Shown here: positions 1-64,000 of the stretch, piece by piece
How positions within the stretch are numbered: the first letter of the stretch is position 1
How the letters are laid out: each line of letters opens with the position of its first letter
From: Mesoterricola silvestris
GTDB lineage: Bacteria; Acidobacteriota; Holophagae; Holophagales; Holophagaceae
Reading direction: 5' to 3'
DNA: 64,000 nucleotides
Assembly (NCBI RefSeq): GCF_030295405.1
Contig: NZ_AP027080.1
Coordinates: 3,828,001 to 3,892,000 of the forward strand
Translations under genes and position numbers: made by a program
The notes under the pieces: generated by a model
The model's input: the letters and a program-made list of their open reading frames with translations, nothing else
Told to the model about the DNA's origin: nothing
The model's database searches: none

Positions 1-608
1 TGAAGAAGTCCCTCACCCTGCGCTCCCCCATCGCCGGGGTGGTCACCGCCAAGACGGCCGTGGAGGGCAACCGCCTCACCCCCGCCGACACCCCCTTCGA
101 GATCACCGACCTGGGCCACCTCTGGGCCATCGCCGACATCTACGAGCCCGAACTGCCCCGCCTCAAGGTGGGCATGGGGGCGGCCCTGACCCTGGAGGCC
201 TTCCCGGGGAAGACCTTCAACGGCCGCGTGGCCTTCATCGATCCCCTGGTGGATCCCAAGACCCGCACCACCAAGGCGCGGGTGGAGATCGCCAACCCGG
301 GCGGCATCCTCAAGCCCGAGATGTTCGGCGAGATGGTGATCCGCAGCCAGGCCCGCAAGGGTCTTGTGGTGCCCGTGGACGCGGTGCTGGACGCCGGCAC
401 CCGCAAGATCGTCTTCGTGGCCCTGGGCGACGGCCGCTTCGAGCCCCGGGAGGTGCGGACCGGCTCCAGCCTGGGCGAGACGGTGGAGGTCCTTTCGGGC
501 CTCAAGGCCGGGGAGAACGTGGTCAACCGCGCGAACTTCCTGGTGGATTCGGAATCCAGGCTGAAGGCCGCCCTGGCCCACATGGCGCCCGGCGCCGGAA
601 AGAACTGA
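1..608 (+). CDS. Efflux RND transporter periplasmic adaptor (CusB/HlyD-type), 3' part
   Basis: The gene is cut by the window edge and the reading frame is open from base 3. The visible 200 or so residues begin in a lipoyl/barrel-sandwich region (LRSPIAGVV), followed by the beta-barrel (GHLWAIADIYEPELPRLKVG) and the membrane-proximal domain ending in a VVNRANFLVDSESRL segment. This is the usual C-terminal half of CusB/CzcB membrane-fusion proteins, which link an inner-membrane RND pump to an outer-membrane channel. It ends 7 bases before the RND permease start, so the two are almost certainly co-transcribed and act together. No metal-binding Met/His cluster is visible in this fragment, so the metal cannot be named from it. 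Confidence 0.9.
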   Translation, partial: KKSLTLRSPIAGVVTAKTAVEGNRLTPADTPFEITDLGHLWAIADIYEPELPRLKVGMGAALTLEAFPGKTFNGRVAFIDPLVDPKTRTTKARVEIANPGGILKPEMFGEMVIRSQARKGLVVPVDAVLDAGTRKIVFVALGDGRFEPREVRTGSSLGETVEVLSGLKAGENVVNRANFLVDSESRLKAALAHMAPGAGKN

Positions 609-615
609 GGCGGCC

Positions 616-3600
616 ATGATCCAGCGAATCATCCGGTTCTCCGCGGAGAACAAGTTCCTGGTGCTGGCGGCGGGCATCATCGCCCTGGTGCTCTCCTTCT
701 GGGCCATGCGCACCATTCCCCTGGACGCCCTGCCGGACCTCAGCGACACCCAGGTCATCGTCTACTCCAAGTGGGACCGGAGCCCGGACCAGGTGGAGGA
801 CCAGGTCACCTACCCCATCGTCACCAGCCTCCTGGGGGCCCCCAAGGTCAAGGCCGTGCGGGGGCTGTCGGACTTCGGCTTCAGCTACGTGTACGTCATC
901 TTCGAGGACGGCACCGACATCTACTGGGCCCGCTCCCGGGTCCTGGAATACCTCAGCAAGATCACCGCCAGCCTGCCCCAGGGCGTCAAGACCGAGCTGG
1001 GGCCGGACGCCACGGCCGTGGGCTGGGTCTACCAGTACGCCCTGGTGGACAAGAGCGGCAAGCACAGCACCGACGAGCTGCGGTCCACCCAGGACTGGTT
1101 CATGCGCTACGCCCTGCAGGCCGTGCCCGGCGTGGCCGAGGTGGCCACCGTGGGCGGCCAGGCCCGCCAGTTCCAGGTGGCCCTCAATCCCAACAAGATG
1201 GCCACCTACCGCATCACCATCGACAAGGTCATCGCCGCGGTGAAGGCCGCCAACAACGAGGGCGGCGGGCGCCTGGTGGAGTTCAGCGGGCGCGAGTACA
1301 TGGTGCGCGGCCGCGGCTACGCCCGGACCGCCCAGGACCTGGAAGGCGCCGTGCTCAAGGCCGAGGGGGGAACCCCCGTGCGCCTTTCCGACGTGGCCAC
1401 CGTTAGCCTGGGCCCCGAGATGCGCCGGGGCCTCGCGGACCTGGACGGCCACGGCGACGTGGTGGGGGGCATCGTCGTCATGCGCCAGGGCGAGAACGCC
1501 CTGGACGTCATCCGGCGGGTGAAGACCAAGCTCGACGAGCTCAAGCCCTCCCTCCCCGCCGGCGTGGAGGTGGTTTCCGTCTACGACCGCGCCACCCTCA
1601 TCGAGAAGGCCATCGCCACAGTCAAGGACAAGCTGGTGGAGGAGATGATCGTCGTTTCGATCATCATCCTCATCTTCCTCTGGCACATCCCCTCGGCCAT
1701 CGTGCCCATCGTCACCATCCCCCTGAGCGTGGCCCTGGCCTTCATCCCCATGCTGATCATGGGCCAGAACGCCAACCTCATGTCCCTGGCCGGCATCGCC
1801 ATCTCCATCGGCGTCCTGGTGGACGGGGCCATCGTGGAGGTGGAGAACGCCTACAAGAAGCTCGAGCACTGGGTGAGCGGGGGCCGCATCGGCGACTTCC
1901 ACAAGGTGCGCCTGGAGGCGCTCCTGGAGGTGGGTCCCAGCGTCTTCTTCTCGCTGCTGGTGATCGCCATCGCCTTCATGCCCGTGTTCACCCTGGTGGA
2001 CCAGGAGGGGCGCCTCTTCCGGCCCCTGGCCTACTCCAAGAACCTGGCCATGGCCATCGCGGCCATCCTGGCCCTCACGGTGGACCCGGCCCTGCGCATG
2101 CTCTTCGCGCGGATGGATCCCTTCACCTTCAGGCCCAAGTGGCTGTCCTGGGCCGCCACCCAGACCCTCGTGGGCACCTACTACCCCGAGGAGAGGCACC
2201 CCGTGAGCCGCTTCCTCCACCGCATCTACGAGCCGCCCTGCCGCTTCGTCCTGCGCCACGCCAAGGCCACCATCGCCGTCGCCGTGTTCATGATCGTGGC
2301 CACCATCCCCGTGTTCCTGCGCCTGGGCTCGGAATTCATGCCCCGCCTGGGGGAGGGCACCCTCCTCTACATGCCCTCCACCCTGCCCGGACTCAGCCAG
2401 ACCGAGGCCCAGCGCATCCTCCAGGTGCAGGACCGCCTCATCCGCACCGTCCCCGAGGTTGAACGGGTCTTCGGCAAGGCGGGCCGCGCCGACACCGCCA
2501 CGGACCCCGCCCCCTTCTCCATGATGGAGACGGTGATCCAGCTCAAGCCCGAGGAGCAGTGGCGCGAAACGAAGCGCTGGTACTCCTCCTGGGCCCCCAA
2601 CTGGGCCAAGTCCGTGCTCCGCGCCTTCTGGCGCGACCGCATCACCGAGGAGGACATCGTGGCCGACCTGGACCGCGCCGTGCGCCTCCCGGCCATCCCC
2701 AACGCCTGGACCATGCCCATCAAGGCCCGCATCGACATGCTCTCCACGGGCATCCGCACCCCCGTGGGCCTCAAGGTCAACGGGGCGGACCTGAAGGTCA
2801 TCCAGCGGATCGCCGTGGAGGCCGAGGGCATCCTCCGCAACGTGCCGGGCACCCGCAGCGCCCTGGCCGAGCGCACCGCGGAGGGCTACTTCCTGGACTT
2901 CGAGCTCAAGCGGGACCAGCTGGCCCGCTACGGCCTGAGCGTCGAGGAGGCCAACATGATGGTCATGACCGCCATCGGCGGCGACAACCAGACCACCATC
3001 TTCGACGGCCGGGCCCGGTACCCCGTGAACGTGCGCTACGCCCGGGACTACCGCGAGAACCCCGCCGCCCTGGGCCGGGTCCTGGTGCCCCTGCCCAACG
3101 GCTCCGCGGTTCCCATGGAGGCCATCGCCGACATCAAGCTGGTGCTGGGCCCCGGCATGATCCGGGACGAGAACGCCCTCCTCAACGGCTACGTGCTGGT
3201 GGACTTCGACACCTCCAAGACCGACGTGGGCACCTACGTGAAGAACGCCAAGGCCGCCATCGAGAAGGAGCTCAAGCTTCCCGCCGGCTACAGCCTGGAC
3301 TGGAGCGGCCAGTTCGAGAACATGATCCGGGTGAAGGAGCGCCTGAAGCTCATCGTCCCCATCACCCTGGTCCTCATCTTCGGCCTGCTCTACGCCAACA
3401 CCAAGAGCGCCTTCAAGGCCTCCCTGGTGATGATGGCCGTGCCCTTCTCGGCCATCGGCGCCTTCTGGCTCATGTGGATCCTGGGCTACAACACCTCCAT
3501 CGCCGTGTGGGTGGGCCTCATCGCCCTCCTGGGACTGGATGCCGAGACGGGCGTCTTCATGCTGCTCTTCCTGGACCTCTCCCACGAGGAGGCCCGCAAG

Positions 3601-3894
3601 GCCGGGCGCCTGAACACCACCGGCGACCTGGTGGAGGCCATCATCCACGGCGCCGTCAAGCGCGTGCGCCCCAAGGCCATGACCGTCTTCGCCGCCTTCA
3701 TCGGCCTGCTGCCCATCATGTGGTCCACGGGCACGGGCGCCGACGTCATGAAGCGCATCGCCGCGCCCATGGTGGGGGGCCTGGCCACAAGCTTCATCCT
3801 GGAGCTGCTGGTGTACCCCGCGGTCTACTACCTGTGGAAGCGCCGCGAAGTGGCCGAAGGCCCCGAGACCCTGCAGGGCCCGGCCACCTCCTGA
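616..3894 (+). CDS. Heavy-metal efflux RND permease, CusA/CzcA family
   Basis: This 1092-residue protein has the full length and two-fold repeat of CusA/CzcA pumps: TM1, a large periplasmic loop, TM2-6, then the same arrangement again. The fourth helix carries SIGVLVDGAIVEVENAYKK with Asp403, the proton-relay Asp of the family. The N-terminus (DALPDLSDTQVIVYSKW) and the CusA-like stretch IALLGLDAETGVFMLLFLDL in the second half favour the monovalent (Cu/Ag) branch over CzcA, but I could not confirm the three metal-stepping methionines. It would export metal from the periplasm or cytoplasm using the proton gradient, with the adaptor encoded just upstream. A GAGG ribosome site precedes the ATG. 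A DUF4405 gene follows after about 195 bases. Confidence 0.93.
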   Translation: MIQRIIRFSAENKFLVLAAGIIALVLSFWAMRTIPLDALPDLSDTQVIVYSKWDRSPDQVEDQVTYPIVTSLLGAPKVKAVRGLSDFGFSYVYVIFEDGTDIYWARSRVLEYLSKITASLPQGVKTELGPDATAVGWVYQYALVDKSGKHSTDELRSTQDWFMRYALQAVPGVAEVATVGGQARQFQVALNPNKMATYRITIDKVIAAVKAANNEGGGRLVEFSGREYMVRGRGYARTAQDLEGAVLKAEGGTPVRLSDVATVSLGPEMRRGLADLDGHGDVVGGIVVMRQGENALDVIRRVKTKLDELKPSLPAGVEVVSVYDRATLIEKAIATVKDKLVEEMIVVSIIILIFLWHIPSAIVPIVTIPLSVALAFIPMLIMGQNANLMSLAGIAISIGVLVDGAIVEVENAYKKLEHWVSGGRIGDFHKVRLEALLEVGPSVFFSLLVIAIAFMPVFTLVDQEGRLFRPLAYSKNLAMAIAAILALTVDPALRMLFARMDPFTFRPKWLSWAATQTLVGTYYPEERHPVSRFLHRIYEPPCRFVLRHAKATIAVAVFMIVATIPVFLRLGSEFMPRLGEGTLLYMPSTLPGLSQTEAQRILQVQDRLIRTVPEVERVFGKAGRADTATDPAPFSMMETVIQLKPEEQWRETKRWYSSWAPNWAKSVLRAFWRDRITEEDIVADLDRAVRLPAIPNAWTMPIKARIDMLSTGIRTPVGLKVNGADLKVIQRIAVEAEGILRNVPGTRSALAERTAEGYFLDFELKRDQLARYGLSVEEANMMVMTAIGGDNQTTIFDGRARYPVNVRYARDYRENPAALGRVLVPLPNGSAVPMEAIADIKLVLGPGMIRDENALLNGYVLVDFDTSKTDVGTYVKNAKAAIEKELKLPAGYSLDWSGQFENMIRVKERLKLIVPITLVLIFGLLYANTKSAFKASLVMMAVPFSAIGAFWLMWILGYNTSIAVWVGLIALLGLDAETGVFMLLFLDLSHEEARKAGRLNTTGDLVEAIIHGAVKRVRPKAMTVFAAFIGLLPIMWSTGTGADVMKRIAAPMVGGLATSFILELLVYPAVYYLWKRREVAEGPETLQGPATS

Positions 3895-4089
3895 GCCCGG
3901 GCCCCGCGTCCAGGCCCGCCTCCGGATGCGCCCCCCGGCGCACCCGGAGGCGCCCCGGGCGGAAACCGTTCGATGTCGGTTTCGTGCCGTTCGGAGTCCC
4001 GCACCTGCGACCCGGCCCCCGCCCCGGGGCCGGGACCGCGTCCGGAGCGACACTGGGGACGCGGGGCACCCCGCTTCCTGGAGTTCCAG

Positions 4090-4596
4090 ATGTCCCTCAA
4101 GTCCTTCGCCACCCCCCTGACCATCGCCTCCTTCATCACCTCGGCCGCCACGGGCCTCCTCATGTTCTTCGGCGTCAAGGCCGGCCTGGTCGTGCCCGTC
4201 CATGAATGGGTGAGCATCCTGTTCGTGGCCGGCGGCATCCTGCACGTCGTGGCCAACGGAAGGGCCACCCTCGCCCACCTCCGCCGCCCCGTGGGCGCCA
4301 CCCTGGCCTGCGTGTGCACCGTGGTCGCCGTGGCCGCCGTCCTCCCCTCCCGCGGCGGCGCCAACCCCCACCACGTCCTCCGCCAGTCCATGGACGCGCT
4401 CCTGGACACCGATATCCAGGGCGTCGCCGCCCTCACGAAGCGCCCGGAACGGGAGGTGAAGGAGGGCCTCGCGAGGGCCGGCTTCACCGCCCCGGACGGC
4501 GCCGCCTCCCTCCGCGCCATCGCCAAGGCCAGCGGCCGCCCCCCCCTGGAACTCCTCGCCGCGGCCCTGCCCGAGGCGAGGCCCGAAGGGAGGTAG
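4090..4596 (+). CDS. DUF4405 domain membrane protein
   Basis: I start this at an internal ATG because it is preceded by GGAG at 7 bases and begins the conserved MSLKSFATPLTIASFITSA helix. The upstream in-frame extension is low-complexity Arg/Pro and looks non-coding. The 168 residues hold about three membrane helices: residues 8-28, a second near VSILFVAGGILHVV with a conserved His, and a third near CVCTVVAVAAVL. A soluble tail of roughly 80 residues follows. DUF4405 proteins resemble small cytochrome-b-like membrane anchors, but their role is not established. The HEW and LHVV histidines are in the positions expected of the family. It lies downstream of the metal pump and may be part of that transcript. 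Confidence 0.75.
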   Translation: MSLKSFATPLTIASFITSAATGLLMFFGVKAGLVVPVHEWVSILFVAGGILHVVANGRATLAHLRRPVGATLACVCTVVAVAAVLPSRGGANPHHVLRQSMDALLDTDIQGVAALTKRPEREVKEGLARAGFTAPDGAASLRAIAKASGRPPLELLAAALPEARPEGR

Positions 4597-4630
4597 CGGG
4601 GCGGTCCGGGGACGCGCGACATCCATCCCT

Positions 4631-4772
4631 CTTCATCCCAGACATCACTGTTCATCCCTGTTCCGCAGGGCCAGGGCCTGGATGGGTCGGCGAATGCGGG
4701 TAATGCGCGCGCCGACCCAAGCCGTCGCCGGCCCTGCGTAACAGGGATGAACAGTGATGTCTGGGATGAAGG
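4631..4772. repeat. Long palindromic repeat (CATCCC family), copy 1
   Basis: Arms of about 41 bases (4631-4672 and 4731-4772) are reverse complements with roughly one mismatch. An inner stem GGGTCGG/CCGACCC (4684-4690 and 4712-4718) is nested inside. The outer arm reads CTTCATCCCAGACATCACTG and continues into TTCATCCCTGTTCC and GCAGGGCC. The same ATCCC-GTT-GCAGGGCC core recurs in the palindrome at 12048-12202 and inside the 304-bp elements at 5821 and 34647, so it belongs to a dispersed family. It fills most of the gap after the DUF4405 gene. The rest of 4597-5094 is AT-rich promoter sequence with no gene that I can see. Confidence 0.85.
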
Positions 4773-4999
4773 AGATGGGGCCTACGGATCCCCGGCGAAG
4801 ACAGGAGGTTTTGTTGCCACTTCCTAGGCTGAGGGTGGTGCCTCCGAAGTGTCTGATGCTTTGACTGCGGGTTGGTTGCCGGGCCAATACATGATGTCCA
4901 GCTCCGCGCGGCCTTTCCCGGAAACCCGCTGAGAACCCCAAAAACGAACCGTGACCCTATTGACACAAACCACCGTTTTAAACATCATTCAAATATTGC

Positions 5000-5029
5000 T
5001 TGCACTAAGTTGTGATGATTTTTTATAAT
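5000..5029 (+). promoter_or_regulatory. Sigma-70-like promoter for the CPBP gene
   Basis: TTGCAC (5000-5005) and TATAAT (5024-5029) are separated by 18 bases, in a strikingly AT-rich stretch (about 4950-5090) of an otherwise very GC-rich window. The predicted start would be near 5036, about 60 bases ahead of the ATG at 5095. A second possible -35, TTGACA at 4960-4965, has no good -10. Base composition here is unlike the surroundings. Confidence 0.6.
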
Positions 5030-5094
5030 TATCGTATCAACTTTATATAAAAATTTGAAACTCATTCAGGCAAGTGGCACCTTTTGAATAATCC

Positions 5095-5820
5095 ATGGAT
5101 AACAACGTGCATATTGGAGAGATTGCCTCTGGGAATCAAAGCGTGTCCCCGACAGCGGTGAGGCCGTCCTTGCGGCCCTTGGCCTATTTTCTTCTATGTA
5201 CGATGGGCCAGATATCGTTCATCGCCGGCCTCACGCTGCTGGTGCCCCGGCTGGTTCACTCCACGGCCTTCGATTCCTTCAACGCGATGGGCCTGCTTCT
5301 GGGGCTCTGGGCCGCCATCCGCCTGGCGGGAGCGCCGGCCGTGCGGTTCAATCCGCCCCGGGCATGGCTGTCCTATGCCCTCCTGTCCTTGGTTGGCGGG
5401 CTTCTGCTCTCCTTCCTGGACCTCAAGGCCCTGGGCGCTTGGGAGAATCCTGCGCTCACCGGGAATTACGCCCTCCTGCACGCATCCATCCAGGCCCATG
5501 ACCCCATGGGGACGAGCCTGCTGATCCTTCCCCCGTGCCTTTTCTACCCGATCCTGGAGGAGAGCCTCTTCCGGGGAATGCTGTACCAGGCCTTCCTGCG
5601 GGCCGGGAGGAGCCGCGCCGCCTCGGTCGCGCTGGGAAGCGGCCTCTTCGCCCTGATGCATCTGACCGGCGGGCTCGAGGCCGTGGCGGTTCTCGATATC
5701 TTCGTCCTGGGCGTCATCCTGTCCCAGCTGACGCTCAGATCCAGAAGCCTGGTGCCCGCCATCCTGATGCACGCATCCTTCAATGCCCTGGCGGTGGCCG
5801 TCCGGACGAGGCTGCTCTAG
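5095..5820 (+). CDS. CPBP-family intramembrane metalloprotease-like protein
   Basis: This 241-residue, multi-helix membrane protein carries the three CPBP/Abi motifs in order: EESLFRG (EExxxR), FALMHL (FxxxH) and HASFNAL (HxxxN). These are the presumed metal and catalytic positions of Rce1-like intramembrane proteases, which process prenylated proteins, bacteriocin precursors or sigma-factor regulators. The substrate cannot be told from sequence. Members often occur alone as immunity or stress genes. Here it is a lone gene with its own AT-rich promoter, flanked on both sides by members of the same palindromic repeat family. It ends in CTAG directly against the 304-bp element. The flanking repeats and atypical upstream composition hint at separate acquisition. 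Confidence 0.85.
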   Translation: MDNNVHIGEIASGNQSVSPTAVRPSLRPLAYFLLCTMGQISFIAGLTLLVPRLVHSTAFDSFNAMGLLLGLWAAIRLAGAPAVRFNPPRAWLSYALLSLVGGLLLSFLDLKALGAWENPALTGNYALLHASIQAHDPMGTSLLILPPCLFYPILEESLFRGMLYQAFLRAGRSRAASVALGSGLFALMHLTGGLEAVAVLDIFVLGVILSQLTLRSRSLVPAILMHASFNALAVAVRTRLL

Positions 5821-6124
5821 GGTGGGTCGGCAAGCCCTAGGTCATGAATCGCCAGGTTGTTCTCGGTGAACTGGCTCCAGCTGCGACCTGACGTTAATTA
5901 TCCTGATCTTTCCCCTGGATCCCGTTTATCCCCGTTTGAACTTCGCAGGGAGTTGTCGGGACCTTTGGGTCAAGGACGTCGAGTAATTTGCACTCCGACC
6001 CACCTCTGCCTCAGCCCTGCGGAAACCGGGATGAACACCGATCAATGGGATGAACCGGGATCCGCTCAACCTGGAAAAGCCCCTTGATCACGGTTTCAAG
6101 GCACCTGGGGTTTACCGACACGCC
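5821..6124. mobile_element. 304-bp MITE-like element, copy A
   Basis: The stretch between two convergent stop codons is a 304-bp element. A second copy of the same length lies at 34647-34950, and the two agree at roughly 85% by eye. The ends are imperfect inverted repeats of about 22 bases (left GGTGGGTCGGCAAGCCCTAG, right the complement of a GGCGTGTCGGTAAACCCCAG-like end). CTAG stands on both flanks (5817-5820 and 6125-6128), as expected of a 4-bp target duplication. Inside is the TTTATCCCCGTT / GCGGAAACCGGGATGAAC core shared with the palindromes at 4631 and 12048. It encodes no protein. It may also act as a bidirectional terminator. Confidence 0.75.
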
Positions 6125-7273
6125 CTAGCCTTCCACCATCACCGGCTCCACCCGCCTCCCCAGGGACGCCACGCTGCGCAGCCTCTCCAGGTGGATCTGC
6201 GCCAGCCGGGTCCCCGCGGCCAGGACCAGGGCGCCCTCCGGCGTGCACAGGTCCTCCAGCAGGCACATGCCGGGTTCCAGGGCCCGCACGGTCACGGCCC
6301 TCCGGCCACGCTGGAGGCCCTCCGCCGCGGCGGGGGCTTCCAGGAGCTCCTCCAGCGCCCCCAGCACCCGGGGATCGTAGAGGCCCCTTTCCAGCTTGAG
6401 CTTCTCCAGCACCACCCGCTTCGATCCGCGCAGCCGCAGCCCCTCCAGGAAATCCGTCAGAACCCTCAGGATCCGCGATTCCAGGGGGATCTCCTCCCCG
6501 CGGACCCCGTCCTCGGGATACCCGGCGCCGTCGAAGTTCTTGGCGGCGTACCGGATGATCCGGGCCACGGGCTGGAGGCGGGGGATGTTCCCCACGATGC
6601 GGGCGGCGCTTTCGGGGACCCGGCCGTGGATGGCCTGCTCCGACGGGGTGAGGGGCTCGGACCAGTTCAGCTTGGACTGGATGGGCAGGGGCAGCGCCAT
6701 GCGCCCCACCGGGGCCAGCAGGGCCGCCAGGCCCAGGTCCCAGGGGGACGGGATGCCCAGCTTCCCGGCGATCCGCAGGGCGTAGGCGCGCGTCTCCTGG
6801 GCCAGGCCGAAGGCCTTGGGATCGAACACCGAAAGCAGGTCCACCAGCACCTGCACGCTGCCGGCGAGGGTCTCCTCCAGGAGGACCCGACTGGAGCAGA
6901 GCAGGTCGTGCTGGCGCACCCCCGCCTCCAGCACCGCCGCCACCGCCATCGTGTCGCAGGGCTTGGTGAGGAAGCGGAAGACGTTCCCTCCGTTCAGGGC
7001 CTCCACCGCGGTGAGCTGGTCCTCCTGGCCCGTGAGCATGATCCGGATGGAATCCGGGGACAGGGTCTGGATCTCCTGGAGCAGCTCCACGCCGTCCATT
7101 CCGGGCATGCGCATGTCGCAGACGACGACCGCGAAGGGAGGCGAATCCAGGACGAGGTCCAGCGCCTCGTGGCCCGAGGACGCCACGGTCACCTCGTACA
7201 GGCCCCGGAACGTCCGTTCCATGGCTCTCAGGTGGAGGGGGTTGTCGTCCACGAACAGGACCCTGGCCGGCAT
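6125..7273 (-). CDS. Response regulator with degenerate HD-GYP-like output domain
   Basis: Residues 1-125 are a receiver domain with acidic pair Asp9-Asp10, phospho-acceptor Asp53 (VVVCDMRMPGMDG), and conserved Thr and Lys (MLTGQ, FLTKP). The rest of the 382 residues looks like an HD-domain phosphohydrolase fold. RYAAKNFDGAGYPED matches the position of the HHE-DGxGYP segment of HD-GYP c-di-GMP phosphodiesterases, but the HHE is AKN and no clear HD pair is seen upstream, so catalysis is doubtful. It follows the DHp-like gene by one base and is probably translated from the same message. The stop codon abuts the 304-bp element. Confidence 0.8.
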   Translation of the reverse strand: MPARVLFVDDNPLHLRAMERTFRGLYEVTVASSGHEALDLVLDSPPFAVVVCDMRMPGMDGVELLQEIQTLSPDSIRIMLTGQEDQLTAVEALNGGNVFRFLTKPCDTMAVAAVLEAGVRQHDLLCSSRVLLEETLAGSVQVLVDLLSVFDPKAFGLAQETRAYALRIAGKLGIPSPWDLGLAALLAPVGRMALPLPIQSKLNWSEPLTPSEQAIHGRVPESAARIVGNIPRLQPVARIIRYAAKNFDGAGYPEDGVRGEEIPLESRILRVLTDFLEGLRLRGSKRVVLEKLKLERGLYDPRVLGALEELLEAPAAAEGLQRGRRAVTVRALEPGMCLLEDLCTPEGALVLAAGTRLAQIHLERLRSVASLGRRVEPVMVEG

Positions 7274-7274
7274 G

Positions 7275-7625
7275 TCATTCCCCCTTTCCGGGATTCACGG
7301 CGTGCATGGCCGCCACGATCCGCGTGACCGTGGCCAGGCCTTCCATGGATTCGGCCAGGACCTTGGGCAGCTCGTCCTGGAGGAAGGGCAGGTCCAGCTC
7401 CTCCTCCACCCGCCGCAGCCGCTCCGCGACCTCCGGAGGGTAGGCCCCCATGGCGCCGTGGTGGGCCTCCAGGACCCGGGCCAGGCGGTGGCACCCATGC
7501 TGCAGGAAGCTCAGGTTGAGGCCCAGGTACTGGAGCGGCGTCTGCACCTCCTGGAGGAAGTCCCCCATCAGCCGGAGGCTTGCCTCGGGGTGATCCGGCG
7601 GATTCGGTCTTTCGGGCTCGGCCAT
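7275..7625 (-). CDS. Stand-alone histidine-kinase DHp-like protein lacking the phospho-His
   Basis: The 116-residue protein matches the dimerisation helix pair of sensor kinases of the HEINTPLQY type. LQEVQTPLQYLGLNLSFLQ (residues 24-42) aligns with the H-box, but the phospho-accepting His is Gln25. The second helix, GLATVTRIVAAMHAVNPGKG, resembles the end of such DHp domains. There is no sensor region and no ATP-binding domain. It lies one base upstream of a receiver-HD protein, so it may serve as a docking or scaffold partner for that regulator rather than a kinase. A GGAGG site precedes the ATG. The family assignment rests on motif resemblance only. Confidence 0.55.
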   Translation of the reverse strand: MAEPERPNPPDHPEASLRLMGDFLQEVQTPLQYLGLNLSFLQHGCHRLARVLEAHHGAMGAYPPEVAERLRRVEEELDLPFLQDELPKVLAESMEGLATVTRIVAAMHAVNPGKGE

Positions 7626-7710
7626 GTGCCTCCAGGTTCCGGGCCCGGCGAGGGCCCTCCCTGCACAAAACCTACGCCCGCGGCCAGGCCCGGACCATAG
7701 AGTGGATTAC

Positions 7711-8325
7711 CTACACGAGGTGGGCCTTGATGGCCAGGCGCGCCAGGGCCGTGGCGTTGTGCAGGTCCAGCTTGCGCATGAGGTTGGTGCGGTGCACGTC
7801 CACGGTGCGGGGGCTGATCCCCAGGGCGCCGGCGATCTCCTTGGTGACCAGGCCGCGGCCGATGTGGATGAGCACCTCGGTCTCGCGTTCCGTGAGGAGC
7901 CCCGCCAGCTGCTCCCGGGAGAGCCTGGCCTCGTGGGACAGAAGCGGGACCATCTCCTTTCGCCGGAGCCGGCCGCCGATGGCGGCGAGGAGCTCCGAGG
8001 GGGTGAAGGGCTTGGTGAGGTAGTCGTCGGCCCCGGCGATCATTCCCGCCCTCATGCTCTCCCGGTCATCCAGGCCGGTCATGAAGATCACCGTGGTGTC
8101 CGTGAGGAGAGGATCGGCCCGCACCTCGGCCAGGAGGGCCATGCCGTCCATTCCCGGCATGCGGATATCCGTCACCAGCACGTCGAAGGGCTGGAGCCGC
8201 AACTGCTCCAGGGCCTCCAGGCCCGAGCGGGAAAGCATGACCTCCCACTCCGGCTGCTCCAGCCTGAAGGAGCGCTGGAGGGCCAGGAGCAGGATGGGCT
8301 CATCGTCGACGATCAGGATTCGCAT
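7711..8325 (-). CDS. NarL/FixJ-type response regulator
   Basis: The 204-residue protein has a receiver domain (residues 1-118; Asp7-Asp8, phospho-acceptor Asp53 in LVTDIRMPG, MTG, Lys in YLTKPF) and a C-terminal LuxR-type helix-turn-helix (about 140-200: LTERETEVLIHIGRGLVTKE, then LGISPRTVDVHRTNLMRKL). It binds DNA after phosphorylation by a kinase that is not encoded next to it. The next gene downstream on the same strand, 85 bases away, is the DHp-like protein and then a second response regulator, so the three probably form one signalling cluster. The recognition helix is intact. Confidence 0.92.
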   Translation of the reverse strand: MRILIVDDEPILLLALQRSFRLEQPEWEVMLSRSGLEALEQLRLQPFDVLVTDIRMPGMDGMALLAEVRADPLLTDTTVIFMTGLDDRESMRAGMIAGADDYLTKPFTPSELLAAIGGRLRRKEMVPLLSHEARLSREQLAGLLTERETEVLIHIGRGLVTKEIAGALGISPRTVDVHRTNLMRKLDLHNATALARLAIKAHLV

Positions 8326-8388
8326 GGGGCTCGGGGGAGAGTTGAATTCCCCAAGGATACGCAGGAACCCCCGCCGCCCGCCAGAGGG

Positions 8389-9915
8389 TCAGATTTCCAG
8401 GGTGATGCCCTGGGCCAGTTCCACCTTCCCGCTGAAATTGATGGCGGTCGTCTGCCTGCGCATGTAGGCCTTCCACGCGTCGGACCCGCTTTCGCGGCCG
8501 CCCCCGGTCTCCTTCTCCCCCCCGAAGGCGCCGCCGATCTCGGCGCCGCTGGTGCCGGTGTTCACGTTGGCGATGCCGCAGTCGCTGCCGGCGGCGGAAA
8601 GGAAGAGTTCGGATTCGCGCATGTCGTTGGTGATGATGGCGCTGGAAAGGCCCTGGGGGACGTCGTTCTGGATGGCGATGGCCTCCTCGATGGTCTCGTA
8701 CCGGGTGAGGTACAGCACCGGGGCGAAGGTCTCCTCCCGGGTCATGGGCAGGCCCGCGGGCACTTCGGCCAGGCAGGGGGTGATGTAGCACCCTCCGGGA
8801 AGGGGAAGGGGCTCCCCGCCGGCGAGGATGGTGCCGCCCTGGGCCTTGATGGTCTCGATGGCCTCCAGCATGGTGCCGATGGCCCCGGCGTCCACCAGGG
8901 GGCCCATGAGGTTCGCGCCGTCCCGGGGGTCGCCGATGCGGGTCCGGGCGTACATCTCCTTGAGGCGGCCCACGAAGGCGTCGTAGATGGAGGCGTGGAC
9001 GATGACGCGCCGGGTGGAGGTGCAGCGCTGGCCCGAGGTGCCGATGGCGCCGAAGTACACCGAGGTGAGGGCCGTTTCCATGTCGCCCTTCTCGCTGACG
9101 ATCACCGCGCCGTTGCCGCCCAGCTCCAGGATGTGCCGGCCGAAGCGTTCCTGCACCAGCTTGCCCACGTGGCGTCCGCCGGGGACCGAGCCCGTGTAGG
9201 ACACCAGGGCCACCCGGGGGTCCGTGTTGATCAGGTCGCCGATGTCGCTGCCCTTGCCGATGGCGAGGCTGCAAATGGCGGGGTCGTATCCGAACTTGAG
9301 CAGGACGCGCTCGGCGATGCGGGTGCAGGCGATGGCGGTGAGGGGCGTCTTGCTGGAAGGCTTCCACAGCACCGTGTCCCCGCACACCAGGGCGATGGCC
9401 GTGTTCCAGCTCCACACCGCCACGGGGAAGTTGAAGGCGGTGATGACGCCCACCACGCCCAGGGGATGCCACTGCTCCTGCAGGCGGTGCATGCGGCGCT
9501 CGCTGGGCATGGTCAGGCCGTAGAGCTGCCGGGACAGGCCCACCGCCAGGTCGCAGATATCGATCATCTCCTGCACCTCGCCCAGGCCCTCCCGCAGGGT
9601 CTTGCCCATTTCCAGGGTCACCAGCTCGGCCAGGTCCTCCTTGTGGCGGCGCAGCTCGTCGCCCAGTTCCTTCACCACCTCGCCGCGCTTGGGGGCGGGC
9701 ACCAGGCGCCAGGACTTCCAGGCCTCGTGGGTGCGGGCCAGCACCGCGTCGAATTCCGCCTGGGTGATGTTGGTGACCTCCGCCAGGGTGGCGCCGTCCA
9801 CGGGGGAGACCACCGCCTGCTTCCGGCCGCTGCCCAGCCATTCCCCGTTGAACCCGCCCGGGTTGTGCTCCGCGATGCCGAGTTTTCCCAGGACCTTTTC
9901 CATGGCGTTCTGCAT
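8389..9915 (-). CDS. ALDH7-family aldehyde dehydrogenase (aminoadipate-semialdehyde type)
   Basis: The 508 residues align with ALDH7/AmaB enzymes, which oxidise alpha-aminoadipate semialdehyde (piperideine-6-carboxylate) to aminoadipate in lysine breakdown. Visible markers are FNFPVAVWSWNTAIALVCGD, the general-base Glu in LELGGNG, the catalytic Cys in GQRCTSTRR, and the C-terminal GGEKETGGGRESGSDAWKAY that is diagnostic of ALDH7. I chose the ATG at 9915 because AGAGG stands 8 bases upstream; a GTG three codons earlier is possible. A LysR gene is divergent across an 85-base AT-rich spacer and probably controls it. No lysine aminotransferase is encoded nearby, so the physiological substrate is inferred from family only. 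Confidence 0.9.
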   Translation of the reverse strand: MQNAMEKVLGKLGIAEHNPGGFNGEWLGSGRKQAVVSPVDGATLAEVTNITQAEFDAVLARTHEAWKSWRLVPAPKRGEVVKELGDELRRHKEDLAELVTLEMGKTLREGLGEVQEMIDICDLAVGLSRQLYGLTMPSERRMHRLQEQWHPLGVVGVITAFNFPVAVWSWNTAIALVCGDTVLWKPSSKTPLTAIACTRIAERVLLKFGYDPAICSLAIGKGSDIGDLINTDPRVALVSYTGSVPGGRHVGKLVQERFGRHILELGGNGAVIVSEKGDMETALTSVYFGAIGTSGQRCTSTRRVIVHASIYDAFVGRLKEMYARTRIGDPRDGANLMGPLVDAGAIGTMLEAIETIKAQGGTILAGGEPLPLPGGCYITPCLAEVPAGLPMTREETFAPVLYLTRYETIEEAIAIQNDVPQGLSSAIITNDMRESELFLSAAGSDCGIANVNTGTSGAEIGGAFGGEKETGGGRESGSDAWKAYMRRQTTAINFSGKVELAQGITLEI

Positions 9916-9968
9916 TCTCTTCACCTCTGGCCCCGATTATGACGCCCCCTGATACTGACACTCAAAAT

Positions 9969-9990
9969 CATACTATTCACGTCAACTATG
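9969..9990. promoter_or_regulatory. Candidate LysR operator between ALDH7 and lysR
   Basis: The divergent spacer contains CATA at 9969-9972 and TATG at 9987-9990, an interrupted dyad that fits the T-N11-A type of LysR site. The spacer is much more AT-rich than the genes. This is a pattern match only. Confidence 0.4.
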
Positions 9991-10000
9991 AGTACAATTC

Positions 10001-10900
10001 ATGGATATGGCAAACAACCTTGACCTGTATCAATTGAGGGCCTTCCACGCCCTGGGCACCACGGGCAATTTCACCCGGGCCGCCCGGAAGCTGAACCTCA
10101 CCCAGTCCGCCATCAGCCACGCCGTGGCCAAGCTGGAGGCCGGCGCCGGCGCGCTCCTGGTGGACCGCCGGAACCGGGAGCCGCGCCTGACCGAGGAGGG
10201 GCGCCACCTCTTCCGGGCCTGCGAGGAGGTTTTCGCCACCCTGGAAGCCGCCGCGGAGGGCCTGGGCCTGGCGACGGCGGGGGGGCGGCTCCGCCTGGGC
10301 GCCACGGTGGAATTCGGCAGCAGCATCCTCATGCGCCACATGGGCCCCTTCCTGGCCGGGCACCCGGACCTGGACCTGGACTTCACCCTCGCCCACGACC
10401 TCCTCACGCCCCTCCTGCGGGACGACCTGGACATCGCCATCGATTGCCGGGAGCACCTCCTGCCCGATCTCCAGAAGGTGCCCTGGTTCATCGAGACCTA
10501 CGTGGTGGCCGCCTCCCCGGCCTTCCTGGCCGCCGGGGGGATCGCCTCCCCCCGGGACCTCTCCGCCCGCCCGGTGCTCTCCCTGGACAAGCCCGGCGCC
10601 TGGTGGCACCGGTTCCTCCTGGCCCTGCCCGAGGAGGGGCGGCCCGAGTTCCACCGGATCATCGAGGTGAACCACATCCGCGCCATGATCAACGCCGCGG
10701 TGGAGGGGATGGGCGTGCTGCTCGCCCCCACGTACAGCGTCCTGGGTGAACTGGAGCGGGGCGCCCTCCAGGCGGTCCTGCCCGGCATCCGGCCTCGGGA
10801 GGACCGGTTCTTCATCTACCAGAAGAAGCGCCGCGCGGCCCTGGCCCGGCACCGCCTCCTCACGGACTACCTCCGGACGCTCACGCCGCCAGAATTCTAG
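10001..10900 (+). CDS. LysR-family transcriptional regulator (divergent to ALDH7)
   Basis: The 299-residue protein has an N-terminal winged HTH (about residues 8-66: LYQLRAFHALGTTGNFTRAA, then LNLTQSAISHAVAKLE) and a periplasmic-binding-protein-like effector domain (about 95-295). It is transcribed away from the ALDH7 gene across a short AT-rich spacer holding a LysR-like dyad, the classic arrangement for autoregulation plus control of the neighbour. The effector is unknown, and an aldehyde or amino-acid intermediate of the ALDH7 reaction is the obvious guess. Two in-frame ATGs (10001 and 10007) are possible starts. Confidence 0.9.
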   Translation: MDMANNLDLYQLRAFHALGTTGNFTRAARKLNLTQSAISHAVAKLEAGAGALLVDRRNREPRLTEEGRHLFRACEEVFATLEAAAEGLGLATAGGRLRLGATVEFGSSILMRHMGPFLAGHPDLDLDFTLAHDLLTPLLRDDLDIAIDCREHLLPDLQKVPWFIETYVVAASPAFLAAGGIASPRDLSARPVLSLDKPGAWWHRFLLALPEEGRPEFHRIIEVNHIRAMINAAVEGMGVLLAPTYSVLGELERGALQAVLPGIRPREDRFFIYQKKRRAALARHRLLTDYLRTLTPPEF

Positions 10901-10945
10901 CCGCGGGGGAAGGCCGACCCTACCCCGGGCGGATATAATCGAAGC

Positions 10946-11950
10946 ATGAACAAGTCGAGGAAGAACGCCTCCGCCGCCAAAGCAGGCGCCAAGTCCCGGC
11001 GCCCCATGCACCTGGATGCCCTCCGGGAGCTCGTGGAGCCCGGGATCCCCGATGCCACCGAACTCTTCGAGAAGGGCCTCAAGCTGCTGGTTTCCCAGCT
11101 CATGGTGGACCGCGCCGTCATCGTGCGCATCACCGACCTGGGCTACGAGACCCTCTGGTGGGCCACCCTCGACGGCTCCGACCTGGATCTCTCCACCTTC
11201 GACCCCAACAAGAACTTCTGCCCCCAGGTCCTGGAGCACGCGCCCCGCACGCTGGTGATCCACGACGCCAAGGAGGACACCGAACTCAAGGGGCACCCCG
11301 CCTACCAGGACATGGCCGTGCGCTCCTACATCGGGGTGCCCCTGCGCAAGGGCGACAAGGTCATCGGCGTGCTGAGCGTCCAGAGCTCCACCCCCCAGAA
11401 GTACACCCGCGCCGACATCATCTTCGTGAGCATGGTGGCCAACCTCCTGGGCAGCGCCATGGAGATCGAGCTGCTCAAGCAGGAGCTCCACATGACCCGG
11501 GAGGCCCTGGACCTCACCATGTCCGTGGTGGAGGACAGCGCCCTGGAGGCCCAGGCGACGCGCCTCCCCAGCCGCCGCTACCTGGACATCTGGCTCAAGG
11601 CCTACCTCTTCATGGCCCGCAGGCGCTCCGAGCCCATGGCCCTCGTGGCCTGGCGGACCCCGCTCAACCGGGACACCCGCAAGGCCCTGCGGGAAATCTC
11701 CGACCAGGCCCGGGGCGAGGACCTGCTGGTGGACATGGGCCGGGATACCTTCCTCCTCCTGCTGCCCCGCACCTCCCTGGACGGCGCCGAATTCCTGGTC
11801 CAGAGGGTGCGCGCCAAGTTCGGCCCCGTCGCCGTGGGCACCGCCCTCTGGGACCCCGCCGACCCCGCCGACCGCGACGACTTCACGATCCGCGAGGCCC
11901 TGCGAAGGGTGATGGACGGCCTGAACCCCGCGCCGGGGGCCCTGGCCTAG
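10946..11950 (+). CDS. GAF-domain protein with degenerate GGDEF-like C-terminus
   Basis: After a basic N-terminus (NKSRKNASAAKAGAKSRR), residues about 35-180 form a GAF domain (ELFEKGLKLLVSQLMVDRAV; YIGVPLRKGDKVIGVLSVQS). A short coiled segment follows, then about 130 residues resembling a GGDEF domain in layout. The signature position reads MGRDTFLLLLP instead of GGDEF, so diguanylate cyclase activity is unlikely. It may be a sensory or scaffold protein that binds a small ligand. It has its own ATG 45 bases after lysR. The gene ends in CTAG, and a palindromic repeat follows in the 304-base interval before the convergent cysteine desulfurase-like gene. Confidence 0.75.
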   Translation: MNKSRKNASAAKAGAKSRRPMHLDALRELVEPGIPDATELFEKGLKLLVSQLMVDRAVIVRITDLGYETLWWATLDGSDLDLSTFDPNKNFCPQVLEHAPRTLVIHDAKEDTELKGHPAYQDMAVRSYIGVPLRKGDKVIGVLSVQSSTPQKYTRADIIFVSMVANLLGSAMEIELLKQELHMTREALDLTMSVVEDSALEAQATRLPSRRYLDIWLKAYLFMARRRSEPMALVAWRTPLNRDTRKALREISDQARGEDLLVDMGRDTFLLLLPRTSLDGAEFLVQRVRAKFGPVAVGTALWDPADPADRDDFTIREALRRVMDGLNPAPGALA

Positions 11951-12047
11951 GCGCCTGCCCCGACGTTCCGACTCACCGCTCCCGCGGATTTCCGATAGGC
12001 AAACGCCGCAGGATGGCCTGAGGGTGATCCCCTCCCTCATCCCCTTC

Positions 12048-12202
12048 ATCCCCTTCATCCCTTTCATCCGCTATTCATCCCCGTTCCCGCAGGGCCAGCG
12101 ATGAGATGGGGCAGCGCGTCGTTGATCTGCATGCGCCGACCCATCCCAGCTCTGGCCCTGCGGGAACGGGGATGAATAACGGATGAAAGGGATGAAGGGG
12201 AT
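12048..12202. repeat. Long palindromic repeat (CATCCC family), copy 2
   Basis: Arms of about 51 bases (12048-12098 and 12152-12202) are reverse complements with about one mismatch. They contain serial TTCATCC units, CCCCGTTCCCGCAGGG and GGCCAG. The loop has the CGCCGACCCA box also present in the other family members. It lies between convergent genes (stops at 11950 and 12255) and could end both transcripts by folding into a hairpin, although no U-run follows. The rest of 11951-12254 shows nothing else recognisable. Confidence 0.85.
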
Positions 12203-12254
12203 CAGCGATCGAACTCTGCCCGACCCCGGTTTTGGAGTGGATCCGAACCTTGAC

Positions 12255-13472
12255 TTAGCGCTTGCGCTTCCGCTGCATCTCCGCGATCTCGCCCACGGCG
12301 GCCACGGCGGCCGCGATGTGCTCGGGGGTGTTGAAGGGCCCGATGCCGAAGCGGGCCGCCCCGTGGAGCTTGTCGGTGCCCAGGTGCTCGTGGACCATGG
12401 GGGTGCAGTGCAGGCCGGTGCGGCAGGCGATGTTGTAGTCCACGTCCAGCATGGTGCCGGTGTCGGCGGCCTCCATACCGTCCACGTTGAAGCTGAGGAC
12501 GCTGATGCGCTCCTTGCCGGTGTCCTCCTGGCAGTAGAGGGTCACGCCCTCGATGGCCTTCATGCCGTCCCGCAGCTGGCGCCAGAGCTCCATCTCGTGG
12601 CGGTGGATGGCCCCCAGCCCGTGGCGGTTCACCCAGTTGACGCCGGCGTTGAGGCCCGCGATGCCAGGAAGGTTGGGCGTGCCGTATTCCATGCGCCAGG
12701 GGTACTCGTCCAGGTGGTTGCGCTGGGCGCTGCGCACCCCGGTGCCGCCGGCGCGGGTGTGCTTGATGTCCACGCCTTCGCGCACGTACATCCCGCCGAT
12801 GCCCATGGGGCCCATCAGGCTCTTGTGGCCGGTGAAGCAGATGATGTCGGCGCCCAGCTCGTCCAGCTTCACGGGCACCATGCCCGCGGTCTGGCTCACG
12901 TCCAGGATGAACAGGATGCCCCGCTCCTTGCAGGCGCGCCCCACCGCCGCGGCGTCCTGGACGGTGCCGATCACGTTGCTGCCGTGGTTCATCACCACCG
13001 CGCGGGTGCCCTTCATCATCCGGGCGATGATCTTGTCCGGATCCACGTAGCCGTCGTCCTCGAAGTCCACCCAGTCCACCTGGGTGCCGGCCTCCTGCAG
13101 GTGCCAGAGGGGGCGCAGGGTGGCGTTGTGCTCCAGGTGGGTGGTGATGACGTGGTCCCCTTCGCTGATGGTGCCGAAGATCGCCAGGTTGAGGGCGTCG
13201 GTGGAGTTGTAGCCGAAGACGAGCCGGTTGGGGTCGGTGCCGCCGAAGAAGGCCGTGAGCAGCTTGCGGGTGGAATCCAGCAGGGTGCCCGCCTCGATGC
13301 AGAGGTCGAAGCCGCTCCGGCCCGGGTTCACGCCGTAGGTGCGGTAGAAGGTGTCCATGAACTCGTACACTTCCGGCGGCTTGGGGAAGGACGTGGCCCC
13401 GTTGTCGAGGTACATCAGGCCCCCGGCGGGGGTGTGGGCCTGGAAGGGGGAGAGGGTTCCGGTCTGGGTCAT
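12255..13472 (-). CDS. Class V aminotransferase, cysteine desulfurase family
   Basis: The 405-residue PLP enzyme has the SufS/IscS-like layout: YLDNGATSFPKPPEV near the start, THLEHNATLRP (His over the PLP ring), the PLP lysine in CFTGHKSLMGPMG, and RTGLHCTP near the C-terminus holding the candidate persulfide-carrying Cys. Such enzymes take sulfur from cysteine (or selenium from selenocysteine) to give alanine and an enzyme persulfide. Its start overlaps the stop of the HdrD-like Fe-S gene by 4 bases, and a DsrC gene opens the same operon. This suggests that its persulfide feeds a DsrC relay. No SufU/IscU scaffold gene is adjacent. Confidence 0.85.
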   Translation of the reverse strand: MTQTGTLSPFQAHTPAGGLMYLDNGATSFPKPPEVYEFMDTFYRTYGVNPGRSGFDLCIEAGTLLDSTRKLLTAFFGGTDPNRLVFGYNSTDALNLAIFGTISEGDHVITTHLEHNATLRPLWHLQEAGTQVDWVDFEDDGYVDPDKIIARMMKGTRAVVMNHGSNVIGTVQDAAAVGRACKERGILFILDVSQTAGMVPVKLDELGADIICFTGHKSLMGPMGIGGMYVREGVDIKHTRAGGTGVRSAQRNHLDEYPWRMEYGTPNLPGIAGLNAGVNWVNRHGLGAIHRHEMELWRQLRDGMKAIEGVTLYCQEDTGKERISVLSFNVDGMEAADTGTMLDVDYNIACRTGLHCTPMVHEHLGTDKLHGAARFGIGPFNTPEHIAAAVAAVGEIAEMQRKRKR

Positions 13473-14767
13473 GGTTCACCTGTGGGGGGTTCGGTCACGA
13501 GGGCATCGGCCACCATCTCGGCGACCGTCTTGATCTGGACGTTGAGCTTGTATTCCTTGTTGATTTCCGAAAGCTGGTCGATGCAGTTGTGGCAGGGCGC
13601 CACCACGACCTTCGCGCCGGAATCCTTGATCTGCTTGGCTTTCATGCCGCCGGAGCGCATGCGGCGCTCCTTGTAGGCGCCCATGGCCAGCTGGCCCCCG
13701 CCGCCGCCGCAGCAGAAGTTCTCCGCGCGGTTCGGGGTCATCTCCTGGAAGAAGGACGTGGTCCTGTCCAGGATGCGCCGCTGGGGCTCGGCGAGGCCGC
13801 CGTGGCGCACCAGATTGCAGGGGTCGTGAAGGGTCACGGGCAGGGTGTGCCGGCAGGGATCCACCTGGATGCGCCCCTCCTCCAGGTACTCGTCCATCAC
13901 CTCCAGGAAGCTGCGCACCTGGAAGGGGAAGGTCCCCTGGAGCCACTCGGGCCCCTCCCACCGGGCGCTGGCGAAGCCGTGGCCGCATTCGCCGATGACC
14001 AGCGTCTCGCAGCCCAGGCGGGCCATGGCGTCCACCAGGTTCCGGGTGATCGCCCCGGCCTCCTTGTCGTTGCAGTTGAACAGGCCGTAGTTGGTGAGGT
14101 CCCACCCGTCCGAGGCCAGGGTCCAGTCCTCCTTGGCGGCCCAGAACACCTTCGCGCTGGCCTGCAGGGAGAGGGGGAAGAACTTGGGCTCCCTTGGATT
14201 CACGGTGAAGAGGATCTTCGCGCCCTGGCGGTCCATGGGCATTTCTGCCAGGGGATCGCCGGTCTCGGCGCGGAGCTCGTCCTGCAGCCAGTCCACGGTC
14301 TCCAGCCAGTCCTCCCGCGTGATGGCCATGTTGTTGCCGTGGCGCAGGGAATTGTCCACAGTGGCCTGCAGGTCCGCGGGCACCATGCCCATGGCCGTGA
14401 GGGCCGCCCGGGCCGCCTTGAAGGCCCGGGGCAGGTTGATGCCCACGGTGCAGTTCAGGGAGCACCGCCCGCAGAGGGAACAGCGGCCGTAGACCGCGTC
14501 CAGCCACGCCTTGGCCATGCCCTCGTCCAGGGCATGGCCCTGGAGCCCCAGCTTGCCCATGGCCGTGAAGTGGCGCCGGAACACCTGGGCCACCAGATCG
14601 AGCTTGCGGGCCGGGACGTTCTCCAGGTGCGGATCCATGCGGTAGTAGTGGCAACTCTCGGCGCAGAGGCCGCAGTGCACGCAGGCGCTCAGGTGGGCGG
14701 CGTCCGCCTCGCCGAGCCGGGCGCGGAACACCTCGAGGCCCTTCCGGATATCGATGGTTTCGGGCAT
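13469..14767 (-). CDS. HdrD/DsrK-like (Fe-S)-binding heterodisulfide reductase subunit
   Basis: The 432-residue protein has two 4Fe-4S clusters at the N-terminus (CVHCGLCAESCHYY and CSLCGRCSLNCTVG). It also has two CCG-type domains: HDPCNLVRHGG with NFCCGGGGG, and VVVAPCHNCIDQL. This is the architecture of HdrD, DsrK and TmcB, in which a special cluster reduces or oxidises disulfides or persulfides. It is predicted to be cytoplasmic and attached to the membrane subunit encoded 10 bases upstream (14778-15341), giving a two-subunit quinone-linked complex. DsrC, the known substrate of DsrK, is the first gene of the operon. No DsrAB, DsrJ or DsrOP gene is in the window. Confidence 0.88.
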   Translation of the reverse strand: MPETIDIRKGLEVFRARLGEADAAHLSACVHCGLCAESCHYYRMDPHLENVPARKLDLVAQVFRRHFTAMGKLGLQGHALDEGMAKAWLDAVYGRCSLCGRCSLNCTVGINLPRAFKAARAALTAMGMVPADLQATVDNSLRHGNNMAITREDWLETVDWLQDELRAETGDPLAEMPMDRQGAKILFTVNPREPKFFPLSLQASAKVFWAAKEDWTLASDGWDLTNYGLFNCNDKEAGAITRNLVDAMARLGCETLVIGECGHGFASARWEGPEWLQGTFPFQVRSFLEVMDEYLEEGRIQVDPCRHTLPVTLHDPCNLVRHGGLAEPQRRILDRTTSFFQEMTPNRAENFCCGGGGGQLAMGAYKERRMRSGGMKAKQIKDSGAKVVVAPCHNCIDQLSEINKEYKLNVQIKTVAEMVADALVTEPPTGEP

Positions 14768-14777
14768 GGACGCGCTC

Positions 14778-15341
14778 CTAGGCCGCGGGGGGGAAGGTGC
14801 CCCGGCGCCCGAAGAAGGCCCCGAGATGGTACCGGCTGAGGAAGAAGAAGACGCAGTGGCGGATCTTGCCCAGGGGGATGTAGACCAGCAGGGCCGCGCA
14901 GGCCCAGGGCAGGATGCGCTCCGCGGCCGGGACCGCCGCGGTGGCCGCGAAGGCGGTCGCCAGCAGGTTGGACGCGAAGTCGTCCGCGTTGGACAGCCCC
15001 CGCAGGTGGGGCTTGGCGATGCGCTTGACGAGGAGGGCGCAGCCCGCCGCCGCGCCCAGGAGGGCCAGGGCCGACAGGAGCCGGGACGGCACGAGGACCC
15101 GCGCGAAGGCCGCCGCGATGCCCAGGTGGTAGGCGATGCCGGCGGCGTAGGAGGCGGGGTTCATGCGCACGCTCTCCTTCGCCCAGGGCAGCATGGCCCC
15201 GGTGAAGGCGTAGCGCGCGCCGGCGGCGGGGCTCCCCGCGGCCGGGGCGAACAGCGGCTTGCGGCCGTAGGCCCGGGCCCGCAGCACCTGCGCGGCCAGA
15301 AGGAGGGCGCACCAGGCCCCGGCGACGAGGACGGCGTTCAT
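14778..15341 (-). CDS. NarI/TmcC-like membrane cytochrome b subunit
   Basis: The 187-residue protein has about five membrane helices. It ends with LGKIRHCVFFFLSRYHLGAF, the region that in NarI/DsrM/TmcC-type proteins carries haem-ligating histidines at the cytoplasmic side. Another His is in AAGIAYHLGIAAAF. It should exchange electrons between the menaquinone pool and the Fe-S partner encoded next. At 187 residues it is shorter than typical DsrM, closer to TmcC/HdrE-like subunits. The stop of dsrC is one base past its start codon, so the genes are translationally linked. Confidence 0.75.
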   Translation of the reverse strand: MNAVLVAGAWCALLLAAQVLRARAYGRKPLFAPAAGSPAAGARYAFTGAMLPWAKESVRMNPASYAAGIAYHLGIAAAFARVLVPSRLLSALALLGAAAGCALLVKRIAKPHLRGLSNADDFASNLLATAFAATAAVPAAERILPWACAALLVYIPLGKIRHCVFFFLSRYHLGAFFGRRGTFPPAA

Positions 15342-15342
15342 G

Positions 15343-15663
15343 CTACACGCAGCCGTCGGGCTTGGGCAGGCCCGCGAGTTTGCAGGCGCCCCGGGCCGGG
15401 CCGCTGGGGAAGAGCTCGTAGATCTGCTTGAGGGGCACCCCGGAACCCTTGCACACCTGGCGCACCATGGGCGCCGCCTCGTTCTCCAGGAAGTGGGCCC
15501 GGATGAACCGGATCACCGCCCAGTGCTGGTCGCCCAGCGCCTCGAGGCCCTCCTCCTGCCGGGCCAGGGCCAGGGCGAGATCCTCGTCCCAGACCCCGGG
15601 GTCCACCAGGAAGCCCTCCTCGTTCAGCTCCACTTCCGATCCCTTGCACGTCACACTGGCCAT
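15343..15663 (-). CDS. dsrC: DsrC/TusE-family sulfur carrier protein
   Basis: The 106-residue protein matches DsrC across its length: a GFLVDPGVWDEDLA start region, DQHWAVIRFIR in the middle, and the flexible C-terminal arm FPSGPARGACKLAGLPKPDG. Both conserved arm cysteines are present (Cys94 and Cys105, ten residues apart), so it can form the intramolecular trisulfide used by true DsrC. TusE proteins, by contrast, have only the last Cys. Extra cysteines lie at 6 and 71. It heads the operon with the NarI-like, HdrD-like and cysteine desulfurase genes, and is divergent to a MocR gene. The hidden reading frame extends far upstream, but the conserved family start fits the ATG at 15663. Confidence 0.93.
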   Translation of the reverse strand: MASVTCKGSEVELNEEGFLVDPGVWDEDLALALARQEEGLEALGDQHWAVIRFIRAHFLENEAAPMVRQVCKGSGVPLKQIYELFPSGPARGACKLAGLPKPDGCV

Positions 15664-15685
15664 GGCCTGTCCTCCGGGTTCCATT

Positions 15686-15715
15686 TTGTGTGCACGTGTC
15701 GCATGATTGTGTGCA
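15686..15715. promoter_or_regulatory. Paired direct repeats in the dsrC/mocR spacer
   Basis: TTGTGTGCA occurs at 15686-15694 and again at 15707-15715, exactly 21 bases apart, which places them on the same face of the helix. Direct repeats spaced by two turns are typical of MocR-type operators. They lie between the divergent dsrC and mocR starts and overlap the mocR start region, so autoregulation and control of the dsrC operon are both possible. Confidence 0.5.
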
Positions 15716-15720
15716 TGACA

Positions 15721-17064
15721 ATGTGGGTACCTCAACTCCCCGCCTCGGACCAGCCCGCCTACCTCGCCATCGCCGACGCCATCGGGGACGCCATCCGCCT
15801 GGGTCACCTCCGCCCCGGGGACCAGCTCCCCACCCACCGGCTCCTGGCCGACCTCCTGGGCGTGAACGTGAGCACCGTGAGCCGCGCGTACCGCGAAGCC
15901 GCCCGCAGGCGCTACCTGGGGGGCGAGGTGGGCCGGGGCACCTACGTGCTGGGCGTGGCCTCGGAGGCCGCGCTGTTCGCCCTGCACCAGAAGCCCCTGG
16001 GCGGGGTCATCGACCTTTCCGCCAACATCCCCCCGGTGGCCGCCAGCGACCCCGACCTGGAGACGGCCCTGCGGCGCCTGGACTCCGGGGCCGTGGCCCG
16101 GCTCCTGCACTACCCGGGGGCCGGGGACACCCTGGTGCACCTGGACGCCGTCTCCCGCTGGGTGAAGCGGCGCTCGGTGGAGGCCGGACCCGAGGACCTG
16201 CTGGTGTGCGCCGGCGCCCAGCACGCCATGGACACCGCCATCTCCCTTTTCCCGGACGCGGAGGAGATCGCCTGCGAGAGCCTGGTCTACCCCGGGCTCA
16301 AGGCCGCGGCCCGCCACTGGAAGCGCCGCCTTCACGCCCTCGCCATGGACGGGGACGGCATCCTCCCCAGCGCCTTCGAGGGCGCGTGCCGGGCCGGGAT
16401 CCGGCTCGCGGTGTTCTCCCCCACCCTCCACAATCCCACCACCGTCACCATGGGCCTGGACCGGCGCCGGACCCTCATGGCCATCGCCCGGAAGTGGGAC
16501 GTCCTGGTCATCGAGGAGGACGTGTACGGCCTGCTCCGGGAGGACGCCCCCCCCGCCCTGGCGGCCCTGGCCCCCGAACGGGTGGTCTACCTCACGGGCC
16601 TTTCCAAGACCGTGGCCCCCGGGCTGCGCCTGGGCTACCTGGCCTTCCCTCCGGGGCAGCGGGCCCGCATGCGCGACGCCGAACACCACACCAGCTGGTA
16701 CGTCTCGCCCCTGGCCATGGCCCTGGCCACCCGCTGGATGGAGGACGGCACCGCCTGGCGGCGCCTCCTGGCCCAGCGCAAGGAACTCGCCGCGCGCCAC
16801 CGCATCGCCCGGGAACACCTGGGGGACCTGGCCTGGCGGGGGGAGCCCCACTGCCCCCACCTGTGGCTCACGCTCCCCCCGGGGGGCTCCGCCGCCTTCA
16901 CCCAGGCCGCCGCCGCCGCCGGGGTCGTGGTGGTGCCCGCGGGGGTCTTCGCGTCGGGGCGCCAGAACCCCGACGGCGTGCGCATCTCCCTGGGGGCCGC
17001 CACGGACCGGGCCGCGCTGGCCGACGCCCTTTCCCGGCTGGCCTCCCTGGGGGGGCGGCCCTGA
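15721..17064 (+). CDS. MocR/PdxR-like GntR-aminotransferase regulator
   Basis: The protein of about 447 residues has an N-terminal GntR winged HTH (residues about 10-75: AIADAIGDAIRLGHLRPGDQ, then GVNVSTVSRAYREA). A linker and a class I aminotransferase fold follow, with the PLP lysine in TGLSKTVAPGLRLGYL and the Asp of VIEEDVYG. MocR proteins sense PLP-linked metabolites and act as DNA-binding dimers. The gene is divergent from dsrC and the spacer holds paired 9-base repeats. I place the start at the ATG at 15721; ATGs at 15703 and 15715 are in frame. A link to sulfur/cysteine metabolism is suggested only by position. Confidence 0.88.
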   Translation: MWVPQLPASDQPAYLAIADAIGDAIRLGHLRPGDQLPTHRLLADLLGVNVSTVSRAYREAARRRYLGGEVGRGTYVLGVASEAALFALHQKPLGGVIDLSANIPPVAASDPDLETALRRLDSGAVARLLHYPGAGDTLVHLDAVSRWVKRRSVEAGPEDLLVCAGAQHAMDTAISLFPDAEEIACESLVYPGLKAAARHWKRRLHALAMDGDGILPSAFEGACRAGIRLAVFSPTLHNPTTVTMGLDRRRTLMAIARKWDVLVIEEDVYGLLREDAPPALAALAPERVVYLTGLSKTVAPGLRLGYLAFPPGQRARMRDAEHHTSWYVSPLAMALATRWMEDGTAWRRLLAQRKELAARHRIAREHLGDLAWRGEPHCPHLWLTLPPGGSAAFTQAAAAAGVVVVPAGVFASGRQNPDGVRISLGAATDRAALADALSRLASLGGRP

Positions 17065-17179
17065 GGCGACGATCTTCCTTGTCACGGGAGGGGGCCTGGG
17101 CGCACCCTATTTCCCAGCGGATGAATCCGGGTCTCAACGCCCCATGCCGGGCCGGCGGATCCCCCCGCAAGGAGGCATC

Positions 17180-17512
17180 ATGATCACCAGACTCATCGAG
17201 GCAGCCACCCTCTTCGGCGCCGGCGCCGTCCTCCTCACGGGGAACCCCGCCATCGCCGCCACCCGGGTCGACCCCCAGGGCTCGGGCGCAGCGGTCTCCA
17301 TGGCCGGGTCCTGCGGCTCCGACGCCAAGAAGGACGACGCCGCCAAGGACAAGAAGGCCGCCGGCGCCAAGGCCAAGAAGGAGGGCTCCTGCGGCAAGGA
17401 CAAGAAGGCCAAGAAGGACGGCTCCTGCGGCAAGGACGGATCCTGCGGCAAGGACGGGTCCTGCGGCAAGGACAAGAAGGACAAGAAGGATCCGGCCCCG
17501 GCCAAGCCCTGA
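17180..17512 (+). CDS. HvfA-like Cys-repeat RiPP metallophore precursor
   Basis: The 110-residue protein has a Sec signal (LIEAATLFGAGAVLLTGNPA, cleavage likely after AIA at residue 26) and a Lys/Asp/Gly-rich mature part. Five cysteines (45, 71, 83, 89, 95) all lie in G-S-C-G units, four of them as (E/D)GSCGKD. HvfA peptides carry EGKCG-type repeats whose Cys are turned into oxazolone-thioamide copper ligands by an HvfB-HvfC pair, and exactly that pair follows here. The start is set by AAGGAGG just ahead of the ATG. The next gene starts in the overlapping TGATG. The motif EGSCG/DGSCG differs slightly from EGKCG. Confidence 0.85.
   Translation: MITRLIEAATLFGAGAVLLTGNPAIAATRVDPQGSGAAVSMAGSCGSDAKKDDAAKDKKAAGAKAKKEGSCGKDKKAKKDGSCGKDGSCGKDGSCGKDKKDKKDPAPAKP
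17420..17473 (+). repeat. Three tandem 18-bp repeats encoding GSCGKD
   Basis: Three near-identical 18-base units (starts 17420, 17438, 17456; pattern GGnTCCTGCGGCAAGGAC) encode the last three GSCGKD blocks of the HvfA-like peptide. Near-identity at silent positions points to recent tandem duplication, so copy number may vary between strains. Confidence 0.9.
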
Positions 17513-18354
17513 TGGATCCGGCCCCCTTCACCGGCATCGGCCTGGGCCTGCGGCGGCCCCACATGGAAGCCGCGGCCCGGGGCGAGGCCCGGGGGGTTCC
17601 CTTCTGGGAGGCCTGCCCGGAGAACCTCATCGGGGAGGGGGGCCGCCACCACCGGTGGGCCATGGCCGTGCTGGAGCGGGACCCGGTCCTCACCCACGGC
17701 CTCGCCCTTTCCGTGGGGGGGTTCGATGCCTGGGACGGGGACTACCTGCGCGAACTGGGGACCTTCCTCACGGCCACCGGCACCCCCTGGCACTCCGAGC
17801 ACCTGTGCTTCACCCGGGTGGACGGCCATTGCCTCCACGACCTGTTCCCCCTGCCCTTCACCCGGGAGGCGGCGCGGCACGCCATCGCCCGGGTGCGGGA
17901 CCTGCAGGCGCGCCTCCCGGTGCCCCTGATCCTGGAGAACATCACCTACTACGCCCCCCTGGGCCGGGGGGAGATGGAGGAGGCCCAGTTCATCGCGGAA
18001 GTGCTGGAAGGCGCCGACGCGGGGTGGCTCCTGGACATCAACAACGTCTACGTGAACGCCCTGAACTTCGGGTTCGACCCCCGGGAATGGCTGGCCTCCA
18101 TGCCCCTGCACCGGGTGGTCCAGATGCACATCGCCGGCCACCGGAGGATCGGGACCCTCACGGTGGACACCCACGGCGCCCCGGTCATCGGGCCCGTGGC
18201 CGAGCTCATGGCCTGGACCCTCCAGCGCATCGGCAGGCGGGTCCCCGTCCTCCTGGAGCGGGACAGCCACATCCCGGAGCTGGCGGAACTCCTGGCGGAG
18301 CGCGGGGCGCTCCAGGCCGTCTACGACGCGGCCCTGGGGCCGGTCCATGCCTGA
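17512..18354 (+). CDS. MNIO-family (DUF692) peptide-modifying enzyme, HvfB/BufB-like
   Basis: The 280-residue TIM-barrel protein shows DUF692 hallmarks in order: GIGLGLRRPH, PFWEACPENLIG, HSEHLCF, ENITYYAP (Glu/Asn metal-site region), LLDINNVYVNALNFGF, HIAGH and VLLERDSHIP. MNIO enzymes use two or three irons and oxygen to convert cysteines in a precursor into oxazolone-thioamide or other groups. The gene overlaps hvfA by one base and hvfC by 8, so the three are translationally coupled. Oxygen dependence of this family is worth noting in what looks like an anaerobe-capable organism. Confidence 0.92.
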   Translation: MDPAPFTGIGLGLRRPHMEAAARGEARGVPFWEACPENLIGEGGRHHRWAMAVLERDPVLTHGLALSVGGFDAWDGDYLRELGTFLTATGTPWHSEHLCFTRVDGHCLHDLFPLPFTREAARHAIARVRDLQARLPVPLILENITYYAPLGRGEMEEAQFIAEVLEGADAGWLLDINNVYVNALNFGFDPREWLASMPLHRVVQMHIAGHRRIGTLTVDTHGAPVIGPVAELMAWTLQRIGRRVPVLLERDSHIPELAELLAERGALQAVYDAALGPVHA

Positions 18355-19078
18355 GTCCCGGACCCTGCGCCTCCAGCGCTCCCTGGCGGCCCTGGTGCTG
18401 GACGCCGAACCTCCGGTTTCCGAGACCTTCGACGGCTTCCGGGAGGCGCTCCTGGCCTACCGGGACCTGGCCCGGCCCAGCCTCGTGGATCCCCTGGAGT
18501 CCATGTTCCCCGTCACCCTGGCCCTGCTGGGGGAGGAGGGGGCCTGGACCCCCTGCGTCGACGCCTTCCTGGAAGCCCGCTGCGTGCCCAGCGGCCATCA
18601 CCGGGACATCGCCCCGGCCTTCCTGGGCTGGCTGGCGCGCACCGGCTGGGGCCGGGACCGGTGGCCCTTCCTGCTGGAGCTGGTCCACTGGGAGCTGCTG
18701 GAAACCCTGGTGTACCGCTTCGAGGACGCGCCGGCGCCCGGGGGCCTGGAGCCCCGGCCCGGCCTGGAATCCCGGGTGGTGCTGGATCCGGCGACGCGCC
18801 TGGTCTCCTACGCCCACGCCGTGCACCGGGCCACGGAGGCCGCGCCCCGCCCGGAGCCCGGCCCCGTCCACCTCCTGGCCCACCGGGACCCGGAGGGCCT
18901 CTTCGAAGTCCTGGAACTCACCCCCGCCACGGCCCACCTGCTCACCGAAGGCGCCTCCCGGCCCATCGGGGCGGTGCTGGGGGACCTGGGCATCCCGGAC
19001 CCCGCGCCCGCCCTGGCCTTCCTGGCCAATCTCAGGGCGGCCGGCGCCCTCGCGGGGTTCGCGCCCCGGGAAGGCTGA
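18347..19078 (+). CDS. HvfC/BufC-like MNIO partner protein (DUF2063-type)
   Basis: The 243-residue protein resembles HvfC. Its N-terminal helical DUF2063 domain (RTLRLQRSLAALVL; AYRDLARPSLVDPLESMFPV) is annotated in databases as a putative DNA-binding domain but acts as the precursor-recognition partner. A C-terminal wHTH-like region (LLAHRDPEGLFEVLELTPAT) follows. It pairs with the MNIO enzyme encoded just upstream, whose last 8 bases it overlaps. The DoxX-type HvfD membrane protein found in Haemophilus clusters is absent here; a MacB-like permease lies convergent instead. Function is inferred from the cluster. Confidence 0.85.
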   Translation: MPESRTLRLQRSLAALVLDAEPPVSETFDGFREALLAYRDLARPSLVDPLESMFPVTLALLGEEGAWTPCVDAFLEARCVPSGHHRDIAPAFLGWLARTGWGRDRWPFLLELVHWELLETLVYRFEDAPAPGGLEPRPGLESRVVLDPATRLVSYAHAVHRATEAAPRPEPGPVHLLAHRDPEGLFEVLELTPATAHLLTEGASRPIGAVLGDLGIPDPAPALAFLANLRAAGALAGFAPREG

Positions 19079-19093
19079 GGGGAACGCCGCGGG

Positions 19094-20320
19094 CTATTCG
19101 TACCTCAGCGCGTCGATCACGTCCAGCCGGGAGGCCTTGAGGGCCGGCAGGAACCCGGCCAGCACCCCCACCGTCCCGCTGAAGCCCAGGCCCAGGGCCA
19201 CCGCCCAGGTCTCCATCACCGCCGGGGTGGAGGTGGCGCTGCGCAGGATCCACAGAGTCCCCCCGGCCAGGGCGATGCCGATGGCCCCGCCCAGCACGGA
19301 CATCACCACGGCCTCGGTGAGGAACTGCAGCAGGATCGTGCGGCGCAGGGCCCCGATGGCCCTGCGCACGCCGATCTCCCGGGTGCGCTCCGTGACCGAC
19401 ACCAGCATGATGTTGGAGATGCCGATGCCCCCCACCACCAGGGAGATGGCCGCCGCCAGGGCCAGGAAGAGGGTCAGCACATCGGCCTGCTGGCCCATCA
19501 TCTTCACCAGGTCGTCCTGCTTGCGGATGGTGAAGGGGGACTCGTCCCTGTCGGCCACGCGCAGGCGCTGCCTCAGCAGGGCGGTGATCTCGCCTTCGGC
19601 CAGCTGGGCCCGGCCCTCCTGGGCGCTCACCAGCAGGTTGGAGATGCGGTCCCGGCCCATGAGCTTGTGCATGACCGTGGTGTAGGGGGCGACGATGACG
19701 TCGTCCTGGTCGCCCATCATGCCGGCGCCCTTGGAGGCCAGGAGCCCCACGATCTCGAAGGGCAGCTTGCCGATGCGGATGACCTGCCCGATGGGGTCCT
19801 CCCCGCCCGGGAAGAGGTTCTTCACGACCGTGGTGCCCACCACGCACACCTTGGCCTGGCCCTTCACCTCGCCCTTCGTGAAGACCCGCCCGTCCTTGAG
19901 GGTCCATCCCTGGATGCGCGCGAAGCCCTCGCCCGCGCCCTGGACGCTGGTGAGGTAGTTGAAGCTCTGGAACACCGCCGCCTGGGAGGTGCGCACCTGG
20001 GGGGTCGCGGCCACCACGCTGGTGGAGGCCAGCTCCTGCTCGATGAGGGCGGCGTCCTCCTCCCGCAGCACCTCCACGCCCCCCGCGGCCATGGGTCCCA
20101 TGCGGCTGTTGGCGGAGCTGCCGCCGTTGAAGATGATGAGGGTGTTGGAGCCCATGTTCTGGATCACGGCCAGGGTGGCCTGCTTGGAGCCCGTGCCGAT
20201 GCCGATCATCACGATGACCGATCCCACGCCGATGATGATGCCCAGCATCGTGAGGATGGCCCGGGAGAGATTGCGGGCGAGGGATGCCAGGGCCAGGCGG
20301 AACAGCTCGCGGAGGTCCAT
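19094..20320 (-). CDS. MacB-type ABC transporter permease (FtsX fold)
   Basis: The 408 residues have one N-terminal membrane helix (LSRAILTMLGIIIGVGSVIV), a large periplasmic MacB-PCD domain, and three C-terminal helices ending SRLDVIDALRYE, the standard FtsX/MacB tail. The NBD that is fused in Escherichia coli MacB is absent, so an ATPase must come from another gene, and none is next to it. The adaptor encoded 7 bases upstream is its partner. Such tripartite pumps export peptides, siderophores or macrolides. The convergent HvfA cassette could be a client, but that is speculation from proximity. Confidence 0.9.
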   Translation of the reverse strand: MDLRELFRLALASLARNLSRAILTMLGIIIGVGSVIVMIGIGTGSKQATLAVIQNMGSNTLIIFNGGSSANSRMGPMAAGGVEVLREEDAALIEQELASTSVVAATPQVRTSQAAVFQSFNYLTSVQGAGEGFARIQGWTLKDGRVFTKGEVKGQAKVCVVGTTVVKNLFPGGEDPIGQVIRIGKLPFEIVGLLASKGAGMMGDQDDVIVAPYTTVMHKLMGRDRISNLLVSAQEGRAQLAEGEITALLRQRLRVADRDESPFTIRKQDDLVKMMGQQADVLTLFLALAAAISLVVGGIGISNIMLVSVTERTREIGVRRAIGALRRTILLQFLTEAVVMSVLGGAIGIALAGGTLWILRSATSTPAVMETWAVALGLGFSGTVGVLAGFLPALKASRLDVIDALRYE

Positions 20321-20327
20321 GGCGGCC

Positions 20328-21542
20328 TCAGCGGGGGGGAGGCCCGGCGGGACCTCCCAGGGGCGAGGCCTTGGCGGGAGCCGCCGCGGCGGCGGCGTCC
20401 CCCGAGCCGGCGAGGATCGTCATGCCCTCCCGGATGCCCTCCCCGGCGATCTCGGAGAACTGGCTTCCGGCGGTGCCCACCTTGACCGGGATCGCCCGGG
20501 GGGCGCCGTTCTCCAGGACCCAGACCCGGTCGCCCCCGGGGGCGGCATGCCCCCCGGGGTTGAAGCGCAGGGCGGCGTTGGGCACCCGCAGCACGTTGTT
20601 GCGGGCCGACGTGAGGATGGCCACGTTGGCCGTCATGCCCGGGAAGAGCGCCATCTCGCCGCGGTAGACGCGGCTTCCGGCGGGGGCGTAGCGCCCCGTG
20701 GCCGGGGCCTTGGCGGGCTGGCCCGCGGCGGCGGGCCGGGGCACGTTGGCCACCTCCATCACCACCGAGTAGGTCACCACGTTGCTGGATACGGTGGGAT
20801 TGAGCTGCACCTCGCTCACCGAGCCCCGGAAGGACATGCCCGGGTAGCTGTCCACCGTGAAGGTCACCTCCTGCCCGGCCTGGATGGATCCGATATCGGC
20901 CTCGTCGATGGCCGCCGTCACCTTCATGCGGGAGAGATCGTTGGCGATGGAGAAGAGGCTGGGGGTGCTGAAGCTGGCCGCCACGGTCTGGCCCACGTCC
21001 ACCACCCGCGACACCACCACCCCGTCCACGGGCGCCGTGATGGTGCAGTAGCCCAGGTTGATCCGCGCCTTCCGCAGGGCGGCCTGGGCCGATTCCAGGT
21101 TGCCCAGGGCGGTCTCGTACGCGTTGACCTTGGCGTCCAGGTCGGCGGCGGAAAGGAGCTTCTCCGCGGCCAGGCGGCGGTTGCGGTCCAGGTCGTCCTT
21201 GGCCAGGACGCAGGCGGCCTTGGCCTTGCGCAGGGAGGCCAGGGCGTCCGCCACCACCGTCTCGTTCACGGTGGCGTCGATGCGGGCCACCACCTGGCCC
21301 TTCCTGACGATGCTGTTGAAGTCCGCGAGGAGGCTGGTCACCACCCCCGACACCTGGGTGCCCACGGACACCTGGGTCAGGGCGTTCACGGTGCCCGTGG
21401 CCGTCACCCGCCGGCTCACGTCGCCCCGCTCCACCCGGGCGAAGCGCCAGGATGCGGGCGCCTTGGGCCGGATGGCCACCCAGGCGGCGCAGCCCGCCAG
21501 GGCGAGGGCGACGGGGATTCCCAGAAGGACGGCAGGTCTCAT
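20328..21542 (-). CDS. MacA-like periplasmic adaptor (HlyD/RND MFP family)
   Basis: The protein of about 404 residues has an N-terminal anchor helix (AVLLGIPVALALAGCAAWVA). It then has a lipoyl half (RVTATGTVNALTQVSVGTQV), a coiled-coil hairpin (about residues 95-170), the second lipoyl half (YCTITAPVDGVVVSR) and beta-barrel domains, ending in an Ala/Gly/Pro-rich tail. This is the MacA arrangement for linking an ABC permease to an outer-membrane channel. I use the ATG at 21542; an upstream TTG is less likely. It is translated just ahead of the MacB-like permease. No TolC-like or ATPase gene is adjacent. Confidence 0.9.
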   Translation of the reverse strand: MRPAVLLGIPVALALAGCAAWVAIRPKAPASWRFARVERGDVSRRVTATGTVNALTQVSVGTQVSGVVTSLLADFNSIVRKGQVVARIDATVNETVVADALASLRKAKAACVLAKDDLDRNRRLAAEKLLSAADLDAKVNAYETALGNLESAQAALRKARINLGYCTITAPVDGVVVSRVVDVGQTVAASFSTPSLFSIANDLSRMKVTAAIDEADIGSIQAGQEVTFTVDSYPGMSFRGSVSEVQLNPTVSSNVVTYSVVMEVANVPRPAAAGQPAKAPATGRYAPAGSRVYRGEMALFPGMTANVAILTSARNNVLRVPNAALRFNPGGHAAPGGDRVWVLENGAPRAIPVKVGTAGSQFSEIAGEGIREGMTILAGSGDAAAAAAPAKASPLGGPAGPPPR

Positions 21543-21673
21543 GGCGGATTCCAAGGAGCGGGGGGTGCGGGTCCGGCTTCCTGAGAATAGACGCGCGGGG
21601 CCCGCGGCCGTTCAGTGCCGCCGCCCAACCGCCTGGATCCGCCGCCGGATCGCGCCCCCTCCCCGCCGTATGT

Positions 21674-23362
21674 TCAGTAGGCCTGGTCGTGCACCCCCGC
21701 CACGGCCCGCCCCGAGGGATCGGCCCGGTCCTTGAACGAGGGGTCCCAGGCCAGGGCGGCCGGGGTGGAGCAGGCCACGCTGGCCTCGAAGGGCACGCAG
21801 TTCACGGCGGTGGCCATGGGGTAGTGGGATTCGAAGAGCTGCCGGTAGAGGTAGGCCTCCTTGGTGAGCGGGGTCTTCACCGGGAAGCGCACCCCGGCCC
21901 CCCGCATCATGCCGTCGCTGACCTCCGCCTCGGCGTGGGCCTTGAGGGCGTTGATCCAGCCGTAGCCGACGCCGTCGGAGAACTGCTCCTTCTGGCGCCA
22001 CAGCACCTCGTCGGGGATCCAGCCGTCGAAGGCCTGGCGCAGCAGATGCTTCTCGATGTTGCGGGGGGTGTTGCGGGGCATCTTGAGGGAGGGGTCGATG
22101 TTCATGGCCACGTCCAGGAACTCCCGGTCCAGGAAGGGCACCCGGGCCTCCACGCTCCAGGCGGCGGCGGACTTGTTGGCCCGGAGGCAGTCGTAGAGGT
22201 GCAGCTTCGAGAGCTTGGTCACCGTCTCCTGGTGCAGGGCCGGCCCCGACGGGGCCTTGTGGAAGTAGAGGTAGCCCCCGAAGATCTCGTCGGCGCCCTC
22301 CCCGCTCAGGACCATCTTGATGCCCATGGCGCGGATCTTGCGCATCATGAGGAACATGGGCGTGGAGGCCCGGATGGTGGTGATGTCGAAGGTCTCCAGG
22401 TGGTAGATCACGTCCGACAGCGCGTCCAGGCCCTCCTGGACGGTGAAGTGGATCTCGTGGTGGATGGCGCCGATGTGCTCGGCGACCCGGCGCGCCGGGG
22501 CGAGGTCCGGGGCGTCCTTGAGGCCCACGGCGAAGGAGTGGATGCGGGGCCACCAGGCCGGGCCGCGGTCGTCCTCCTCCACCCGGTTCTCCCGGTAGCG
22601 CGCGGCGATGGCCGCGATGATGGAGGAATCCACCCCGCCCGAGATGAGGAGCCCGTACGGCACGTCGCACATGAGCTGCCGGTGCACGGCCTCCGTGAGG
22701 GCCTTGCGCAGCGCCTCGGCGTCGTAGGGCCTCGACGGCACGAAGCCGGGCTCGGCCCACTTCGGCTCGTAGTAGCGCTGGAACCCCTTCTCCTTCTGGT
22801 GCCCCTGGTAGTAGCACCCCGCCGGGAACTCCTGGATCCGCTCGCAGTGCCCGGCCAGGGCCTTGAGCTCGGAGGCCACGTACAGGTGCTCCTGCCGGTC
22901 CCAGCCCAGGTAGAGGGGCACCACGCCGATGGGGTCCCGGGCGATGAGGTAGGTGCCGTTGCGCGGGTCGTAGAGCACGAACGCGAAGATCCCGTTCATG
23001 GCGTTGAGGAAGGCCTTGGGCGACGCCTCGTCGTAGAGGTAGAGGATCACCTCGCAGTCGGACCGGGTCTGGAAGTCGTGGGGCTCCCGCAGCCCCTTGC
23101 GCAGCTCGGCGTGGTTGTAGATCTCGCCGTTGACCGTCAGGAGGTTGCCCGTGAGGGTGTCCACCAGCGGCTGGGCCCCGTGCTCCACGTCCACGATGGA
23201 AAGCCGCTCGTGGGCGAGGATGGCGTGCTCGTCGCTGAAGATCCCGCTCCAGTCGGGCCCCCGGTGCCTGAGCTTGCGGGCCATGGAGAGGGCCTGCCTG
23301 CGCAGCTCCCCGGAATTGGACCGGGCGGGATCAATGTCGAGGATGGCCAGGATGCCGCACAT
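21674..23362 (-). CDS. asnB: Asparagine synthase (glutamine-hydrolysing), class B
   Basis: The 562-residue enzyme makes asparagine from aspartate, glutamine and ATP. The start is set by the essential N-terminal Cys nucleophile (MCGILAILD), which follows directly on the ATG at 23362; AAGGA stands 6 bases upstream. The glutaminase half includes RHRGPDWSG and NGEIYNHAELR. The synthetase half has the pyrophosphate loop SGGVDSS (about residue 240) and SGEGADEIFGGY. The 163 bases in front hold a short Asn-rich leader ORF and an intrinsic terminator, so expression is probably controlled by attenuation. A short Met-led extension upstream of MCG is in frame but would block Cys2. Confidence 0.96.
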   Translation of the reverse strand: MCGILAILDIDPARSNSGELRRQALSMARKLRHRGPDWSGIFSDEHAILAHERLSIVDVEHGAQPLVDTLTGNLLTVNGEIYNHAELRKGLREPHDFQTRSDCEVILYLYDEASPKAFLNAMNGIFAFVLYDPRNGTYLIARDPIGVVPLYLGWDRQEHLYVASELKALAGHCERIQEFPAGCYYQGHQKEKGFQRYYEPKWAEPGFVPSRPYDAEALRKALTEAVHRQLMCDVPYGLLISGGVDSSIIAAIAARYRENRVEEDDRGPAWWPRIHSFAVGLKDAPDLAPARRVAEHIGAIHHEIHFTVQEGLDALSDVIYHLETFDITTIRASTPMFLMMRKIRAMGIKMVLSGEGADEIFGGYLYFHKAPSGPALHQETVTKLSKLHLYDCLRANKSAAAWSVEARVPFLDREFLDVAMNIDPSLKMPRNTPRNIEKHLLRQAFDGWIPDEVLWRQKEQFSDGVGYGWINALKAHAEAEVSDGMMRGAGVRFPVKTPLTKEAYLYRQLFESHYPMATAVNCVPFEASVACSTPAALAWDPSFKDRADPSGRAVAGVHDQAY

Positions 23363-23383
23363 GGTGGTTCCTTTCATGGAGAT

Positions 23384-23410
23384 AAAAAAAGCCCCACGCG
23401 AGCGTGGGGC
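23384..23410 (-). terminator. Intrinsic terminator in the asnB leader
   Basis: On the minus strand an 8-bp GC stem GCCCCACG/CGTGGGGC with loop CTCG (23391-23410) is followed by seven U. It lies 22 bases ahead of the asnB start codon and after the leader ORF stop, the position of an attenuator. It could also simply end the ilvA message. Confidence 0.92.
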
Positions 23411-23450
23411 GGAAGCGAGGTTGATCCGTCAGGATCACCAACTCCACCCC
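23406..23450 (-). promoter_or_regulatory. Antiterminator pairing in the asnB leader
   Basis: On the minus strand GGGGUGGAG (23442-23450), encoded by the leader codons right after the Asn and Pro runs, can pair with CUUCCGCCCC (23406-23415). The latter contains the start of the terminator stem. The duplex is 9 bp with two G-U pairs and excludes the terminator. A ribosome stalled at the Asn codons leaves it free, whereas one reaching the stop covers it. A separate UGAUCC/GGAUCA hairpin lies between. Confidence 0.65.
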
Positions 23451-23512
23451 GGGGGCGGATTATTGTTGGCGAAGTTCACGGACGCGGAAGGCATGGTGGA
23501 AGTATTGGTCAC
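23435..23512 (-). CDS. Asn-rich leader peptide of asnB (proposed)
   Basis: A 25-codon ORF starts at GTG 23512 after a G-rich run. An internal ATG at 23494 would give 19 residues. The ORF ends at TGA 23435-23437. The peptide has five Asn in 25 residues, including VNFANNNPPPGWSW at its end, with the run read from AAC AAT AAT. AAT is a disfavoured codon in this GC-rich genome, which would make ribosomes more sensitive to charged tRNA-Asn supply. It lies between ilvA and asnB and ends 25 bases before the terminator stem. I infer a role in ribosome-mediated attenuation. The peptide itself needs no function. Confidence 0.7.
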   Translation of the reverse strand: MTNTSTMPSASVNFANNNPPPGWSW

Positions 23513-23525
23513 GGTCCCCCCCAGG

Positions 23526-25049
23526 TCAAGCAAGGAAGAAGCGGTAGGCGGGATTGTCCCTCTCATCCGCCCATTCGTAGCCCAGCTCCCCCAGGAAGGC
23601 CAGGAAGGCCCCTTCGTCCTCCCGGGGCACCTCCATGCCCGCCAGCACCCGGCCCACGTCGGCGCCGTGGTTGCGGTAGTGGAAGAGGGTGATGTTCCAG
23701 CCCCGGCTCATGCGCGTCAGGAAGCGCAGCAGCGCGCCGGGGCGCTCGGGGAACTCGAACCGGTACACCCGCTCCAGTTCGGGGTTGGGGGTGAAGCCCC
23801 AGGCCAGGTGCCGGAGGTGCAGCTTGGCCAGCTCGTTGCCCGTGAGGTCCACCGCCAGGAGGCCGTGGGCGTGGAAGAGGGCCATGAGCGCATCCACCTC
23901 CTCCCGGCCCGACACCTGGATGCCCACGAAGATCCGCGCGCTGGTCGCGTCCGAGTAGCGGTAGTTGAACTCCGTGATGGACCGGTTCCCGATGAGCTCG
24001 CAGAAGGCCCGGAAGCTGCCGGGGCGCTCCGGGATGACCACGGCGAACAGGGCCTCCCGCCGCTCCCCGGACCCCGCCCGCTCCGCCACGAAGCGCAGCC
24101 GGTCGAAGTTCAGGTTGGCCCCGCTGAGGATGGCCGCCAGGTCCAGGCCCTTGCGGCCCTCGGCCCACCTGCGCAGGCCCGCCACGGACAGGGCCCCGCT
24201 GGGCTCCAGCACGGTGCGGTTCTCCGAGAAGACGTCCTTGATGGCCGCGCAGATCTCGTCGGTGCCCACCCGCACCACCTCGTCCACGGCGTCCCGGCAC
24301 AGGCGGAAGGGAAGCTCCCCCACCTGGCGCACCGCCACGCCGTCCGCGAAGATCCCCGTGTGGTCCAGCTTCACGGGCCGCCCCGCGGCCAGGGCCCGGG
24401 CCAGGCAGTCCGAGTCCTCCGGCTCCACGCCGATGACGCGGATGGAGGGCATGAGCCGCTTGATGCAGGTGGCCACCCCCGCGATGAGTCCGCCCCCGCC
24501 CACCGGCACGAAGACCGCGTCCAGCCCCCGGGGCCGCTGGCGGAGCAGTTCCAGGCCCACGGTGCCCTGCCCGGCGATGACGTCCGGATCGTCGTAGGGG
24601 TGGATGGGGGTGAGCCCTTCCCCCGCCAGGCGCAGCGCCTCGGCCGCGGCCTCGTCGAAGGTGTCGCCGTGGAGCCGCACCTCCCCGCCCAGGCGGCGCA
24701 CCGCGTCCACCTTGATGGAAGGCGTGGTGACGGGCATGACGATCACCGCCCTGCACCCCAGCTTCCGCGCGGCCAGGGCCACGCCCTGGGCGTGGTTCCC
24801 CGCCGAGGCCGCCACCACGCCCCTGGCCCTTTCGTCCGGGCCCAGCTTCGCCATGCGGGCGTAGGCCCCCCGCAGCTTGAAGGAGAACACGGGCTGCAGG
24901 TCCTCGCGCTTGAACCAGACCCGGTGGCACAGGGCCGCGGACAGGAGGGGGGCGGCCTCCAGCGGGGATTCCACGGCCACGTCGTACACCGGGGCCGTGA
25001 GCATGCCGTTGAAGACCGCGAGGCCCTCCGGATCTAGGCCGCCCTGCAT
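23526..25049 (-). CDS. ilvA: Threonine ammonia-lyase, biosynthetic
   Basis: The 507-residue PLP enzyme converts threonine to 2-oxobutyrate, the first step of isoleucine synthesis. The catalytic domain begins MLTAPVYDVAVESPLEAAPL and has the PLP lysine in PVFSFKLRGAYARM (about residue 58) and the phosphate loop PVGGGGLIAG. Two C-terminal ACT-like regulatory repeats follow (FAVVIPERPGSFRAFCELIG and YRFEFPERPGALLRFLTRMS), so feedback inhibition by isoleucine is expected, unlike in short catabolic TdcB forms. The start at 25049 overlaps the stop of the lysR gene by 16 bases. The pair is preceded by a Val/Ile leader peptide and terminator. Confidence 0.95.
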   Translation of the reverse strand: MQGGLDPEGLAVFNGMLTAPVYDVAVESPLEAAPLLSAALCHRVWFKREDLQPVFSFKLRGAYARMAKLGPDERARGVVAASAGNHAQGVALAARKLGCRAVIVMPVTTPSIKVDAVRRLGGEVRLHGDTFDEAAAEALRLAGEGLTPIHPYDDPDVIAGQGTVGLELLRQRPRGLDAVFVPVGGGGLIAGVATCIKRLMPSIRVIGVEPEDSDCLARALAAGRPVKLDHTGIFADGVAVRQVGELPFRLCRDAVDEVVRVGTDEICAAIKDVFSENRTVLEPSGALSVAGLRRWAEGRKGLDLAAILSGANLNFDRLRFVAERAGSGERREALFAVVIPERPGSFRAFCELIGNRSITEFNYRYSDATSARIFVGIQVSGREEVDALMALFHAHGLLAVDLTGNELAKLHLRHLAWGFTPNPELERVYRFEFPERPGALLRFLTRMSRGWNITLFHYRNHGADVGRVLAGMEVPREDEGAFLAFLGELGYEWADERDNPAYRFFLA

Positions 25050-25930
25050 TTGAACCTCCGGCTGGCCTGCTCCAGGAAATCCCCCGCCAGGGGCGAGGTG
25101 CCCCGGGTGCGCCTCCAGGCCACCCGGATATCCCTGCCGATGGGCTGGGACTTCATGCGGGGCGCCACGAGGCTGCCCTCCTTCAGTTCCCGCTCCAGGC
25201 AGAGCCGGGGAAGGATGGCGATGCCGGCCCCCGCGGCCACGAAGCGCTTGATGGATTCCAGGCTGGGCAGTTCCATGGCCACCCGGGGGGCCACGCCCTC
25301 CTGGCCGAACTGGAAGTCCAGGCGCTTGCGGCTGGGCGACGGGGCCGAATGGGCCAGGAAGGCCTCGCCGGACAGCTGCTGGAAGCTCACCTGGGCGAAC
25401 CGCGCGAAGGGGTGCTGGGGCGCCACCGCCAGCACCAGGTCGTCCCGGAACAGCGCCTGGGTTTCCAGGTCCCGGTGACTGGGGGCGTAGGAGAGGAAGC
25501 CGAAATCCAGGTCCTGGTCCAGGAGCGCCGCGGGGATCCCCGAGGCCGGGCACTGCACCAGCTCGATCTTGGCCTGGGGGTGGTCCAGGCGGAAGACCTC
25601 GATGAGGGAGGGCAGGAGGTAGTCGCACAGGAGCCCGTTGGCCGCCAGGCGCAGCACCCCGCGTTTGCCGTTGCGGCGCTCGGCCATGGTGCGCACGGCC
25701 CCGTCCCACAGGTGGAGCATGCGCCCGGCGTACGACACCAGCGCCGCCCCGGCCCCGGTGAGCACCGCGCGCCGGGAGGTGCGGTCCAGGAGCTGCACCT
25801 CGAAGGCCTCCTCCAGCCGGCGCAGGGCCTGGCTCACGGCGGGCTGGGAGCGGTTGAGCTTCTCGGCCACGCGGGAGAAGCTCCCCTCCTCGGCGAGGCA
25901 AACCAGGATTTCGAGATCGGCCAGGTGCAT
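25034..25930 (-). CDS. LysR-family regulator co-transcribed with ilvA
   Basis: The 298-residue protein has a winged HTH at residues 2-60 (MHLADLEILVCLAEEGSFSR; NRSQPAVSQALRRLEEAF) and a substrate-binding-like effector domain. The ATG at 25930 is preceded by GGAG at 6 bases. It overlaps ilvA, so both sit behind the Val/Ile attenuator. Escherichia coli uses the LysR protein IlvY for ilvC, but this gene does not clearly match IlvY and sits in the same transcript as its likely target rather than divergent. Its effector could be a branched-chain keto acid. That is inference from context. Confidence 0.88.
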   Translation of the reverse strand: MHLADLEILVCLAEEGSFSRVAEKLNRSQPAVSQALRRLEEAFEVQLLDRTSRRAVLTGAGAALVSYAGRMLHLWDGAVRTMAERRNGKRGVLRLAANGLLCDYLLPSLIEVFRLDHPQAKIELVQCPASGIPAALLDQDLDFGFLSYAPSHRDLETQALFRDDLVLAVAPQHPFARFAQVSFQQLSGEAFLAHSAPSPSRKRLDFQFGQEGVAPRVAMELPSLESIKRFVAAGAGIAILPRLCLERELKEGSLVAPRMKSQPIGRDIRVAWRRTRGTSPLAGDFLEQASRRFKCRAA

Positions 25931-25946
25931 GGAAGGCTCCACGACG

Positions 25947-25977
25947 AAAAAGCCCCGCGACCTTTGGGGTGCGGGGC
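25947..25977 (-). terminator. Intrinsic terminator in the lysR-ilvA leader
   Basis: On the minus strand GCCCCGC/GCGGGGC (25971-25977 with 25952-25958), extended by an inner ACC/GGU, is followed by five U. It stands 16 bases before the lysR start codon and 25 bases after the leader peptide stop, so it can only be an attenuator or block entry into the operon. Confidence 0.9.
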
Positions 25978-26020
25978 GGAAGGGGTGAACTGATCGTATG
26001 TCTAGATGGCCCCCGCCCCG
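25972..26020 (-). promoter_or_regulatory. Antiterminator pairing in the lysR-ilvA leader
   Basis: Minus-strand CGGGGCGGGG (26011-26020), encoded right after the Val-Val-Val-Ile-Ile codons, pairs over 10 bp (last two G-U) with UUCCGCCCCG next to and within the terminator's 5' arm (25972-25981). Forming it prevents the terminator. The layout is the same as in the asnB leader. Confidence 0.7.
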
Positions 26021-26139
26021 TGGTCAATAATTACGACCACCGACAGGTTGCTAAGGGCGAGGACGGTTCCCAGGGCGCGGTCGCCGATCCCCCCGGCGAG
26101 GCCGGAGACGGGGGCGAAGGTGCGGGACGGGGCCGTCAT
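26002..26139 (-). CDS. Val/Ile leader peptide of lysR-ilvA (proposed)
   Basis: A 45-codon ORF starts at ATG 26139 and stops at TAG 26002-26004. Its end reads LALSNLSVVVIIDHGAGAI, with the codons GTG GTC GTA ATT ATT at 26026-26040. This is the classic design of ilv leader peptides in enteric bacteria (runs of Val, Ile and Leu before a terminator). GTA and ATT are disfavoured in this GC-rich genome, which strengthens the stalling logic. The downstream operon contains ilvA, whose pathway end-product is isoleucine. GGAG stands close to the ATG with a short spacer. Alternatively the message may start almost at the ATG. Confidence 0.8.
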   Translation of the reverse strand: MTAPSRTFAPVSGLAGGIGDRALGTVLALSNLSVVVIIDHGAGAI

Positions 26140-26147
26140 GGACTCCA

Positions 26148-26176
26148 CTACTGACACACCGGAAAGGTCGTGTCAA
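26148..26176 (-). promoter_or_regulatory. Promoter of the lysR-ilvA leader transcript
   Basis: On the minus strand a consensus TTGACA (26171-26176) is followed after 17 bases by CAGTAG (26148-26153), a weak -10. Transcription would begin near 26141, almost at the leader ORF start. The promoter is back-to-back with the pepP-hypD promoter. Confidence 0.5.
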
Positions 26177-26203
26177 GGGTTTCGCGCCGGGGGGTTTGGA
26201 ACT

Positions 26204-26222
26204 CTGATATATTAGATATCAG
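26204..26222. promoter_or_regulatory. 19-bp palindrome, probable GntR operator of the hypD operon
   Basis: CTGATATATTAGATATCAG has perfect 7-base arms (CTGATAT/ATATCAG) around ATTAG. It lies 19 bases ahead of the aminopeptidase start and over the likely -10 (TATATT). Repression by the GntR protein encoded as the second gene of this operon is the simplest reading. Confidence 0.6.
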
Positions 26223-26241
26223 AAATTCACCCGGAGTCCCC

Positions 26242-27612
26242 ATGCCAGGCACCACGCCCTACGCCGAGCGCCGCAACCGCCTCAAGGCGCAGCTTCCCGG
26301 CGGCCTCCTGCTCCTCCTCGGCAACGAGGAGAGCCCCATGAACTACGCGGACAATCCCTTCCCCTTCCGCCAGGACAGCACCTTCCTCTACTTCACCGGG
26401 GTGGACCGTCCCGGCTTCGCCCTCATCCTGGACCTGGACGAGGACCACGCCACCCTCTTCGGGGACGACCGCTCCCTGGACGACATCGTGTGGATGGGTC
26501 CCCAGCCGGGCGCGCGGGACCTCGCCGACGCCGCGGGCATCGCCCGCACCGCCCCGGCCGCGGCCCTGAAGGAGCACCTGTGCCGGGCCCAGGCCTCGGG
26601 ACGGCCCGTGCACCTCCTTCCGCCCTACCGGCCCGAGCACCGCATGGCCATCCTCGAGGCCCTGGGCCCCGGGGCGCCGCAGCCCTCGGTACCCTTCATC
26701 CGCGCCGTCGCGGAGCTGCGCATCCGCAAGTCCCCGGCCGAGGTGGAGGAGATCGAGCGCGCCGTGGAGGTGTCGGTGCGCATGCACCTGGCGGCCATGG
26801 CCATGGCCCGCCCCGGACTGCGGGAGGCGGAGATCATGGCCCGGGTGACGGACATCGCCCTGGCCTCGGGCGGTGGACTGTCCTTCCCCGTCATCGCCAC
26901 CGTGCGCGGCGGCGTGCTCCACAACCAGCACTACGGGAACGTCCTCGAGGGCGGGCAGCTCTTCCTGCTGGACGCGGGCGCCGAGACGGCGGGCCACTAT
27001 GCCGGGGACCTCTCCAGCACCTTCCCCGTGGACCCGCGGTTCACGCCCCGCCAGCGCGACGTCCACGACGTGGTCCTGAAGGCCTTCCTGGCGGCGGAGG
27101 GGGCCCTGCGCCCGGGCGTGGACTTCAAGGAAGTCCACCTCCTGGCCTGCCGGACCCTCGCGGCGGGCCTCAAGGACCTGGGCCTCATGAAGGGCGACGT
27201 GGCCGAGGCGGTGGACCAGGGGGCCCACGCCCTCTTCTTCCCCTGCGGCCTGGGCCACCTCATGGGCCTGGACGTCCACGACATGGAGAACCTGGGCGAA
27301 GGCTGGGTGGGCCACGAAGGCCGCCCCCGCAGCTCCCAGTTCGGCCTGAAGTCCCTGCGCCTGGCCCGGGAGCTCCAGGAGGGCTTCGTCCTGACGGTGG
27401 AGCCCGGCATCTACTTCATGCCCGAACTGACCGAACGCTGGCGCTCCGAAGGCCGCTTCAAGGACTTCATCGACTACGGCGCCCTGGAGGCCTTCGCGGG
27501 CTTCGGCGGCCTGCGCATCGAGGAGGACTTCCTGGTGACGGCTTCCGGGGCCCGGCGCCTGGGGCCGCCCAAGCCCCGCACCGCCGCCGAAATCGAAGCC
27601 GCGAGGTCCTGA
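26242..27612 (+). CDS. Aminopeptidase P family protein (Xaa-Pro/Xaa-Hyp)
   Basis: The 456-residue protein has an N-terminal creatinase-like domain (residues about 5-140) and a pita-bread M24 domain. Metal ligands are visible: LLDAGAETAGHYAGDLSSTF (Asp and Asp), the His of CGLGHLMGLDVHD, the Glu of LTVEPGIYF and the Glu of RIEEDFLVT. Such enzymes remove the residue before proline or hydroxyproline. As the first gene of an operon ending in hydroxyproline dehydratase, it probably frees Hyp-containing peptides (for example from collagen). The start is set by GGAG 5 bases before ATG 26242. No signal peptide is seen, so it is cytoplasmic. Confidence 0.93.
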   Translation: MPGTTPYAERRNRLKAQLPGGLLLLLGNEESPMNYADNPFPFRQDSTFLYFTGVDRPGFALILDLDEDHATLFGDDRSLDDIVWMGPQPGARDLADAAGIARTAPAAALKEHLCRAQASGRPVHLLPPYRPEHRMAILEALGPGAPQPSVPFIRAVAELRIRKSPAEVEEIERAVEVSVRMHLAAMAMARPGLREAEIMARVTDIALASGGGLSFPVIATVRGGVLHNQHYGNVLEGGQLFLLDAGAETAGHYAGDLSSTFPVDPRFTPRQRDVHDVVLKAFLAAEGALRPGVDFKEVHLLACRTLAAGLKDLGLMKGDVAEAVDQGAHALFFPCGLGHLMGLDVHDMENLGEGWVGHEGRPRSSQFGLKSLRLARELQEGFVLTVEPGIYFMPELTERWRSEGRFKDFIDYGALEAFAGFGGLRIEEDFLVTASGARRLGPPKPRTAAEIEAARS

Positions 27613-27614
27613 CC

Positions 27615-28280
27615 ATGGCGATCCAGGTGAAGTCCCTCCGGGAGCAGGTCTACGACCACCTCAAGGCCGAGCTCAAGTCCGGCGCCCTGGACACCGGCGC
27701 CTTCCTGGACCTCAAGGCCCTGGCCGCGGAGCTGGGGGTGAGCCGCACCCCCCTGCGGGACGCCCTCATCCAGCTGGAGGCCGAGGAGTTCGTCACCATC
27801 TCCCCCCGGCGGGGCGTGGCGGTGCGAACCCTGGACGCCACGGACATCAAGGAGATCTACCAGCTGGTGGGCGCCCTGGAGGCCAGCGCCGTGCTGGCCT
27901 CGGCGCCCCTGCGGCCCGGCGACATCCCCCGCCTGCGGGAGCTGAACCGCCTGGCCACCCTCGCCGTGGAGGCCGGGGACTGGCACGCCTACTACGAGCA
28001 CAACTACGCCTTCCACGATCTCTTCCTGGAGCGCCAGGGCAACCGCCGCATCACGGCCTTGGTGCACCGGAAGAAGCAGCAGCTCTACGACTGGAACCGC
28101 AAGTTCGAGCGCATCCACGCCACCTGGGAGCACAGCGGCCTGCTCGAGCACGGCGAGATGGTGGACCTCCTGGAACAGGGCCGCATCGAGGACGCCGCCA
28201 CCTACCTGCGGGACGTGCACTGGGGCTTCAAGGTGCAGGAGCCCTTCGTCAACGAGGTCTATTTCCAGGAGCGCGCGTGA
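27615..28280 (+). CDS. GntR/FadR-type regulator of the hypD operon
   Basis: The 221-residue protein has an N-terminal winged HTH (about residues 5-70: LREQVYDHLKAELKSGALDT; GVSRTPLRDALIQLEAEEFV) and an all-helical FCD domain (about 80-215), whose histidines (HNYAFHDLF, HWGF) can bind metal and a carboxylate ligand. It lies 2 bases after the aminopeptidase gene and overlaps the activase by 4. The 19-bp palindrome ahead of the operon is its likely site. Its ligand may be hydroxyproline, proline or P5C, inferred from the neighbouring enzymes. Confidence 0.9.
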   Translation: MAIQVKSLREQVYDHLKAELKSGALDTGAFLDLKALAAELGVSRTPLRDALIQLEAEEFVTISPRRGVAVRTLDATDIKEIYQLVGALEASAVLASAPLRPGDIPRLRELNRLATLAVEAGDWHAYYEHNYAFHDLFLERQGNRRITALVHRKKQQLYDWNRKFERIHATWEHSGLLEHGEMVDLLEQGRIEDAATYLRDVHWGFKVQEPFVNEVYFQERA

Positions 28281-29110
28281 AGGGGCGGATCTTCAACATC
28301 CAGCGCTTCTCCCTCCACGACGGCCCGGGGCTGCGCACCACCGTGTTCATGAAGGGCTGCCCCCTGGACTGCGCCTGGTGCCACAACCCCGAAAGCCAGT
28401 CGCCCAGCCCGGAACCGGTGTTCCAGGAGGGGCTGTGCATCCGGTGCGGCACCTGCCATCCCTTCCCGGAGGAGGCCAAGGCCGAGGCCTGCCCCACCGG
28501 GGCGCGCCGGATGCTGGGCCGGGACGTGGAGGTGGACGAGCTGGTGGAGGAGGTGCTGCGCGACCGCATCTTCTTCGACGAATCCGGCGGGGGCGTGACC
28601 TTCTCCGGGGGCGAGCCCCTGCTCCAGGCCGGGTTCGTGGCCCGGGCCCTGGCGGCCCTGCGGGCCCGGGGCGTGCACACGGCCCTGGACACCTGCGGGC
28701 TGCCGGCGCTCCACCTGCCGGAAACCGCCGCCCAGGCCGATCTGGTCCTCTTCGACCTCAAGCACATGGACGGGCCCGCCCATCGCCGGCTCACCGGCGT
28801 GGACAACGCGGAGATCCTGGAGGCCCTCTCGGCCCTGGGCCGCGTCCACCCCCAGGTGCGGGTGCGCATGCCGGTGATCCCGGGCCTCAACGACGACGAG
28901 GCGAACCTGGACGCCACGGCCCGCTTCGTGGCGGGGCTCCCCGGCGCCAGGCTGGACCTCCTGCCCTACCACGCCACCGGCTCGGCGAAATTCGCCCGCC
29001 TGGGCCGGGACTACGCCCTGGGGGAGGTGCTGCCCCCGACCCCGGAGCGCATGGAGCAGCTGGCGCAACGGTTCCGGAACCACGGCATCCAGGTTGGAGG
29101 ACTCCCATGA
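28277..29110 (+). CDS. Glycyl-radical enzyme activase (radical SAM), HypD-activating
   Basis: The 277-residue radical SAM protein has CPLDCAWCHNPES (CxxxCxxC cluster), a partial ferredoxin-like insert (CIRCGTC, CPTGA), the SAM-binding GGGVTFSGGEPLL, and the GRE-activase N-terminus FNIQRFSLHDGPGLRTTVFM. It installs the glycyl radical on the enzyme encoded next. The start codon is GTG within a GTGA overlap with the gntR stop, and its own end overlaps hypD by 4 bases, giving tight coupling of activase and target. The insert has fewer cysteines than the two full clusters seen in many GRE activases. Confidence 0.93.
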   Translation: MKGRIFNIQRFSLHDGPGLRTTVFMKGCPLDCAWCHNPESQSPSPEPVFQEGLCIRCGTCHPFPEEAKAEACPTGARRMLGRDVEVDELVEEVLRDRIFFDESGGGVTFSGGEPLLQAGFVARALAALRARGVHTALDTCGLPALHLPETAAQADLVLFDLKHMDGPAHRRLTGVDNAEILEALSALGRVHPQVRVRMPVIPGLNDDEANLDATARFVAGLPGARLDLLPYHATGSAKFARLGRDYALGEVLPPTPERMEQLAQRFRNHGIQVGGLP

Positions 29111-31449
29111 ACGAACGCACCGCCCGTCTCCGCCAGGAAAGCCTGGACGCCGTCCCCTCCCTGAGCCCCGAGCGGGCCCTGCTGGTCACCGCCTTCCACC
29201 GGGAGCACCTGGGCCGCCACGCCGTCCCCGTCATGCGGGCCCTGGCCTTCCAGCACATATGCCGCCACAAGACGGTCTGGATCGGCCCCCTCGAGCTGAT
29301 CGTGGGCGAGCGCGGGCCGCGCCCCAAGGCCGTGCCCACCTATCCCGAGCTCACCTGCCATTCCGCCGAGGACCTGCGCATCCTCGACACCCGGCCCATG
29401 ACCCGGTACCGCGTGGACGGGGCGATGATCGAGGCCTACGAGCGGGAGGTCATCCCCTACTGGCGGGACCGGAGCCTGCGGGACCAGATCTTCGCCCTGC
29501 TGCCCGGGGAATGGCACGAGGCCTACGAGGCGGGGGTCTTCACGGAGTTCATGGAGCAGCGGGCCCCCGGCCACACCGTGCTGGACGGCAAGATCTACGG
29601 CAAGGGCCTCCGGGACTTCCAGGCGGACATCGCCCGCAGCGACGCGGCCCTGGATTTCGAGCGGGATCCCGAGGCCTCCGACAAGCGCGCCCAGCTGGAG
29701 GCCATGCGCATCTCCTGCGACGCCCTGATCCTCCTGGCCGAGCGCCACGCGGAGGAGGCCGAGCGCCAGGCCCGGGAATGCGGCCCCCAGCGCCGGCAGG
29801 AGCTCCTGCGCATCGCCGAGGTGTGCCGGCGGGTGCCGGCCCACGCGCCCCGGGACTTCCAGGAGGCGCTGCAGTACTACTGGTTCTGCCACCAGGGCGT
29901 CATCACCGAGCTCAACGGCTGGGACGCCTACAGCCCCGGGCACCTGGACCAGCACCTCCTGCCCTTCTACCGGGCCGGCCTGAAGGACGGGACCCTCACG
30001 CGGGACTCCGCGCGGGAACTGCTGGAGTGCTTCTTCGTGAAGTTCAACAACCACACCGCCCCCCCCAAGGTGGGCGTCACCGCGGCGGAAAGCGGAACCT
30101 ACACCGACTTCGCCAACCTGAACCTGGCCGGGCTCCTCCCCGACGGCAGCGACGGCAGCAACGAGCTCACCGGGCTCCTGCTGGAGATCATCGAGGAGAT
30201 GCACCTCCTGCAGCCCAGCAGCAACATGCAGGTATCGCGCAGGACCCCCGACGCCGTGCTCAAGCAGGCCCTGCGGGTCATCCGCAACGGCTACGGGTTC
30301 CCTTCGCTCTTCAACGCCGACGCGGTGGTGGAGGAGCAGCTGCGCATGGGCAAGACCCTTGAGGACGCCCGGGAGGGAGGCTGCTCGGGCTGCGTGGAGG
30401 TGGGCGCCTTCGGCAAGGAGGCCTACATCCTCACCGGCTACTTCAACCTGCCCAAGATGCTCGAGCTGGCCCTCCACGACGGCGTGGACCCCCGCACCGG
30501 CAGGGTCCTGGGCCCGCGCACGGGAAGGCCCGCCACCTTCGAGGAGGCCATGGCCGCCTTCGAGGCCCAGACCCGGCATTTCCTGGACATCAAGATCCGC
30601 GGCAACCAGCTCATCGAGCGCATCTACGCCACGCGCATGCCCGCGCCCTTCCTGTCGGTGCTCACGGACGACTGCATCCAGCGGGGCCGGGACTACAACG
30701 CCGGCGGCGCCCGGTACAACAACACCTTCATCCAGGCCGTGGGCATCGGCACCGTCACCGACAGCCTCGCCGCCATCCGGTCCCTGGGCGACGCGGCCCT
30801 GCCGGGCCTCGTGGCGGCCCTGGACGCCGACTTCGAAGGCCAGGAGCCCCTGCGCCAGCGCCTTCTGCACAAGGCCCCCAAGTACGGCAACGACGACCCC
30901 GCCGCCGACGACGTGATGGTGCGGGTCTTCCGGTTCCTATTCCAGGCCGTGGACGGCCGCCCCAACGGCAAGGGCGGCGCCTACCGCCTGGAGATGCTGC
31001 CCACCACCTGCCACGTGTACTTCGGCCAGGTGTGCCGGGCCTCCGCCGACGGCAGGAAGGCCGGCGAGCCCGTTTCCGAAGGCATCTCCCCCGTGCAGGG
31101 GGCGGACCGCTCCGGCCCCACCGCCGTGCTGCGCTCCGCGGGCAGGATGGACCACGTGAAGACCGGCGGCACCCTCCTCAACATGAAGTTCACCCCGGGA
31201 ATCCTCGCCGGGGAGGAGGGCATCGACCGGCTCCACCACCTGGTGCGGGCCTACTTCCGCATGGACGGCCACCACGTCCAGTTCAACGTGGTGACCGCGT
31301 CCGCCCTGAAGGAGGCCCAGGCCGATCCCGGGCGGCACCGGGACCTCATCGTGCGGGTCGCCGGGTACTCGGACTACTTCTGCGACCTGTCCCGGGAACT
31401 GCAGGACGAGATCATCCACCGCACCGAGCACCAGGACTTCGGCCACTGA
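29107..31449 (+). CDS. hypD: trans-4-hydroxy-L-proline dehydratase (glycyl radical)
   Basis: The 780-residue protein matches HypD rather than pyruvate formate-lyase or glycerol dehydratase. It has PTYPELTCHSAEDL, YEAGVFTEFMEQRAPGHTV, ELNGWDAYSPGHLDQHL, FNNHTAPPKVGVT, and the active-site loop GCSGCVEVGAFGKEAYILTG with Cys429 and Glu431. The C-terminal radical loop VRVAGYSDYF has Gly753. The enzyme dehydrates hydroxyproline to pyrroline-5-carboxylate, which ProC-type reductase turns into proline. Compared with the usual GTSGCVETGCFGKE, this protein has Cys for Thr before the catalytic loop and Ala for the second Cys. The activity is oxygen-sensitive, so anaerobic metabolism is implied. Confidence 0.92.
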   Translation: MNERTARLRQESLDAVPSLSPERALLVTAFHREHLGRHAVPVMRALAFQHICRHKTVWIGPLELIVGERGPRPKAVPTYPELTCHSAEDLRILDTRPMTRYRVDGAMIEAYEREVIPYWRDRSLRDQIFALLPGEWHEAYEAGVFTEFMEQRAPGHTVLDGKIYGKGLRDFQADIARSDAALDFERDPEASDKRAQLEAMRISCDALILLAERHAEEAERQARECGPQRRQELLRIAEVCRRVPAHAPRDFQEALQYYWFCHQGVITELNGWDAYSPGHLDQHLLPFYRAGLKDGTLTRDSARELLECFFVKFNNHTAPPKVGVTAAESGTYTDFANLNLAGLLPDGSDGSNELTGLLLEIIEEMHLLQPSSNMQVSRRTPDAVLKQALRVIRNGYGFPSLFNADAVVEEQLRMGKTLEDAREGGCSGCVEVGAFGKEAYILTGYFNLPKMLELALHDGVDPRTGRVLGPRTGRPATFEEAMAAFEAQTRHFLDIKIRGNQLIERIYATRMPAPFLSVLTDDCIQRGRDYNAGGARYNNTFIQAVGIGTVTDSLAAIRSLGDAALPGLVAALDADFEGQEPLRQRLLHKAPKYGNDDPAADDVMVRVFRFLFQAVDGRPNGKGGAYRLEMLPTTCHVYFGQVCRASADGRKAGEPVSEGISPVQGADRSGPTAVLRSAGRMDHVKTGGTLLNMKFTPGILAGEEGIDRLHHLVRAYFRMDGHHVQFNVVTASALKEAQADPGRHRDLIVRVAGYSDYFCDLSRELQDEIIHRTEHQDFGH

Positions 31450-32667
31450 TCAGCCGGTGACCCACTCCCGGAACCGCGGCAGCACGACCTCCGGCGCGAA
31501 ACGCAACCGGCACGCCTCGAAGGCCCGCAGCCGCATCTGGTCGGCCTCGGCGTCCGTGGTGCGCCAGGCCGTGCACAGCGCCTCCGCCATGGCGACCGGC
31601 GCGTGGGGGGGAAGGCACCAGCCGTAGCGGCCCCCTCCCAGGATCTCCTCGGGTCCCCCCTGGTCGGGGCCGATGAGCAGGAGCCCCGCCGCCGCGGCTT
31701 CCGGGAAGACCATGCCGAAGGGTTCGTCCCAGGGCACCAGCGCGAAGACGTCGCAGGACCGGCGCAGGGCCGCCAGTTCCCCGTCCGGCACGAAGCCGTG
31801 GAAGGTCACCGCGCCCTCCAGTTCCAGTTCCTTCACCAGGGCCGTCAGGGAGGCCAGGGCCTCGCCCTTGCCCACCACGTGGAGCCGGGGGGCGGAACCC
31901 AGGTGGGGCCTCGCCAGGCGGAAGCCGCGGATCACCGTGTCCACGTTCTTCATGAATTCAAGCCGGGTCTGGACCAGGACCTGGAGCCCGTCGCGGTTGA
32001 TGCCCGGACGGTGCGGCTGGGGCTCCAGGGGCACCACCGGGTAGTGCACCTCCGACCGGAGCCCCCCGTACGCCAGGGCCACGCTGGTGCGCGTGTACGA
32101 GCTGTTGGCGGCGAGGCCGTCCAGCGCCGAGACCCCGGCCCGGTCGAAGGTGACGCCCTGGCGCCAGGCCCGGTTGTTGGCCGTCTCCCGGGCGATCTGC
32201 CGGTTGAGGGTCCCGGCCAGTTCCGGCTGGGAGCTCAGGAGGCCCGTGTGGCACGCCTCCGCGAGGAACCGGCTGGTCTGGCGGGGGTAGAGGGTGCGGG
32301 GCGGTTCATGGCAGTACCAGAGCTTCCGGGCCCCGATCCGGCAGGCGCCCAGGATGGCCGGGGCGGGGTGGTTGTGGGCCAGCACCACGTCGGGGCCCAG
32401 CTTGCGGAGCACCGCCTCCACCCGCCTGGCCCGGTGGCGCATCTGGGCGCCCCGGTCGAAGGCGAAGGGCAGGTCCGTCCAGTGGCGCTTGGGCACCTCG
32501 TGCACCGGGATGTCCTCCATGGCGCCCTGCCAGTTGGCGGGGTCGTAGGCGAAGGTGAGGACCTGGACGTCCACGCCGGCCCGCACCAGGTCCCGGGCCT
32601 GCACCAGGGCGAGGGTCTCCGCCCCGCCCCGCGCCTGGAACCCTCTGTGGAGAATCACGACCCGCAT
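31450..32667 (-). CDS. GT4-like glycosyltransferase
   Basis: The 405-residue GT-B protein starts ILHRGFQARGGAETLAL, the typical GT4 acceptor-side loop. It has a C-terminal donor domain with LVQTRLEFMKNVDTVIRGF and the E-x7-E region near VPWDEPFGMVFPEAAAAGL. It probably adds a sugar to a lipid-linked or cell-surface glycan in the cytoplasm. There is no cluster of sugar genes around it. Its stop codon directly abuts the convergent hypD stop, forming TGATCA with no spacer. The donor and acceptor cannot be told. Confidence 0.85.
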   Translation of the reverse strand: MRVVILHRGFQARGGAETLALVQARDLVRAGVDVQVLTFAYDPANWQGAMEDIPVHEVPKRHWTDLPFAFDRGAQMRHRARRVEAVLRKLGPDVVLAHNHPAPAILGACRIGARKLWYCHEPPRTLYPRQTSRFLAEACHTGLLSSQPELAGTLNRQIARETANNRAWRQGVTFDRAGVSALDGLAANSSYTRTSVALAYGGLRSEVHYPVVPLEPQPHRPGINRDGLQVLVQTRLEFMKNVDTVIRGFRLARPHLGSAPRLHVVGKGEALASLTALVKELELEGAVTFHGFVPDGELAALRRSCDVFALVPWDEPFGMVFPEAAAAGLLLIGPDQGGPEEILGGGRYGWCLPPHAPVAMAEALCTAWRTTDAEADQMRLRAFEACRLRFAPEVVLPRFREWVTG

Positions 32668-32863
32668 TCAACGCCTCCCGGTGGAATCCCATTCTGCACG
32701 GACCCACGCGTCCCGGGACGCCCACCGCCGAATGTCGATTCCGAAGGGTCGGACGGGGCCTGGCGGGGGCCGAAAATCTGGGTTGCGCGGGCTCGGAGGA
32801 CGGATTCCAGGATAGCCTTCCGCCCCGGCCCGTCCAGCATTCTTCCGTAGGCATCCTTGCGGA

Positions 32864-34543
32864 TCAGTCCGGGGGCAGCTCCAGCACCGCGCCGCGGCTG
32901 GCGCTGGTCACCAGGTGCGCGTACCGCCCCAGCCACCCCCGGGTGATCTTGGGGGCGGGGCGGACCCAGGCGGCGCGCCTGCGGGCCAGTTCCCCGTCGT
33001 CCACCAGCACGTCCAGGGTCCGGGCGGGGATGTCGATGCGCACCCGGTCGCCGTCGCGCACCAGGCCGATGGGCCCGCCCTCCATGGCCTCGGGGCTGGC
33101 GTGCCCGACGCACAGGCCCGCGGTGCCCCCGGAAAAGCGCCCGTCGGTGATGAGCGCCACGGAAGTCCCCAGCCCCTGCCCCTTGATCATGGCCGTGGGG
33201 GAGAGCATCTCCGGCATGCCGGGCCCCCCCCGCGGGCCCTCGTACCGGATGATCACCACGTGGCCCGGCTTCACCTGGCGCAGCATCAGCGCGGCGAGGC
33301 ACGCGTCCTGGCTCTCGAAGACCAGGGCCTCCCCCTCGAACACCAGGCACGCCGGGTCCACGCCGGCGCTCTTCACGATGCTCCCCTGGGGCGCGATGTT
33401 GCCGAAGAGCACCGCCAGGCCCCCGTCGGCGGAGTAGGGATCCTCCAGCGTGCGGATCACCGCCGGGTCCTTGGTGGAGGCGGAGGCGATGGTCTCCTCC
33501 AGGGTCCTCCCCGTCACCGTGGGCGCCTCCAGGTCCAGGAGGCCCGGGCGGCGGGAGAGCTCCTTGAGGATGGCGCTGATGCCCCCCGCGCGGTCCACGT
33601 CCTGGATGTGCACGTGGGACACCGAAGGGGAGACCTTGCAGATGCAGGGCGTCACCGCCGAGATGGCGTTGAGCGTGGCGAGGGGGAAATCCACCCCCGC
33701 CTCGTGGGCGATGGCCAGCCCGTGGAGCACCGTGTTCGTGGATCCCCCCATGGCCATGTCCAGGGCGAAGGCGTTGCGCAGCGAGGCCGCCGTCACCAGG
33801 TCCCGGGGCTTCAGGTCCCGGTCCAGCAGGTCGAAGATCTGCAGGGCCGCCGCCTTGGCCAGGAAGGGGCGCCGCGCGTCCACGGCGGGGATGGTGCCGT
33901 TGCCCGGAAGGGCCAGGCCGATGGCCTCCAGGAGGCAGTTCATGGAATTGGCCGTGAACATCCCCGAGCAGGAGCCGCAGGTGGGGCACGCGCTCGCCTC
34001 GATGGCGTCCAGTTCCCGCTCCGTCATCTCGCCGCTCTGCACCTTGCCCACGCCCTCGAACACGGTGATCAGGTCGGACCGGCTTCCGTCGGGCTTCTGC
34101 CCCGCCAGCATCGGCCCCCCCGTCACGAAGATGGTGGGAACGTTCACCCGCAGCGCGCCCAGCACCATGCCGGGGGTGATCTTGTCGCAGTTGGAGATGC
34201 AGATGAGGGCGTCGAAGCAGTGGGCCATGGCCATGGTCTCCACCGCGTCCGCGATGAGCTCCCGGCTGGGCAGGGAGTACCGCATGCCCAGGTGCCCCAT
34301 GGCGATGCCGTCGTCCACGGCGATGGTGTTGAACTCGAAGGGCACGCCCCCCGCCTCCCGCACCGCGTCCTTCACCACCTTCGCGAAATCATGGAGGTGG
34401 GTGTGCCCCGGGACGATGTCCGTGTAGGAGTTGGAAATCCCGATGAACGGCTTGCCGAAGTCCTCGTCCCTGAGCCCCGCGGCCCGGAGGAGGCTGCGGT
34501 GCCCCGCGCGTTCAATGCCCTTCTTGACGGTGTCCGATCGCAT
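32864..34543 (-). CDS. ilvD: Dihydroxy-acid dehydratase
   Basis: The 559-residue enzyme dehydrates dihydroxy acids in valine, isoleucine and leucine synthesis. Signatures are [12 protein letters not shown] (cluster Cys), [20 protein letters not shown] (second and third cluster Cys) and [14 protein letters not shown] near the C-terminus. I start at ATG 34543, where [20 protein letters not shown] matches the family and GGAG lies 7 bases upstream; an upstream in-frame extension looks non-coding. Unlike the ilvA operon no leader peptide or terminator is seen ahead of it. The 304-bp element lies about 100 bases upstream. The 196 bases after the gene show no feature. Confidence 0.96.
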
Positions 34544-34646
34544 GGGGAGGCTCCATGCCCCGAATTCTATCCCCTCCTCCCCCCGCCCCGGAGGAGTTGT
34601 GGTTTCGCGAATGGACCTAATCGAATTCCCAATCCAAGGCACCTGG

Positions 34647-34950
34647 GCCGTGCCGGCAAACCCAAGGTCATGAATCGATAGGTTGTTCTCGGGGAAATGG
34701 CTCCAGCGTTGACCTGACGTTCTTTATCCTGCTTCTTCCCCTGGATCCTGTTTATCCCCGTTTGAACTCCGACGGGAGTTGTCGCGACCTTTGGGTCATG
34801 GACGGCGAGTAACGTGCACTCCGGCCCACCTCTGCATCAGCCCTGCGGAAACCGGGATGAACGCCGATAGAGGGGATGAACTGGGATCTGCTCAACCTGG
34901 AACAGCCCCTTCATCTGGGTTTCAAGACACCTGGGGTTTGCCGACACACC
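34647..34950. mobile_element. 304-bp MITE-like element, copy B
   Basis: This is the second copy of the element at 5821-6124, in the same orientation and with the same length (304 bp). The ends are again inverted repeats (left GCCGTGCCGGCAAACCCAAG, right ending GGGTTTGCCGACACACC). The right end directly touches the stop codon of the glycosyltransferase at 34951 (TTAG on the plus strand). The left flank (CTGG) does not match, so no target duplication is evident here. It lies between two minus-strand genes, downstream of one and upstream of ilvD. The remaining bases 34544-34646 hold only ilvD 5' sequence. Confidence 0.75.
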
Positions 34951-36420
34951 TTAGCGACCCAGGGTTCGGAATCGGTCCTTCAGGACCCGGGCGCGGTGGA
35001 GCCAGGAGGTGAGGGCGATGGCGGACAGCACCAGGAGGAGGATCCACAGGGACCCGGGCCAGACCCGCGGGGCCAGGGCCGCGGGCACCGCCAGGGCGCC
35101 CAGGACCATCAGGCGGATTCCCGAGCGCCGGCCGGAGGTGCCCCGCACCTGCAGGAGGGGGCCGGCGTGGAGGCCCCACAGGAGGATCAGGCACAGGAAG
35201 AAAGCCGCGAGGGGGAGGGCCGCGTAGGGGGCGGGGGCGCCCAGGGCGGAGGCGAGGGTTCCCAGGAGGGAGGCGGCGAGGGTGCCGTAGTAGGCCGCCT
35301 TCAGGGGGGCGGGGACGCTCCAGGCCGGGAACAGGTCCGCCGGGGCCGCGGGCTTCGCGGTCCGGCCCCGGGCCATCAGTTCCTCGGTCCAGCGGCAGAA
35401 CTGCGCGGTGAGGGCGCCGGCCTCGAAGCGCTTCCAGGTGTCCCGGCCCATGGCGCGCAGGCGCTCCTGGCGCGCGGGATCGGCCTGGAGGGCGCGGATC
35501 GCGCTCACCCAGGCGTCCGGGTCCAGGTAGTCGTCGATGATGATGCCGGCCTCCCCCGCGGCCTCGGGGAGGCCCCCCACCCGGCTTCCCATGAACAGCA
35601 GGCCCGCGGACTGGGCTTCCGGGCCCATGCGGCCGAAGGGCTCCGCCCACCGGGAGGGCATCAGGACCAGCCAGCTCTCCCCGTAGAACGCCTCCTGGGC
35701 CAGGAACCCGGAGACCCGCACGTTGGGATGGCGTCTGGGATCGTAGCCGCAGTTGGCGGCATTGCCCCGGCCCGAGAGGAGGAAGGCCTGGTCCGGCATC
35801 CGTTCCGCGATCCGCAGGAAGAGGTCGGCGCCCTTGCTGAACTCCGCGGCGGCCATGCTGATGCACCGGCCCTCCGGCCCCGGGGGCAGTTGCACGGGCT
35901 GGACGGCGGGATAGAGCACGGAGGCGTCGTCCCGTCCCAGCAGCTCATTGGCCAGGTCCGCCATGTACCGGGACGGCGCCAGGATCCGGTCGAATTGCCG
36001 GAGGATGGCCTTGGTGACGTACACGGGCGCCGTGCCCGCCACGGGGCACAGGGCGCAGAAGTGGTCGCAGGTGGCCTGGGCGATGAGATCGGGACACAGG
36101 GTGCGGCCGTCGTGGAGGCAGGTCATGACCGGCACGCCCAGGGCGCCGGCGATCTCGAGGCCCATGGGGTGGGCCCCGAACTGGGCATAGATCGCGTCGG
36201 GCTTGGCGGCCAGGGCTTCGCTCCGCATGCGCTCCGGACCGGACACGGGGATCATCTCGACCCCGCGCAGGGTGCCGGGGGCATCCTTGCCCCAGAAGAC
36301 CGCCACGGCCCGGCCCCCGGACGCGACCCAGGATTCGAGCAGCAGTTTATCGGTGACTTCCGCACCGCCCAGGCCCGGATGGTAGCTGGAACCCAGGTAA
36401 AGCAATGTCCCGCGGGCCAT
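34951..36420 (-). CDS. Glycosyltransferase (GT4-like) with C-terminal membrane helices
   Basis: Residues 1-370 of 489 form a GT-B transferase (LYLGSSYHPGLGGAEVTDKL; SRWAEPFGRMGPEAQSAGLL; AGIIIDDYLDPDAW). About 120 residues follow with roughly four membrane helices (for example LPLAAFFLCLILLWGLHAG and LWILLLVLSAIALTSWL). The tail would tether the enzyme to the inner membrane, which is unusual for GT4 proteins and suggests a lipid acceptor. A Cys-rich stretch (CLHDGRTLCP, CDHFCALCP) in the middle may hold a metal. The TAA stop lies at the edge of the 304-bp element. Substrate unknown. Confidence 0.8.
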   Translation of the reverse strand: MARGTLLYLGSSYHPGLGGAEVTDKLLLESWVASGGRAVAVFWGKDAPGTLRGVEMIPVSGPERMRSEALAAKPDAIYAQFGAHPMGLEIAGALGVPVMTCLHDGRTLCPDLIAQATCDHFCALCPVAGTAPVYVTKAILRQFDRILAPSRYMADLANELLGRDDASVLYPAVQPVQLPPGPEGRCISMAAAEFSKGADLFLRIAERMPDQAFLLSGRGNAANCGYDPRRHPNVRVSGFLAQEAFYGESWLVLMPSRWAEPFGRMGPEAQSAGLLFMGSRVGGLPEAAGEAGIIIDDYLDPDAWVSAIRALQADPARQERLRAMGRDTWKRFEAGALTAQFCRWTEELMARGRTAKPAAPADLFPAWSVPAPLKAAYYGTLAASLLGTLASALGAPAPYAALPLAAFFLCLILLWGLHAGPLLQVRGTSGRRSGIRLMVLGALAVPAALAPRVWPGSLWILLLVLSAIALTSWLHRARVLKDRFRTLGR

Positions 36421-36476
36421 CGGACCTCCCGGAACCTAGCCTAGATGCTATGGAAGATTCGCGTCAACGAGGTCGA

Positions 36477-37478
36477 TCAGCCCGGGTAGCACCCCGGAAC
36501 CCGCAGCCCCGCCCCTTCGGGAAGCCCCAGGGCCAGGTTCATGCACTGCACGGCCTGGGAGGCCATGCCCTTGCCCAGATTGTCGATGGCGGTGAGGACC
36601 GCGCCGTTCCTGCCGTCCGAGGCGGTGGCCACGTCGCAGAAGGCGCTGCCGGCCACGGCGCCCACCCGGGGCGAGCCCGTGACGATGCGCACGAAGGGGG
36701 CGTCCCGGAAGGCATCGGCGGTCCTCGCCGCGAGGCCCTCGCCCGTGAGGCCCGGGGGGAGCCGGAACTGCAGCGACATGAAGATCCCCCGCACCATGGG
36801 CGCGCTCTGGGGCACGAAGGCTAGGTCGCCCTGGATGCCCAGTTCGGCCATGGCCGCCCTGACTTCCGCCAGGTGCTGGTGGGCCAGGGGCTTGTAGGCC
36901 CGGAAATCCTGGGCGCGCAGGGGGTGGTGGGTGCCTTCCACCGGAGTCGCCCCGCTGCCGCTGGAGCCGGTGGCGCCGGTGGCCGCCAGGAAGCCCACGT
37001 CCAGGCCCCGCAGGGGCAGGAGGGCCAGCTCCAGGGCCGTGGCGAAGCAGCCCGCGCACGCCACGCGCCGGGCCCCGGCCAGGGCCTCCCGGTTCCATTC
37101 GGGCTGGCCGTAGACGAAGCGGGGGCGGTGCTCCACGCCGCGGAAATCGGTGCTCAGGTCCAGCAGCAGGACCCTGTCCGCGATGCTCGCCCTGTCCCAG
37201 GCGCGCTCCAGGCCGGGCAGCAGGCCCGCGAGCTCCCCGTGGGGCAGGGCCGAGAACACCACGGGCTGTTCGCTGGACGCGAACGAGGACCAGTCGATGG
37301 CCTCCTCCAGGACCCCGGGGACCAGGCCGCTGAGGTTGGGATGCACGTCGCCGAAGGCCCGCCCCGCGTGGCGGGAGGTGCCCCGCAGGCTCGCGACGGC
37401 GGGGTGGCCCGAAAGCCAGCGCAGGAGCTCCCCGCCCCCGTATCCGGAAGCGCCCAGGATGGCGGCGTCGATCCTCAC
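36477..37478 (-). CDS. argC: N-acetyl-gamma-glutamyl-phosphate reductase
   Basis: The 333-residue enzyme reduces N-acetylglutamyl phosphate to the semialdehyde, the third step of arginine synthesis. It has the Rossmann start AAILGASGYGGGELLRWL and catalytic Cys in VACAGCFATALEL. The catalytic His is probably in the EGTHHPLRAQDF region. It is the last gene of the minus-strand arg operon and starts at GTG inside a GTGA overlap with the preceding P-loop gene. Family members of this length belong to the common type 1 group. Confidence 0.94.
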   Translation of the reverse strand: MRIDAAILGASGYGGGELLRWLSGHPAVASLRGTSRHAGRAFGDVHPNLSGLVPGVLEEAIDWSSFASSEQPVVFSALPHGELAGLLPGLERAWDRASIADRVLLLDLSTDFRGVEHRPRFVYGQPEWNREALAGARRVACAGCFATALELALLPLRGLDVGFLAATGATGSSGSGATPVEGTHHPLRAQDFRAYKPLAHQHLAEVRAAMAELGIQGDLAFVPQSAPMVRGIFMSLQFRLPPGLTGEGLAARTADAFRDAPFVRIVTGSPRVGAVAGSAFCDVATASDGRNGAVLTAIDNLGKGMASQAVQCMNLALGLPEGAGLRVPGCYPG

Positions 37479-38527
37479 GGCTTCACCTCCAGGGCGGCCC
37501 GCACCTTGTCCAGCACCAGCGCCCCCAGTTCCCGGGCCTGGGACCGGGCGTTGTGGGCCGGAAGCCCGAGGGTGGCCACGAAGCGGCCTCCCACGCGGTT
37601 GTCCGTGGCGGGACCGGCCACCACGTCCACCTGGATGCCATAGGCCTCCTTGAGGTTGCGCACCCCGCCCTCCACGCCCACGGGGTCGTTGGCGCAGAGC
37701 ACGTAGGCGGCTCCCCAGTCCCGCAGCGCCTTGTCCTCCAGGATGGCCTGGACGCCGTACTCCCCCATGATGCCGTCGCCGGTCTCGGCGATGATGAGAT
37801 CCATGCCCCGGTCCGCCAGTTCCGTGAAGATGGCCCGGGCCGCGCCCGGGGCCGTGGCGGGGCCGGTGCAGGTGACGCCGGCGTCCGTGAAGTCCAGGAT
37901 GGCCTCGGCGCCGTAGTCCTGCATGGCCAGGATATCCCGCTGGAGGCTCACGCCCGTGAGCTTGGCGCCCCCCACCTTGTACCCGGCCTGGGTGAAGGCG
38001 CGCACCAGGACGCAGGCGGCGAGGGTCTTGCCGGCGTTCATGCAGGTGCCGGCCACGTACACCACGGGCACGGGCGTGGCCTGGGGCTTGCCCTGCACGG
38101 CCTTCTCCTGGATGAAGGCGGGCTGGCCCAGGCGGCTGCCGAACTGCGGGAAGGAGAGCACCTGCCCGAGCACCTCCACCTCGAAGGGGGCGCCCACCCC
38201 CGGGTTGCTGGAGACGCAGTGGCCCAGCACCCCGCCCAGATTCAGCAGGTGGAGCCGGTCCCCGGGGGCCACCTTCGTTGGCAGCACCCCCTCGTAGCCC
38301 TGGAGCGCGTTGCGGTGGCCCAGGGCCCCGACGATGATGTCCCCGTCGTGGAGCACGCTCATGCGCCCGTGCACGTCCTCCAGTTCGTTGTAGACGCTCT
38401 TCTCGCCGTGGATGCGCCCGGCGATGACCGAGCCCTCCCGGGCCTCGACCGTGTCGCCCAGGGTCACCCAGCGCCCCAGGCCCAGGTTCCGGGTCACCGA
38501 CGCGATCTTGTCCAAATGGATCCGCAT
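37475..38527 (-). CDS. P-loop NTPase-like protein of unknown role within the arg operon
   Basis: The 350-residue protein has an N-terminal beta-rich domain (about 1-150) with LGDTVEAREGSVIAGRIHGE, then a P-loop VVYVAGTCMNAGKT (Walker A about residues 160-168). A MinD/CobB-like fold follows with LIIAETGDGIMGEYG and CANDPVGVEGG. I do not recognise a named family; it is loosely like DUF1611 or dethiobiotin synthetase-type proteins. It is locked between argG and argC (11-base gap; 4-base overlap), so a link to arginine metabolism is likely. A nucleotide-dependent ligase, kinase or regulator is possible. The product should not be guessed further. Confidence 0.75.
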   Translation of the reverse strand: MRIHLDKIASVTRNLGLGRWVTLGDTVEAREGSVIAGRIHGEKSVYNELEDVHGRMSVLHDGDIIVGALGHRNALQGYEGVLPTKVAPGDRLHLLNLGGVLGHCVSSNPGVGAPFEVEVLGQVLSFPQFGSRLGQPAFIQEKAVQGKPQATPVPVVYVAGTCMNAGKTLAACVLVRAFTQAGYKVGGAKLTGVSLQRDILAMQDYGAEAILDFTDAGVTCTGPATAPGAARAIFTELADRGMDLIIAETGDGIMGEYGVQAILEDKALRDWGAAYVLCANDPVGVEGGVRNLKEAYGIQVDVVAGPATDNRVGGRFVATLGLPAHNARSQARELGALVLDKVRAALEVKP

Positions 38528-38538
38528 GGAAGCTCCCT

Positions 38539-39726
38539 TCATCCCTTGGCCTTGAGGGCGATCATCTGGGGCACGCCGAAGATGTGCGCGAAGCCCGCGG
38601 CCTCGGCGCCGGTCCAGAGCCGCGTGCTCTCGCCGTAGCTGGCCATGTCCGGGCGCACGAGGCTCCGCGGGGACTTCACCCCCTGCACCGCGAAGGCCCG
38701 GGGGCGCAGCTCCAGGCGCACGTCGCCGGTCACCGCCTCCTGGGTGGAGGCCAGGAAGGCCTCCAGGTCCCGGCAGACCGGATCGAAGAAGTGCCCCTCG
38801 TGCAGGAGGCTGCCGTAGAGGTTGCCCAGGGACTCCTTCCAGAAGAGCTGCTTGCCGGTGAGGACGAGCTTCTCCAGCTCCCGGTGGGCGGTGATGACCA
38901 GGTGGGCCCCGGGGGCCTCGAAGGCCACCCGGCCCTTGATGCCCAGGATGGTGTCGCCCAGGTGGATGCCCCGGCCGATGCCGTAGGTGCTGCCCAGGGC
39001 GTTGAGGGCCTGGATCACCCCCACGGGCCCCAGCTCCGCGCCGTCCAGGGACGCGGGGACGCCCCGGCTGAACCCCAGCACCAGGGTGCGGGCCGGGGTC
39101 AGGGGATCCACCTCGCCGCCCGGGTAGGCGTGCTCGGGCAGGTTCTGCCAGGGGTCCAGGGTCTCCTTGCCGCCGATGCTGGTGCCCCACATGCCCTCGT
39201 TGACGCTGTAGGACTCCACCTTCTCGGGGAAGGGGAAGCCCCGCTCGGCCAGGTACGACCTCTCCTCGGCGCGGCTGGGGGCCAGCTCCCGGATGGGGGC
39301 CAGGAGGGCCAGGTCCGGCGCCAGGGCCCGGAAGGCAACGTCGAAGCGCACCTGGTCGTTGCCGGCGCCGGTGGAGCCGTGGGCCAGGGCCGTGGCCTGG
39401 ATGTCCCGGGCGTGGGCCACCACCCGCCGGGCCTGGCAGACCCGCTCGGCGCTCACGGACAGGGGGTAGAGCCCGCCACGCAGGACGTTGCCCGCCACCA
39501 GGTGGCGCAGGTAGTCCTGGAAGAGCTCCTCCCGGGCGTCGAGGGTGGCGTGGGAGGCCGATCCCAGCTTGGCGGCCATGCCCTCGATGCGCTCCAGCTC
39601 GGCCGGGGAGAACCCGCCGGTGTCCACGGTGACGGTGTGCACCTCGTGCCCCAGGGACTTGAGGTACAGGACGCAGTACGAGGTGTCGAGACCCCCGGAG
39701 AAGGCGAGAAGGACGCGGTGGCTCAT
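38539..39726 (-). CDS. argG: Argininosuccinate synthase
   Basis: The 395-residue enzyme joins citrulline and aspartate with ATP. The PP-loop AFSGGLDTSYCVLYLKSLGH is at the N-terminus, followed by AHGSTGAGNDQVRF and SVNEGMWGTSIGGKE, typical of class I ArgG. The ATG overlaps the argH stop by 4 bases. Since the pathway here appears to make acetylcitrulline first, this enzyme should act after the M20 deacetylase encoded upstream in the operon. Confidence 0.95.
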   Translation of the reverse strand: MSHRVLLAFSGGLDTSYCVLYLKSLGHEVHTVTVDTGGFSPAELERIEGMAAKLGSASHATLDAREELFQDYLRHLVAGNVLRGGLYPLSVSAERVCQARRVVAHARDIQATALAHGSTGAGNDQVRFDVAFRALAPDLALLAPIRELAPSRAEERSYLAERGFPFPEKVESYSVNEGMWGTSIGGKETLDPWQNLPEHAYPGGEVDPLTPARTLVLGFSRGVPASLDGAELGPVGVIQALNALGSTYGIGRGIHLGDTILGIKGRVAFEAPGAHLVITAHRELEKLVLTGKQLFWKESLGNLYGSLLHEGHFFDPVCRDLEAFLASTQEAVTGDVRLELRPRAFAVQGVKSPRSLVRPDMASYGESTRLWTGAEAAGFAHIFGVPQMIALKAKG

Positions 39727-41057
39727 TGGGCACCCCAGGCGAAAAGTTGTTCGTAGGTTGTTTTAAGGAAGGCGCGGCGCTCCTTGATCCAGGAGGCGGA
39801 GGAGGCCAGGGATTCGGCGGTGCGCTCCAGCCCCAGCCGCACGGGGACGGCGGATTCGGGCCGGAAGGTGCCGTCCTGGATCTCCCGGGCCACCTGGCCG
39901 TAGGCGTCCCGGAAGGGCTGGCCCTCCGCGGCGAGGCGGCAGGCCCGGGCCGCGGCGTGGAGCTCCTGGGTGATGGCGCCGGCGCAGGCCTCCCGGTCCA
40001 CCTTGAGGCCGGGCAGGAGCCGGGAGGTGATGCGGAAGAGCTCCTCCCCCTTGTCCAGCAGTTCCACGAAGGGGGCCTTCAGGAGCTGGTGGTCCCGGTG
40101 GTAGCTGGAGGGGAGCCCCCCCGCCAGGTGGCCCAGGAGGCCCGCCAGGCCCCGCAGCTCCCGGCAGCGGGCCCGGGCCAGCTCCAGGGCGTCGGGATTG
40201 CGCTTCTGGGGCATGAGGCTGCTGCCCGTGGTGAAGGCGTCGGGCAGCGCGACGAAGCCGAAGGCCTCGGTGCTGTAGAGGTTCAGGTCCCAGAGGGCCT
40301 TCTCCAGGGTGCCGGCGGCGGACACGACCCAGGCCGCCAGGGCCTGTTCGTACCGGCCCCGGCTGTTCATGACGTCCATGGGGCTGTTCTGCACCCGGCT
40401 GAAGCCCAGGAGGGACGCGCTCAGGCCCCGGTCCACGGCCACCGGGGCCCCGAAGCCCGCGGCGGCGCCCAGGGGGCACCGGTCCAGCCGCCCCCACAGG
40501 GCCGGCAGGGCCTCCAGCTCCTCCAGCAGGCCTTCGGCGAAGGCCGCGGCCCACATGCCCCAGGTGGCGGGCATGGCCTTGCGCAGGTGGGTGAAGCCCG
40601 GCAGGGGCGTCGCCTCCTCCCGCTCGGCCAGGTCCAGGAAGGCCCGGGCCGCGGCGTGCATGGCCGCGCCCAGGTCCAGGGCCCGATCCCGCATGTGCAG
40701 GCGCAGGGCCGTGGCCACCTGGTCGTTGCGGGAGCGGGCCAGGTGGATGCGCCGGCCGGTCTCCCCCAGGCGCCGCTCCAGGGCGTGCTCCAGGGCGGTG
40801 TGGCCGTCCTCCTCCTCCGGGAGGATCACCAGCTCGCCCCGCAGGGCCTCCTGGCGCAGTCCGGCCAGGGCGCCCACCAGGGCCCGGGCCTCGGCTTCGG
40901 CCAGGAACCCGGTTTCCCCCAGCATGCGGGCATGGGCGGCGCTGCCGGCGGCGTCGCTGGCCAGCAGGTGGAGGTCCGTTTCGGGGTCCGCCCCGACGGT
41001 GAACCGGTGCAGTTCCTCGTCCAGGGGCAGGTCCTTGGCCCAAAGGGGTCTAGACAT
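39723..41057 (-). CDS. argH: Argininosuccinate lyase
   Basis: The 444-residue fumarase/aspartase-superfamily enzyme splits argininosuccinate to arginine and fumarate. The signature loop TGSSLMPQKRNPDALEL carries the catalytic Ser, and HLARSRNDQVATALRLHMRD and TPLPGFTHLRKAMP are the other two conserved regions. The start overlaps the M20 deacetylase stop by 8 bases. Length is slightly below the common 460 residues. Confidence 0.95.
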   Translation of the reverse strand: MSRPLWAKDLPLDEELHRFTVGADPETDLHLLASDAAGSAAHARMLGETGFLAEAEARALVGALAGLRQEALRGELVILPEEEDGHTALEHALERRLGETGRRIHLARSRNDQVATALRLHMRDRALDLGAAMHAAARAFLDLAEREEATPLPGFTHLRKAMPATWGMWAAAFAEGLLEELEALPALWGRLDRCPLGAAAGFGAPVAVDRGLSASLLGFSRVQNSPMDVMNSRGRYEQALAAWVVSAAGTLEKALWDLNLYSTEAFGFVALPDAFTTGSSLMPQKRNPDALELARARCRELRGLAGLLGHLAGGLPSSYHRDHQLLKAPFVELLDKGEELFRITSRLLPGLKVDREACAGAITQELHAAARACRLAAEGQPFRDAYGQVAREIQDGTFRPESAVPVRLGLERTAESLASSASWIKERRAFLKTTYEQLFAWGAQ

Positions 41058-42102
41058 GGCAGGCCTCCCGCGCGTACTCCCGCGCCAGGGCGGCGTAGAA
41101 GCGGATGCCCGCCTCCAGTTCGGCCAGGGAGATCCATTCGTCGGGGCGGTGGCTGCGGTGGGTGTCGCCGGGCCCGGCCTTCACGGCGGGGAGGTGGGCC
41201 AGGAAGGCCCAGTCCGAGGCCGTGGCCGATCCCCGGGGGGCCTTGCGGCCCGAGGCGGCCAGGGCGGCCTTCACGACGGGTTCGGAGGGGTCGGTGGCCA
41301 CGGCCCCGTAGCGCATGGAATGCACGGCCACCTCGCTCTCCAGTTCCAGGGCGATGCGGTCGGCGGTGGCCTGGTGGTCCAGGTTGGGCGTGGTGCGCAG
41401 GTCCACGAAGAATTCGCAGGCGTCGGGCACCTGGTTGCGGGCCCTGCCCCCCTGCACCTGGGTCACCTGGGCCCGGGTCTCGCCCAGGAGCGCGTGGGGT
41501 TCGAAGGTCATGGCCGCGAGCCGCTGGATGTCCCGGGCGGCCTTGTGGATGGCGTTCTCGCCCAGGGGGCTGTGGGCCACGTGGGCGGCCTCCCCCCGGG
41601 AGGTGCAGCGCAGGATGAGCATGCCCCGCTGGGCGGCGCAGATCTCCAGCCCGGTGGGCTCCCCCACCACGGCCGCGTCCAGGGGGCCCAGGTCCGGCAG
41701 CACCTCCCGGATGCCCTTGCCCCCCACCTCCTCGCCCTCGGTGAAGGCGAACACGGCCCGGGCGCCCTTGAGGTCCCGGAGCTCCAGGGCCGCCAGGATC
41801 ATGGCCGTGACGCAGCCCTTGGCGTCGTTGGCGCCCAGGCCCGTGAGGCGGTCGCCGTTCCAGGAGGGGGTGAAGGGATCGCTGCTCCAGCCGTCGCAGG
41901 GGGGCACGGTGTCCAGGTGGCTGGCGAAGAGGATCCGGGGTCCTCCGGTGCCCACCTCGAACCAGAGGCTGTTGCCCGTGCGGCGCACCTCGAGGCCCTC
42001 GGCGCCCAGCAGGGCCGCCACGTGGTCGGCCAGGGCCTGCTCGGCGTGGGACACGCTGGGGATGGCCACCAGGGATTCCAGCAGGGCCGCGGGGGTCATC
42101 AT
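41050..42102 (-). CDS. M20 deacetylase, probable N-acetylcitrulline/acetylornithine deacetylase
   Basis: The 350-residue protein has the M20 di-metal pattern: FASHLDTVPP (His, Asp), GANDAKGCVTAMILAAL (Asp), TEGEEVGGKGI (catalytic Glu-Glu), VGEPTGLEI and DTHRSHRPDEWIS (His). A dimerisation domain is inserted in the middle. In pathways with AOTCase, as this operon seems to encode, such an enzyme removes acetyl from N-acetylcitrulline rather than from acetylornithine. The start codon ATGATGA overlaps the argB stop. DapE-type activity is an alternative by sequence alone, but the operon position favours arginine synthesis. Confidence 0.82.
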   Translation of the reverse strand: MMTPAALLESLVAIPSVSHAEQALADHVAALLGAEGLEVRRTGNSLWFEVGTGGPRILFASHLDTVPPCDGWSSDPFTPSWNGDRLTGLGANDAKGCVTAMILAALELRDLKGARAVFAFTEGEEVGGKGIREVLPDLGPLDAAVVGEPTGLEICAAQRGMLILRCTSRGEAAHVAHSPLGENAIHKAARDIQRLAAMTFEPHALLGETRAQVTQVQGGRARNQVPDACEFFVDLRTTPNLDHQATADRIALELESEVAVHSMRYGAVATDPSEPVVKAALAASGRKAPRGSATASDWAFLAHLPAVKAGPGDTHRSHRPDEWISLAELEAGIRFYAALAREYAREACHV

Positions 42103-42974
42103 GGGGCCACCTCGTTCCGGTCGGCGACCAGCATGGTGCCGCTGCCCTCGTTGGTGAACACCTCGGCCAGGATGGCGTCGGGGCGGCTTCCCGACACCAG
42201 GTGCACGCTCTTGACCCCGCCCTGCAGGGCCCGGCGGGCCGCGGTGATCTTGGGCTTCATGCCGTCCTTGATGGCCCCCTCCAGCTCCTTGAGGGTCTCC
42301 AGGTCGGCCAGGGGCACCAGGCTGGTGGGCTCCGCCACGTCCCGCAGGAGCCCCGGCACCTTCAGGATGAAGAACAGCTTCTCCACCCCCAGGGCGGAGG
42401 CGATCTCCGCGGCGATGGTGTCGGCGTTGGTGTTGAGCACCTGGCCTTCGGCGGTGGCGGAGAAGGGCGCCACCACGGGGACGTAGCCGCCGTCCAGGAG
42501 GTGCCGGAGCACCGCCGGGTCCACGGCCTCCACGTCGCCCACGAGCCCGTAGTCCACCTCGGCCACGGGGCGCTTGTGGGACCTGACGAGGCCGGCGTCC
42601 TGGCCCGAAAGGCCCACCGCCGGAAGCCCGGCGACCTCGAGGGAGGCCAGCAGGTCCATCTGGATGCGGCCCTTGAAGGCCATCTTCGCGGCGTCCAGCA
42701 CCGGGGCCGAGGTGACCCGCCGGCCCGCGACCTTGGTGGTCTCCAGGCCCAGCTCGCCGCAGAGCGCGTCCAGCCCCGCGCCGCCGCCGTGGACGATGAC
42801 GATCGGGATGGAGAAGCTCCAGAGCAGGGCCAGCTGGGTGCACACGGCCTTGCGCAGGGCGGGATCCTCCAGGATCTCGCCGCCGAGCTTGACCACGAAG
42901 GGCCGGCCGCGGAATTTCCGCACGTACTTGGCGGCGTTGTGCAGGGCGTCGAAGGGATTCGCGGAACGTACCAT
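42099..42974 (-). CDS. argB: Acetylglutamate kinase
   Basis: The 291-residue amino-acid kinase has FVVKLGGEILED, the substrate loop IVIVHGGGAGLDAL, AGRRVTSAPVLDAAKMAF, and NTNADTIAAEIASALGVEKL. It phosphorylates N-acetylglutamate and is usually feedback-inhibited by arginine. Its N-terminal helix (NPFDALHNAAKYVRKFRGRP) is of the long type found in arginine-sensitive hexameric enzymes, so inhibition is likely here. It overlaps the deacetylase start and follows argF' by 3 bases. Confidence 0.93.
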   Translation of the reverse strand: MVRSANPFDALHNAAKYVRKFRGRPFVVKLGGEILEDPALRKAVCTQLALLWSFSIPIVIVHGGGAGLDALCGELGLETTKVAGRRVTSAPVLDAAKMAFKGRIQMDLLASLEVAGLPAVGLSGQDAGLVRSHKRPVAEVDYGLVGDVEAVDPAVLRHLLDGGYVPVVAPFSATAEGQVLNTNADTIAAEIASALGVEKLFFILKVPGLLRDVAEPTSLVPLADLETLKELEGAIKDGMKPKITAARRALQGGVKSVHLVSGSRPDAILAEVFTNEGSGTMLVADRNEVAP

Positions 42975-42977
42975 TGT

Positions 42978-43970
42978 CTAGGCCTCCAGAAGCCACTGCA
43001 CCAGGGACCGCTGCACGTGGAAGCGGTTCTCCGCCTCGTCCACGACCCGGCTCCAGGGGCCGTCCAGGACGCCGTCGGCCACTTCCACGTTGCGGCGCAC
43101 GGGAAGGCAGTGCATGAAGATCGCGTCCTTCGCGGCCTTGCCCATGAGTTCCGGGGAGCAGATCCAGTCGGGGTGGTCCTTGACGGCCTCGGCCTTGAGG
43201 CCGCCCGCGGTGCTGGGCCCCCAGGCCTTGGCGTACACCACGCGGCTGCCGGCGGCGGCCTCCCCCTGGTCCTTCGTCAACGACACGCTGCCGCCCGAAG
43301 CCTTGGCCAGGGCCTGGGCCTGGGCCAGCACCTCGCCCTGGAGCTCGAAGCCCTCGGGGTGGGCCACGCGCACCTCGCAGCCCGCGGCGGCGGCGGTGAG
43401 CAGGAAGCTGTTGGGCACGGCCTTGGGCAGGGGCTTGATGTGGGGGGCCCAGGTGAGGGTCACGGGCAGGCCCTGGGTGGAACCGAAGGTCTCCCGGGCC
43501 GTCATGAGGTCGGCCAGCCCCTGGCAGGGGTGCTCCCGGGCGCTCTCCATGCTGAGGGTGGGCACGGTGGAATAGTTCCGGAAGCCGTTCATGACGGGAT
43601 CCGCGTGGTCCTCCTCGTCGCTGGCCCCCGCGGCGAAGGTGCGCACGGCGAGCAGGTCCACGTAGCGGGCCAGGACGGGCGCGGCCTCCTTGATGTGCTC
43701 GGCCCGGTCCCCGTCCATGATGGCCCCGATCCGGTCCTCCAGCTTCCACACGCCGTTGCCCACCTCCAGCACGATGGCCGAACCGCCGCCCCGGGCCATG
43801 ACGGCCTCGAAGGAGGCGCGGGTGCGCAGGCTGGGGTTGAAGAAGACCATGCCCAGGATCCTGTCCACCAGGTGCTTGGGATGGGCCCCCGCCTTCCACT
43901 GGATGGCCCGGGCGAGGATCTCCTCGAGTCCTTCGATGCCGAAATCGCTGATGCCGGTGGCGTGTCTCAT
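42978..43970 (-). CDS. N-acetylornithine carbamoyltransferase-like enzyme (AOTCase type)
   Basis: The 330-residue carbamoyltransferase has the carbamoyl-phosphate loop FFNPSLRTR (43-51), the HPCQGLADLMT motif, the AOTCase/SOTCase-type TWAPHIKPLPKAVPNS, and HCLPVRRNVEVADGVLD with DEAENRFHVQ at the end. These favour AOTCase over ordinary ArgF. The residue that separates acetyl- (Glu) from succinyl-ornithine (Pro) enzymes lies in MDGDRAEHI and is Ala90 here, so acyl preference is open. The enzyme would make N-acetylcitrulline. Its ATG overlaps the argD stop by 4 bases. Confidence 0.85.
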   Translation of the reverse strand: MRHATGISDFGIEGLEEILARAIQWKAGAHPKHLVDRILGMVFFNPSLRTRASFEAVMARGGGSAIVLEVGNGVWKLEDRIGAIMDGDRAEHIKEAAPVLARYVDLLAVRTFAAGASDEEDHADPVMNGFRNYSTVPTLSMESAREHPCQGLADLMTARETFGSTQGLPVTLTWAPHIKPLPKAVPNSFLLTAAAAGCEVRVAHPEGFELQGEVLAQAQALAKASGGSVSLTKDQGEAAAGSRVVYAKAWGPSTAGGLKAEAVKDHPDWICSPELMGKAAKDAIFMHCLPVRRNVEVADGVLDGPWSRVVDEAENRFHVQRSLVQWLLEA

Positions 43971-45139
43971 TTGGAATCTCCAGCGGGGAAGGTGCGGATG
44001 GCTTCGGCCAGGGCGTCCACGGCGGCCCGGGTCAGGTTGAGGGGGGGCATGAGGCGCAGCGCGTCGGGATCGCCGCTGCCGCCCACGAGGATGTGCTTAT
44101 CCTGGAGGTGGGCCTTGAGCTGCTTGGCCCGGCCGGGCACCACCAGCCCCAGGAGCAGCCCCGAGCCCCGCACCTCCGTGACGCAGGTGCCCGCCACGGC
44201 CTCCCGGATTTCCCGCTCCCGCTCGAAGACGTTCTGCAGGAGCCCCTCCTGGCGGATCACCGTGAGGGTGGCCAGGAGCGCGGCGCAGGCCAGGGGCCCG
44301 CCCCCGAAGGTGCTGCCCAGGTCCCCGGGCTTCACCGAAGCCGCGGCCTCGGCCGAGAGGAGCAGCGCCCCCATGGGAACGCCCGAGGCCAGCCCCTTGG
44401 CGGAGGTGATCATGTCGGGCCGCACCCCGTGGAGGCCCGCGGCGAAGGGGTGCCCCAGGCGGCCCATGCCGGTCTGCACCTCGTCGTAGATGAGCATGGC
44501 GCCCGCGGCCTTCGTCTTCTCCCGCACCTTGACCATGAAGGGGGCCGAAGCGGGGCGGATGCCCGACATGCTCTGGATGGGCTCCATGATCACGCCGGCC
44601 ACGCCGGAGAAATCGGCGGCCTCCAGGGCCTCCACGTCGTTCCAGGGGAGCCGCAGGCAGGGCGCCAGGAGGGGCTCGTAGGGCCGGGTGATGGCGGGAT
44701 CGTCCGTGACGGACAGGGCCAGGGTGGAGCGCCCGTGCCATCCGCCCTGGAAGGCCGCGAAGGTGTGCCTCCCCGTGAGCCGGCAGGCCATCTTCAGGGC
44801 GTTCTCGTTGGCCTCGGCGCCGCTGTTGCAGAAGAAGATGGAGGCCATGCCCGCGTCCCGGCCGGATTCGGCGAAGTCCAGCAGGGCCTTGGCGGCCCGG
44901 GACCGCACCGGCAGTTCCGCGGCGGTGCTGTAGAAGATCAGCTCCCGGGCCTGCACCGCGATGGCCTCCGCCACCAGGGGGTGCGCATGCCCCGTGCTGG
45001 CCACGCAGTGGCCGCCGTAGAAGTCCCAGTAGCTCCTTCCCAGGGGATCGAAGACCCGGTCGCGCTCGCCGCGCAGCAGGGGGAAGGGGAACGGGGTGTA
45101 GGTGGGGAGGAGGGCGGGGGGCTGCAAATTTGCGGTCAT
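43967..45139 (-). CDS. argD: Acetylornithine aminotransferase
   Basis: The class III PLP aminotransferase of about 390 residues moves an amino group from glutamate to N-acetylglutamate semialdehyde. It has FFCNSGAEANENALKMA, the Asp of LIYDEVQTGMGRLG, and the PLP lysine in MITSAKGLASGVPMGALLL. It opens the minus-strand arg operon. The start is uncertain: ATG 45139 (MTANLQPPALLPTYTPFPFP) fits the family; GTG 45187 would add 16 residues. Either way the start region lies under TGCAAATT repeats that probably bind ArgR. Confidence 0.92.
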   Translation of the reverse strand: MTANLQPPALLPTYTPFPFPLLRGERDRVFDPLGRSYWDFYGGHCVASTGHAHPLVAEAIAVQARELIFYSTAAELPVRSRAAKALLDFAESGRDAGMASIFFCNSGAEANENALKMACRLTGRHTFAAFQGGWHGRSTLALSVTDDPAITRPYEPLLAPCLRLPWNDVEALEAADFSGVAGVIMEPIQSMSGIRPASAPFMVKVREKTKAAGAMLIYDEVQTGMGRLGHPFAAGLHGVRPDMITSAKGLASGVPMGALLLSAEAAASVKPGDLGSTFGGGPLACAALLATLTVIRQEGLLQNVFEREREIREAVAGTCVTEVRGSGLLLGLVVPGRAKQLKAHLQDKHILVGGSGDPDALRLMPPLNLTRAAVDALAEAIRTFPAGDSK

Positions 45140-45292
45140 GGGCTGCAAAAACACGGGAATACCGGTCACGTAATGCAAATTGTGCACTCGTCCCCGAGGG
45201 GGGTCAAGCGAAAAAACCTGCGCCTTTCCTGTGAATTTCGCGCAACGAATTCGGCAAGGCCTCTTGCAAATTTGTGCAAATTAATGCAAATT
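45123..45292. promoter_or_regulatory. TGCAAATT operator array between argD and argR
   Basis: TGCAAATT occurs at 45265-45272, 45275-45282 and 45285-45292, in exact 10-base steps. It occurs again at 45174-45181 and 45123-45130 (there as palindrome GCAAATTTGC), with a weaker TGCAAAAA at 45144. The array lies between the divergent argD operon and argR and ends 7 bases before the argR start. It is very likely the ArgR operator. The motif differs from the enteric ARG box. Confidence 0.7.
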
Positions 45293-45298
45293 GTCCCC

Positions 45299-45709
45299 AT
45301 GAACCTGGACGAGGCCATCCTCCGCCACCTTTCCCGCCTGGACATCACCGAACAGGGCGACCTTCTGGAGCTGCTCCGCAGGGACGGCTTCGACCTGACC
45401 CTCTCCACCCTCTCCCGGCACATGAAGAAGCTGGGCGTCCGCAAGGAGGAGGGCCGCTACCGCCGCGCCGCCCCCGCCCTGGCCCCCTCCCACCCCTACA
45501 CCCTCCAGAAGATCCCCCCCACCCTCCTCATCCTCAAGACGACCCCCGGCTACGCCCAGGCCATGGCCCTGGCCCTGGACCAGGCCGGCCTGCCCGCCCT
45601 GGCCGGCACCCTGGCCGGGGACGACACGATCTTCGCGGCCCCGGTGAGCGCCAACATGCTGGATCGATTGGAGATCGAAGTGCGCGAGCGGCTGCTCCGG
45701 GGGCTCTGA
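45299..45709 (+). CDS. argR: Arginine repressor-like regulator
   Basis: The 136-residue protein has the ArgR layout. A short winged HTH comes first (residues 1-60: ILRHLSRLDITEQGDLLELL; LTLSTLSRHMKKLGVRKEEG), then a C-terminal hexamerisation/arginine-binding domain with LAGTLAGDDTIFAAP, matching the GDDT arginine-contact motif. It is divergent from the arg operon and the spacer holds an array of TGCAAATT boxes, so autoregulation and repression of argD-argC follow naturally. It is slightly shorter than the typical 150 residues. Confidence 0.88.
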   Translation: MNLDEAILRHLSRLDITEQGDLLELLRRDGFDLTLSTLSRHMKKLGVRKEEGRYRRAAPALAPSHPYTLQKIPPTLLILKTTPGYAQAMALALDQAGLPALAGTLAGDDTIFAAPVSANMLDRLEIEVRERLLRGL

Positions 45710-45870
45710 CCCGCCCGGTTGGTGCTTTGTCTTCACAGCAGGTAAACTGCTTCCACCTTAAGCACGCCTACTCCCCCACGCGGTTCCCGCCGGAACCCCC
45801 GGCGGCCTTCCCGAAGGGGTTCCCCCCCGCGCCGGGCGCCCGCCGCCCGGTCCCATCCAAGGAGCAGAGC

Positions 45871-46263
45871 ATGTCCCTCATCCAGGAATTCAAGGCCTTC
45901 GTGGCCAAGGGCAACGTGGTGGACCTGGCCGTGGCCGTGGTGGTCGGCGGCGCCTTCGGGGAGATCGTCAAGGCCTTCGTGAGCGGCATCGTGATGCCCC
46001 TGGTGAGCTACGTGCTGCCGGCCAACATGGTCTGGGAGCAGTGGGCCATCGGCAAGCTGCGCATCGGCGTCGTGCTGGGGGCGACCCTGAATTTCCTCAT
46101 CATCGCCGGGGTGGTCTTCCTCTTCCTCGTGAAGCTGGTGGGCACCCTCATGAAGAAGAAGGAGGAGCCCGCGGCCCCCACCACCAAGCCCTGCCCCCAG
46201 TGCCTGGAAACCATTCCTCTGGCGGCTAAACGTTGCAAGTTCTGCACTAGCCAGGTCGACTGA
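45871..46263 (+). CDS. mscL: Large-conductance mechanosensitive channel with zinc-ribbon tail
   Basis: The 130-residue protein matches MscL: N-terminal helix SLIQEFKAFVAKGNVVDLAV, TM1 with GGAFGEIVKAFVSGIVMPL, TM2 near NFLIIAGVVFLFLVKLVGTL. The tail has two CxxC pairs (CPQCLETIPLAAKRCKFC), a likely zinc ribbon in place of the usual bundle end. The channel opens under hypo-osmotic stress. AAGGAG lies 6 bases before ATG 45871. The 161 bases ahead show a possible promoter (TTGTCT with TAAACT) but no gene. Confidence 0.93.
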   Translation: MSLIQEFKAFVAKGNVVDLAVAVVVGGAFGEIVKAFVSGIVMPLVSYVLPANMVWEQWAIGKLRIGVVLGATLNFLIIAGVVFLFLVKLVGTLMKKKEEPAAPTTKPCPQCLETIPLAAKRCKFCTSQVD

Positions 46264-46356
46264 CCGCTCCGTGACGGATGCCACAAATAGAAGACTGTAA
46301 GGTAGTTGAAAGGCCGCCGGCGCCATAATGCGGGCGGACCATTCACGGAGCACGTC

Positions 46357-47352
46357 TTGTTCGACCAGCCTACGGAACGCGAGGCCCAGGAGCTCATCGA
46401 GTCCCTGGGCCTGCGTTTCGAGCCGGGGGTGGACGACTGGGCGGGCTTCTACGACAACGGGCGCCTCGCGGCCTGCGGCGCCCGCAAGGGCTATGTCCTC
46501 AAGATGCTGGCCATCGCCCCGGAGTTCCAGGGCACGGACACCCTGGGCGCCCTGGTGACCCGCCTCATCCTGTCGGGCCTGGCCGCGGGCCACGAGACCC
46601 TCTTCCTGTTCACCCGCCCCCAGACCGCCTCCACCTTCGAGGCCCTGAACTTCCGGATCCTGGCCACCCACGGCACCGCCGCGCTCCTGGAGCACGGCCC
46701 CGGCTTCGAGGCCTACCTGGCCGCCCACCCCGCGGCCCCCGGCCGCAACGGCGCCATCGTCCTCAATGGCAACCCCTTCACCCTGGGCCACCTCCACCTG
46801 GCGGAACACGCGGCGCGGCAGGTGGACCGCCTCTACCTCTTCGTGGTGAGCGAGGACTGCTCCGTCTTCCCCTTCGCGGCGCGCCTGGCCATGGCCCGGG
46901 CCGCCACGGCCCACCTCCCCAACGTCACCGTCCTGGAGACCTCCCGGTACGCCGTGTCCGCGGGCACCTTCCCCGCCTACTTCCTCAAGCGCCGGGACGA
47001 GGCCGCCCTGGCCCAGATGCGGCTGGACCTGGATCTCTTCGCCGGGCGCATCGCCCCGGCCTTCTCCATCCTCCGGCGCTTCGCGGGGGACGAGCCCCTG
47101 TGCCCGGCGACCCGGGCCTACAACGAGGCCATGGCCGAGGTCCTGCCCGGCGACGGTGTCGCCGTGTCCATCCTGCCCCGCTTCGAGGCCGGCGGCGCCC
47201 CGGTGAGCGCCACCCGGGTGCGCGAGGCCTTCGCGGCCGGCGACTTCCAGCGCCTCGCGGCCCTGGTGCCGCCCTCCACCCTCCAGTTCCTCCGATCCGA
47301 CGAAGCCCGGCCCATCGCCGGGCGCCTCCGCAGCCCCTTGAAGGGAGCCTAA
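46357..47352 (+). CDS. citC: [Citrate (pro-3S)-lyase] ligase
   Basis: The 331-residue protein has an N-terminal GNAT-like domain (YVLKMLAIAPEFQGTDTLGA) and a nucleotidyltransferase domain with the NGNPFTLGHLHLAEHAA (HxGH-type) motif and SATRVREAF. CitC acetylates the prosthetic thiol of the citrate lyase ACP using acetate and ATP. It is the first gene of the cit operon. I favour the TTG start at 46357, with GGAG 6 bases ahead. An upstream in-frame start at 46306 would add a basic stretch that is not typical of the family. Confidence 0.9.
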   Translation: MFDQPTEREAQELIESLGLRFEPGVDDWAGFYDNGRLAACGARKGYVLKMLAIAPEFQGTDTLGALVTRLILSGLAAGHETLFLFTRPQTASTFEALNFRILATHGTAALLEHGPGFEAYLAAHPAAPGRNGAIVLNGNPFTLGHLHLAEHAARQVDRLYLFVVSEDCSVFPFAARLAMARAATAHLPNVTVLETSRYAVSAGTFPAYFLKRRDEAALAQMRLDLDLFAGRIAPAFSILRRFAGDEPLCPATRAYNEAMAEVLPGDGVAVSILPRFEAGGAPVSATRVREAFAAGDFQRLAALVPPSTLQFLRSDEARPIAGRLRSPLKGA

Positions 47353-47355
47353 TCC

Positions 47356-47619
47356 ATGCCGATCCTACGCAAATCCACCGCGGGCACCATGCAGTCCAGC
47401 GATCTCATGGTCGTGGTGGAGCCCGCCCCCACCCTCCAGATCGAAATCGAATCCACCGTGAAGAAGCAGTTCGAGCACCTGATCCGGTCCCGCATCGAGG
47501 CCACCCTCCAGGACCTGGGCGTGACCTCCGGCCACGTGCGCGTCTCGGACCGGGGCGCCCTGGACTACGCCATCGCGGCCCGGGTGGAAACCGCCGTTCA
47601 CCGAGCTTCCCAGGAGTAG
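47356..47619 (+). CDS. citD: Citrate lyase acyl-carrier gamma subunit
   Basis: The 87-residue carrier has the conserved STAGTMQSSDLMVVVEP region with the Ser (14 or 15) that takes the phosphoribosyl-dephospho-CoA arm, and a C-terminal RVETAVHRA. It shuttles acetyl and citryl groups between the alpha and beta subunits. It starts 3 bases after citC and is followed 2 bases later by a PPC-domain gene, an unusual insertion between citD and citE. Confidence 0.95.
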   Translation: MPILRKSTAGTMQSSDLMVVVEPAPTLQIEIESTVKKQFEHLIRSRIEATLQDLGVTSGHVRVSDRGALDYAIAARVETAVHRASQE

Positions 47620-47621
47620 TC

Positions 47622-48092
47622 ATGGAAAAGGTATGGTCCCGCGAATGCGTCACAGGCCGGCGCTTCATCCTCAAGATCCAGCCGGGGGCGCGCATCGTCC
47701 CCACCCTCCTGGATTTCTGCAGCGCCCAGAACATCACCTTCGCGTCCATGGTCTCCGGCATCGGGTCGGTGCGTGACGTGGAGTTCAAGGACATCCAGAC
47801 CGGGGCCCACCTGCCCCTCACCGAGCCCCGCACCCGCAAACACCGGGTGGAGGGCCCCCTGGAGATGCTGGGCCTTTCCGGCAACATCGCCCCCGGCGCC
47901 GACAAGAAGCTGGGAACCCAGTTCTACATCCTGGCCTCCAAGGCCGGCGGCGAGGTGGTGGGCGGCGCGCTGGTGGACGCCGAGGTGTTCGCCACCTGCG
48001 AGATCGTCCTGGCCGAGTACCTCGTGACGGGCATCGAACGCTACCACTCGGCTTCCAGCGGCGTGGACACCCTCTTCTTCGAAGAAAGGTAG
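47622..48092 (+). CDS. PPC/DUF296 domain protein inside the cit operon
   Basis: The 156-residue protein is a single PPC (DUF296) domain: GRRFILKIQPGARIVPTLLD, SMVSGIGSVRDVEF, GLSGNIAP, and the HxxH-like region near the end. Bacterial PPC proteins are trimeric and of mostly unknown function; plant homologues are AT-hook proteins. The name DNA-binding protein is therefore not certain here. It lies between citD and citE with 2 and 9 base gaps, so it is made with citrate lyase. It could sense a metabolite of the pathway, but there is no direct evidence. Confidence 0.85.
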   Translation: MEKVWSRECVTGRRFILKIQPGARIVPTLLDFCSAQNITFASMVSGIGSVRDVEFKDIQTGAHLPLTEPRTRKHRVEGPLEMLGLSGNIAPGADKKLGTQFYILASKAGGEVVGGALVDAEVFATCEIVLAEYLVTGIERYHSASSGVDTLFFEER

Positions 48093-48101
48093 GAGGACCC
48101 C

Positions 48102-49013
48102 ATGCGACTCCGCCGCTCCCTGCTGTACGTCCCCGGCAACATGCCCGGGATGCTGCAGAACATCCCGGTCTTCGAGGCCGACGTGGTCATGATCGACCTG
48201 GAGGACGCCGTGCCCCTCCAGGAGAAGGACGCCGCGCGCCTCCTGGCCCGGAACTTCCTGCGCTCCTACACGGACCGCAACAAGGAGATGTTCGTCCGCA
48301 TCAACGGGCTGGACACCCCCTACGCCCTGGACGACCTGCGCGAGATCCTGCCGGCCCTGCCCGACGGCATCCGCCTCCCCAAGGCCGACAACCCCGAAGT
48401 GGTGGAGAAGCTCGACACCCTCCTCACCGAGCAGGAGGAGCAGCTGGGCCTCGAGATCGGCCACTTCAAGATCATCCCCTCCATCGAGAGCGCCCAGGGC
48501 GTGCTCAATTCCGTGGCCACCGCGGTCAGCTCCCCGCGCCTGGTGGCCCTGGCCTTCGGGGCCGAGGACTTCACCGCCTCCATGGAGATCGACCGCACCA
48601 AGACCGGCGAGGAGCTCTTCTCCGCCCGCACCCAGATCGTCTGGGCCGCCAAGGCCGCCGGCCTCCAGGTCATCGACACCATCTTCCCCGACGTGAACGA
48701 CATGGAGGCCCTCCGCACGGAGACGGCCCTCATCAAGCGCCTGGGCTTCACGGGCAAGTCCCTGGTGAACCCCCGGCAGATCGAGATCATCCACGAGGTG
48801 TTCCGCCCCTCCGCCAAGGAGATCGAGCACGCCCTGGAAGTGATGGACGCCATCAAGCGCGCCCGGGAGATGGGCACCGGCGTGATCTCCCTCAAGGGCA
48901 GGATGGTCGACGCCCCCGTCGTCACCCGCGCCGCCCGCGTCCTGAAGACGGCCATCGCCTTCGGGATGATCGACTTTGAACTGACCGACGAGGTGATCCA
49001 TGGCGAAAAATAG
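48102..49013 (+). CDS. citE: Citrate lyase beta subunit (citryl-ACP lyase)
   Basis: The 303-residue protein has RSLLYVPGNMPGML, VVMIDLEDAVPLQEKD (Asp/Glu metal site), RINGLDTPY, IIPSIESAQGVLN and AFGAEDFTAS. It splits citryl-ACP into oxaloacetate and acetyl-ACP. It follows the PPC gene by 9 bases and overlaps citF by 14. Length and motifs fit true CitE better than the CitE-like ClyBL proteins, and the operon confirms it. Confidence 0.95.
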   Translation: MRLRRSLLYVPGNMPGMLQNIPVFEADVVMIDLEDAVPLQEKDAARLLARNFLRSYTDRNKEMFVRINGLDTPYALDDLREILPALPDGIRLPKADNPEVVEKLDTLLTEQEEQLGLEIGHFKIIPSIESAQGVLNSVATAVSSPRLVALAFGAEDFTASMEIDRTKTGEELFSARTQIVWAAKAAGLQVIDTIFPDVNDMEALRTETALIKRLGFTGKSLVNPRQIEIIHEVFRPSAKEIEHALEVMDAIKRAREMGTGVISLKGRMVDAPVVTRAARVLKTAIAFGMIDFELTDEVIHGEK

Positions 49014-50538
49014 CCTCGGGCGGGAGATCCCGGCCCTGTGGAGGGGCCGCGCCCTCGACCCCTACATCGATCCCTGGAGCCGCAAGCCCGAGGTGCTCCG
49101 GGCCACGCGGCCCCTGGTGCGCCGCCATCCCTCCGATTCCAAGCTCCTGCCCAGCCTGCGCGCCGCCCTGGAGAAGTGCGAGCTCCGCAACGGCATGAAC
49201 ATCTCCACCCACCACCACCTGCGCAACGGCGACCTGCTGCTGAACCTGCTGGTGAAGGAGATGGACGCCATGGGCCTCATGGACATGGGCATCGCCTCCA
49301 GCTCCGTGCACGACGTGCACGCCGAGATCATCCCCTACATCCGCAAGGGGGTCATCACCCGCATCGAGACCGGCGTCAACGGCCTCATCGCCCAGATGGT
49401 CAGCAAGGGCGAACTCAAGTGCGACATCATCGTGCGCAGCCACGGCGGCCGGGCCCGGTCCCTGGTGACCGGCGAAGTGGAGGTGGACGCCGCCTTCATC
49501 GCCGCCCCCTGCTGCGACGTCACCGGCAACATGAACGGCGTGCACGGCCCCTCCGCCTGCGGCTCCCTGGGCTACGCCTACACCGACGCCCGCTACGCCA
49601 AGAAGGTGGTGGCCGTCACCGACAACCTCGTGCGCTACCCCGCCGCGCCCATCAGCATCTCCCAGTCCGACGTGGACTACGTCGTCCAGATCGAGTCCCT
49701 GGGCGATCCCAAGAAGATCGTCTCCACCACCACCCGCGTCACCCGCGACCCCGCCGGGCTCCTCATCGCCAAGTACGCCGCCGAGGTCATCCACGCCTCC
49801 GGCCTGCTCAAGGACGGCTTCTCGTTCCAGACCGGCGCCGGCGGCACCTCCCTGGCCGTGGCCGACAACGTGCGCAGGCTCATGGCCGAGAACGGCGTCA
49901 AGGGCAGCTTCGGCTGCGGCGGCATCACCGGCTACTTCGTCGACATGCTCGAGGAAGGCTATTTCGAGACCCTCTTCGACGTGCAGTGCTTCGACAACAA
50001 GGCCGTGGACTCCATGCGCCGCAACCCCTGCCACCGGGAGATCTCGGCCGACCTCTACGCCAGCCCCTTCAACCGCGGGTGCGTGGCGAACATGCTGGAC
50101 TGCGTCATCCTGGGCGCCACCGAGGTGGACGTGGACTTCAACGTCAACGTCAACACCGAGTCCAGCGGGTACCTGCTGCACAACACCGGCGGCCACTGCG
50201 ACGTGGCCGCGGGCGCCAAGCTCGCCATCGTCGTGGCCCCCTCCATGCGCGGGCGGCTCCCGGTGGTGCGGGACGCGGTCACCACCGTCACCACCCCGGG
50301 GGAGACCGTGGACGTCATCGTCACCGAGCGCGGCATCTGCGTCTCGGACAAGCATCCCGACCTGGTGGCCGAACTGCGCCGGCGCAACCTTCCCGTGAAG
50401 GACATCCGCCAGTTCCACGAGGAGATCACCAAGGTCACCGGCAAGCCCCGGCCCGTGGAGTTCGAGGACGAGATCGTGGCGCTCGTGGAGTACCGGGACG
50501 GGTCCATCATCGACGTCATCCGGAAGGTCCATGAGTAG
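49000..50538 (+). CDS. citF: Citrate lyase alpha subunit (citrate:acetyl-ACP transferase)
   Basis: The 512-residue protein is a full CitF: NGMNISTHHHLRNGDLLLN, SHGGRARSLVTGEVEVDAAF, GNMNGVHGPSACGSLGYAY, the GAGGTSLAVADNVR loop, and VTERGICV. It swaps the acetyl group on the carrier for citrate, forming citryl-ACP. It overlaps citE by 14 bases and citXG by 8. Together with CitD and CitE it forms the anaerobic citrate lyase complex. Confidence 0.95.
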   Translation: MAKNSLGREIPALWRGRALDPYIDPWSRKPEVLRATRPLVRRHPSDSKLLPSLRAALEKCELRNGMNISTHHHLRNGDLLLNLLVKEMDAMGLMDMGIASSSVHDVHAEIIPYIRKGVITRIETGVNGLIAQMVSKGELKCDIIVRSHGGRARSLVTGEVEVDAAFIAAPCCDVTGNMNGVHGPSACGSLGYAYTDARYAKKVVAVTDNLVRYPAAPISISQSDVDYVVQIESLGDPKKIVSTTTRVTRDPAGLLIAKYAAEVIHASGLLKDGFSFQTGAGGTSLAVADNVRRLMAENGVKGSFGCGGITGYFVDMLEEGYFETLFDVQCFDNKAVDSMRRNPCHREISADLYASPFNRGCVANMLDCVILGATEVDVDFNVNVNTESSGYLLHNTGGHCDVAAGAKLAIVVAPSMRGRLPVVRDAVTTVTTPGETVDVIVTERGICVSDKHPDLVAELRRRNLPVKDIRQFHEEITKVTGKPRPVEFEDEIVALVEYRDGSIIDVIRKVHE

Positions 50539-51805
50539 CCGTTTCCTGGACGCCCGGGACGAACGGGACCGGGAGCTCCACCGGGCCCTGGCCCAGTGCG
50601 GGGACGCGGCCTCCATCCTCTTCGTGGGATGCAACGTGCCGGGCCCCGCCAAGGCCCGCCCGGGCCTTTCGCGCCTGGCCCAGGGGGCCCTGGACGGCCT
50701 GGAGGTCCAGGCCGTCCATTCGGGCTTCGACGCCCTGGGGCCCTTCCACATCGCCTTTTCCGCCGGGGACCCGGTCCAGGTGAAGGCCGCCGCCGTGGCC
50801 CTGGAGGGCCTCACCCCCTCCGGCCGGCTCCTGGACATCGATGTGTACCGCCCCGACGGCACCCAGGTGGACCGGGCCTCCCTGGGCCTCCCCCAGCGCC
50901 CCTGCCTCCTCTGCGAGGAACCCGCGAGGGAGTGCATCCGCGCCGGGCGCCACGGCCAGGCCGAACTCCTGGCCAAGGTGGACGCCCTGCTCCACGAGCA
51001 CGGCGCCCCCCAGCGGCTCCTGCCCGGGACCCTGGCCGCGACCCTCCACCTCGGCGCGATCCGCGAACTGGACCTGACCCCCAAGCCCGGCCTCGTGGAC
51101 CGCCACGACGCCGGCTCCCACCCCGACCTGACGTACGAGGCCATGCGCGCCTCCGCGGACCTCCTCCCCCGGTACTTCGAGGATCTCCTGGCGCGCTTCG
51201 GCGAACGCCGCTCCCTCAACGAACTGAACCAGGCCGGCCGCGACGCCGAGGACCGCATGCTGCGCGAGATCGGCACCAACGCCCACAAGGGCTACATCTT
51301 CCTTTCCGGCCTGACCCTCCTGGCCGCGTGCCAGTGCAGGGGCCGCCTCGCCCAGCTCCGCCCTGCCATCATGGACCTGGCCGCGAAGTTCTTCGTGGCC
51401 TGCCCCCCCCAGGGCACCCATGGCGCCGATCTGCGGGCCCGCCAGGGTCTGGGCGGCATCCGGGCCGAGGCCCTGCAGGGCCTCCCCGCGGTCTTCGAGC
51501 ACGGGTGGCCCGCCTACCGCAGGGCCCTGGAATCCGGCCTGGAGCCCCGCATCGCCGGGTTCCACCTCATGGCCGCCCTCATGGCCACCGTGGAGGACAC
51601 CACCGCCGTGCGCCGCTGCGGCCCCGAAGGCCTCCAGCGCCTGCGCCAGGACGCCCAGGCCCTCCAGGAGCTCCTGGACCTGGGCCGGGACCCCGAGCCC
51701 TTCCTGGCGGCCCTCAACGAGGACTACCGCCGCATGAACCTCACCATGGGCGGCGTGGCGGACTGCATGGCCCTCACCTGGGCCCTGCACGCGGCCTCGG
51801 CCTGA
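50531..51805 (+). CDS. citXG: Fused CitX-CitG prosthetic-group synthesis and transfer protein
   Basis: The 424-residue protein joins CitX (about residues 1-155; GRLLDIDVYRPDGTQVDR and RPCLLCEEPARECIRAGRH) to CitG (about 165-424; LTPKPGLVDRHDAGSHPDLT, REIGTNAHKGYIFLSGL, and CPPQGTHGADLRARQGLGGI). CitG makes triphosphoribosyl-dephospho-CoA and CitX attaches it to CitD. In many bacteria these are separate genes; fusions are known. It ends the cit operon. No citrate transporter, oxaloacetate decarboxylase or CitAB sensor is found in this window. Confidence 0.93.
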   Translation: MSSRFLDARDERDRELHRALAQCGDAASILFVGCNVPGPAKARPGLSRLAQGALDGLEVQAVHSGFDALGPFHIAFSAGDPVQVKAAAVALEGLTPSGRLLDIDVYRPDGTQVDRASLGLPQRPCLLCEEPARECIRAGRHGQAELLAKVDALLHEHGAPQRLLPGTLAATLHLGAIRELDLTPKPGLVDRHDAGSHPDLTYEAMRASADLLPRYFEDLLARFGERRSLNELNQAGRDAEDRMLREIGTNAHKGYIFLSGLTLLAACQCRGRLAQLRPAIMDLAAKFFVACPPQGTHGADLRARQGLGGIRAEALQGLPAVFEHGWPAYRRALESGLEPRIAGFHLMAALMATVEDTTAVRRCGPEGLQRLRQDAQALQELLDLGRDPEPFLAALNEDYRRMNLTMGGVADCMALTWALHAASA

Positions 51806-51820
51806 GGCCCATTCCTTCGC

Positions 51821-51848
51821 TTGACAGAAATTATAAAAGTTTTATCTT
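51821..51848 (+). promoter_or_regulatory. Promoter of the secreted-protein gene at 51971
   Basis: TTGACA at 51821-51826 is followed after 16 bases by TATCTT at 51843-51848, in a local AT-rich stretch. Transcription would start near 51855, about 115 bases before ATG 51971. The remaining leader shows no clear structure. Confidence 0.5.
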
Positions 51849-51970
51849 TTTTCCGAACCTTTCGGCGGCCGCCCACCCTGGGCACGCCCCCCCCGGATCC
51901 TTCCTTCATCCTGGCCCATCCTGCGATGGCCAGGGATCCGGGTGGCCCCCTCATATCAAGGAGTTCTCCC

Positions 51971-52504
51971 ATGAAAACCTCCGGCCGCCGTCTGCGGCAC
52001 CTGGTATCGGCAATCACACTGGCGGCGGCCTCCACCCTCGCCCAGGCCGGGGATACCCCCTTCACCACCTACAGGACCATCTCCCTGGTGAACGGCTCCA
52101 AGCCCGTGGTGATCACGCTGAAGGGCGATTTCAAGGGCGAGATCCAGATCGGCACCCCGGAAAGGGATTCCAAGGTCCTGAAGACGCTGGCCAAGGCCGG
52201 CGATTCCTACACCTTCGGCCTCCTCGGGGCCCCGAGGAGCAATGACCGGAGCACCTTCCGGATCACCTTCAGCTTCCCGTCCAGCATCATGAACCCCGAT
52301 TACAAGGTCCCCATGGAGTTCACCTCCGGCGGGAAGCTCACCAAACCCTTCACCTTCAGCGCCATGGTCAACAAGAAGGTCCTCGTCCTGAAGCCCGACG
52401 ACAAGAGCCTCCCCCTGGACAAGGCCTCCATGTTCTACAAGGGCGAGGCCCTCTGGATCCGGGACACCAGCGGGGACGGGGATCCCATCGTCAGCTTCCA
52501 GTAG
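51971..52504 (+). CDS. Secreted protein of unknown function
   Basis: The 177-residue protein has a Sec signal (RRLRHLVSAITLAAASTLAQ, cleavage after AQA) and a mature part rich in beta-strand-like segments (PVVITLKGDFKGEIQIGTPE; KPFTFSAMVNKKVLVLKPD). There are no cysteines in the mature part and no motif I recognise. AAGGAG lies 6 bases before ATG 51971. It has its own promoter, and its last 14 bases overlap the convergent membrane-protein gene. It is predicted to be periplasmic or exported. Confidence 0.75.
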   Translation: MKTSGRRLRHLVSAITLAAASTLAQAGDTPFTTYRTISLVNGSKPVVITLKGDFKGEIQIGTPERDSKVLKTLAKAGDSYTFGLLGAPRSNDRSTFRITFSFPSSIMNPDYKVPMEFTSGGKLTKPFTFSAMVNKKVLVLKPDDKSLPLDKASMFYKGEALWIRDTSGDGDPIVSFQ

Positions 52505-52916
52505 GCCGGCCGGCGGGTGGCTGAAATAGCTCCCCCACGGAAGGCCGGAGCAGGATCAGGAAGGTGAAAAGCCCAAGGGTGGTACTCACGGGATTGCACA
52601 TCACGCACATCAGCCCCGCGATGACGAGGCAGACCTTGTGGTTCCTGCGCCGGCCCATGGAATAGCCGGAATAGGCGATGGCGGCCCCGAACAGCCATCC
52701 CGCGCCGACGGCCAACAGGCCCACCGCCATGAGCCCGAACCCGTACCCCGCGGGCGGGGGCGGGTTGTCCGTCCCGAGGAAGGGCCCCGCGCCGTGCAGG
52801 GAGGACCACCCGAGGTACACGTGGATCAGGAACAGCGAGGACAGGCCCCAGGTGGAACCGGCCGCGGCGTAATGGGCGATTTCCAGCCGCCTCAGGTGAA
52901 CGAGATCCATGCTCAT
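52491..52916 (-). CDS. Small multi-helix membrane protein of unknown function
   Basis: The 141-residue protein (start ATG 52916, GGA-rich site 6 bases ahead) has about three membrane helices: STWGLSSLFLIHVYLGW, GFGLMAVGLLAVGAGWLFGA and NHKVCLVIAGLMCVMCNPVS. Its last stretch TLGLFTFLILLRPSVGELF resembles the C-termini of small DUF4870/Tim44-like membrane proteins, but I cannot assign a family. The convergent overlap with the secreted-protein gene (14 bases) is unusual but both frames look real. Confidence 0.65.
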   Translation of the reverse strand: MSMDLVHLRRLEIAHYAAAGSTWGLSSLFLIHVYLGWSSLHGAGPFLGTDNPPPPAGYGFGLMAVGLLAVGAGWLFGAAIAYSGYSMGRRRNHKVCLVIAGLMCVMCNPVSTTLGLFTFLILLRPSVGELFQPPAGRPTGS

Positions 52917-53105
52917 GGGTTTTCCGCACCGAAGGATGAACAACGAAAGCATCGCCCCGGAAGGAGCCCCCTCCAGGACGCGCCGCCCCGGGACGGGAGG
53001 AATCGGGCCCGTCACCTTGATATTAACAATTAGTAATTGATTCCCTGCGGAAGTATCGATCCGCCGGGTCCTTCCCGCAAGCCCAATCCATGGGCCGCCC
53101 CCCGC

Positions 53106-53975
53106 CTACAGGCTCAGCGCCAGCCCCAGCACCACCCCGTAGGCCAGTTCCAGCCCCCCGGTCCGCCGCAGCACCGGCAGCAGGTCCCTTCCTTCCGCGC
53201 CCCCCAGCACCGCCTTCAGCGGCGCCACCGCCAGGGGCGCCACCAGGAAGGTCAGGGCCGCCCAGGGGCGCCCGGGCACCACCGGCAGGAGGACCAGGGC
53301 CGCCGCGGCCACCAGGGCGCCGTAGAGGCGACGGGTCGCCCGGTCCCCCAGCTTCACGGCCAGGGTGCGCTTCCCGGAGGCGGCGTCGGTGGGGAGATCC
53401 CGGAGGTTGTTGGCCACCAGGATGGCGCAGGCCAGGGCGCCCACCCCCACCGAGGCGCACAGCGCGGGCAGGGAAAGGCGGCCGGCCTGGGCGAAGGTGG
53501 TGCCCAGCACGGCCACCAGCCCGAAGAACACGAACACGAACACTTCGCCCAGGGCCCGGTAGCCGTAGGGCCTGCGGCCGCCGGTGTAGAACCAGGCGGC
53601 GGGGATGCAGGCCGCGCCCACGGCCAGCAGCCACCAGGCCCCGCACAGGGCCACCAGCGCCAGGCCGGCCGCCGCGGCGCAGCCGAAGGCGCCCAGGGCC
53701 GCGGCCAGCACCGCCCGGGGGCGCGCGGCGCCCGAGCCGGTGAGGCGGAAGGGACCCACCCGGTGGGCGTCGGTGCCGCGGATCCCGTCGGAATAGTCGT
53801 TGGCGAAATTCACCCCGATCTGCAGGGCGAGGGCCACGGCCAGGGCCAGGAGGGCCCGGGGGGCGCTGGCGCCGTCCAGGGCGGCGGCGGCGCCGGTGCC
53901 CGCGGCCACGGGGGCCATGGCGGCCGGGAGGGTGAAGGGGCGTGCCCCCGAAACCCACTGTGCCGCCGTCGCCAT
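53106..53975 (-). CDS. menA: 1,4-dihydroxy-2-naphthoate polyprenyltransferase
   Basis: The 289-residue UbiA-superfamily enzyme attaches the isoprenoid tail in menaquinone synthesis. It has the first Asp-rich motif in NFANDYSDGIRGTDAHRVGP and the second in NNLRDLPTDAASGKRTLAVK, both of MenA type, and about eight or nine membrane helices. GGGAGG stands 5 bases before ATG 53975. A longer in-frame extension exists antisense to the downstream peptidase gene but lacks family similarity. It agrees with a menaquinone-based respiratory chain, which the NarI-like subunit at 14778 would use. Confidence 0.93.
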   Translation of the reverse strand: MATAAQWVSGARPFTLPAAMAPVAAGTGAAAALDGASAPRALLALAVALALQIGVNFANDYSDGIRGTDAHRVGPFRLTGSGAARPRAVLAAALGAFGCAAAAGLALVALCGAWWLLAVGAACIPAAWFYTGGRRPYGYRALGEVFVFVFFGLVAVLGTTFAQAGRLSLPALCASVGVGALACAILVANNLRDLPTDAASGKRTLAVKLGDRATRRLYGALVAAAALVLLPVVPGRPWAALTFLVAPLAVAPLKAVLGGAEGRDLLPVLRRTGGLELAYGVVLGLALSL

Positions 53976-54053
53976 GCCCGCCTCCCGGTCCCTCCATTGT
54001 GACGGAAGGCCGCGGCCCGGAACCGGCATAATGGAGCATCCCCAGGAGCGTCC

Positions 54054-55421
54054 ATGTTCGCCAGGCTCTGCCTCCCTCTCCTTCTCGCCGCCCCTCTGCT
54101 CGCGCAGCCCATCACGTCCGAGCGCCTGGACCAGCTGGCCGCCTCCTGCCCCCAGGACGCCGGGTTCCGCGCCCTGCGCAACGCCCTGGCCCAGAACGAC
54201 GGCCGCAAGCTGGCCGAGGACTGGTCCCGCATCACCGCCGTGGACGCCCACTTCACCAAGCGCATCGCCGACGAGCCCGTGGCCAACCAGATGGCCAGCG
54301 GCCGGTGCTGGATGTTCTCCTCCCTGAACCTGTTCCGGCGCACCGCCGCCGCCCACCTGGGCTGCGACACCGTGGAACTGAGCCAGAACTACCTCTTCTT
54401 CTACGACAAGCTGGAGAAGGCCAATCTCTTCCTGGACGCCATCGCCCGCACCCGGGGCACGGCCGCCACGGACCGGCGCGTGGAATTCCTCCTGGCCAGC
54501 CCCGTGCAGGAGGGCGGCAACTGGCAGGGCTTCGTGGACCTGGTGAAGAAGTACGGCGTCGTGCCCAAGGACGTCATGCCCGAGACCTTCAGCTCCTCCA
54601 ATTCCGCGGCCCTGAACCAGGTGCTCTTCCTGCGCCTGAAGGTCGCGGGCGTGCGCATCCGCGCCGCCAAGGACGAGGCCGCCATCGAGGCCCTCAAGCT
54701 CCAGGCCATGAAGGACGTCTACCGCATCCTCGCCATGCACCTGGGCGTCCCCCCCACCCATTTCACCTGGCGCTACGTGGCCAAGGACAAGCAGCTCACC
54801 CCCCGCAAGGCCTGGACCCCCAAGGACTTCTTCAAGGAGGCCATCGGCGCCGACCTGGACGGCTTCGTGGCCCTCTACTCCATCCCCACCCTGCCCTTCC
54901 AGAAGAAGTACGAGATCGACCTGGACCGCGCCCTCGTGGACGGCCCCAACATGTTTTTCGTGAACTGCCCCCTGGAGGTCCTGAAGGAGGCCGCCAAGAC
55001 CTGCATCCTCTCCGACCGCCTGGTGTGGTTCGGCGCCGACGTGAGCCAGGACATGCAGCGGGAGGAAGGCCTCCTCATGCCCGGCGTGCGCGATTTCACC
55101 TCCCTCTACGGCATGGACTTCGCCATGGACCGCCGGGAATGCTTCGAGAGCCGGCGCAGCGTGCCCAACCACAACATGGTCTTCACGGGCGTGGACATCG
55201 CCGACGGCAAGCCGGTGAAATGGCTGGTGGAGAACTCCTGGGGGGACAAGGGGGGCAAGAAGGGCTACTACACCATGATGGACGGCTGGTTCGACCACTT
55301 CGTCCAGGTGGTGGTGGTGCCCCGGGCCGTGGTGCCCAAGGCCGTGCTGGACCTCTTCGGCACCCCGGCGGAAGTGCTGCCGCCCTGGGATCCCATGATG
55401 TCCGCCCTCAACGTGGAGTAG
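54054..55421 (+). CDS. Secreted C1B cysteine aminopeptidase (PepC/bleomycin hydrolase-like)
   Basis: The 455-residue protein aligns with bleomycin hydrolase/PepC. It has oxyanion Gln79 and catalytic Cys85 in VANQMASGRCWMFSS, His in VPNHNMVFTGVDIADGKPVK, and Asn in WLVENSWGDKGGKKGYY. Unlike cytosolic PepC it begins with a signal peptide (FARLCLPLLLAAPLLAQP), so it acts in the periplasm or outside. PepC enzymes remove N-terminal residues and form hexamers with self-limiting C-termini; the tail here is longer than usual. It may work with the peptide and hydroxyproline enzymes encoded elsewhere in the window. Confidence 0.9.
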   Translation: MFARLCLPLLLAAPLLAQPITSERLDQLAASCPQDAGFRALRNALAQNDGRKLAEDWSRITAVDAHFTKRIADEPVANQMASGRCWMFSSLNLFRRTAAAHLGCDTVELSQNYLFFYDKLEKANLFLDAIARTRGTAATDRRVEFLLASPVQEGGNWQGFVDLVKKYGVVPKDVMPETFSSSNSAALNQVLFLRLKVAGVRIRAAKDEAAIEALKLQAMKDVYRILAMHLGVPPTHFTWRYVAKDKQLTPRKAWTPKDFFKEAIGADLDGFVALYSIPTLPFQKKYEIDLDRALVDGPNMFFVNCPLEVLKEAAKTCILSDRLVWFGADVSQDMQREEGLLMPGVRDFTSLYGMDFAMDRRECFESRRSVPNHNMVFTGVDIADGKPVKWLVENSWGDKGGKKGYYTMMDGWFDHFVQVVVVPRAVVPKAVLDLFGTPAEVLPPWDPMMSALNVE

Positions 55422-55444
55422 GGAAAGGACCTCCCAAAAGGAGG

Positions 55445-55488
55445 TTGACAATTCATGGATGATGGTTGAGAATAAGTCTCGTTCTCAA
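55445..55488 (+). promoter_or_regulatory. Promoter overlapped by a Fur-like palindrome
   Basis: TTGACA (55445-55450) and GAGAAT (55468-55473) are 17 bases apart. Over the -10 lies a 23-base palindrome (55466-55488) with arms TTGAGAA and TTCTCAA around TAAGTCTCG, close to the TGAGAATnATTCTCA type of Fur box. It should repress the peroxidase-porin pair when iron is plentiful. Confidence 0.55.
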
Positions 55489-55546
55489 ATCCATGGCGTT
55501 CGACCGCCTCAACGCCCAACCCACGAACGGAAGACCGGGAGGTAGC

Positions 55547-56707
55547 ATGTCTGCCCGCATTCGAAACGTCCGCCTCCTCGCCGGGGCCGGCCTGGCCCTG
55601 GGCCTGGCCTGTGGCAGCGCCGGGAGCCCCGGCCCGGGGGGCGGCCTCTCCCCCGCCGCCAGCCTGGGCGAGCAGATCTTCAAGGACACGTCGCTATCCG
55701 CCTCGGGCCTCCAGTCCTGCGCCACCTGCCACGTGGCGGAGGCGGGCCACGGCTCGGACAACGACCTGCCCGCCCAGCTGGGCGGCGCGGCCCTGAACCT
55801 CCAGGGCACCCGGCAATCCCCCACCATCCGCTACCTGGCCACCAACACGGGCTTCCACTACGACGCCGAGGGCACCCCCACGGGCGGGTTCTTCTGGGAC
55901 GGCCGGGCGGAGACCCTGGCGGACCAGGCGGCGGGCCCCTTCCTCAATCCCCTGGAAATGGCCATGCCCAGCAAGGCGGCCGTGGTGGCCAAGCTGGCGG
56001 CGGCCCCCTACGCCGCGGCCTTCCGGGCCGCGTTCGGGGACGCCATCTTCACGGACGTGGAGCAGGCCTACCGCTGCATGACGCTGGCCCTCCAGCATTA
56101 CCAGCGGGAGGACCGGGACTTCCAGCCCTTCAGCAGCAAGTTCGACGCCTTCCTGCGGGGCGGCGTCCGCCTCACCGATGCCGAGGCCCGGGGCATGGCC
56201 CTCTTCAACGATCCCCAGAAGGGCAATTGCGCCAGCTGCCATCCCTCCTCGGGCCCCCGCCCCCTCTTCACGGACTTCACCTACGACGCCCTGGGGGTCC
56301 CCCGCAACCCGGCCCTGTCCGCCAACGCCGATCCCGCGTACTTCGACCTGGGCCTGGGCGCCCGCCCGGAGATCGCCCGGCCGGACCTCTACGGCGCCTT
56401 CAAGGTGCCCACCCTGCGCAACGTGGCCCTGCGCAAGGCGCTCTTCCACAACGGGCGCTTCACCTCCCTCACGGACGCGGTGACCTTCTACGTGCAGCGG
56501 GACACCCACCCGGAGAAGTGGTACCCCACGGCGCCCGACGGCACGGTGATGAAGTTCGACGATCTGCCGGCGAAGTACCACGGGAACGTCAACGTCAAGG
56601 AAGTTCCCTACAACCGCCTGCCCGGCCAGGCGCCGGCCCTCACCGACGCCGAAGTCGACGACGTCGTGGCGTTCCTCAAAACCCTCACCGACGGCTACAC
56701 CCGCTAA
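55547..56707 (+). CDS. Di-heme cytochrome-c peroxidase/MauG-family lipoprotein
   Basis: The 386-residue protein has two haem sites, CATCH (about residue 60) and CASCH (about residue 225). It also has SPTIRYLATNTGFHYD and the second-domain KVPTLRNVALRKALFHNGRF with axial-ligand candidates. The N-terminus ends in GLALGLAC, a lipobox, so it is likely a lipoprotein facing the periplasm. GGGAGG precedes ATG 55547. It either reduces peroxide or modifies a substrate like MauG. It is transcribed with a porin 9 bases downstream, under a Fur-like operator, so a role in iron handling is possible. Confidence 0.9.
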   Translation: MSARIRNVRLLAGAGLALGLACGSAGSPGPGGGLSPAASLGEQIFKDTSLSASGLQSCATCHVAEAGHGSDNDLPAQLGGAALNLQGTRQSPTIRYLATNTGFHYDAEGTPTGGFFWDGRAETLADQAAGPFLNPLEMAMPSKAAVVAKLAAAPYAAAFRAAFGDAIFTDVEQAYRCMTLALQHYQREDRDFQPFSSKFDAFLRGGVRLTDAEARGMALFNDPQKGNCASCHPSSGPRPLFTDFTYDALGVPRNPALSANADPAYFDLGLGARPEIARPDLYGAFKVPTLRNVALRKALFHNGRFTSLTDAVTFYVQRDTHPEKWYPTAPDGTVMKFDDLPAKYHGNVNVKEVPYNRLPGQAPALTDAEVDDVVAFLKTLTDGYTR

Positions 56708-56716
56708 GGAGCCCCC

Positions 56717-57916
56717 ATGAAAGCCCTCCACCTTCCCCTGCTCACCGCATGCCTCGCCCTGTCCCCCCTGCGCGCCCAGACCCCGCCCGAGGACCTCGCC
56801 AAGCGCGTGGACGCCCTCTCCCGCGAGCTCGAACGCGTCAAGGGCGAACTGGAGGCGAGGCCCGCCTCCGGCACCGTCCTGGGCGGCTACGGCGAGATCC
56901 AGTTCTCCCACTTCACCAAGGACGGCGCCAAGGACACCGCCGATCTGCGCCGCTTCGTGCTGGCCCTCACCCACCGCTTCGACGACCGCACCGAACTGGT
57001 GACGGAGCTGGAAGTGGAGCACGCGGTCAGCTCCTCCGACGACAAGGGCGAGGTGGAGATCGAGCAGGCCTACATCCAGCACCGCCTCTCCCCCACCTGG
57101 TCCCTGCGGGGCGGGCTCTTCCTGGTGCCCGCGGGCCTCCTCAACGAGCACCACGAGCCCACCGCCTACTACGGCGTGGAGCGCAACGCCGTGGAGACCG
57201 CCATCATCCCCAGCACCTGGCGGGAGGGGGGCCTCCAGGTGGTGGGCGCCTTCGACAACGGCATCCTGCTCCAGGCCGGCGTCTCCACCGGCTTCGATTT
57301 CTCCAAGTGGGACGCGGCCTCCACCGAGGGCGCCGAATCCCCCCTGGGCGCCGTGCACCAGGAGCTGTCCGGGGCCAAATCCCACGACCTCGCCGCCTTC
57401 GCCGCCCTGAACTGGCGGGGCCTCCCCGGCCTCCTCCTGGGGGGTTCCTGGTTCCACGCCAAGGGCGCCCAGGGCCAGCCCGCCATGCCCCCCATGGCCG
57501 CCACCCTCTGGGACGTCCACGCCCGCTGGACCCCCGGCCCCTTCGACCTGAGCGCCCTCTACGCCCGGGGCACCGTGGCGGACACCGCCGCCTTCAACCA
57601 GACCCGCGTGGGCAGCCCCACCCTGGTCCCCAGCCGCTTCGAGGGCTGGTACGGCCAGGCCGCGTGGCACCTGTGGTCCTCCGGATCGTACGCCCTGGCC
57701 CCCTTCGTCCGCTACGAATCCGTGAACACCGCCGCGGCCTTCGAGCCCCTGGCCCCCGCCTCCCTGACGCCCGAGGCCGCCCCGGCGGAGCGCATCTGGA
57801 CCGCGGGCCTCACCTTCAACCTCAACCCCCACGTCGTCCTCAAGGCCGACCTCCGCCGCTTCCGGAACGACACCGCCCAGAACCGGGTGAACCTGGGGCT
57901 GGGGTGGGCGTTCTAG
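56717..57916 (+). CDS. Outer-membrane porin (phosphate-selective porin O/P-like)
   Basis: The 399-residue protein has a signal peptide (LHLPLLTACLALSPLRAQ), a short coiled coil (PPEDLAKRVDALSRELERVK), and then a beta-barrel with a GGYGEIQFSHFTK start and a C-terminal Phe (LGLGWAF), the outer-membrane insertion signal. The FEGWYGQAAWHL strand fits the porin O/P group. It follows the peroxidase gene by 9 bases and shares its promoter. The ligand cannot be told; phosphate is only the family name. Confidence 0.85.
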   Translation: MKALHLPLLTACLALSPLRAQTPPEDLAKRVDALSRELERVKGELEARPASGTVLGGYGEIQFSHFTKDGAKDTADLRRFVLALTHRFDDRTELVTELEVEHAVSSSDDKGEVEIEQAYIQHRLSPTWSLRGGLFLVPAGLLNEHHEPTAYYGVERNAVETAIIPSTWREGGLQVVGAFDNGILLQAGVSTGFDFSKWDAASTEGAESPLGAVHQELSGAKSHDLAAFAALNWRGLPGLLLGGSWFHAKGAQGQPAMPPMAATLWDVHARWTPGPFDLSALYARGTVADTAAFNQTRVGSPTLVPSRFEGWYGQAAWHLWSSGSYALAPFVRYESVNTAAAFEPLAPASLTPEAAPAERIWTAGLTFNLNPHVVLKADLRRFRNDTAQNRVNLGLGWAF

Positions 57917-58380
57917 GGGGACGGCTTTGGTGGGGTGCGGGTCCCGGACCTTCGCCCCGGTTCGTTGACCCAGGCAAGCTGGGTCAACGCAAAGCTCGCA
58001 CCTTGGGATTTTGAGGGGTGTTGCCACGCTCCGGCTTCGATGGCCGTGCTGGAAGAGCGTGGACGGAGTGGCTCTCCTGGGGGGCCTATGCCCCTTCGAC
58101 ACGCTTCAAGTGGTTTGAAGTGGAAGCCGGATCGCGCCGACGTTGATCTGTGAGGCGATTGAACCGATCAACGTCGGCGCCAACCGCCCTTCTCCCCCGA
58201 CACTCGAAGCGTCCCCCCGAGCCATAGGCCCTCCCGGGGAGCCCCAAGATCGTGGCCCCCCCGCCTCCAACGGAGGACGAATGCGGCAGCACCCCTCCCC
58301 AGTCCACGGAAGGGCCCTTCCCGTAGGCGCAGCTTGCCTGCGCCTACGAACCGGAGCGAACGTCCGGGACACGGGCGATT
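57917..58380. repeat. 464-bp palindromic element between convergent genes
   Basis: The whole gap is an imperfect palindrome. Outer arms 57941-57964 and 58347-58370 agree at 22 of 24 positions. A hairpin follows on each side: GTTGACCCAG/CTGGGTCAAC with loop GCAAG (57964-57988) and GTAGGCGCAG/CTGCGCCTAC (58323-58347). These are paired with the same loop on opposite strands but with covarying stem bases. Further matches (GGCCTATG, ACGCTTC) lead to a central 15-bp perfect stem (58134-58148 with 58166-58180). TTCTAG stands at both outer borders (57911-57916, 58379-58384). No gene is seen. Confidence 0.8.
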
Positions 58381-58851
58381 CTAGGCTTTCCAGGCGTTGA
58401 GGAAGGCCAGCACCTTTTCGCGGCTGTACCCCTCGCCCTCTTCCAGCACGCCGGTGTCCTGGGAGTGGAGGAGCTTTCCGTCGGCGTCCAGGACGAAGAG
58501 GTGGGGGTAGCCGGGGACCTTGGGGAACTGGGCCAGGAACTTCTCGTTCTTGGCTTCCTTGCTGAAGTTCACCAGGACGAAGACGAAATGCTTGTCCCGC
58601 AGTTCCTTCACGTCCTTCTGGGCCTCCCAGAAGCCGTGGAGCAGGTGGCACCAGGAGCACCAGTTGCCGCCCACGTCCAGGATGATGCGCCGGCCGGATT
58701 TGCGGGCCTCGGCCTTGGCCAGTTCCAGGTCCTTGAAGCTGTCCCGGGCGGGGTCGAAGGGGCCGGCCTTGAGGGCCACCTTTGCCGGGGCCTTGGCGGC
58801 GAGGGGCGCGAGACTCGCGCAGAGGAGGAGGGAAAGCGTGAAGGCTCGCAT
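58381..58851 (-). CDS. Thioredoxin-fold periplasmic protein with CSWC site
   Basis: The 156-residue protein has a signal peptide (RAFTLSLLLCASLAPLAAKA) and a thioredoxin fold with GGNWCSWCHLLHGFW and the cis-Pro loop VPGYPHLFVLDADGKL. The CSWC site and DUF255-like NWCxWCH surroundings suggest a disulfide or haem-related thiol-redox role in the periplasm, perhaps for the cytochromes encoded upstream. AGGAG lies 7 bases ahead of ATG 58851. Its TAG stop lies in CTAG at the edge of the palindromic element. The precise partner is unknown. Confidence 0.85.
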   Translation of the reverse strand: MRAFTLSLLLCASLAPLAAKAPAKVALKAGPFDPARDSFKDLELAKAEARKSGRRIILDVGGNWCSWCHLLHGFWEAQKDVKELRDKHFVFVLVNFSKEAKNEKFLAQFPKVPGYPHLFVLDADGKLLHSQDTGVLEEGEGYSREKVLAFLNAWKA

Positions 58852-58878
58852 CGTGGAACTCCTGGATGCCAAGTATAA

Positions 58879-59343
58879 CTAGGTTGCCTTAAGCCGCGTC
58901 AGCGCCACCTTCACCGCCCCCCCATCCTCATCCTGGAACCCCGGCCGCGCCCGGGTTTCGCGGCGGGCCTGGTCGGAGGCCACGCGGATCTGGTCCAGCA
59001 CCTGCACGGCGCGCTCGTGGGCGAGTTCCCCGTCCACCTTCAGGAAGACCCTGCGCAGGCCCAGGGGCTGGAGCATCACCACGGGCACCAGCCGCTCCCG
59101 CAGGGTCGCCAGGGTCACCTCCTCCCGCTGCAGGAAGAGCCGCCCTTCGCCATCCAGGGTCACCACCACGGGCACCTCGGGGCCCCGGTCCGGGGATGGC
59201 CCGGCGACGCGGGGCACGGCCACGTCCAGGGCCCGGGAGAGCCCGGGCACCAGGACGATGAAGACGATGAGGAGCACCAGGACGATATCGATCAGGGGCG
59301 TGATGTTGATATCCGCCTTCGCGCTGGGGCGGCGCACGTTCAT
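58879..59343 (-). CDS. ExbD/TolR-family biopolymer transport protein
   Basis: The 154-residue protein has the ExbD pattern: a short cytoplasmic N-terminus (RRPSAKADINITPLIDIVLV) with the proton-relay Asp of PLIDIV, one membrane helix and a periplasmic domain. ExbD works with ExbB and TonB to energise outer-membrane transport. No ExbB, TonB or TolQ gene is adjacent, so it is an orphan here, 27 bases ahead of the thioredoxin-like gene. AGGAGG precedes ATG 59343. The porin and Fur-like site nearby could be related. Confidence 0.9.
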   Translation of the reverse strand: MNVRRPSAKADINITPLIDIVLVLLIVFIVLVPGLSRALDVAVPRVAGPSPDRGPEVPVVVTLDGEGRLFLQREEVTLATLRERLVPVVMLQPLGLRRVFLKVDGELAHERAVQVLDQIRVASDQARRETRARPGFQDEDGGAVKVALTRLKAT

Positions 59344-59469
59344 GGGGGCCTCCTGGGATTTGCCCAAAGGTCGGTCCCCTGCCCGCCCCGTCAAGGCGCG
59401 GGGGAATAAGTTACAACTTCCTGATTAATGGGAGCTTATTGGGGGTTTTGTCACCCGATCGTCACGGGG

Positions 59470-59772
59470 TCAATTCCCCAGGACCCGCTTCACGCTGGCC
59501 ACCTTGTCGGCCATGGCCTGGGGGCGGTCGGAGCGGGTGCCCAGCTTGATGTCCGTGTGGATGCGGGGCACGCCCATGGCGTGGAGCCGCTCGTGGCAGG
59601 CGCGGATGGCGCCCATCACCGCGTCCCACTCCCCCTCGATGTTCGTGCCGTTGGCGTGCAGTTCGTACGTCAGGCCCGTACCCGCCAGGACCCGCTCCAC
59701 CTCGGCGATGTGCCGGGAGAGGGAGACCCCCGCGCCCACCGGCACCACCGTGAAATCCACGATCACATGCAT
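59470..59772 (-). CDS. MTH1187/YkoF-family thiamine-binding-like protein (DUF77)
   Basis: The 100-residue ferredoxin-fold protein has the DUF77 pattern: VIVDFTVVPVGAGVSLSRHI, ELHANGTNIEGEWDAVM and MGVPRIHTDIKLGTRSD. Members bind thiamine or thiamine precursors as dimers or tetramers and may help transport or regulation. It is a single gene; no thiamine genes are near. GAGGTG precedes ATG 59772. A few in-frame codons upstream are not conserved. The 126 bases between it and exbD hold only AT-rich spacer. Confidence 0.85.
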   Translation of the reverse strand: MHVIVDFTVVPVGAGVSLSRHIAEVERVLAGTGLTYELHANGTNIEGEWDAVMGAIRACHERLHAMGVPRIHTDIKLGTRSDRPQAMADKVASVKRVLGN

Positions 59773-59868
59773 GATGCACCTCGCCCCCAGCATCCCACCG
59801 GGGACCCCGGGTACGCAACGCGGCGGCCCCCCCGTCGCCGGGAAGGGCCGCCGCCGCGGGAAAAGGAC

Positions 59869-61938
59869 CTACCAGACCTTGATGCGGTCGGCGGGGGCCA
59901 GGTAGAGCTTCTCGCCGGGCTTCACGCCGAAGGCCTGGTACCAGGAATCCAGGTTGCGCACGACGGTGGGCCGCACGAAGCCGGGGGTGTGGGGATCGGT
60001 GGTGAGCCGGTTGAGCAGGCTCGCATCCCGGTAGCGGGAGCGCCAGATCTGGCCGAAGCCCAGGAAGAAGCGCTGATCGCCGGTGTAGCCGCCCACGACC
60101 TTGGCGGGCTTGCCGCCCAGGGAGGCGTGGTAGGCGTCCAGGGCCACGGTGACGCCGGCCAGGTCCGCCATGTTCTCGCCCAGGGTCAGCTCGCCGTTCA
60201 CGTGGGAGCCCTTGAGGGGCTCGTACGCGGCGTACTGCTTGACGACCTTGTCGGTGAGGGCGGTGAAGCGCTTGACGTCCTCGGGGGTCCACCAGTCGGC
60301 GAGCTTGCCGTCCTCGTCGAACTTGCGGCCCTGGTCGTCGAAGTGGTGGCTGATCTCGTGGCCGATGACGGCGCCGATGCCGCCGTAGTTCACGGCAGGA
60401 TCCGCCTTGGGATCGAAGAAGGGCGCCTGGAGGATGGCCGCGGGGAACACGATCTCGTTCCACAGGGGATTGGCGTAGGCGTTGACCGTCATGGGCGTCA
60501 TGCCCCACTCGGAGCGGTCGATGGGCTTGCCGATCTTGTCCAGCTTGCGCCGGTAGTTGAACTCGGCGACCCGTTCCGCGTTGCCCAGGGCGTCGCCGCG
60601 CACGATCTCGAGGCTGGAGTAGTCGCGCCACTTGTCGGGATACCCGATCTTGGGGGTGAACTTGGCGAGCTTGGTGCGGGCCTCGGCCTTGGTCTTGGCG
60701 TCCATCCAGGTGAGGTTGGCGAGGCGCTTGTCCATGGCGTTGATGATGTTCTTCACCAGGGCATCCGCCTGGGCCTTGGCCTCGGGGGGGAAGTACTTGG
60801 CGACGTAAAGCTTGCCCACGGCTTCACCCAGCGCGCCGGTGGTGAAGTCGGCGCCGCGCTTCCAGCGGGGCTGGATCTCGGGCTGGCCCGAAAGCACCGT
60901 GCCGTTGAAGGCGAAGTTCTCGGCCACCAGGGCCTTGGGCAGGAAGGGCGCGGCGTCGCTGAGGGTGTGGTAGGCCAGGTAGGCCTTCCAGGTGTCCAGG
61001 GGCTCGCTGCCCAGGAGCTTGGCCGCGCCGAGGATGGCGCTGGGATTGGCGATGATCAGCTGCTTCTGGCCGTTCACGCCGAGGGCGGTGAGCAGGGAGG
61101 TCCAGTCCAGGCCCGGGTAGGCCGCGTCCAGGCCCTCGCGGGTGACGGGGTTGTAGAGCTTCTCGATCTGGCGGCTCTCCACCTGGGTCCAGTGGCTGCC
61201 GGCGATCTTCACTTCCAGGTCATAGATGGCCTTGGCCTTGGCCTCGGGCTCGGCGATGCCCGCCAGGCGCAGCATGGCCGCGATGTGGGTCTGGTACTTG
61301 GCCCGGATCTCGGCGAACTTGGGGTTCTTGGTGTCGAGGTAGTAGTCCCGGTCCGGCAGGCCCAGGCCGCCCTGGCCCACGTAGACGGAATAGATGGAGG
61401 GATCCTTCAGGTCCTGCTCCGGCCCCACGCCCACGGGGGTGTTGATCCCCTGGCGGCCAGCCAGGCCCATGGCCTTGGCCAGCTGGGCGCGGTCGGCGAT
61501 GGCCGCGATGGCGTCCATCTGGGGCTTGAGGGGGGCGAGCCCCTTGGCCTCGATGCCCGCCTCGTCCATGAAGCTGGCGTAGAAGTCGCCGACCTTCTGC
61601 TCCTCGCTGCCCTTCTTGGCGCCCTTGGCCTTGGCCGCGGCCTCCACGATGCCGCGGGTGCGCTCCTGGCTCAGATCGCGCAGCTTGTCGAACATGCCGA
61701 AGCTGGAGCGGTCCGCGGGGATCACCAGGTTCTTGAGGTAGTTTCCGTTGACGAACTGGCCGAAGTCGTCGCCGGGCTTGACCGTCTTGTCCATGCCGGG
61801 GGTATCGACGCCGAAGGTGCCGTAGGTGGGACCGGCCTTCGCCGCGGCGGCCTTGGCCGGCGCGGCGCCGGTGAGGACGGGAGCGGCCAGGATCAGGGAT
61901 CCCGCCACGAGTTTCGCCAACAATCCGCTTTTCTGCAT
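59869..61938 (-). CDS. M13-family secreted metalloendopeptidase
   Basis: The 689-residue neprilysin-like enzyme has a signal peptide (KLVAGSLILAAPVLTGAAPA), the zinc motif GHEISHHFDDQGR (HExxH), the third-ligand motif LGENMADLAGV (ENxxD), and the substrate-binding NAYANPLWNEIVFPA. It cleaves short peptides in the periplasm or outside. AGGAG lies ahead of ATG 61938. A perfect 12-base palindrome GTAACGCGTTAC at 61968-61979, just upstream, may bind a regulator. It adds to the peptide-using theme (PepP and PepC-like genes in this window). Confidence 0.93.
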   Translation of the reverse strand: MQKSGLLAKLVAGSLILAAPVLTGAAPAKAAAAKAGPTYGTFGVDTPGMDKTVKPGDDFGQFVNGNYLKNLVIPADRSSFGMFDKLRDLSQERTRGIVEAAAKAKGAKKGSEEQKVGDFYASFMDEAGIEAKGLAPLKPQMDAIAAIADRAQLAKAMGLAGRQGINTPVGVGPEQDLKDPSIYSVYVGQGGLGLPDRDYYLDTKNPKFAEIRAKYQTHIAAMLRLAGIAEPEAKAKAIYDLEVKIAGSHWTQVESRQIEKLYNPVTREGLDAAYPGLDWTSLLTALGVNGQKQLIIANPSAILGAAKLLGSEPLDTWKAYLAYHTLSDAAPFLPKALVAENFAFNGTVLSGQPEIQPRWKRGADFTTGALGEAVGKLYVAKYFPPEAKAQADALVKNIINAMDKRLANLTWMDAKTKAEARTKLAKFTPKIGYPDKWRDYSSLEIVRGDALGNAERVAEFNYRRKLDKIGKPIDRSEWGMTPMTVNAYANPLWNEIVFPAAILQAPFFDPKADPAVNYGGIGAVIGHEISHHFDDQGRKFDEDGKLADWWTPEDVKRFTALTDKVVKQYAAYEPLKGSHVNGELTLGENMADLAGVTVALDAYHASLGGKPAKVVGGYTGDQRFFLGFGQIWRSRYRDASLLNRLTTDPHTPGFVRPTVVRNLDSWYQAFGVKPGEKLYLAPADRIKVW

Positions 61939-62055
61939 AGGGTCTCCTGACCATGAAGGTTGAAAGTGTAACGCGTTACGAGGTGTATTCGTTTAGTGCA
62001 GGGATCACACCTTGGTCCCCCCCGCCGGGCGGACTAATCTGGATGAGGGGTTCGC

Positions 62056-63138
62056 ATGGCGATCCAGACCATCATCACGGGCACCGGGCGGTGCATTCCG
62101 GGCCGCGTCGTGCCCAATTCGGCCTTCCTGGGCCACCCCTTCCACGGTCCCGACCACCAGCCGATCGATAAACCCAACGAGGAGATCCTGGCCCAGTTCG
62201 AGGCCATCACCGGCATCCAGGAGCGCCGCTACGCCTCCGACGACCTCCTCACCTCGGACCTGGCCGCCGCCGCCGCCCAGGACGCCCTGGAATCCTCCGG
62301 CACGGACCGGGAATCCCTGGACGGCATCATCGTGGCCCACAACTTCGGCGACGTCCGCCCCGGGAGCCACCGTTCCGACTTCGTGCCGTCCCTGGCGGCG
62401 CGGGTGAAGGCGAAACTGGGCATCCGCAACCCGGGCGCCGTGGCCTTCGATCTCATCTTCGGGTGCCCCGGCTGGCTCCAGGGGGTGATCCAGGCCGACT
62501 CCATGATCCGCGCGGGGGCGGCCCGGCGCGTGCTGGTCCTGGGCGCCGATATCCTCTCCCGGGTCTCGGACCCCCACGACCGGGACAGCCTCATCTACGC
62601 CGACGGCGCCGGCGCCGTGATCCTCGAGGGCCGCGAAGGCGCCGCCGGCGAGGGCATCCTGGCCCACAGCGCGCGTTCCGACGCCTTCGAGCATTCCCGC
62701 ATGCTGGTCATGGGCCCCTCCTACCTTGACGGCGCCTTTCCCGAAGCCCTCTTCCTGAAGATGGAGGGCCGCAAGCTCTACCGCTACGCCCTCAACCACG
62801 TGGCCGGCGCCGTGAAGGACTGCCTGGACAAGGCGGGGGTGGACCTGCGCCAGGTCGCCAAGGTCCTCATCCACCAGGCCAACCTCAAGATGGACGAGGC
62901 GATCCTGGAGGCGCTCTGCCGCCTCGAGGGGCTGGGGACCGTCCCGCCCGGGATCATGCCCATGACCATCTCCTGGCTGGGCAACAGCTCCGTGGCCACC
63001 ATCCCCACCCTGCTCGACCTGGTCCTCAAGGGCGATCTGGAAGGCCAGGCGATCCGCCCCGGCGACACCGTCGTCTTCGCCTCGGTGGGGGCGGGCATGA
63101 ACATCAACGCGGTGACGTACCGCTTTCCCCGGGCCTGA
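62056..63138 (+). CDS. 3-oxoacyl-ACP synthase III-like enzyme
   Basis: The 360-residue thiolase-fold protein has the KAS III triad: Cys in AFDLIFGCPGWLQGV, His in VLIHQANLKMDEAIL and Asn in ISWLGNSSVATIPTLLD. The ALFLKMEGRKLYRYALN segment fits FabH-like proteins. It may start fatty acids from acetyl-CoA or act in a special lipid pathway; there are no acp or fabD genes nearby, so housekeeping FabH is not proven. GAGGGG lies 5 bases ahead of ATG 62056. Its last 35 bases overlap the convergent PrmC-like gene. Confidence 0.9.
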   Translation: MAIQTIITGTGRCIPGRVVPNSAFLGHPFHGPDHQPIDKPNEEILAQFEAITGIQERRYASDDLLTSDLAAAAAQDALESSGTDRESLDGIIVAHNFGDVRPGSHRSDFVPSLAARVKAKLGIRNPGAVAFDLIFGCPGWLQGVIQADSMIRAGAARRVLVLGADILSRVSDPHDRDSLIYADGAGAVILEGREGAAGEGILAHSARSDAFEHSRMLVMGPSYLDGAFPEALFLKMEGRKLYRYALNHVAGAVKDCLDKAGVDLRQVAKVLIHQANLKMDEAILEALCRLEGLGTVPPGIMPMTISWLGNSSVATIPTLLDLVLKGDLEGQAIRPGDTVVFASVGAGMNINAVTYRFPRA

Positions 63139-63955
63139 GCTCCAGCACCGCCACCCGGGGCTCCCCCGCCGCGTCCGCGGCGAAGCGGCAGTCCCGGTAG
63201 CGGCCGTTCTTTGCCACCAGGGCCTGGATGATGCGCGCCTGGCCCAGGCCGAATTCGAACAGCACGCGCCCGCCGGGCCTCAGGAAGGCCGGGGCCTCCT
63301 GCAGGAGCCGGGTGACGATGGAGACGCCGTAGGGCCCGCCGTCGAAGGCCTCCCGGGGCTCGTGGCGGAGCAGTTCGCTGTGGTTCTTCTCCAGGGCGGT
63401 GGAGGGGATGTAGGGCGGGTTCATGGCCACCACGTGCATGGTGCCCTCCAGGCCCCGGCCCTTCAGGGGCTCGAAGAGATCCCCCTGCGACACCTGGACC
63501 CTTTCCCCCAGGCCGTGCAGATCCACGTTCTCCCTCGTGAGGGCCGCGCAGCTTTCCGTGAGGTCGGAGGCCCACACCCGCACTTCGGGCAGGAGCACGG
63601 CCACCGCGCAGCCCAGGTTTCCCGAGCCGCAGCCCATGTCGATCATGCGGAGCTCGCCCTGCCCGGCCTCGCGCAGCGCGGCCAGCACCTCGCGCCCCAG
63701 GATCTCCGTCTCCTCCCGGGCGGCGAGCACGTCGCTGCCGGTGAGCAGGTCCACCCCCAGGAAACGCTGCCGGCCCAGCACCAGCCCCAGGGGGGCGCCC
63801 CCCGCGCGCTTGGCGGCCCAGGCCGCCGCCTGGGCTTCGGCCTGGGCCGCCGGCAGACTCCGGGCGGCGTCCAGGATGCGGTCGGCTTCCGCGCCGGCCT
63901 CGCTTCCGGCCACGGGGGCCAGGAGGGCCTCGATCCTCGCCTTGAGCTGGTCCAT
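63104..63955 (-). CDS. PrmC/HemK-like N5-glutamine methyltransferase
   Basis: The 283-residue class I methyltransferase has the SAM motif RMIDMGCGSGNLGCAVAVLL and VVAMNPPYIPS (NPPY), the substrate-glutamine loop of PrmC/PrmB enzymes. PrmC methylates the GGQ loop of release factors. The N-terminal helical domain is present. GGAGG lies 5 bases ahead of ATG 63955. The C-terminal end reads across the last 35 bases of the KAS III gene. A gene upstream on the same strand ends just ahead of it (see 63965-64000); prfA is the usual neighbour of prmC but cannot be confirmed. Confidence 0.85.
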   Translation of the reverse strand: MDQLKARIEALLAPVAGSEAGAEADRILDAARSLPAAQAEAQAAAWAAKRAGGAPLGLVLGRQRFLGVDLLTGSDVLAAREETEILGREVLAALREAGQGELRMIDMGCGSGNLGCAVAVLLPEVRVWASDLTESCAALTRENVDLHGLGERVQVSQGDLFEPLKGRGLEGTMHVVAMNPPYIPSTALEKNHSELLRHEPREAFDGGPYGVSIVTRLLQEAPAFLRPGGRVLFEFGLGQARIIQALVAKNGRYRDCRFAADAAGEPRVAVLELRPGESGTSPR

Positions 63956-63964
63956 GGTGCCTCC

Positions 63965-64000
63965 TCAGCGACCGGTGAGGCTGGAGCCGTCGCCCCGGCC
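63965..64000 (-). CDS. C-terminal fragment of a gene cut by the window edge
   Basis: On the minus strand the last 11 residues GRGDGSSLTGR and a TGA stop (63965-63967) precede the GGAGG site of the PrmC-like gene, as expected of an upstream cistron. Too little is present to name it. Confidence 0.35.
   Translation of the reverse strand, partial: GRGDGSSLTGR

Follow-up and report, generated by a model that had tools for sequence, protein, structure and literature searches.

Ribosome-mediated transcription attenuation of the trp/his type is built around a short ORF coding for residues of the pathway's product (trpL, hisL, pheL, thrL, leuL, and the ilv leaders), accompanied by sequestering, antiterminator, and terminator hairpins that compete with one another, the terminator lying just 5' of the first gene. 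In Firmicutes, asparagine genes are controlled by T-box riboswitches, which permit readthrough once tRNA-Asn has lost its charge. Another described system is the uORF attenuator of Corynebacterium ilvB-II, in which a peptide rich in pathway residues is followed by a terminator (PMC10272879); according to a study that this paper cites, its leader is formed without a ribosome binding site. Asparagine is not included in a list of attenuators comprising trp, his, leu, thr, ilvGMEDA, ilvBN, and pheA (PMC1183508), and almost none of the attenuators predicted in Acidobacteria have a known function (PMC2965389). Leader-peptide attenuation by asparagine was not found in the literature searched; a comparative survey of attenuation, Lopatovskaya et al. 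2010 (doi 10.1134/S0026893310010164), lay outside the scope of that search, and priority is not asserted.

The window analyzed here is a stretch of 64,000 nucleotides from Mesoterricola silvestris, a genome of the Holophagaceae (Acidobacteriota). On its minus strand, between ilvA and asnB, lies a leader that we regard, with a probability of roughly 0.86, as a ribosome-mediated transcription attenuator sensing charged tRNA-Asn and controlling asnB. Judged by sequence comparison and predicted folding, it would represent attenuation of the trp/his type with a new amino-acid specificity. It has the parts of those attenuators, the competing hairpins as predicted folds, and differs from them in its proposed sensing of asparagine, in its acidobacterial host, and in an ORF that, in the window's genus, has no Shine-Dalgarno sequence and is probably leaderless. 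The T-box riboswitches of Firmicutes would perform the same task as the asnB leader, but their RNA binds the tRNA itself, whereas the asnB leader is a translated ORF with Asn codons. The ilvB-II attenuator is similar in its arrangement but is rich in branched-chain residues, unrelated in sequence, and found in Actinobacteria. The features of the locus are as follows.

23501 to 23529, minus strand: promoter TTGACC-N17-AATACT, its -35 element overlapping the ilvA stop codon
23435 to 23494, minus strand: leader ORF MPSASVNFANNNPPPGWSW, 19 codons, ATG at 23494, stop codon at 23437-23435
23459 to 23476, minus strand: putative regulatory Asn codons, AAC 23476-23474, AAC 23467-23465, AAT 23464-23462, and AAT 23461-23459
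23435 to 23472, minus strand: sequestering (1:2) hairpin UCGCCAAC..UCCGCCC / GGGUGGA..GUUGGUGA, a predicted fold
23406 to 23450, minus strand: antiterminator (2:3), a predicted pairing of GGGGUGGAG (23450-23442) with CUUCCGCCCC (23415-23406)
23384 to 23410, minus strand: intrinsic terminator (3:4) GCCCCACG CUCG CGUGGGGC UUUUUUU, assigned by folding and comparison
21674 to 23362, minus strand: asnB, asparagine synthase B, the gene proposed to be regulated, with a conserved start (MCGIL) at 23362

The elements named in the original prediction are in place: an Asn-rich ORF of 19-25 codons ahead of asnB, an alternative pairing between GGGGUGGAG and CUUCCGCCCC, and an 8-bp stem (23410-23391) followed by seven U (T7, 23390-23384), which ends 21 bases 5' of the asnB start. 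The ORF reads ATG CCT TCC GCG TCC GTG AAC TTC GCC AAC AAT AAT CCG CCC CCG GGG TGG AGT TGG TGA, and an in-frame GTG at 23512 gives a 25-codon variant; its Asn density was matched by 1 of 1000 dinucleotide shuffles. The downstream gene is assigned to asparagine synthase B by NF006949 (E 4e-247), and the gene on the 5' side is ilvA, a biosynthetic threonine ammonia-lyase whose stop codon is at 23526 on the minus strand.

A scan of 1 kb around the locus gave this promoter as its sole promoter-like site, where shuffles lead one to expect 0.1. Its -10 element ends 6 bases 5' of the leader ATG, so that the transcript probably starts at or near the start codon, and no Shine-Dalgarno sequence precedes the ORF. 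The arrangement TTGACS-N17-RATACT-N6-ATG is common to all five leader-bearing genomes of the window's genus, and TTGAC stands 5' of 47/47 leaders collected in this work. The sequestering hairpin shares bases with the Asn codons and with the stop codon of the ORF, and it is kept in 5 relatives. The folding energy of the window leader is 4.6 sd lower than that of shuffles. Its antiterminator is no stronger than in shuffles of the same composition (225 of 300 reach its value), and the window's own case thus rests on comparison with relatives.

In the proposed mechanism, RNA polymerase would start at the promoter where ilvA ends, with a ribosome starting on the (nearly) leaderless ORF. If Asn-tRNA is plentiful, the ribosome would clear the Asn codons and cover the strand needed by the antiterminator; with the antiterminator blocked, the terminator would fold, and transcription would end before asnB. 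If Asn-tRNA is short, the ribosome would wait on the Asn codons and occlude the 5' strand of the sequestering hairpin. The 3' strand of that hairpin, thereby freed, would capture the terminator's 5' arm, allowing asnB to be transcribed.

An asnB of this kind was found in 54 of 77 Holophagaceae genomes, and 50 distinct upstream regions were read, with loci cut by contig ends left out. A leader ORF with a terminator is present at 46 of these 50 loci, always with Asn codons, and Asn leaders with terminators were also found ahead of asnB in two other acidobacterial families. The candidate Asn attenuator is conserved in Holophagaceae and recurs elsewhere in Acidobacteriota. A 47th leader, of type B (see below), occurs in a metagenome-assembled genome labelled Gemmatimonadetes (L080); the asnB of that locus is Holophagaceae-like (78% identity), pointing to horizontal transfer or a mislabelled bin. 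No leader was visible upstream of the AsnB relatives of Spirochaetes (65% identity).

The simplest alternative is that the hairpin is only the transcription terminator of ilvA and that the Asn-rich ORF arose by chance. The spacing would fit such a reading, as only 31 bases separate the end of ilvA from the leader ATG, both in the window and in two relatives. However, ilvA stands 5' of the leader only in L001-L003; in L004, L005, and the Geothrix-like genera another gene is found there, and the leader and terminator are retained at asnB all the same. A promoter separates ilvA from the leader, and every leader carries Asn codons. Among the 50 readable Holophagaceae loci, we looked for relatives that had kept the terminator and lost the Asn codons, and found none; the four loci without a leader (L006, L012, L013, L017) lack the terminator as well. 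The notion of a mere ilvA terminator, to which we give next to no credence, was therefore dropped. At one of the four loci (L017, in genome G035), where leader and terminator have been lost, asnB is immediately preceded by a TTGACG promoter resembling the leader promoters. The comparison supports the originally predicted Asn leader as an asnB attenuator, and from it we infer stalling, a transcriptional switch, and asparagine supply as the signal.

Each of the 47 leaders contains 2-5 Asn codons. Synonymous AAC/AAT changes occur across the leaders, while the start and stop of the ORF are kept. Asparagine accounts for 14.5% of codons over the 47 leaders, compared with 1.8% in the asnB genes that they precede, an 8-fold enrichment; no other residue is enriched above 2.5-fold. 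Arginine makes up 16% of leader codons, yet it is absent or nearly so in the leaders of the window's genus. The Asn density was reached by 0 of 1000 dinucleotide shuffles for L018, L019, L072, and L080 and by 60 of 1000 for L014, although these per-leader counts are not independent, since the leaders share ancestry.

The Asn codons of the leaders are also skewed in their third base. AAT represents 110/177 (62%) of Asn codons in leaders and 42/355 (12%) in asnB genes (Fisher p about 1e-32), and the skew to U-ending forms occurs in a genome of 70% GC. When all leaders, including those of other pathways described below, are taken together, U-ending regulatory codons (AAU, UAU, UUU, AUU) amount to 38-69%, against 6-12% in the asnB genes of the same GC-rich genomes. 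Asparagine is usually decoded by one single tRNA. With a single tRNA, the skew at Asn codons would not follow from selective charging, the theory of synonymous codon choice set out in PMC1183508.

The leaders fall into two scaffolds, type A (...NFANNNPPPGWSW) in the window's genus and type B (...NRNNNRLPRADRAWAGEG...) in the other genera, which bear no resemblance to each other apart from the Asn codons. Their design is common: a hairpin at or just 3' of the Asn run, a terminator, and, upstream of the latter, a strand able to pair with its 5' arm. The predicted switch was followed with a ribosome model that masks the RNA as far as 12 bases beyond position 1 of the A-site codon, the score being the probability that the terminator 5' arm pairs upstream before the terminator 3' arm is made. 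In type B, the predicted antiterminator probability is about 0.65-0.91 until the last Asn codon is reached; a few codons farther on, it has usually dropped to less than 0.25. In the window, it goes from 0.69 to 0.62 over the Asn codons, to 0.37 at the last, and to 0.01 at the next. Footprint folding thus predicts the loss of the antiterminator at or soon past the last Asn codon in nearly all leaders; L019 deviates, with the predicted loss several codons beyond the Asn run.

Shuffles of the intervening stretch (300 each) rarely matched this fall in L015 (0/300), L018 (1/300), L080 (0-1/300), L009 and L152 (4/300 each), L101 (9/300), and L097 (14/300), whereas in L001, L005, and L019 the fall was not exceptional. 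The structural argument, itself model-based, is therefore a good one in type B, but for the window sequence alone it is weak. For the type B antiterminator, the covariation score was reached by 0 of 500 shuffles, although shared ancestry can inflate it; the same test is uninformative for the sequestering hairpin and for the terminator, whose columns barely vary. Equilibrium folding of many type B leaders without a ribosome already prefers the antiterminator, so that low basal expression would need the sequestering hairpin to win kinetically.

Strong conservation of the type B hairpin nucleotides could also be expected of a riboswitch or T-box, in which the RNA itself would recognize a ligand or a tRNA, the ORF being incidental; T-boxes are generally known to do such a job in Firmicutes. 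Rfam models at their gathering scores gave 0 matches in the window or at six related loci, no T-box match was obtained there or in the leader stretch, and the matches of the leader stretch were to unrelated families only and far below threshold. Moreover, what the unrelated scaffolds share is only the switch design and an Asn-coding ORF, with no common aptamer, and we judge direct binding very unlikely compared with ribosome-mediated attenuation.

Attenuation by Asn codons is also indicated outside the Holophagaceae. In two genomes from other acidobacterial families, unrelated Asn leaders with terminators precede asnB, namely MKRRNSNNATSNSLNTNFSATGGLLP in G298 (0 of 1000 shuffles reach its Asn density) and MMHTRSNSVNPNRGNSCAAGVCL in G147 (2 of 1000), and their predicted antiterminators weaken as the ribosome reaches or just passes the last Asn codon. 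Two further leaders (L124, L126) are doubtful cases, each with just two Asn codons and with 88 and 39 of 1000 shuffles reaching them. The majority of other-family acidobacterial asnB genes, seven in number (L096, L098, L099, L100, L119, L125, L235), lack an Asn leader. In genus g10, which does not have this asnB, a leader MLKTSLTRQNNRNNANPSTDRAWGGEALV (model match E 2e-13) is located ahead of a 417-residue protein akin to archaeal asparagine synthetase A (NF005054, E 8e-28, under its cut-off), with structure matches to PDB 3p8t (E 2e-10) and also 1nnh. This AsnA-like protein is non-homologous to AsnB and is presumed, on these resemblances, to have asparagine synthetase activity. Asn leaders precede it or its homologues in three genomes (G014, G022, G017), those of the homologues containing 5 Asn codons in G022 and 6 in G017.

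Matches to the type B scaffold also occur before genes of other pathways. A type B RNA model (R1), searched in the same genomes, matched before DAHP synthase with E 1e-10 to 1e-15 (...HRYYWFPRADRAW...). Weaker matches were obtained before pheA (FFAFSF), class II DAHP synthase (FYYFGF), ilvA (IIPIGIAII), and proC/proB (PRPSQPP); matches above E 0.001 were picked partly by leader-gene agreement, so their number is no test. Downstream genes were named by Pfam for representatives, and by resemblance only for ilvA and some pheA and pro cases. At least three Asn codons are found in 38 of 42 distinct asnB leaders and in 0 of 39 leaders of other pathways. Codon identity in the leader follows the downstream pathway.

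The individual loci can be listed as observations. Putative Tyr/Trp/Phe attenuators (e.g., MTPRFHRYYWFPRADRAWHGEGPA) before DAHP synthase in Geothrix-like genomes (L148-L151, L154-L157) are homologous to the asnB leader, with a nearly identical hairpin scaffold. Phe leader ORFs with terminators stand before pheA (L153, L163, L190, L192, L193, L198, L200), a Phe/Tyr one before class II DAHP synthase (L160), and Ile ones before ilvA (L188, L189, L191, L199, L201). Pro-rich leader ORFs with terminators (e.g., MSALRLQTPRPSQPPCGAPAGEGLS) precede proC (L158, L159, L161, L164, L196, L197, L202, L204, L206) or proB (L162, L194, L195, L203, L205), which suggests proline-specific attenuation there. In the window's own genome (G000), a Phe/Tyr leader MTAHSATFTFTPAARRYYYGGGGGLVEAWSPNS with a terminator precedes a chorismate-mutase gene (L239), and the mechanism would thus be at home in it. 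A model of the window-genus scaffold (R2) revealed no clear paralogues in that genus, matches besides asnB having only E > 0.09.

The run of three prolines after the Asn codons had been put forward as a stalling motif in itself. If the nascent peptide (Pro-Pro-Pro, with EF-P dependence) rather than hungry Asn codons caused the arrest, its presence in 5/5 leaders of the window's genus would be accounted for. It is a fixed feature of type A only, where its codons make up the C-rich arm of the sequestering hairpin. It is missing from the leaders of G298, G147, and the Geothrix-like genomes, all of which keep their Asn codons, and the leaders of other pathways exchange Asn for the amino acid of their own pathway. 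The idea is not supported by these comparisons, and peptide-driven arrest seems highly improbable.

The proposed arrest at hungry Asn codons raises the matter of what the codons would report. If translation slowed down in general, or if the Asn-tRNA sensed were a product of GatCAB, asnB would respond to something other than free asparagine. GatB is encoded in 16/16 genomes tested, so that transamidation may be a route to Asn-tRNA, but AsnRS (TIGR00457, above cut-off) is encoded in all of them too, and the codons match the pathway, a match that a general sensor would not need. We consider such a signal unlikely and retain charged tRNA-Asn, as a measure of asparagine supply, as the preferred reading. 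The asnS products of G013 and G017 score 621-631 bits against TIGR00457 and those of the remaining genomes about 430-446, which suggests a different sub-type of AsnRS in these two.

Taken as a family, these leaders probably represent a modular attenuator scaffold of Holophagaceae that was duplicated and re-coded for Asn (asnB, AsnA-like), for Tyr/Trp/Phe (DAHP synthase), and perhaps for Phe, Ile, and Pro (pheA, ilvA, proC/proB), a scheme that we favor with some reserve and in which Asn, and possibly Pro, would join the amino acids with leader-controlled biosynthesis. Leaders of the same scaffold with swapped codons amount to natural codon-swap experiments, isolating codon identity as the determinant of specificity. 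If the proposed reading of the asnB leader is true, asparagine joins the amino acids sensed through leader-peptide attenuation, and the mechanism is placed in a phylum whose predicted attenuators had almost no assigned function.

Follow-up and report, generated by a model that had tools for sequence, protein, structure and literature searches.

The DNA analyzed here, termed the window, is a 64,000-nucleotide stretch of the Mesoterricola silvestris genome (G000, C1:3828001-3892000; a single contig of 4,994,678 bases). Within it, a porin-like and a thioredoxin-like gene converge on a gap occupied by a long imperfect palindrome of 464 bp, as had been proposed from the sequence alone (Table 1). 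TTCTAG was found at both ends of the palindrome (57911-57916 and 58379-58384), also as proposed, and each CTAG includes the stop codon of the adjoining gene. Complementarity of the arms was 81% between 57938-57994 and 58317-58373, 74% between the conserved inner blocks and 88% between the two stems of the central hairpin. Each arm carries a subterminal hairpin with a GCAAG loop, centered about 40 nt from the start of the conserved end core, and the stem differences between the two arms were confirmed to be compensated. The open reading frames that cross this copy are mechanical. When folded as RNA, the palindrome reached -246.6 kcal/mol on the plus strand (z -5.8) and -273.3 kcal/mol on the minus strand (z -7.9), with 0 of 100 shuffles as good for either strand. 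On either strand, a fold more stable than those of the shuffles is what any palindrome must show.

Table 1. Features of the palindrome and its flanking genes (positions in the window).
Feature	Position	Strand	Remarks
Porin-like gene (PF07396)	56717..57916	+	terminates at left CTAG
Left CTAG, target copy	57913..57916		contains porin stop TAG (57914-57916); single CTAG at the empty site of G004 and G005
Inserted element, imperfect palindrome	57917..58380	none	464 bp, taking CTAG as the duplicated target; orthologous sites lack it in G004, G005 and G001
Left-arm conserved end core CGGGTCCCGGACCTTCGC	57938..57955	+	core pattern matches in own genome, compared with reversed control
Left subterminal hairpin CGTTGACCCAG-GCAAG-CTGGGTCAACG	57963..57989	+	hairpin search and covariation
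Left-arm conserved inner block	58070..58112	+	partner 58201-58243; inverted repeat and family alignment
Central hairpin	58128..58186	none	stems 58128-58151 and 58163-58186; block CGCGCCGACGTTGAT present in the 29-copy alignment
Right-arm conserved inner block	58201..58243	-	partner of 58070-58112
Right subterminal hairpin CGTAGGCGCAG-GCAAG-CTGCGCCTACG	58322..58348	-	hairpin search and covariation
Right-arm conserved end core CGTGTCCCGGACGTTCGC	58356..58373	-	core pattern matches in own genome
Right CTAG, second target copy	58381..58384		contains thioredoxin-like stop (58381-58383, minus strand)
Thioredoxin-like gene (PF13899)	58381..58872	-	terminates at right CTAG

The porin/thioredoxin gene pair was found to lack the element in three congeners (G004, G005 and G001). 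In G004 and G005, the stop codons of the two genes overlap in one CTAG; by contrast, the M. silvestris genome has a CTAG on each side of the element. Because these congeners have a single CTAG, the flanking TTCTAG sequences are read as a target-site duplication (of CTAG, or of the TA within it). Because the window copy is shortened at its right end, readings of its duplication range from 4 to 7 bp. The joined flanks of 25 further loci were queried against G004 and G005, and 11 of these, picked since both flanks matched close together, were analyzed by reading the junctions base by base. By this approach, an empty site in G004 and/or G005 was detected at all 11, for a total of 12 of 26 loci when the window locus is included. 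The remaining 14 loci either were uninformative (with a match for one flank or none, with flanks on separate contigs, or with 0.2-5 kb of other DNA in between) or held an element or other DNA. Clean junctions, with the element directly between two CTAGs, were observed at 1919909 and 2658910. At locus 1911096 the element was also present in G005, and thus some insertions are not specific to this species. At 395694, a complete mini copy flanked by CTAGs is present in G004, and an IS630-type element has inserted at the right one of these.

The palindrome is not unique, as multiple genomic copies were found. With the window copy as query, 128 BLAST pieces in at least 40 places were detected in the M. 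silvestris genome (the best 40 of 157 candidates were scored), and the end core CGKGTYCCGGAYNNNCGC had 92 exact matches compared to 1 for a reversed control pattern; when united, the BLAST places and end-core matches mark at least 87 sites. The possibility that the half-element has no other copy, raised in the sequence-only reading, thus no longer stands. In an alignment of 29 full copies, each arm displayed conserved blocks with variable spacers between them. Full-size copies span about 0.4-0.5 kb between cores, and in mini forms (about 80 bp) the two ends enclose a single hairpin. None of the 40 places has a gene called inside by a rough gene caller. Identity among copies is often just 66-75%, which suggests that the burst was old or came from several sources. 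When the window copy was compared to 60 genomes, 4 were found to match (with at most the best 10-11 candidates scored per genome): M. silvestris itself, G004 and G005 with few pieces each, and G055, a member of another family of the phylum, in which one weak 54-bp piece was the lone match outside the genus. When a younger copy served as query, matches were found in 5 of 61 genomes of the family, each of them from the same genus, and every matching genome other than M. silvestris itself had 1 or 2 pieces (among at most the best 10-11 candidates scored per genome). A plasmid or phage origin was set aside, as no plasmid or phage matches were found and one exact end pattern had none in viral contigs. 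The literature searched, which left most subscription papers out of reach, yielded no description of this palindrome family.

Taken together, the copies, the empty sites and the CTAG at both ends strongly support one of the three proposals of the sequence-only reading, that of a non-autonomous element. We conclude, with a probability of about 0.87, that the 464-bp palindrome is one copy of a gene-less, non-autonomous DNA transposable element (MITE-like) that inserted at CTAG and was probably mobilized by an IS5-like (or IS630-like) transposase.

The target word was examined in relation to the position of the elements behind genes. The 64-kb window has 18 occurrences of CTAG compared to 176 expected from base composition, a tenfold depletion; 10 of the 18 are at stop codons, 6 are intergenic and 2 are coding (by a simple gene caller, with element-borne CTAGs counted). 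Stop codons that face an element within 60 bp were TAG in 38 of 58 cases, compared to 100 of 265 for other genes at the same loci (Fisher p 1.3e-4). Among 36 ends in agreement with the 21-nt end consensus in at least 15 positions, 17 had CTAG just outside and 2 had CTAA; 19 were without CTAG, and 16 without any xTAx, at that exact offset. In 41 of 49 elements, one or both sides are faced by a gene 3' end no more than 150 bp away; these 49 were hand-picked from 167 end pairs obtained by a loose pairing with many false pairs. This placement at gene 3' ends is as expected, since CTAG is depleted and survives mostly at stop codons and between genes. The duplication of CTAG leaves stop codons to both neighbors, and therefore insertions do little harm and persist.

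The same placement is what would be observed if the palindrome were a bidirectional terminator or 3'-end-protecting RNA encoded by the host and kept by host selection, the arm hairpins of which stop facing transcription or shield the mRNA 3' end. The hairpins covary (see below), and at 3586749 a congener has a T-run hairpin that the element-bearing locus is without, both of which are in keeping with such a role. However, a search of 57850-58450 for a G+C-rich hairpin followed by a T-tract found none, which speaks against the double terminator suggested earlier; several congeners have both genes abutting or overlapping without any terminator; and three elements between divergent genes (by a rough caller) display perfect stems in four detected arms, although the fifth arm (4115496) had no hairpin score. 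The occurrence of CTAG at stop codons accounts for the tail-to-tail placement, and thus no terminator function is needed. We therefore consider a host terminator or protective RNA improbable.

For the MITE-like element, a mobilizer was sought among the transposases of the genus. No transposase gene with the family ends (GAGCCYGGCTACGTAATCG) was found when this end pattern was searched in 6 genomes of the genus, nor were family ends found at members of PF01609 (M. silvestris genome) or of PF13358 and PF01797 (6 genomes of the genus). DDE_Tnp_1 is present in 2 copies in the M. silvestris genome with ends unlike those of the palindromes, and this resident IS (DUF4096 plus DDE_Tnp_1) has ends CTAG-GGGCTGTCGGCAAACC, of which only the first bases resemble the family ends. 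It was not retained as parent, as BLAST gave no match between the palindrome and this IS, which appears instead to be the parent of another repeat, described below. A resident IS630-type transposase was likewise dismissed, with 0 DDE_3 matches in this genome. An autonomous copy in L201, the ORFs of which were listed, was not retained, and a 2.1-kb end pair in G004 (1085757/1087870) that resembled an autonomous element proved to be a member of a second palindromic family with an IS630-type element inside. Since no transposase with these ends was found, we infer the mobilizer, which was probably IS5-like (or IS630-like) and has been lost or has diverged in this genome. Many published MITEs are likewise without a known partner.

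The closest published element in the literature searched, as far as the available part of its description goes, is MITEPsy1 of Pseudomonas syringae, which is gene-less, has terminal inverted repeats and inserts at CTAG or YTAA, duplicating it; ISPsy2 of the IS5 family has been proposed as its parent (PMC3189936). The palindrome family has in common with MITEPsy1 the lack of genes, the terminal inverted repeats and the duplicated CTAG target. The two differ in length (100 nt compared to about 0.4-0.5 kb) and have unrelated end sequences; for the palindromes no counterpart to ISPsy2 was found here, and they have covarying subterminal hairpins, of which the portion of PMC3189936 at hand makes no mention for MITEPsy1. 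The preferred target is also shared with IS630, for which the title of Tenzen and Ohtsubo (1991), as cited in PMC2170065, gives the TA within CTAG. An IS630-type element with a PD-(D/E)XK gene sits in the CTAG inside related palindromes of G004, but its ends differ from those of the palindrome family.

Several other mobile elements of the genus were observed at CTAG or at the same sites. The second palindromic family (276 bp, ends CTAGGAGCCTGTCTACGTAATAG) is similar to that of the window in being a palindrome with CTAG at both ends and in end sequence (2 mismatches in 17); it differs in having another interior and a near-perfect palindrome, and several of its G004 copies are almost identical and thus recent. 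The IS5-like element is found between CTAGs at L189:461-1965 (~138960-140464) and L194:83-1587 (~840082-841586) of G000:C1, and carries a PD-(D/E)XK_3 gene (PF13366) as well as a transposase that is split over two overlapping frames, with DUF4096 in the first and DDE_Tnp_1 in the second (and a putative frameshift). A 304-bp element at 34650-34954 of the window is a repeat family in at least 40 places (the best 40 of 130 candidates were scored) and matches this IS5-like element in three pieces at 74-85% identity; by this similarity it looks like an internally deleted derivative. The sequence-only reading had noted that it is placed like the palindrome without being related to it in sequence; the cause may be the same, as both copies of the parent IS are also found between CTAGs. 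Two further strong inverted repeats, at 12048-12202 and 4631-4771 of the window, have a short stretch in common with the 3' part of this IS5-like element. The IS630-type element, at L188:1000-2872 of G004 and in other copies, carries, besides a nuclease-fold gene of PF13366, another palindrome of about 140 bp, and is inserted in the CTAG of palindromic elements. The PF13366 passenger is thus common to two unrelated IS types. A third palindromic family (CCTCGGCGAACCTCGGCCCCTCGGCCACCTCGGCGATG...) was found in G004 (L181, L178) at intergenic sites that the window family holds in M. silvestris, and it seems that several elements have made use of the same sites.

The subterminal hairpins were analyzed across the family. 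Among 151 end-core matches (with at most one substitution), 129 had a hairpin by loose score (>6) and 109 had a perfect stem of at least 8 bp near a fixed offset. After 4 weak matches were dropped, 125 were retained for arm-type and shuffle tests, and the shuffled expectation of perfect stems near the fixed offset was 2.2 of 125. The stems comprised 33 distinct strings (9 nt or shorter) in at least three hairpin types. The two arms of an element often differed in type, the arm types in 49 paired elements being AA (19), BC (17), AB (6) and other (7). Except for a few stray matches, hairpin sequences were confined to these elements. The 53 arms with the window-type hairpin reduced to 18 distinct rows, in which 97.5% of cells were paired compared to 88.5% after shuffling; 4 pairs were changed on both sides and none varied on one side only. 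Covariation was 0.266 compared to 0.083 for shuffled rows (0 of 500 shuffles as high), a type of statistic that related rows inflate, and shifting the partner by 1-3 columns abolished the signal. Covariation, the absence of which the sequence-only reading had named as a possible outcome, is therefore clear among family copies. The claim that the fold was preserved holds for the small subterminal hairpins and not for the whole palindrome, the arms of which can differ in type.

The covariation shows that pairing was kept, and the data do not decide between selection and template-switch repair as its cause. Selection may have acted on the hairpins during transposition or on transcripts. Alternatively, template switching between hairpin strands and between arms, a mechanism described for RNA genes in the available part of PMC8794818, may have written compensated changes in one step and left covariation unselected, which is compatible with the transposon reading. 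Both arms have the same stem in 11 of 19 AA elements (compared to a mean of 7.0 after shuffling, with 11 of 5000 shuffles reaching the observed number), and stem CGTAGACGCAG is confined to the two arms of one element, both as expected from template switching. By contrast, identical arms may be as old as the palindrome itself, the same position is taken by hairpins that differ entirely in sequence, and five B-type arms carry one common mismatch, so that correction was not constant. We regard unselected covariation as a serious candidate, at somewhat less than even odds. Because template switching can also yield covarying hairpins, covariation is insufficient for the discrete structured RNA proposed earlier. 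Covariation is the one point in favor of such an RNA, the fold is found on both strands, and all 7 Rfam matches were under the gathering score; thus, neither this RNA nor a known RNA family was retained.

Inverted pairs of short hairpins downstream of genes are also a property of REP dimers, as far as PMC3733652 is available, which could suggest a REP/BIME-type element moved by a hairpin-reading tyrosine (RAYT/IS200-like) transposase. However, REPs are described in that portion as 20-40 bp in length, with a GTAG class tied to RAYT, whereas the palindromes carry long inverted repeats at their ends and a duplicated CTAG. In addition, 0 Y1_Tnp matches were found in the M. silvestris genome (2 candidates scored), and the hairpin is, but for stray matches, restricted to these elements. 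A REP/BIME-type origin is thus largely refuted and very improbable. It is a speculative notion, and an unlikely one, that the hairpin is a functional part of the ends of an otherwise cut-and-paste, CTAG-targeting transposon, recognized by shape as extruded DNA hairpin or RNA. If true, shape recognition would explain why about 100 arms keep a hairpin equally far from the end despite at least three unrelated stem/loop types, and how one element can combine a left and a right arm that differ in type.

The earlier interpretation as a whole is thus partly supported. That the congeners have no element at the same gene pair, and that two CTAG copies flank the element where two congeners have one, was shown directly. 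For the transposon reading, a DDE transposase would have targeted the rare CTAG and duplicated TA or CTAG on insertion. Such an element would land at TAG stops, with the duplicated target retaining the stops of both neighbors, and low-harm insertions at gene ends would persist to generate a dispersed family. Its IS5-like (or IS630-like) mobilizer would since have been lost or have diverged in this genome, and the pairing of the subterminal hairpins would have been upheld by selection (during or after transposition) or by repair through template switching from one hairpin strand to the other. The family is ordinary in kind; what is unusual are its covarying subterminal hairpins and the target word that places it at stop codons. 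A simple rule, in which a rare target word survives mainly at stops and its duplication restores both of them, may account for gene-less transposons at gene 3' ends. Covariation in a palindromic repeat is by itself no proof of a functional RNA, and about 100 hairpins of one family, with datable insertions and empty sites in relatives, would provide a test of selection versus template switching.
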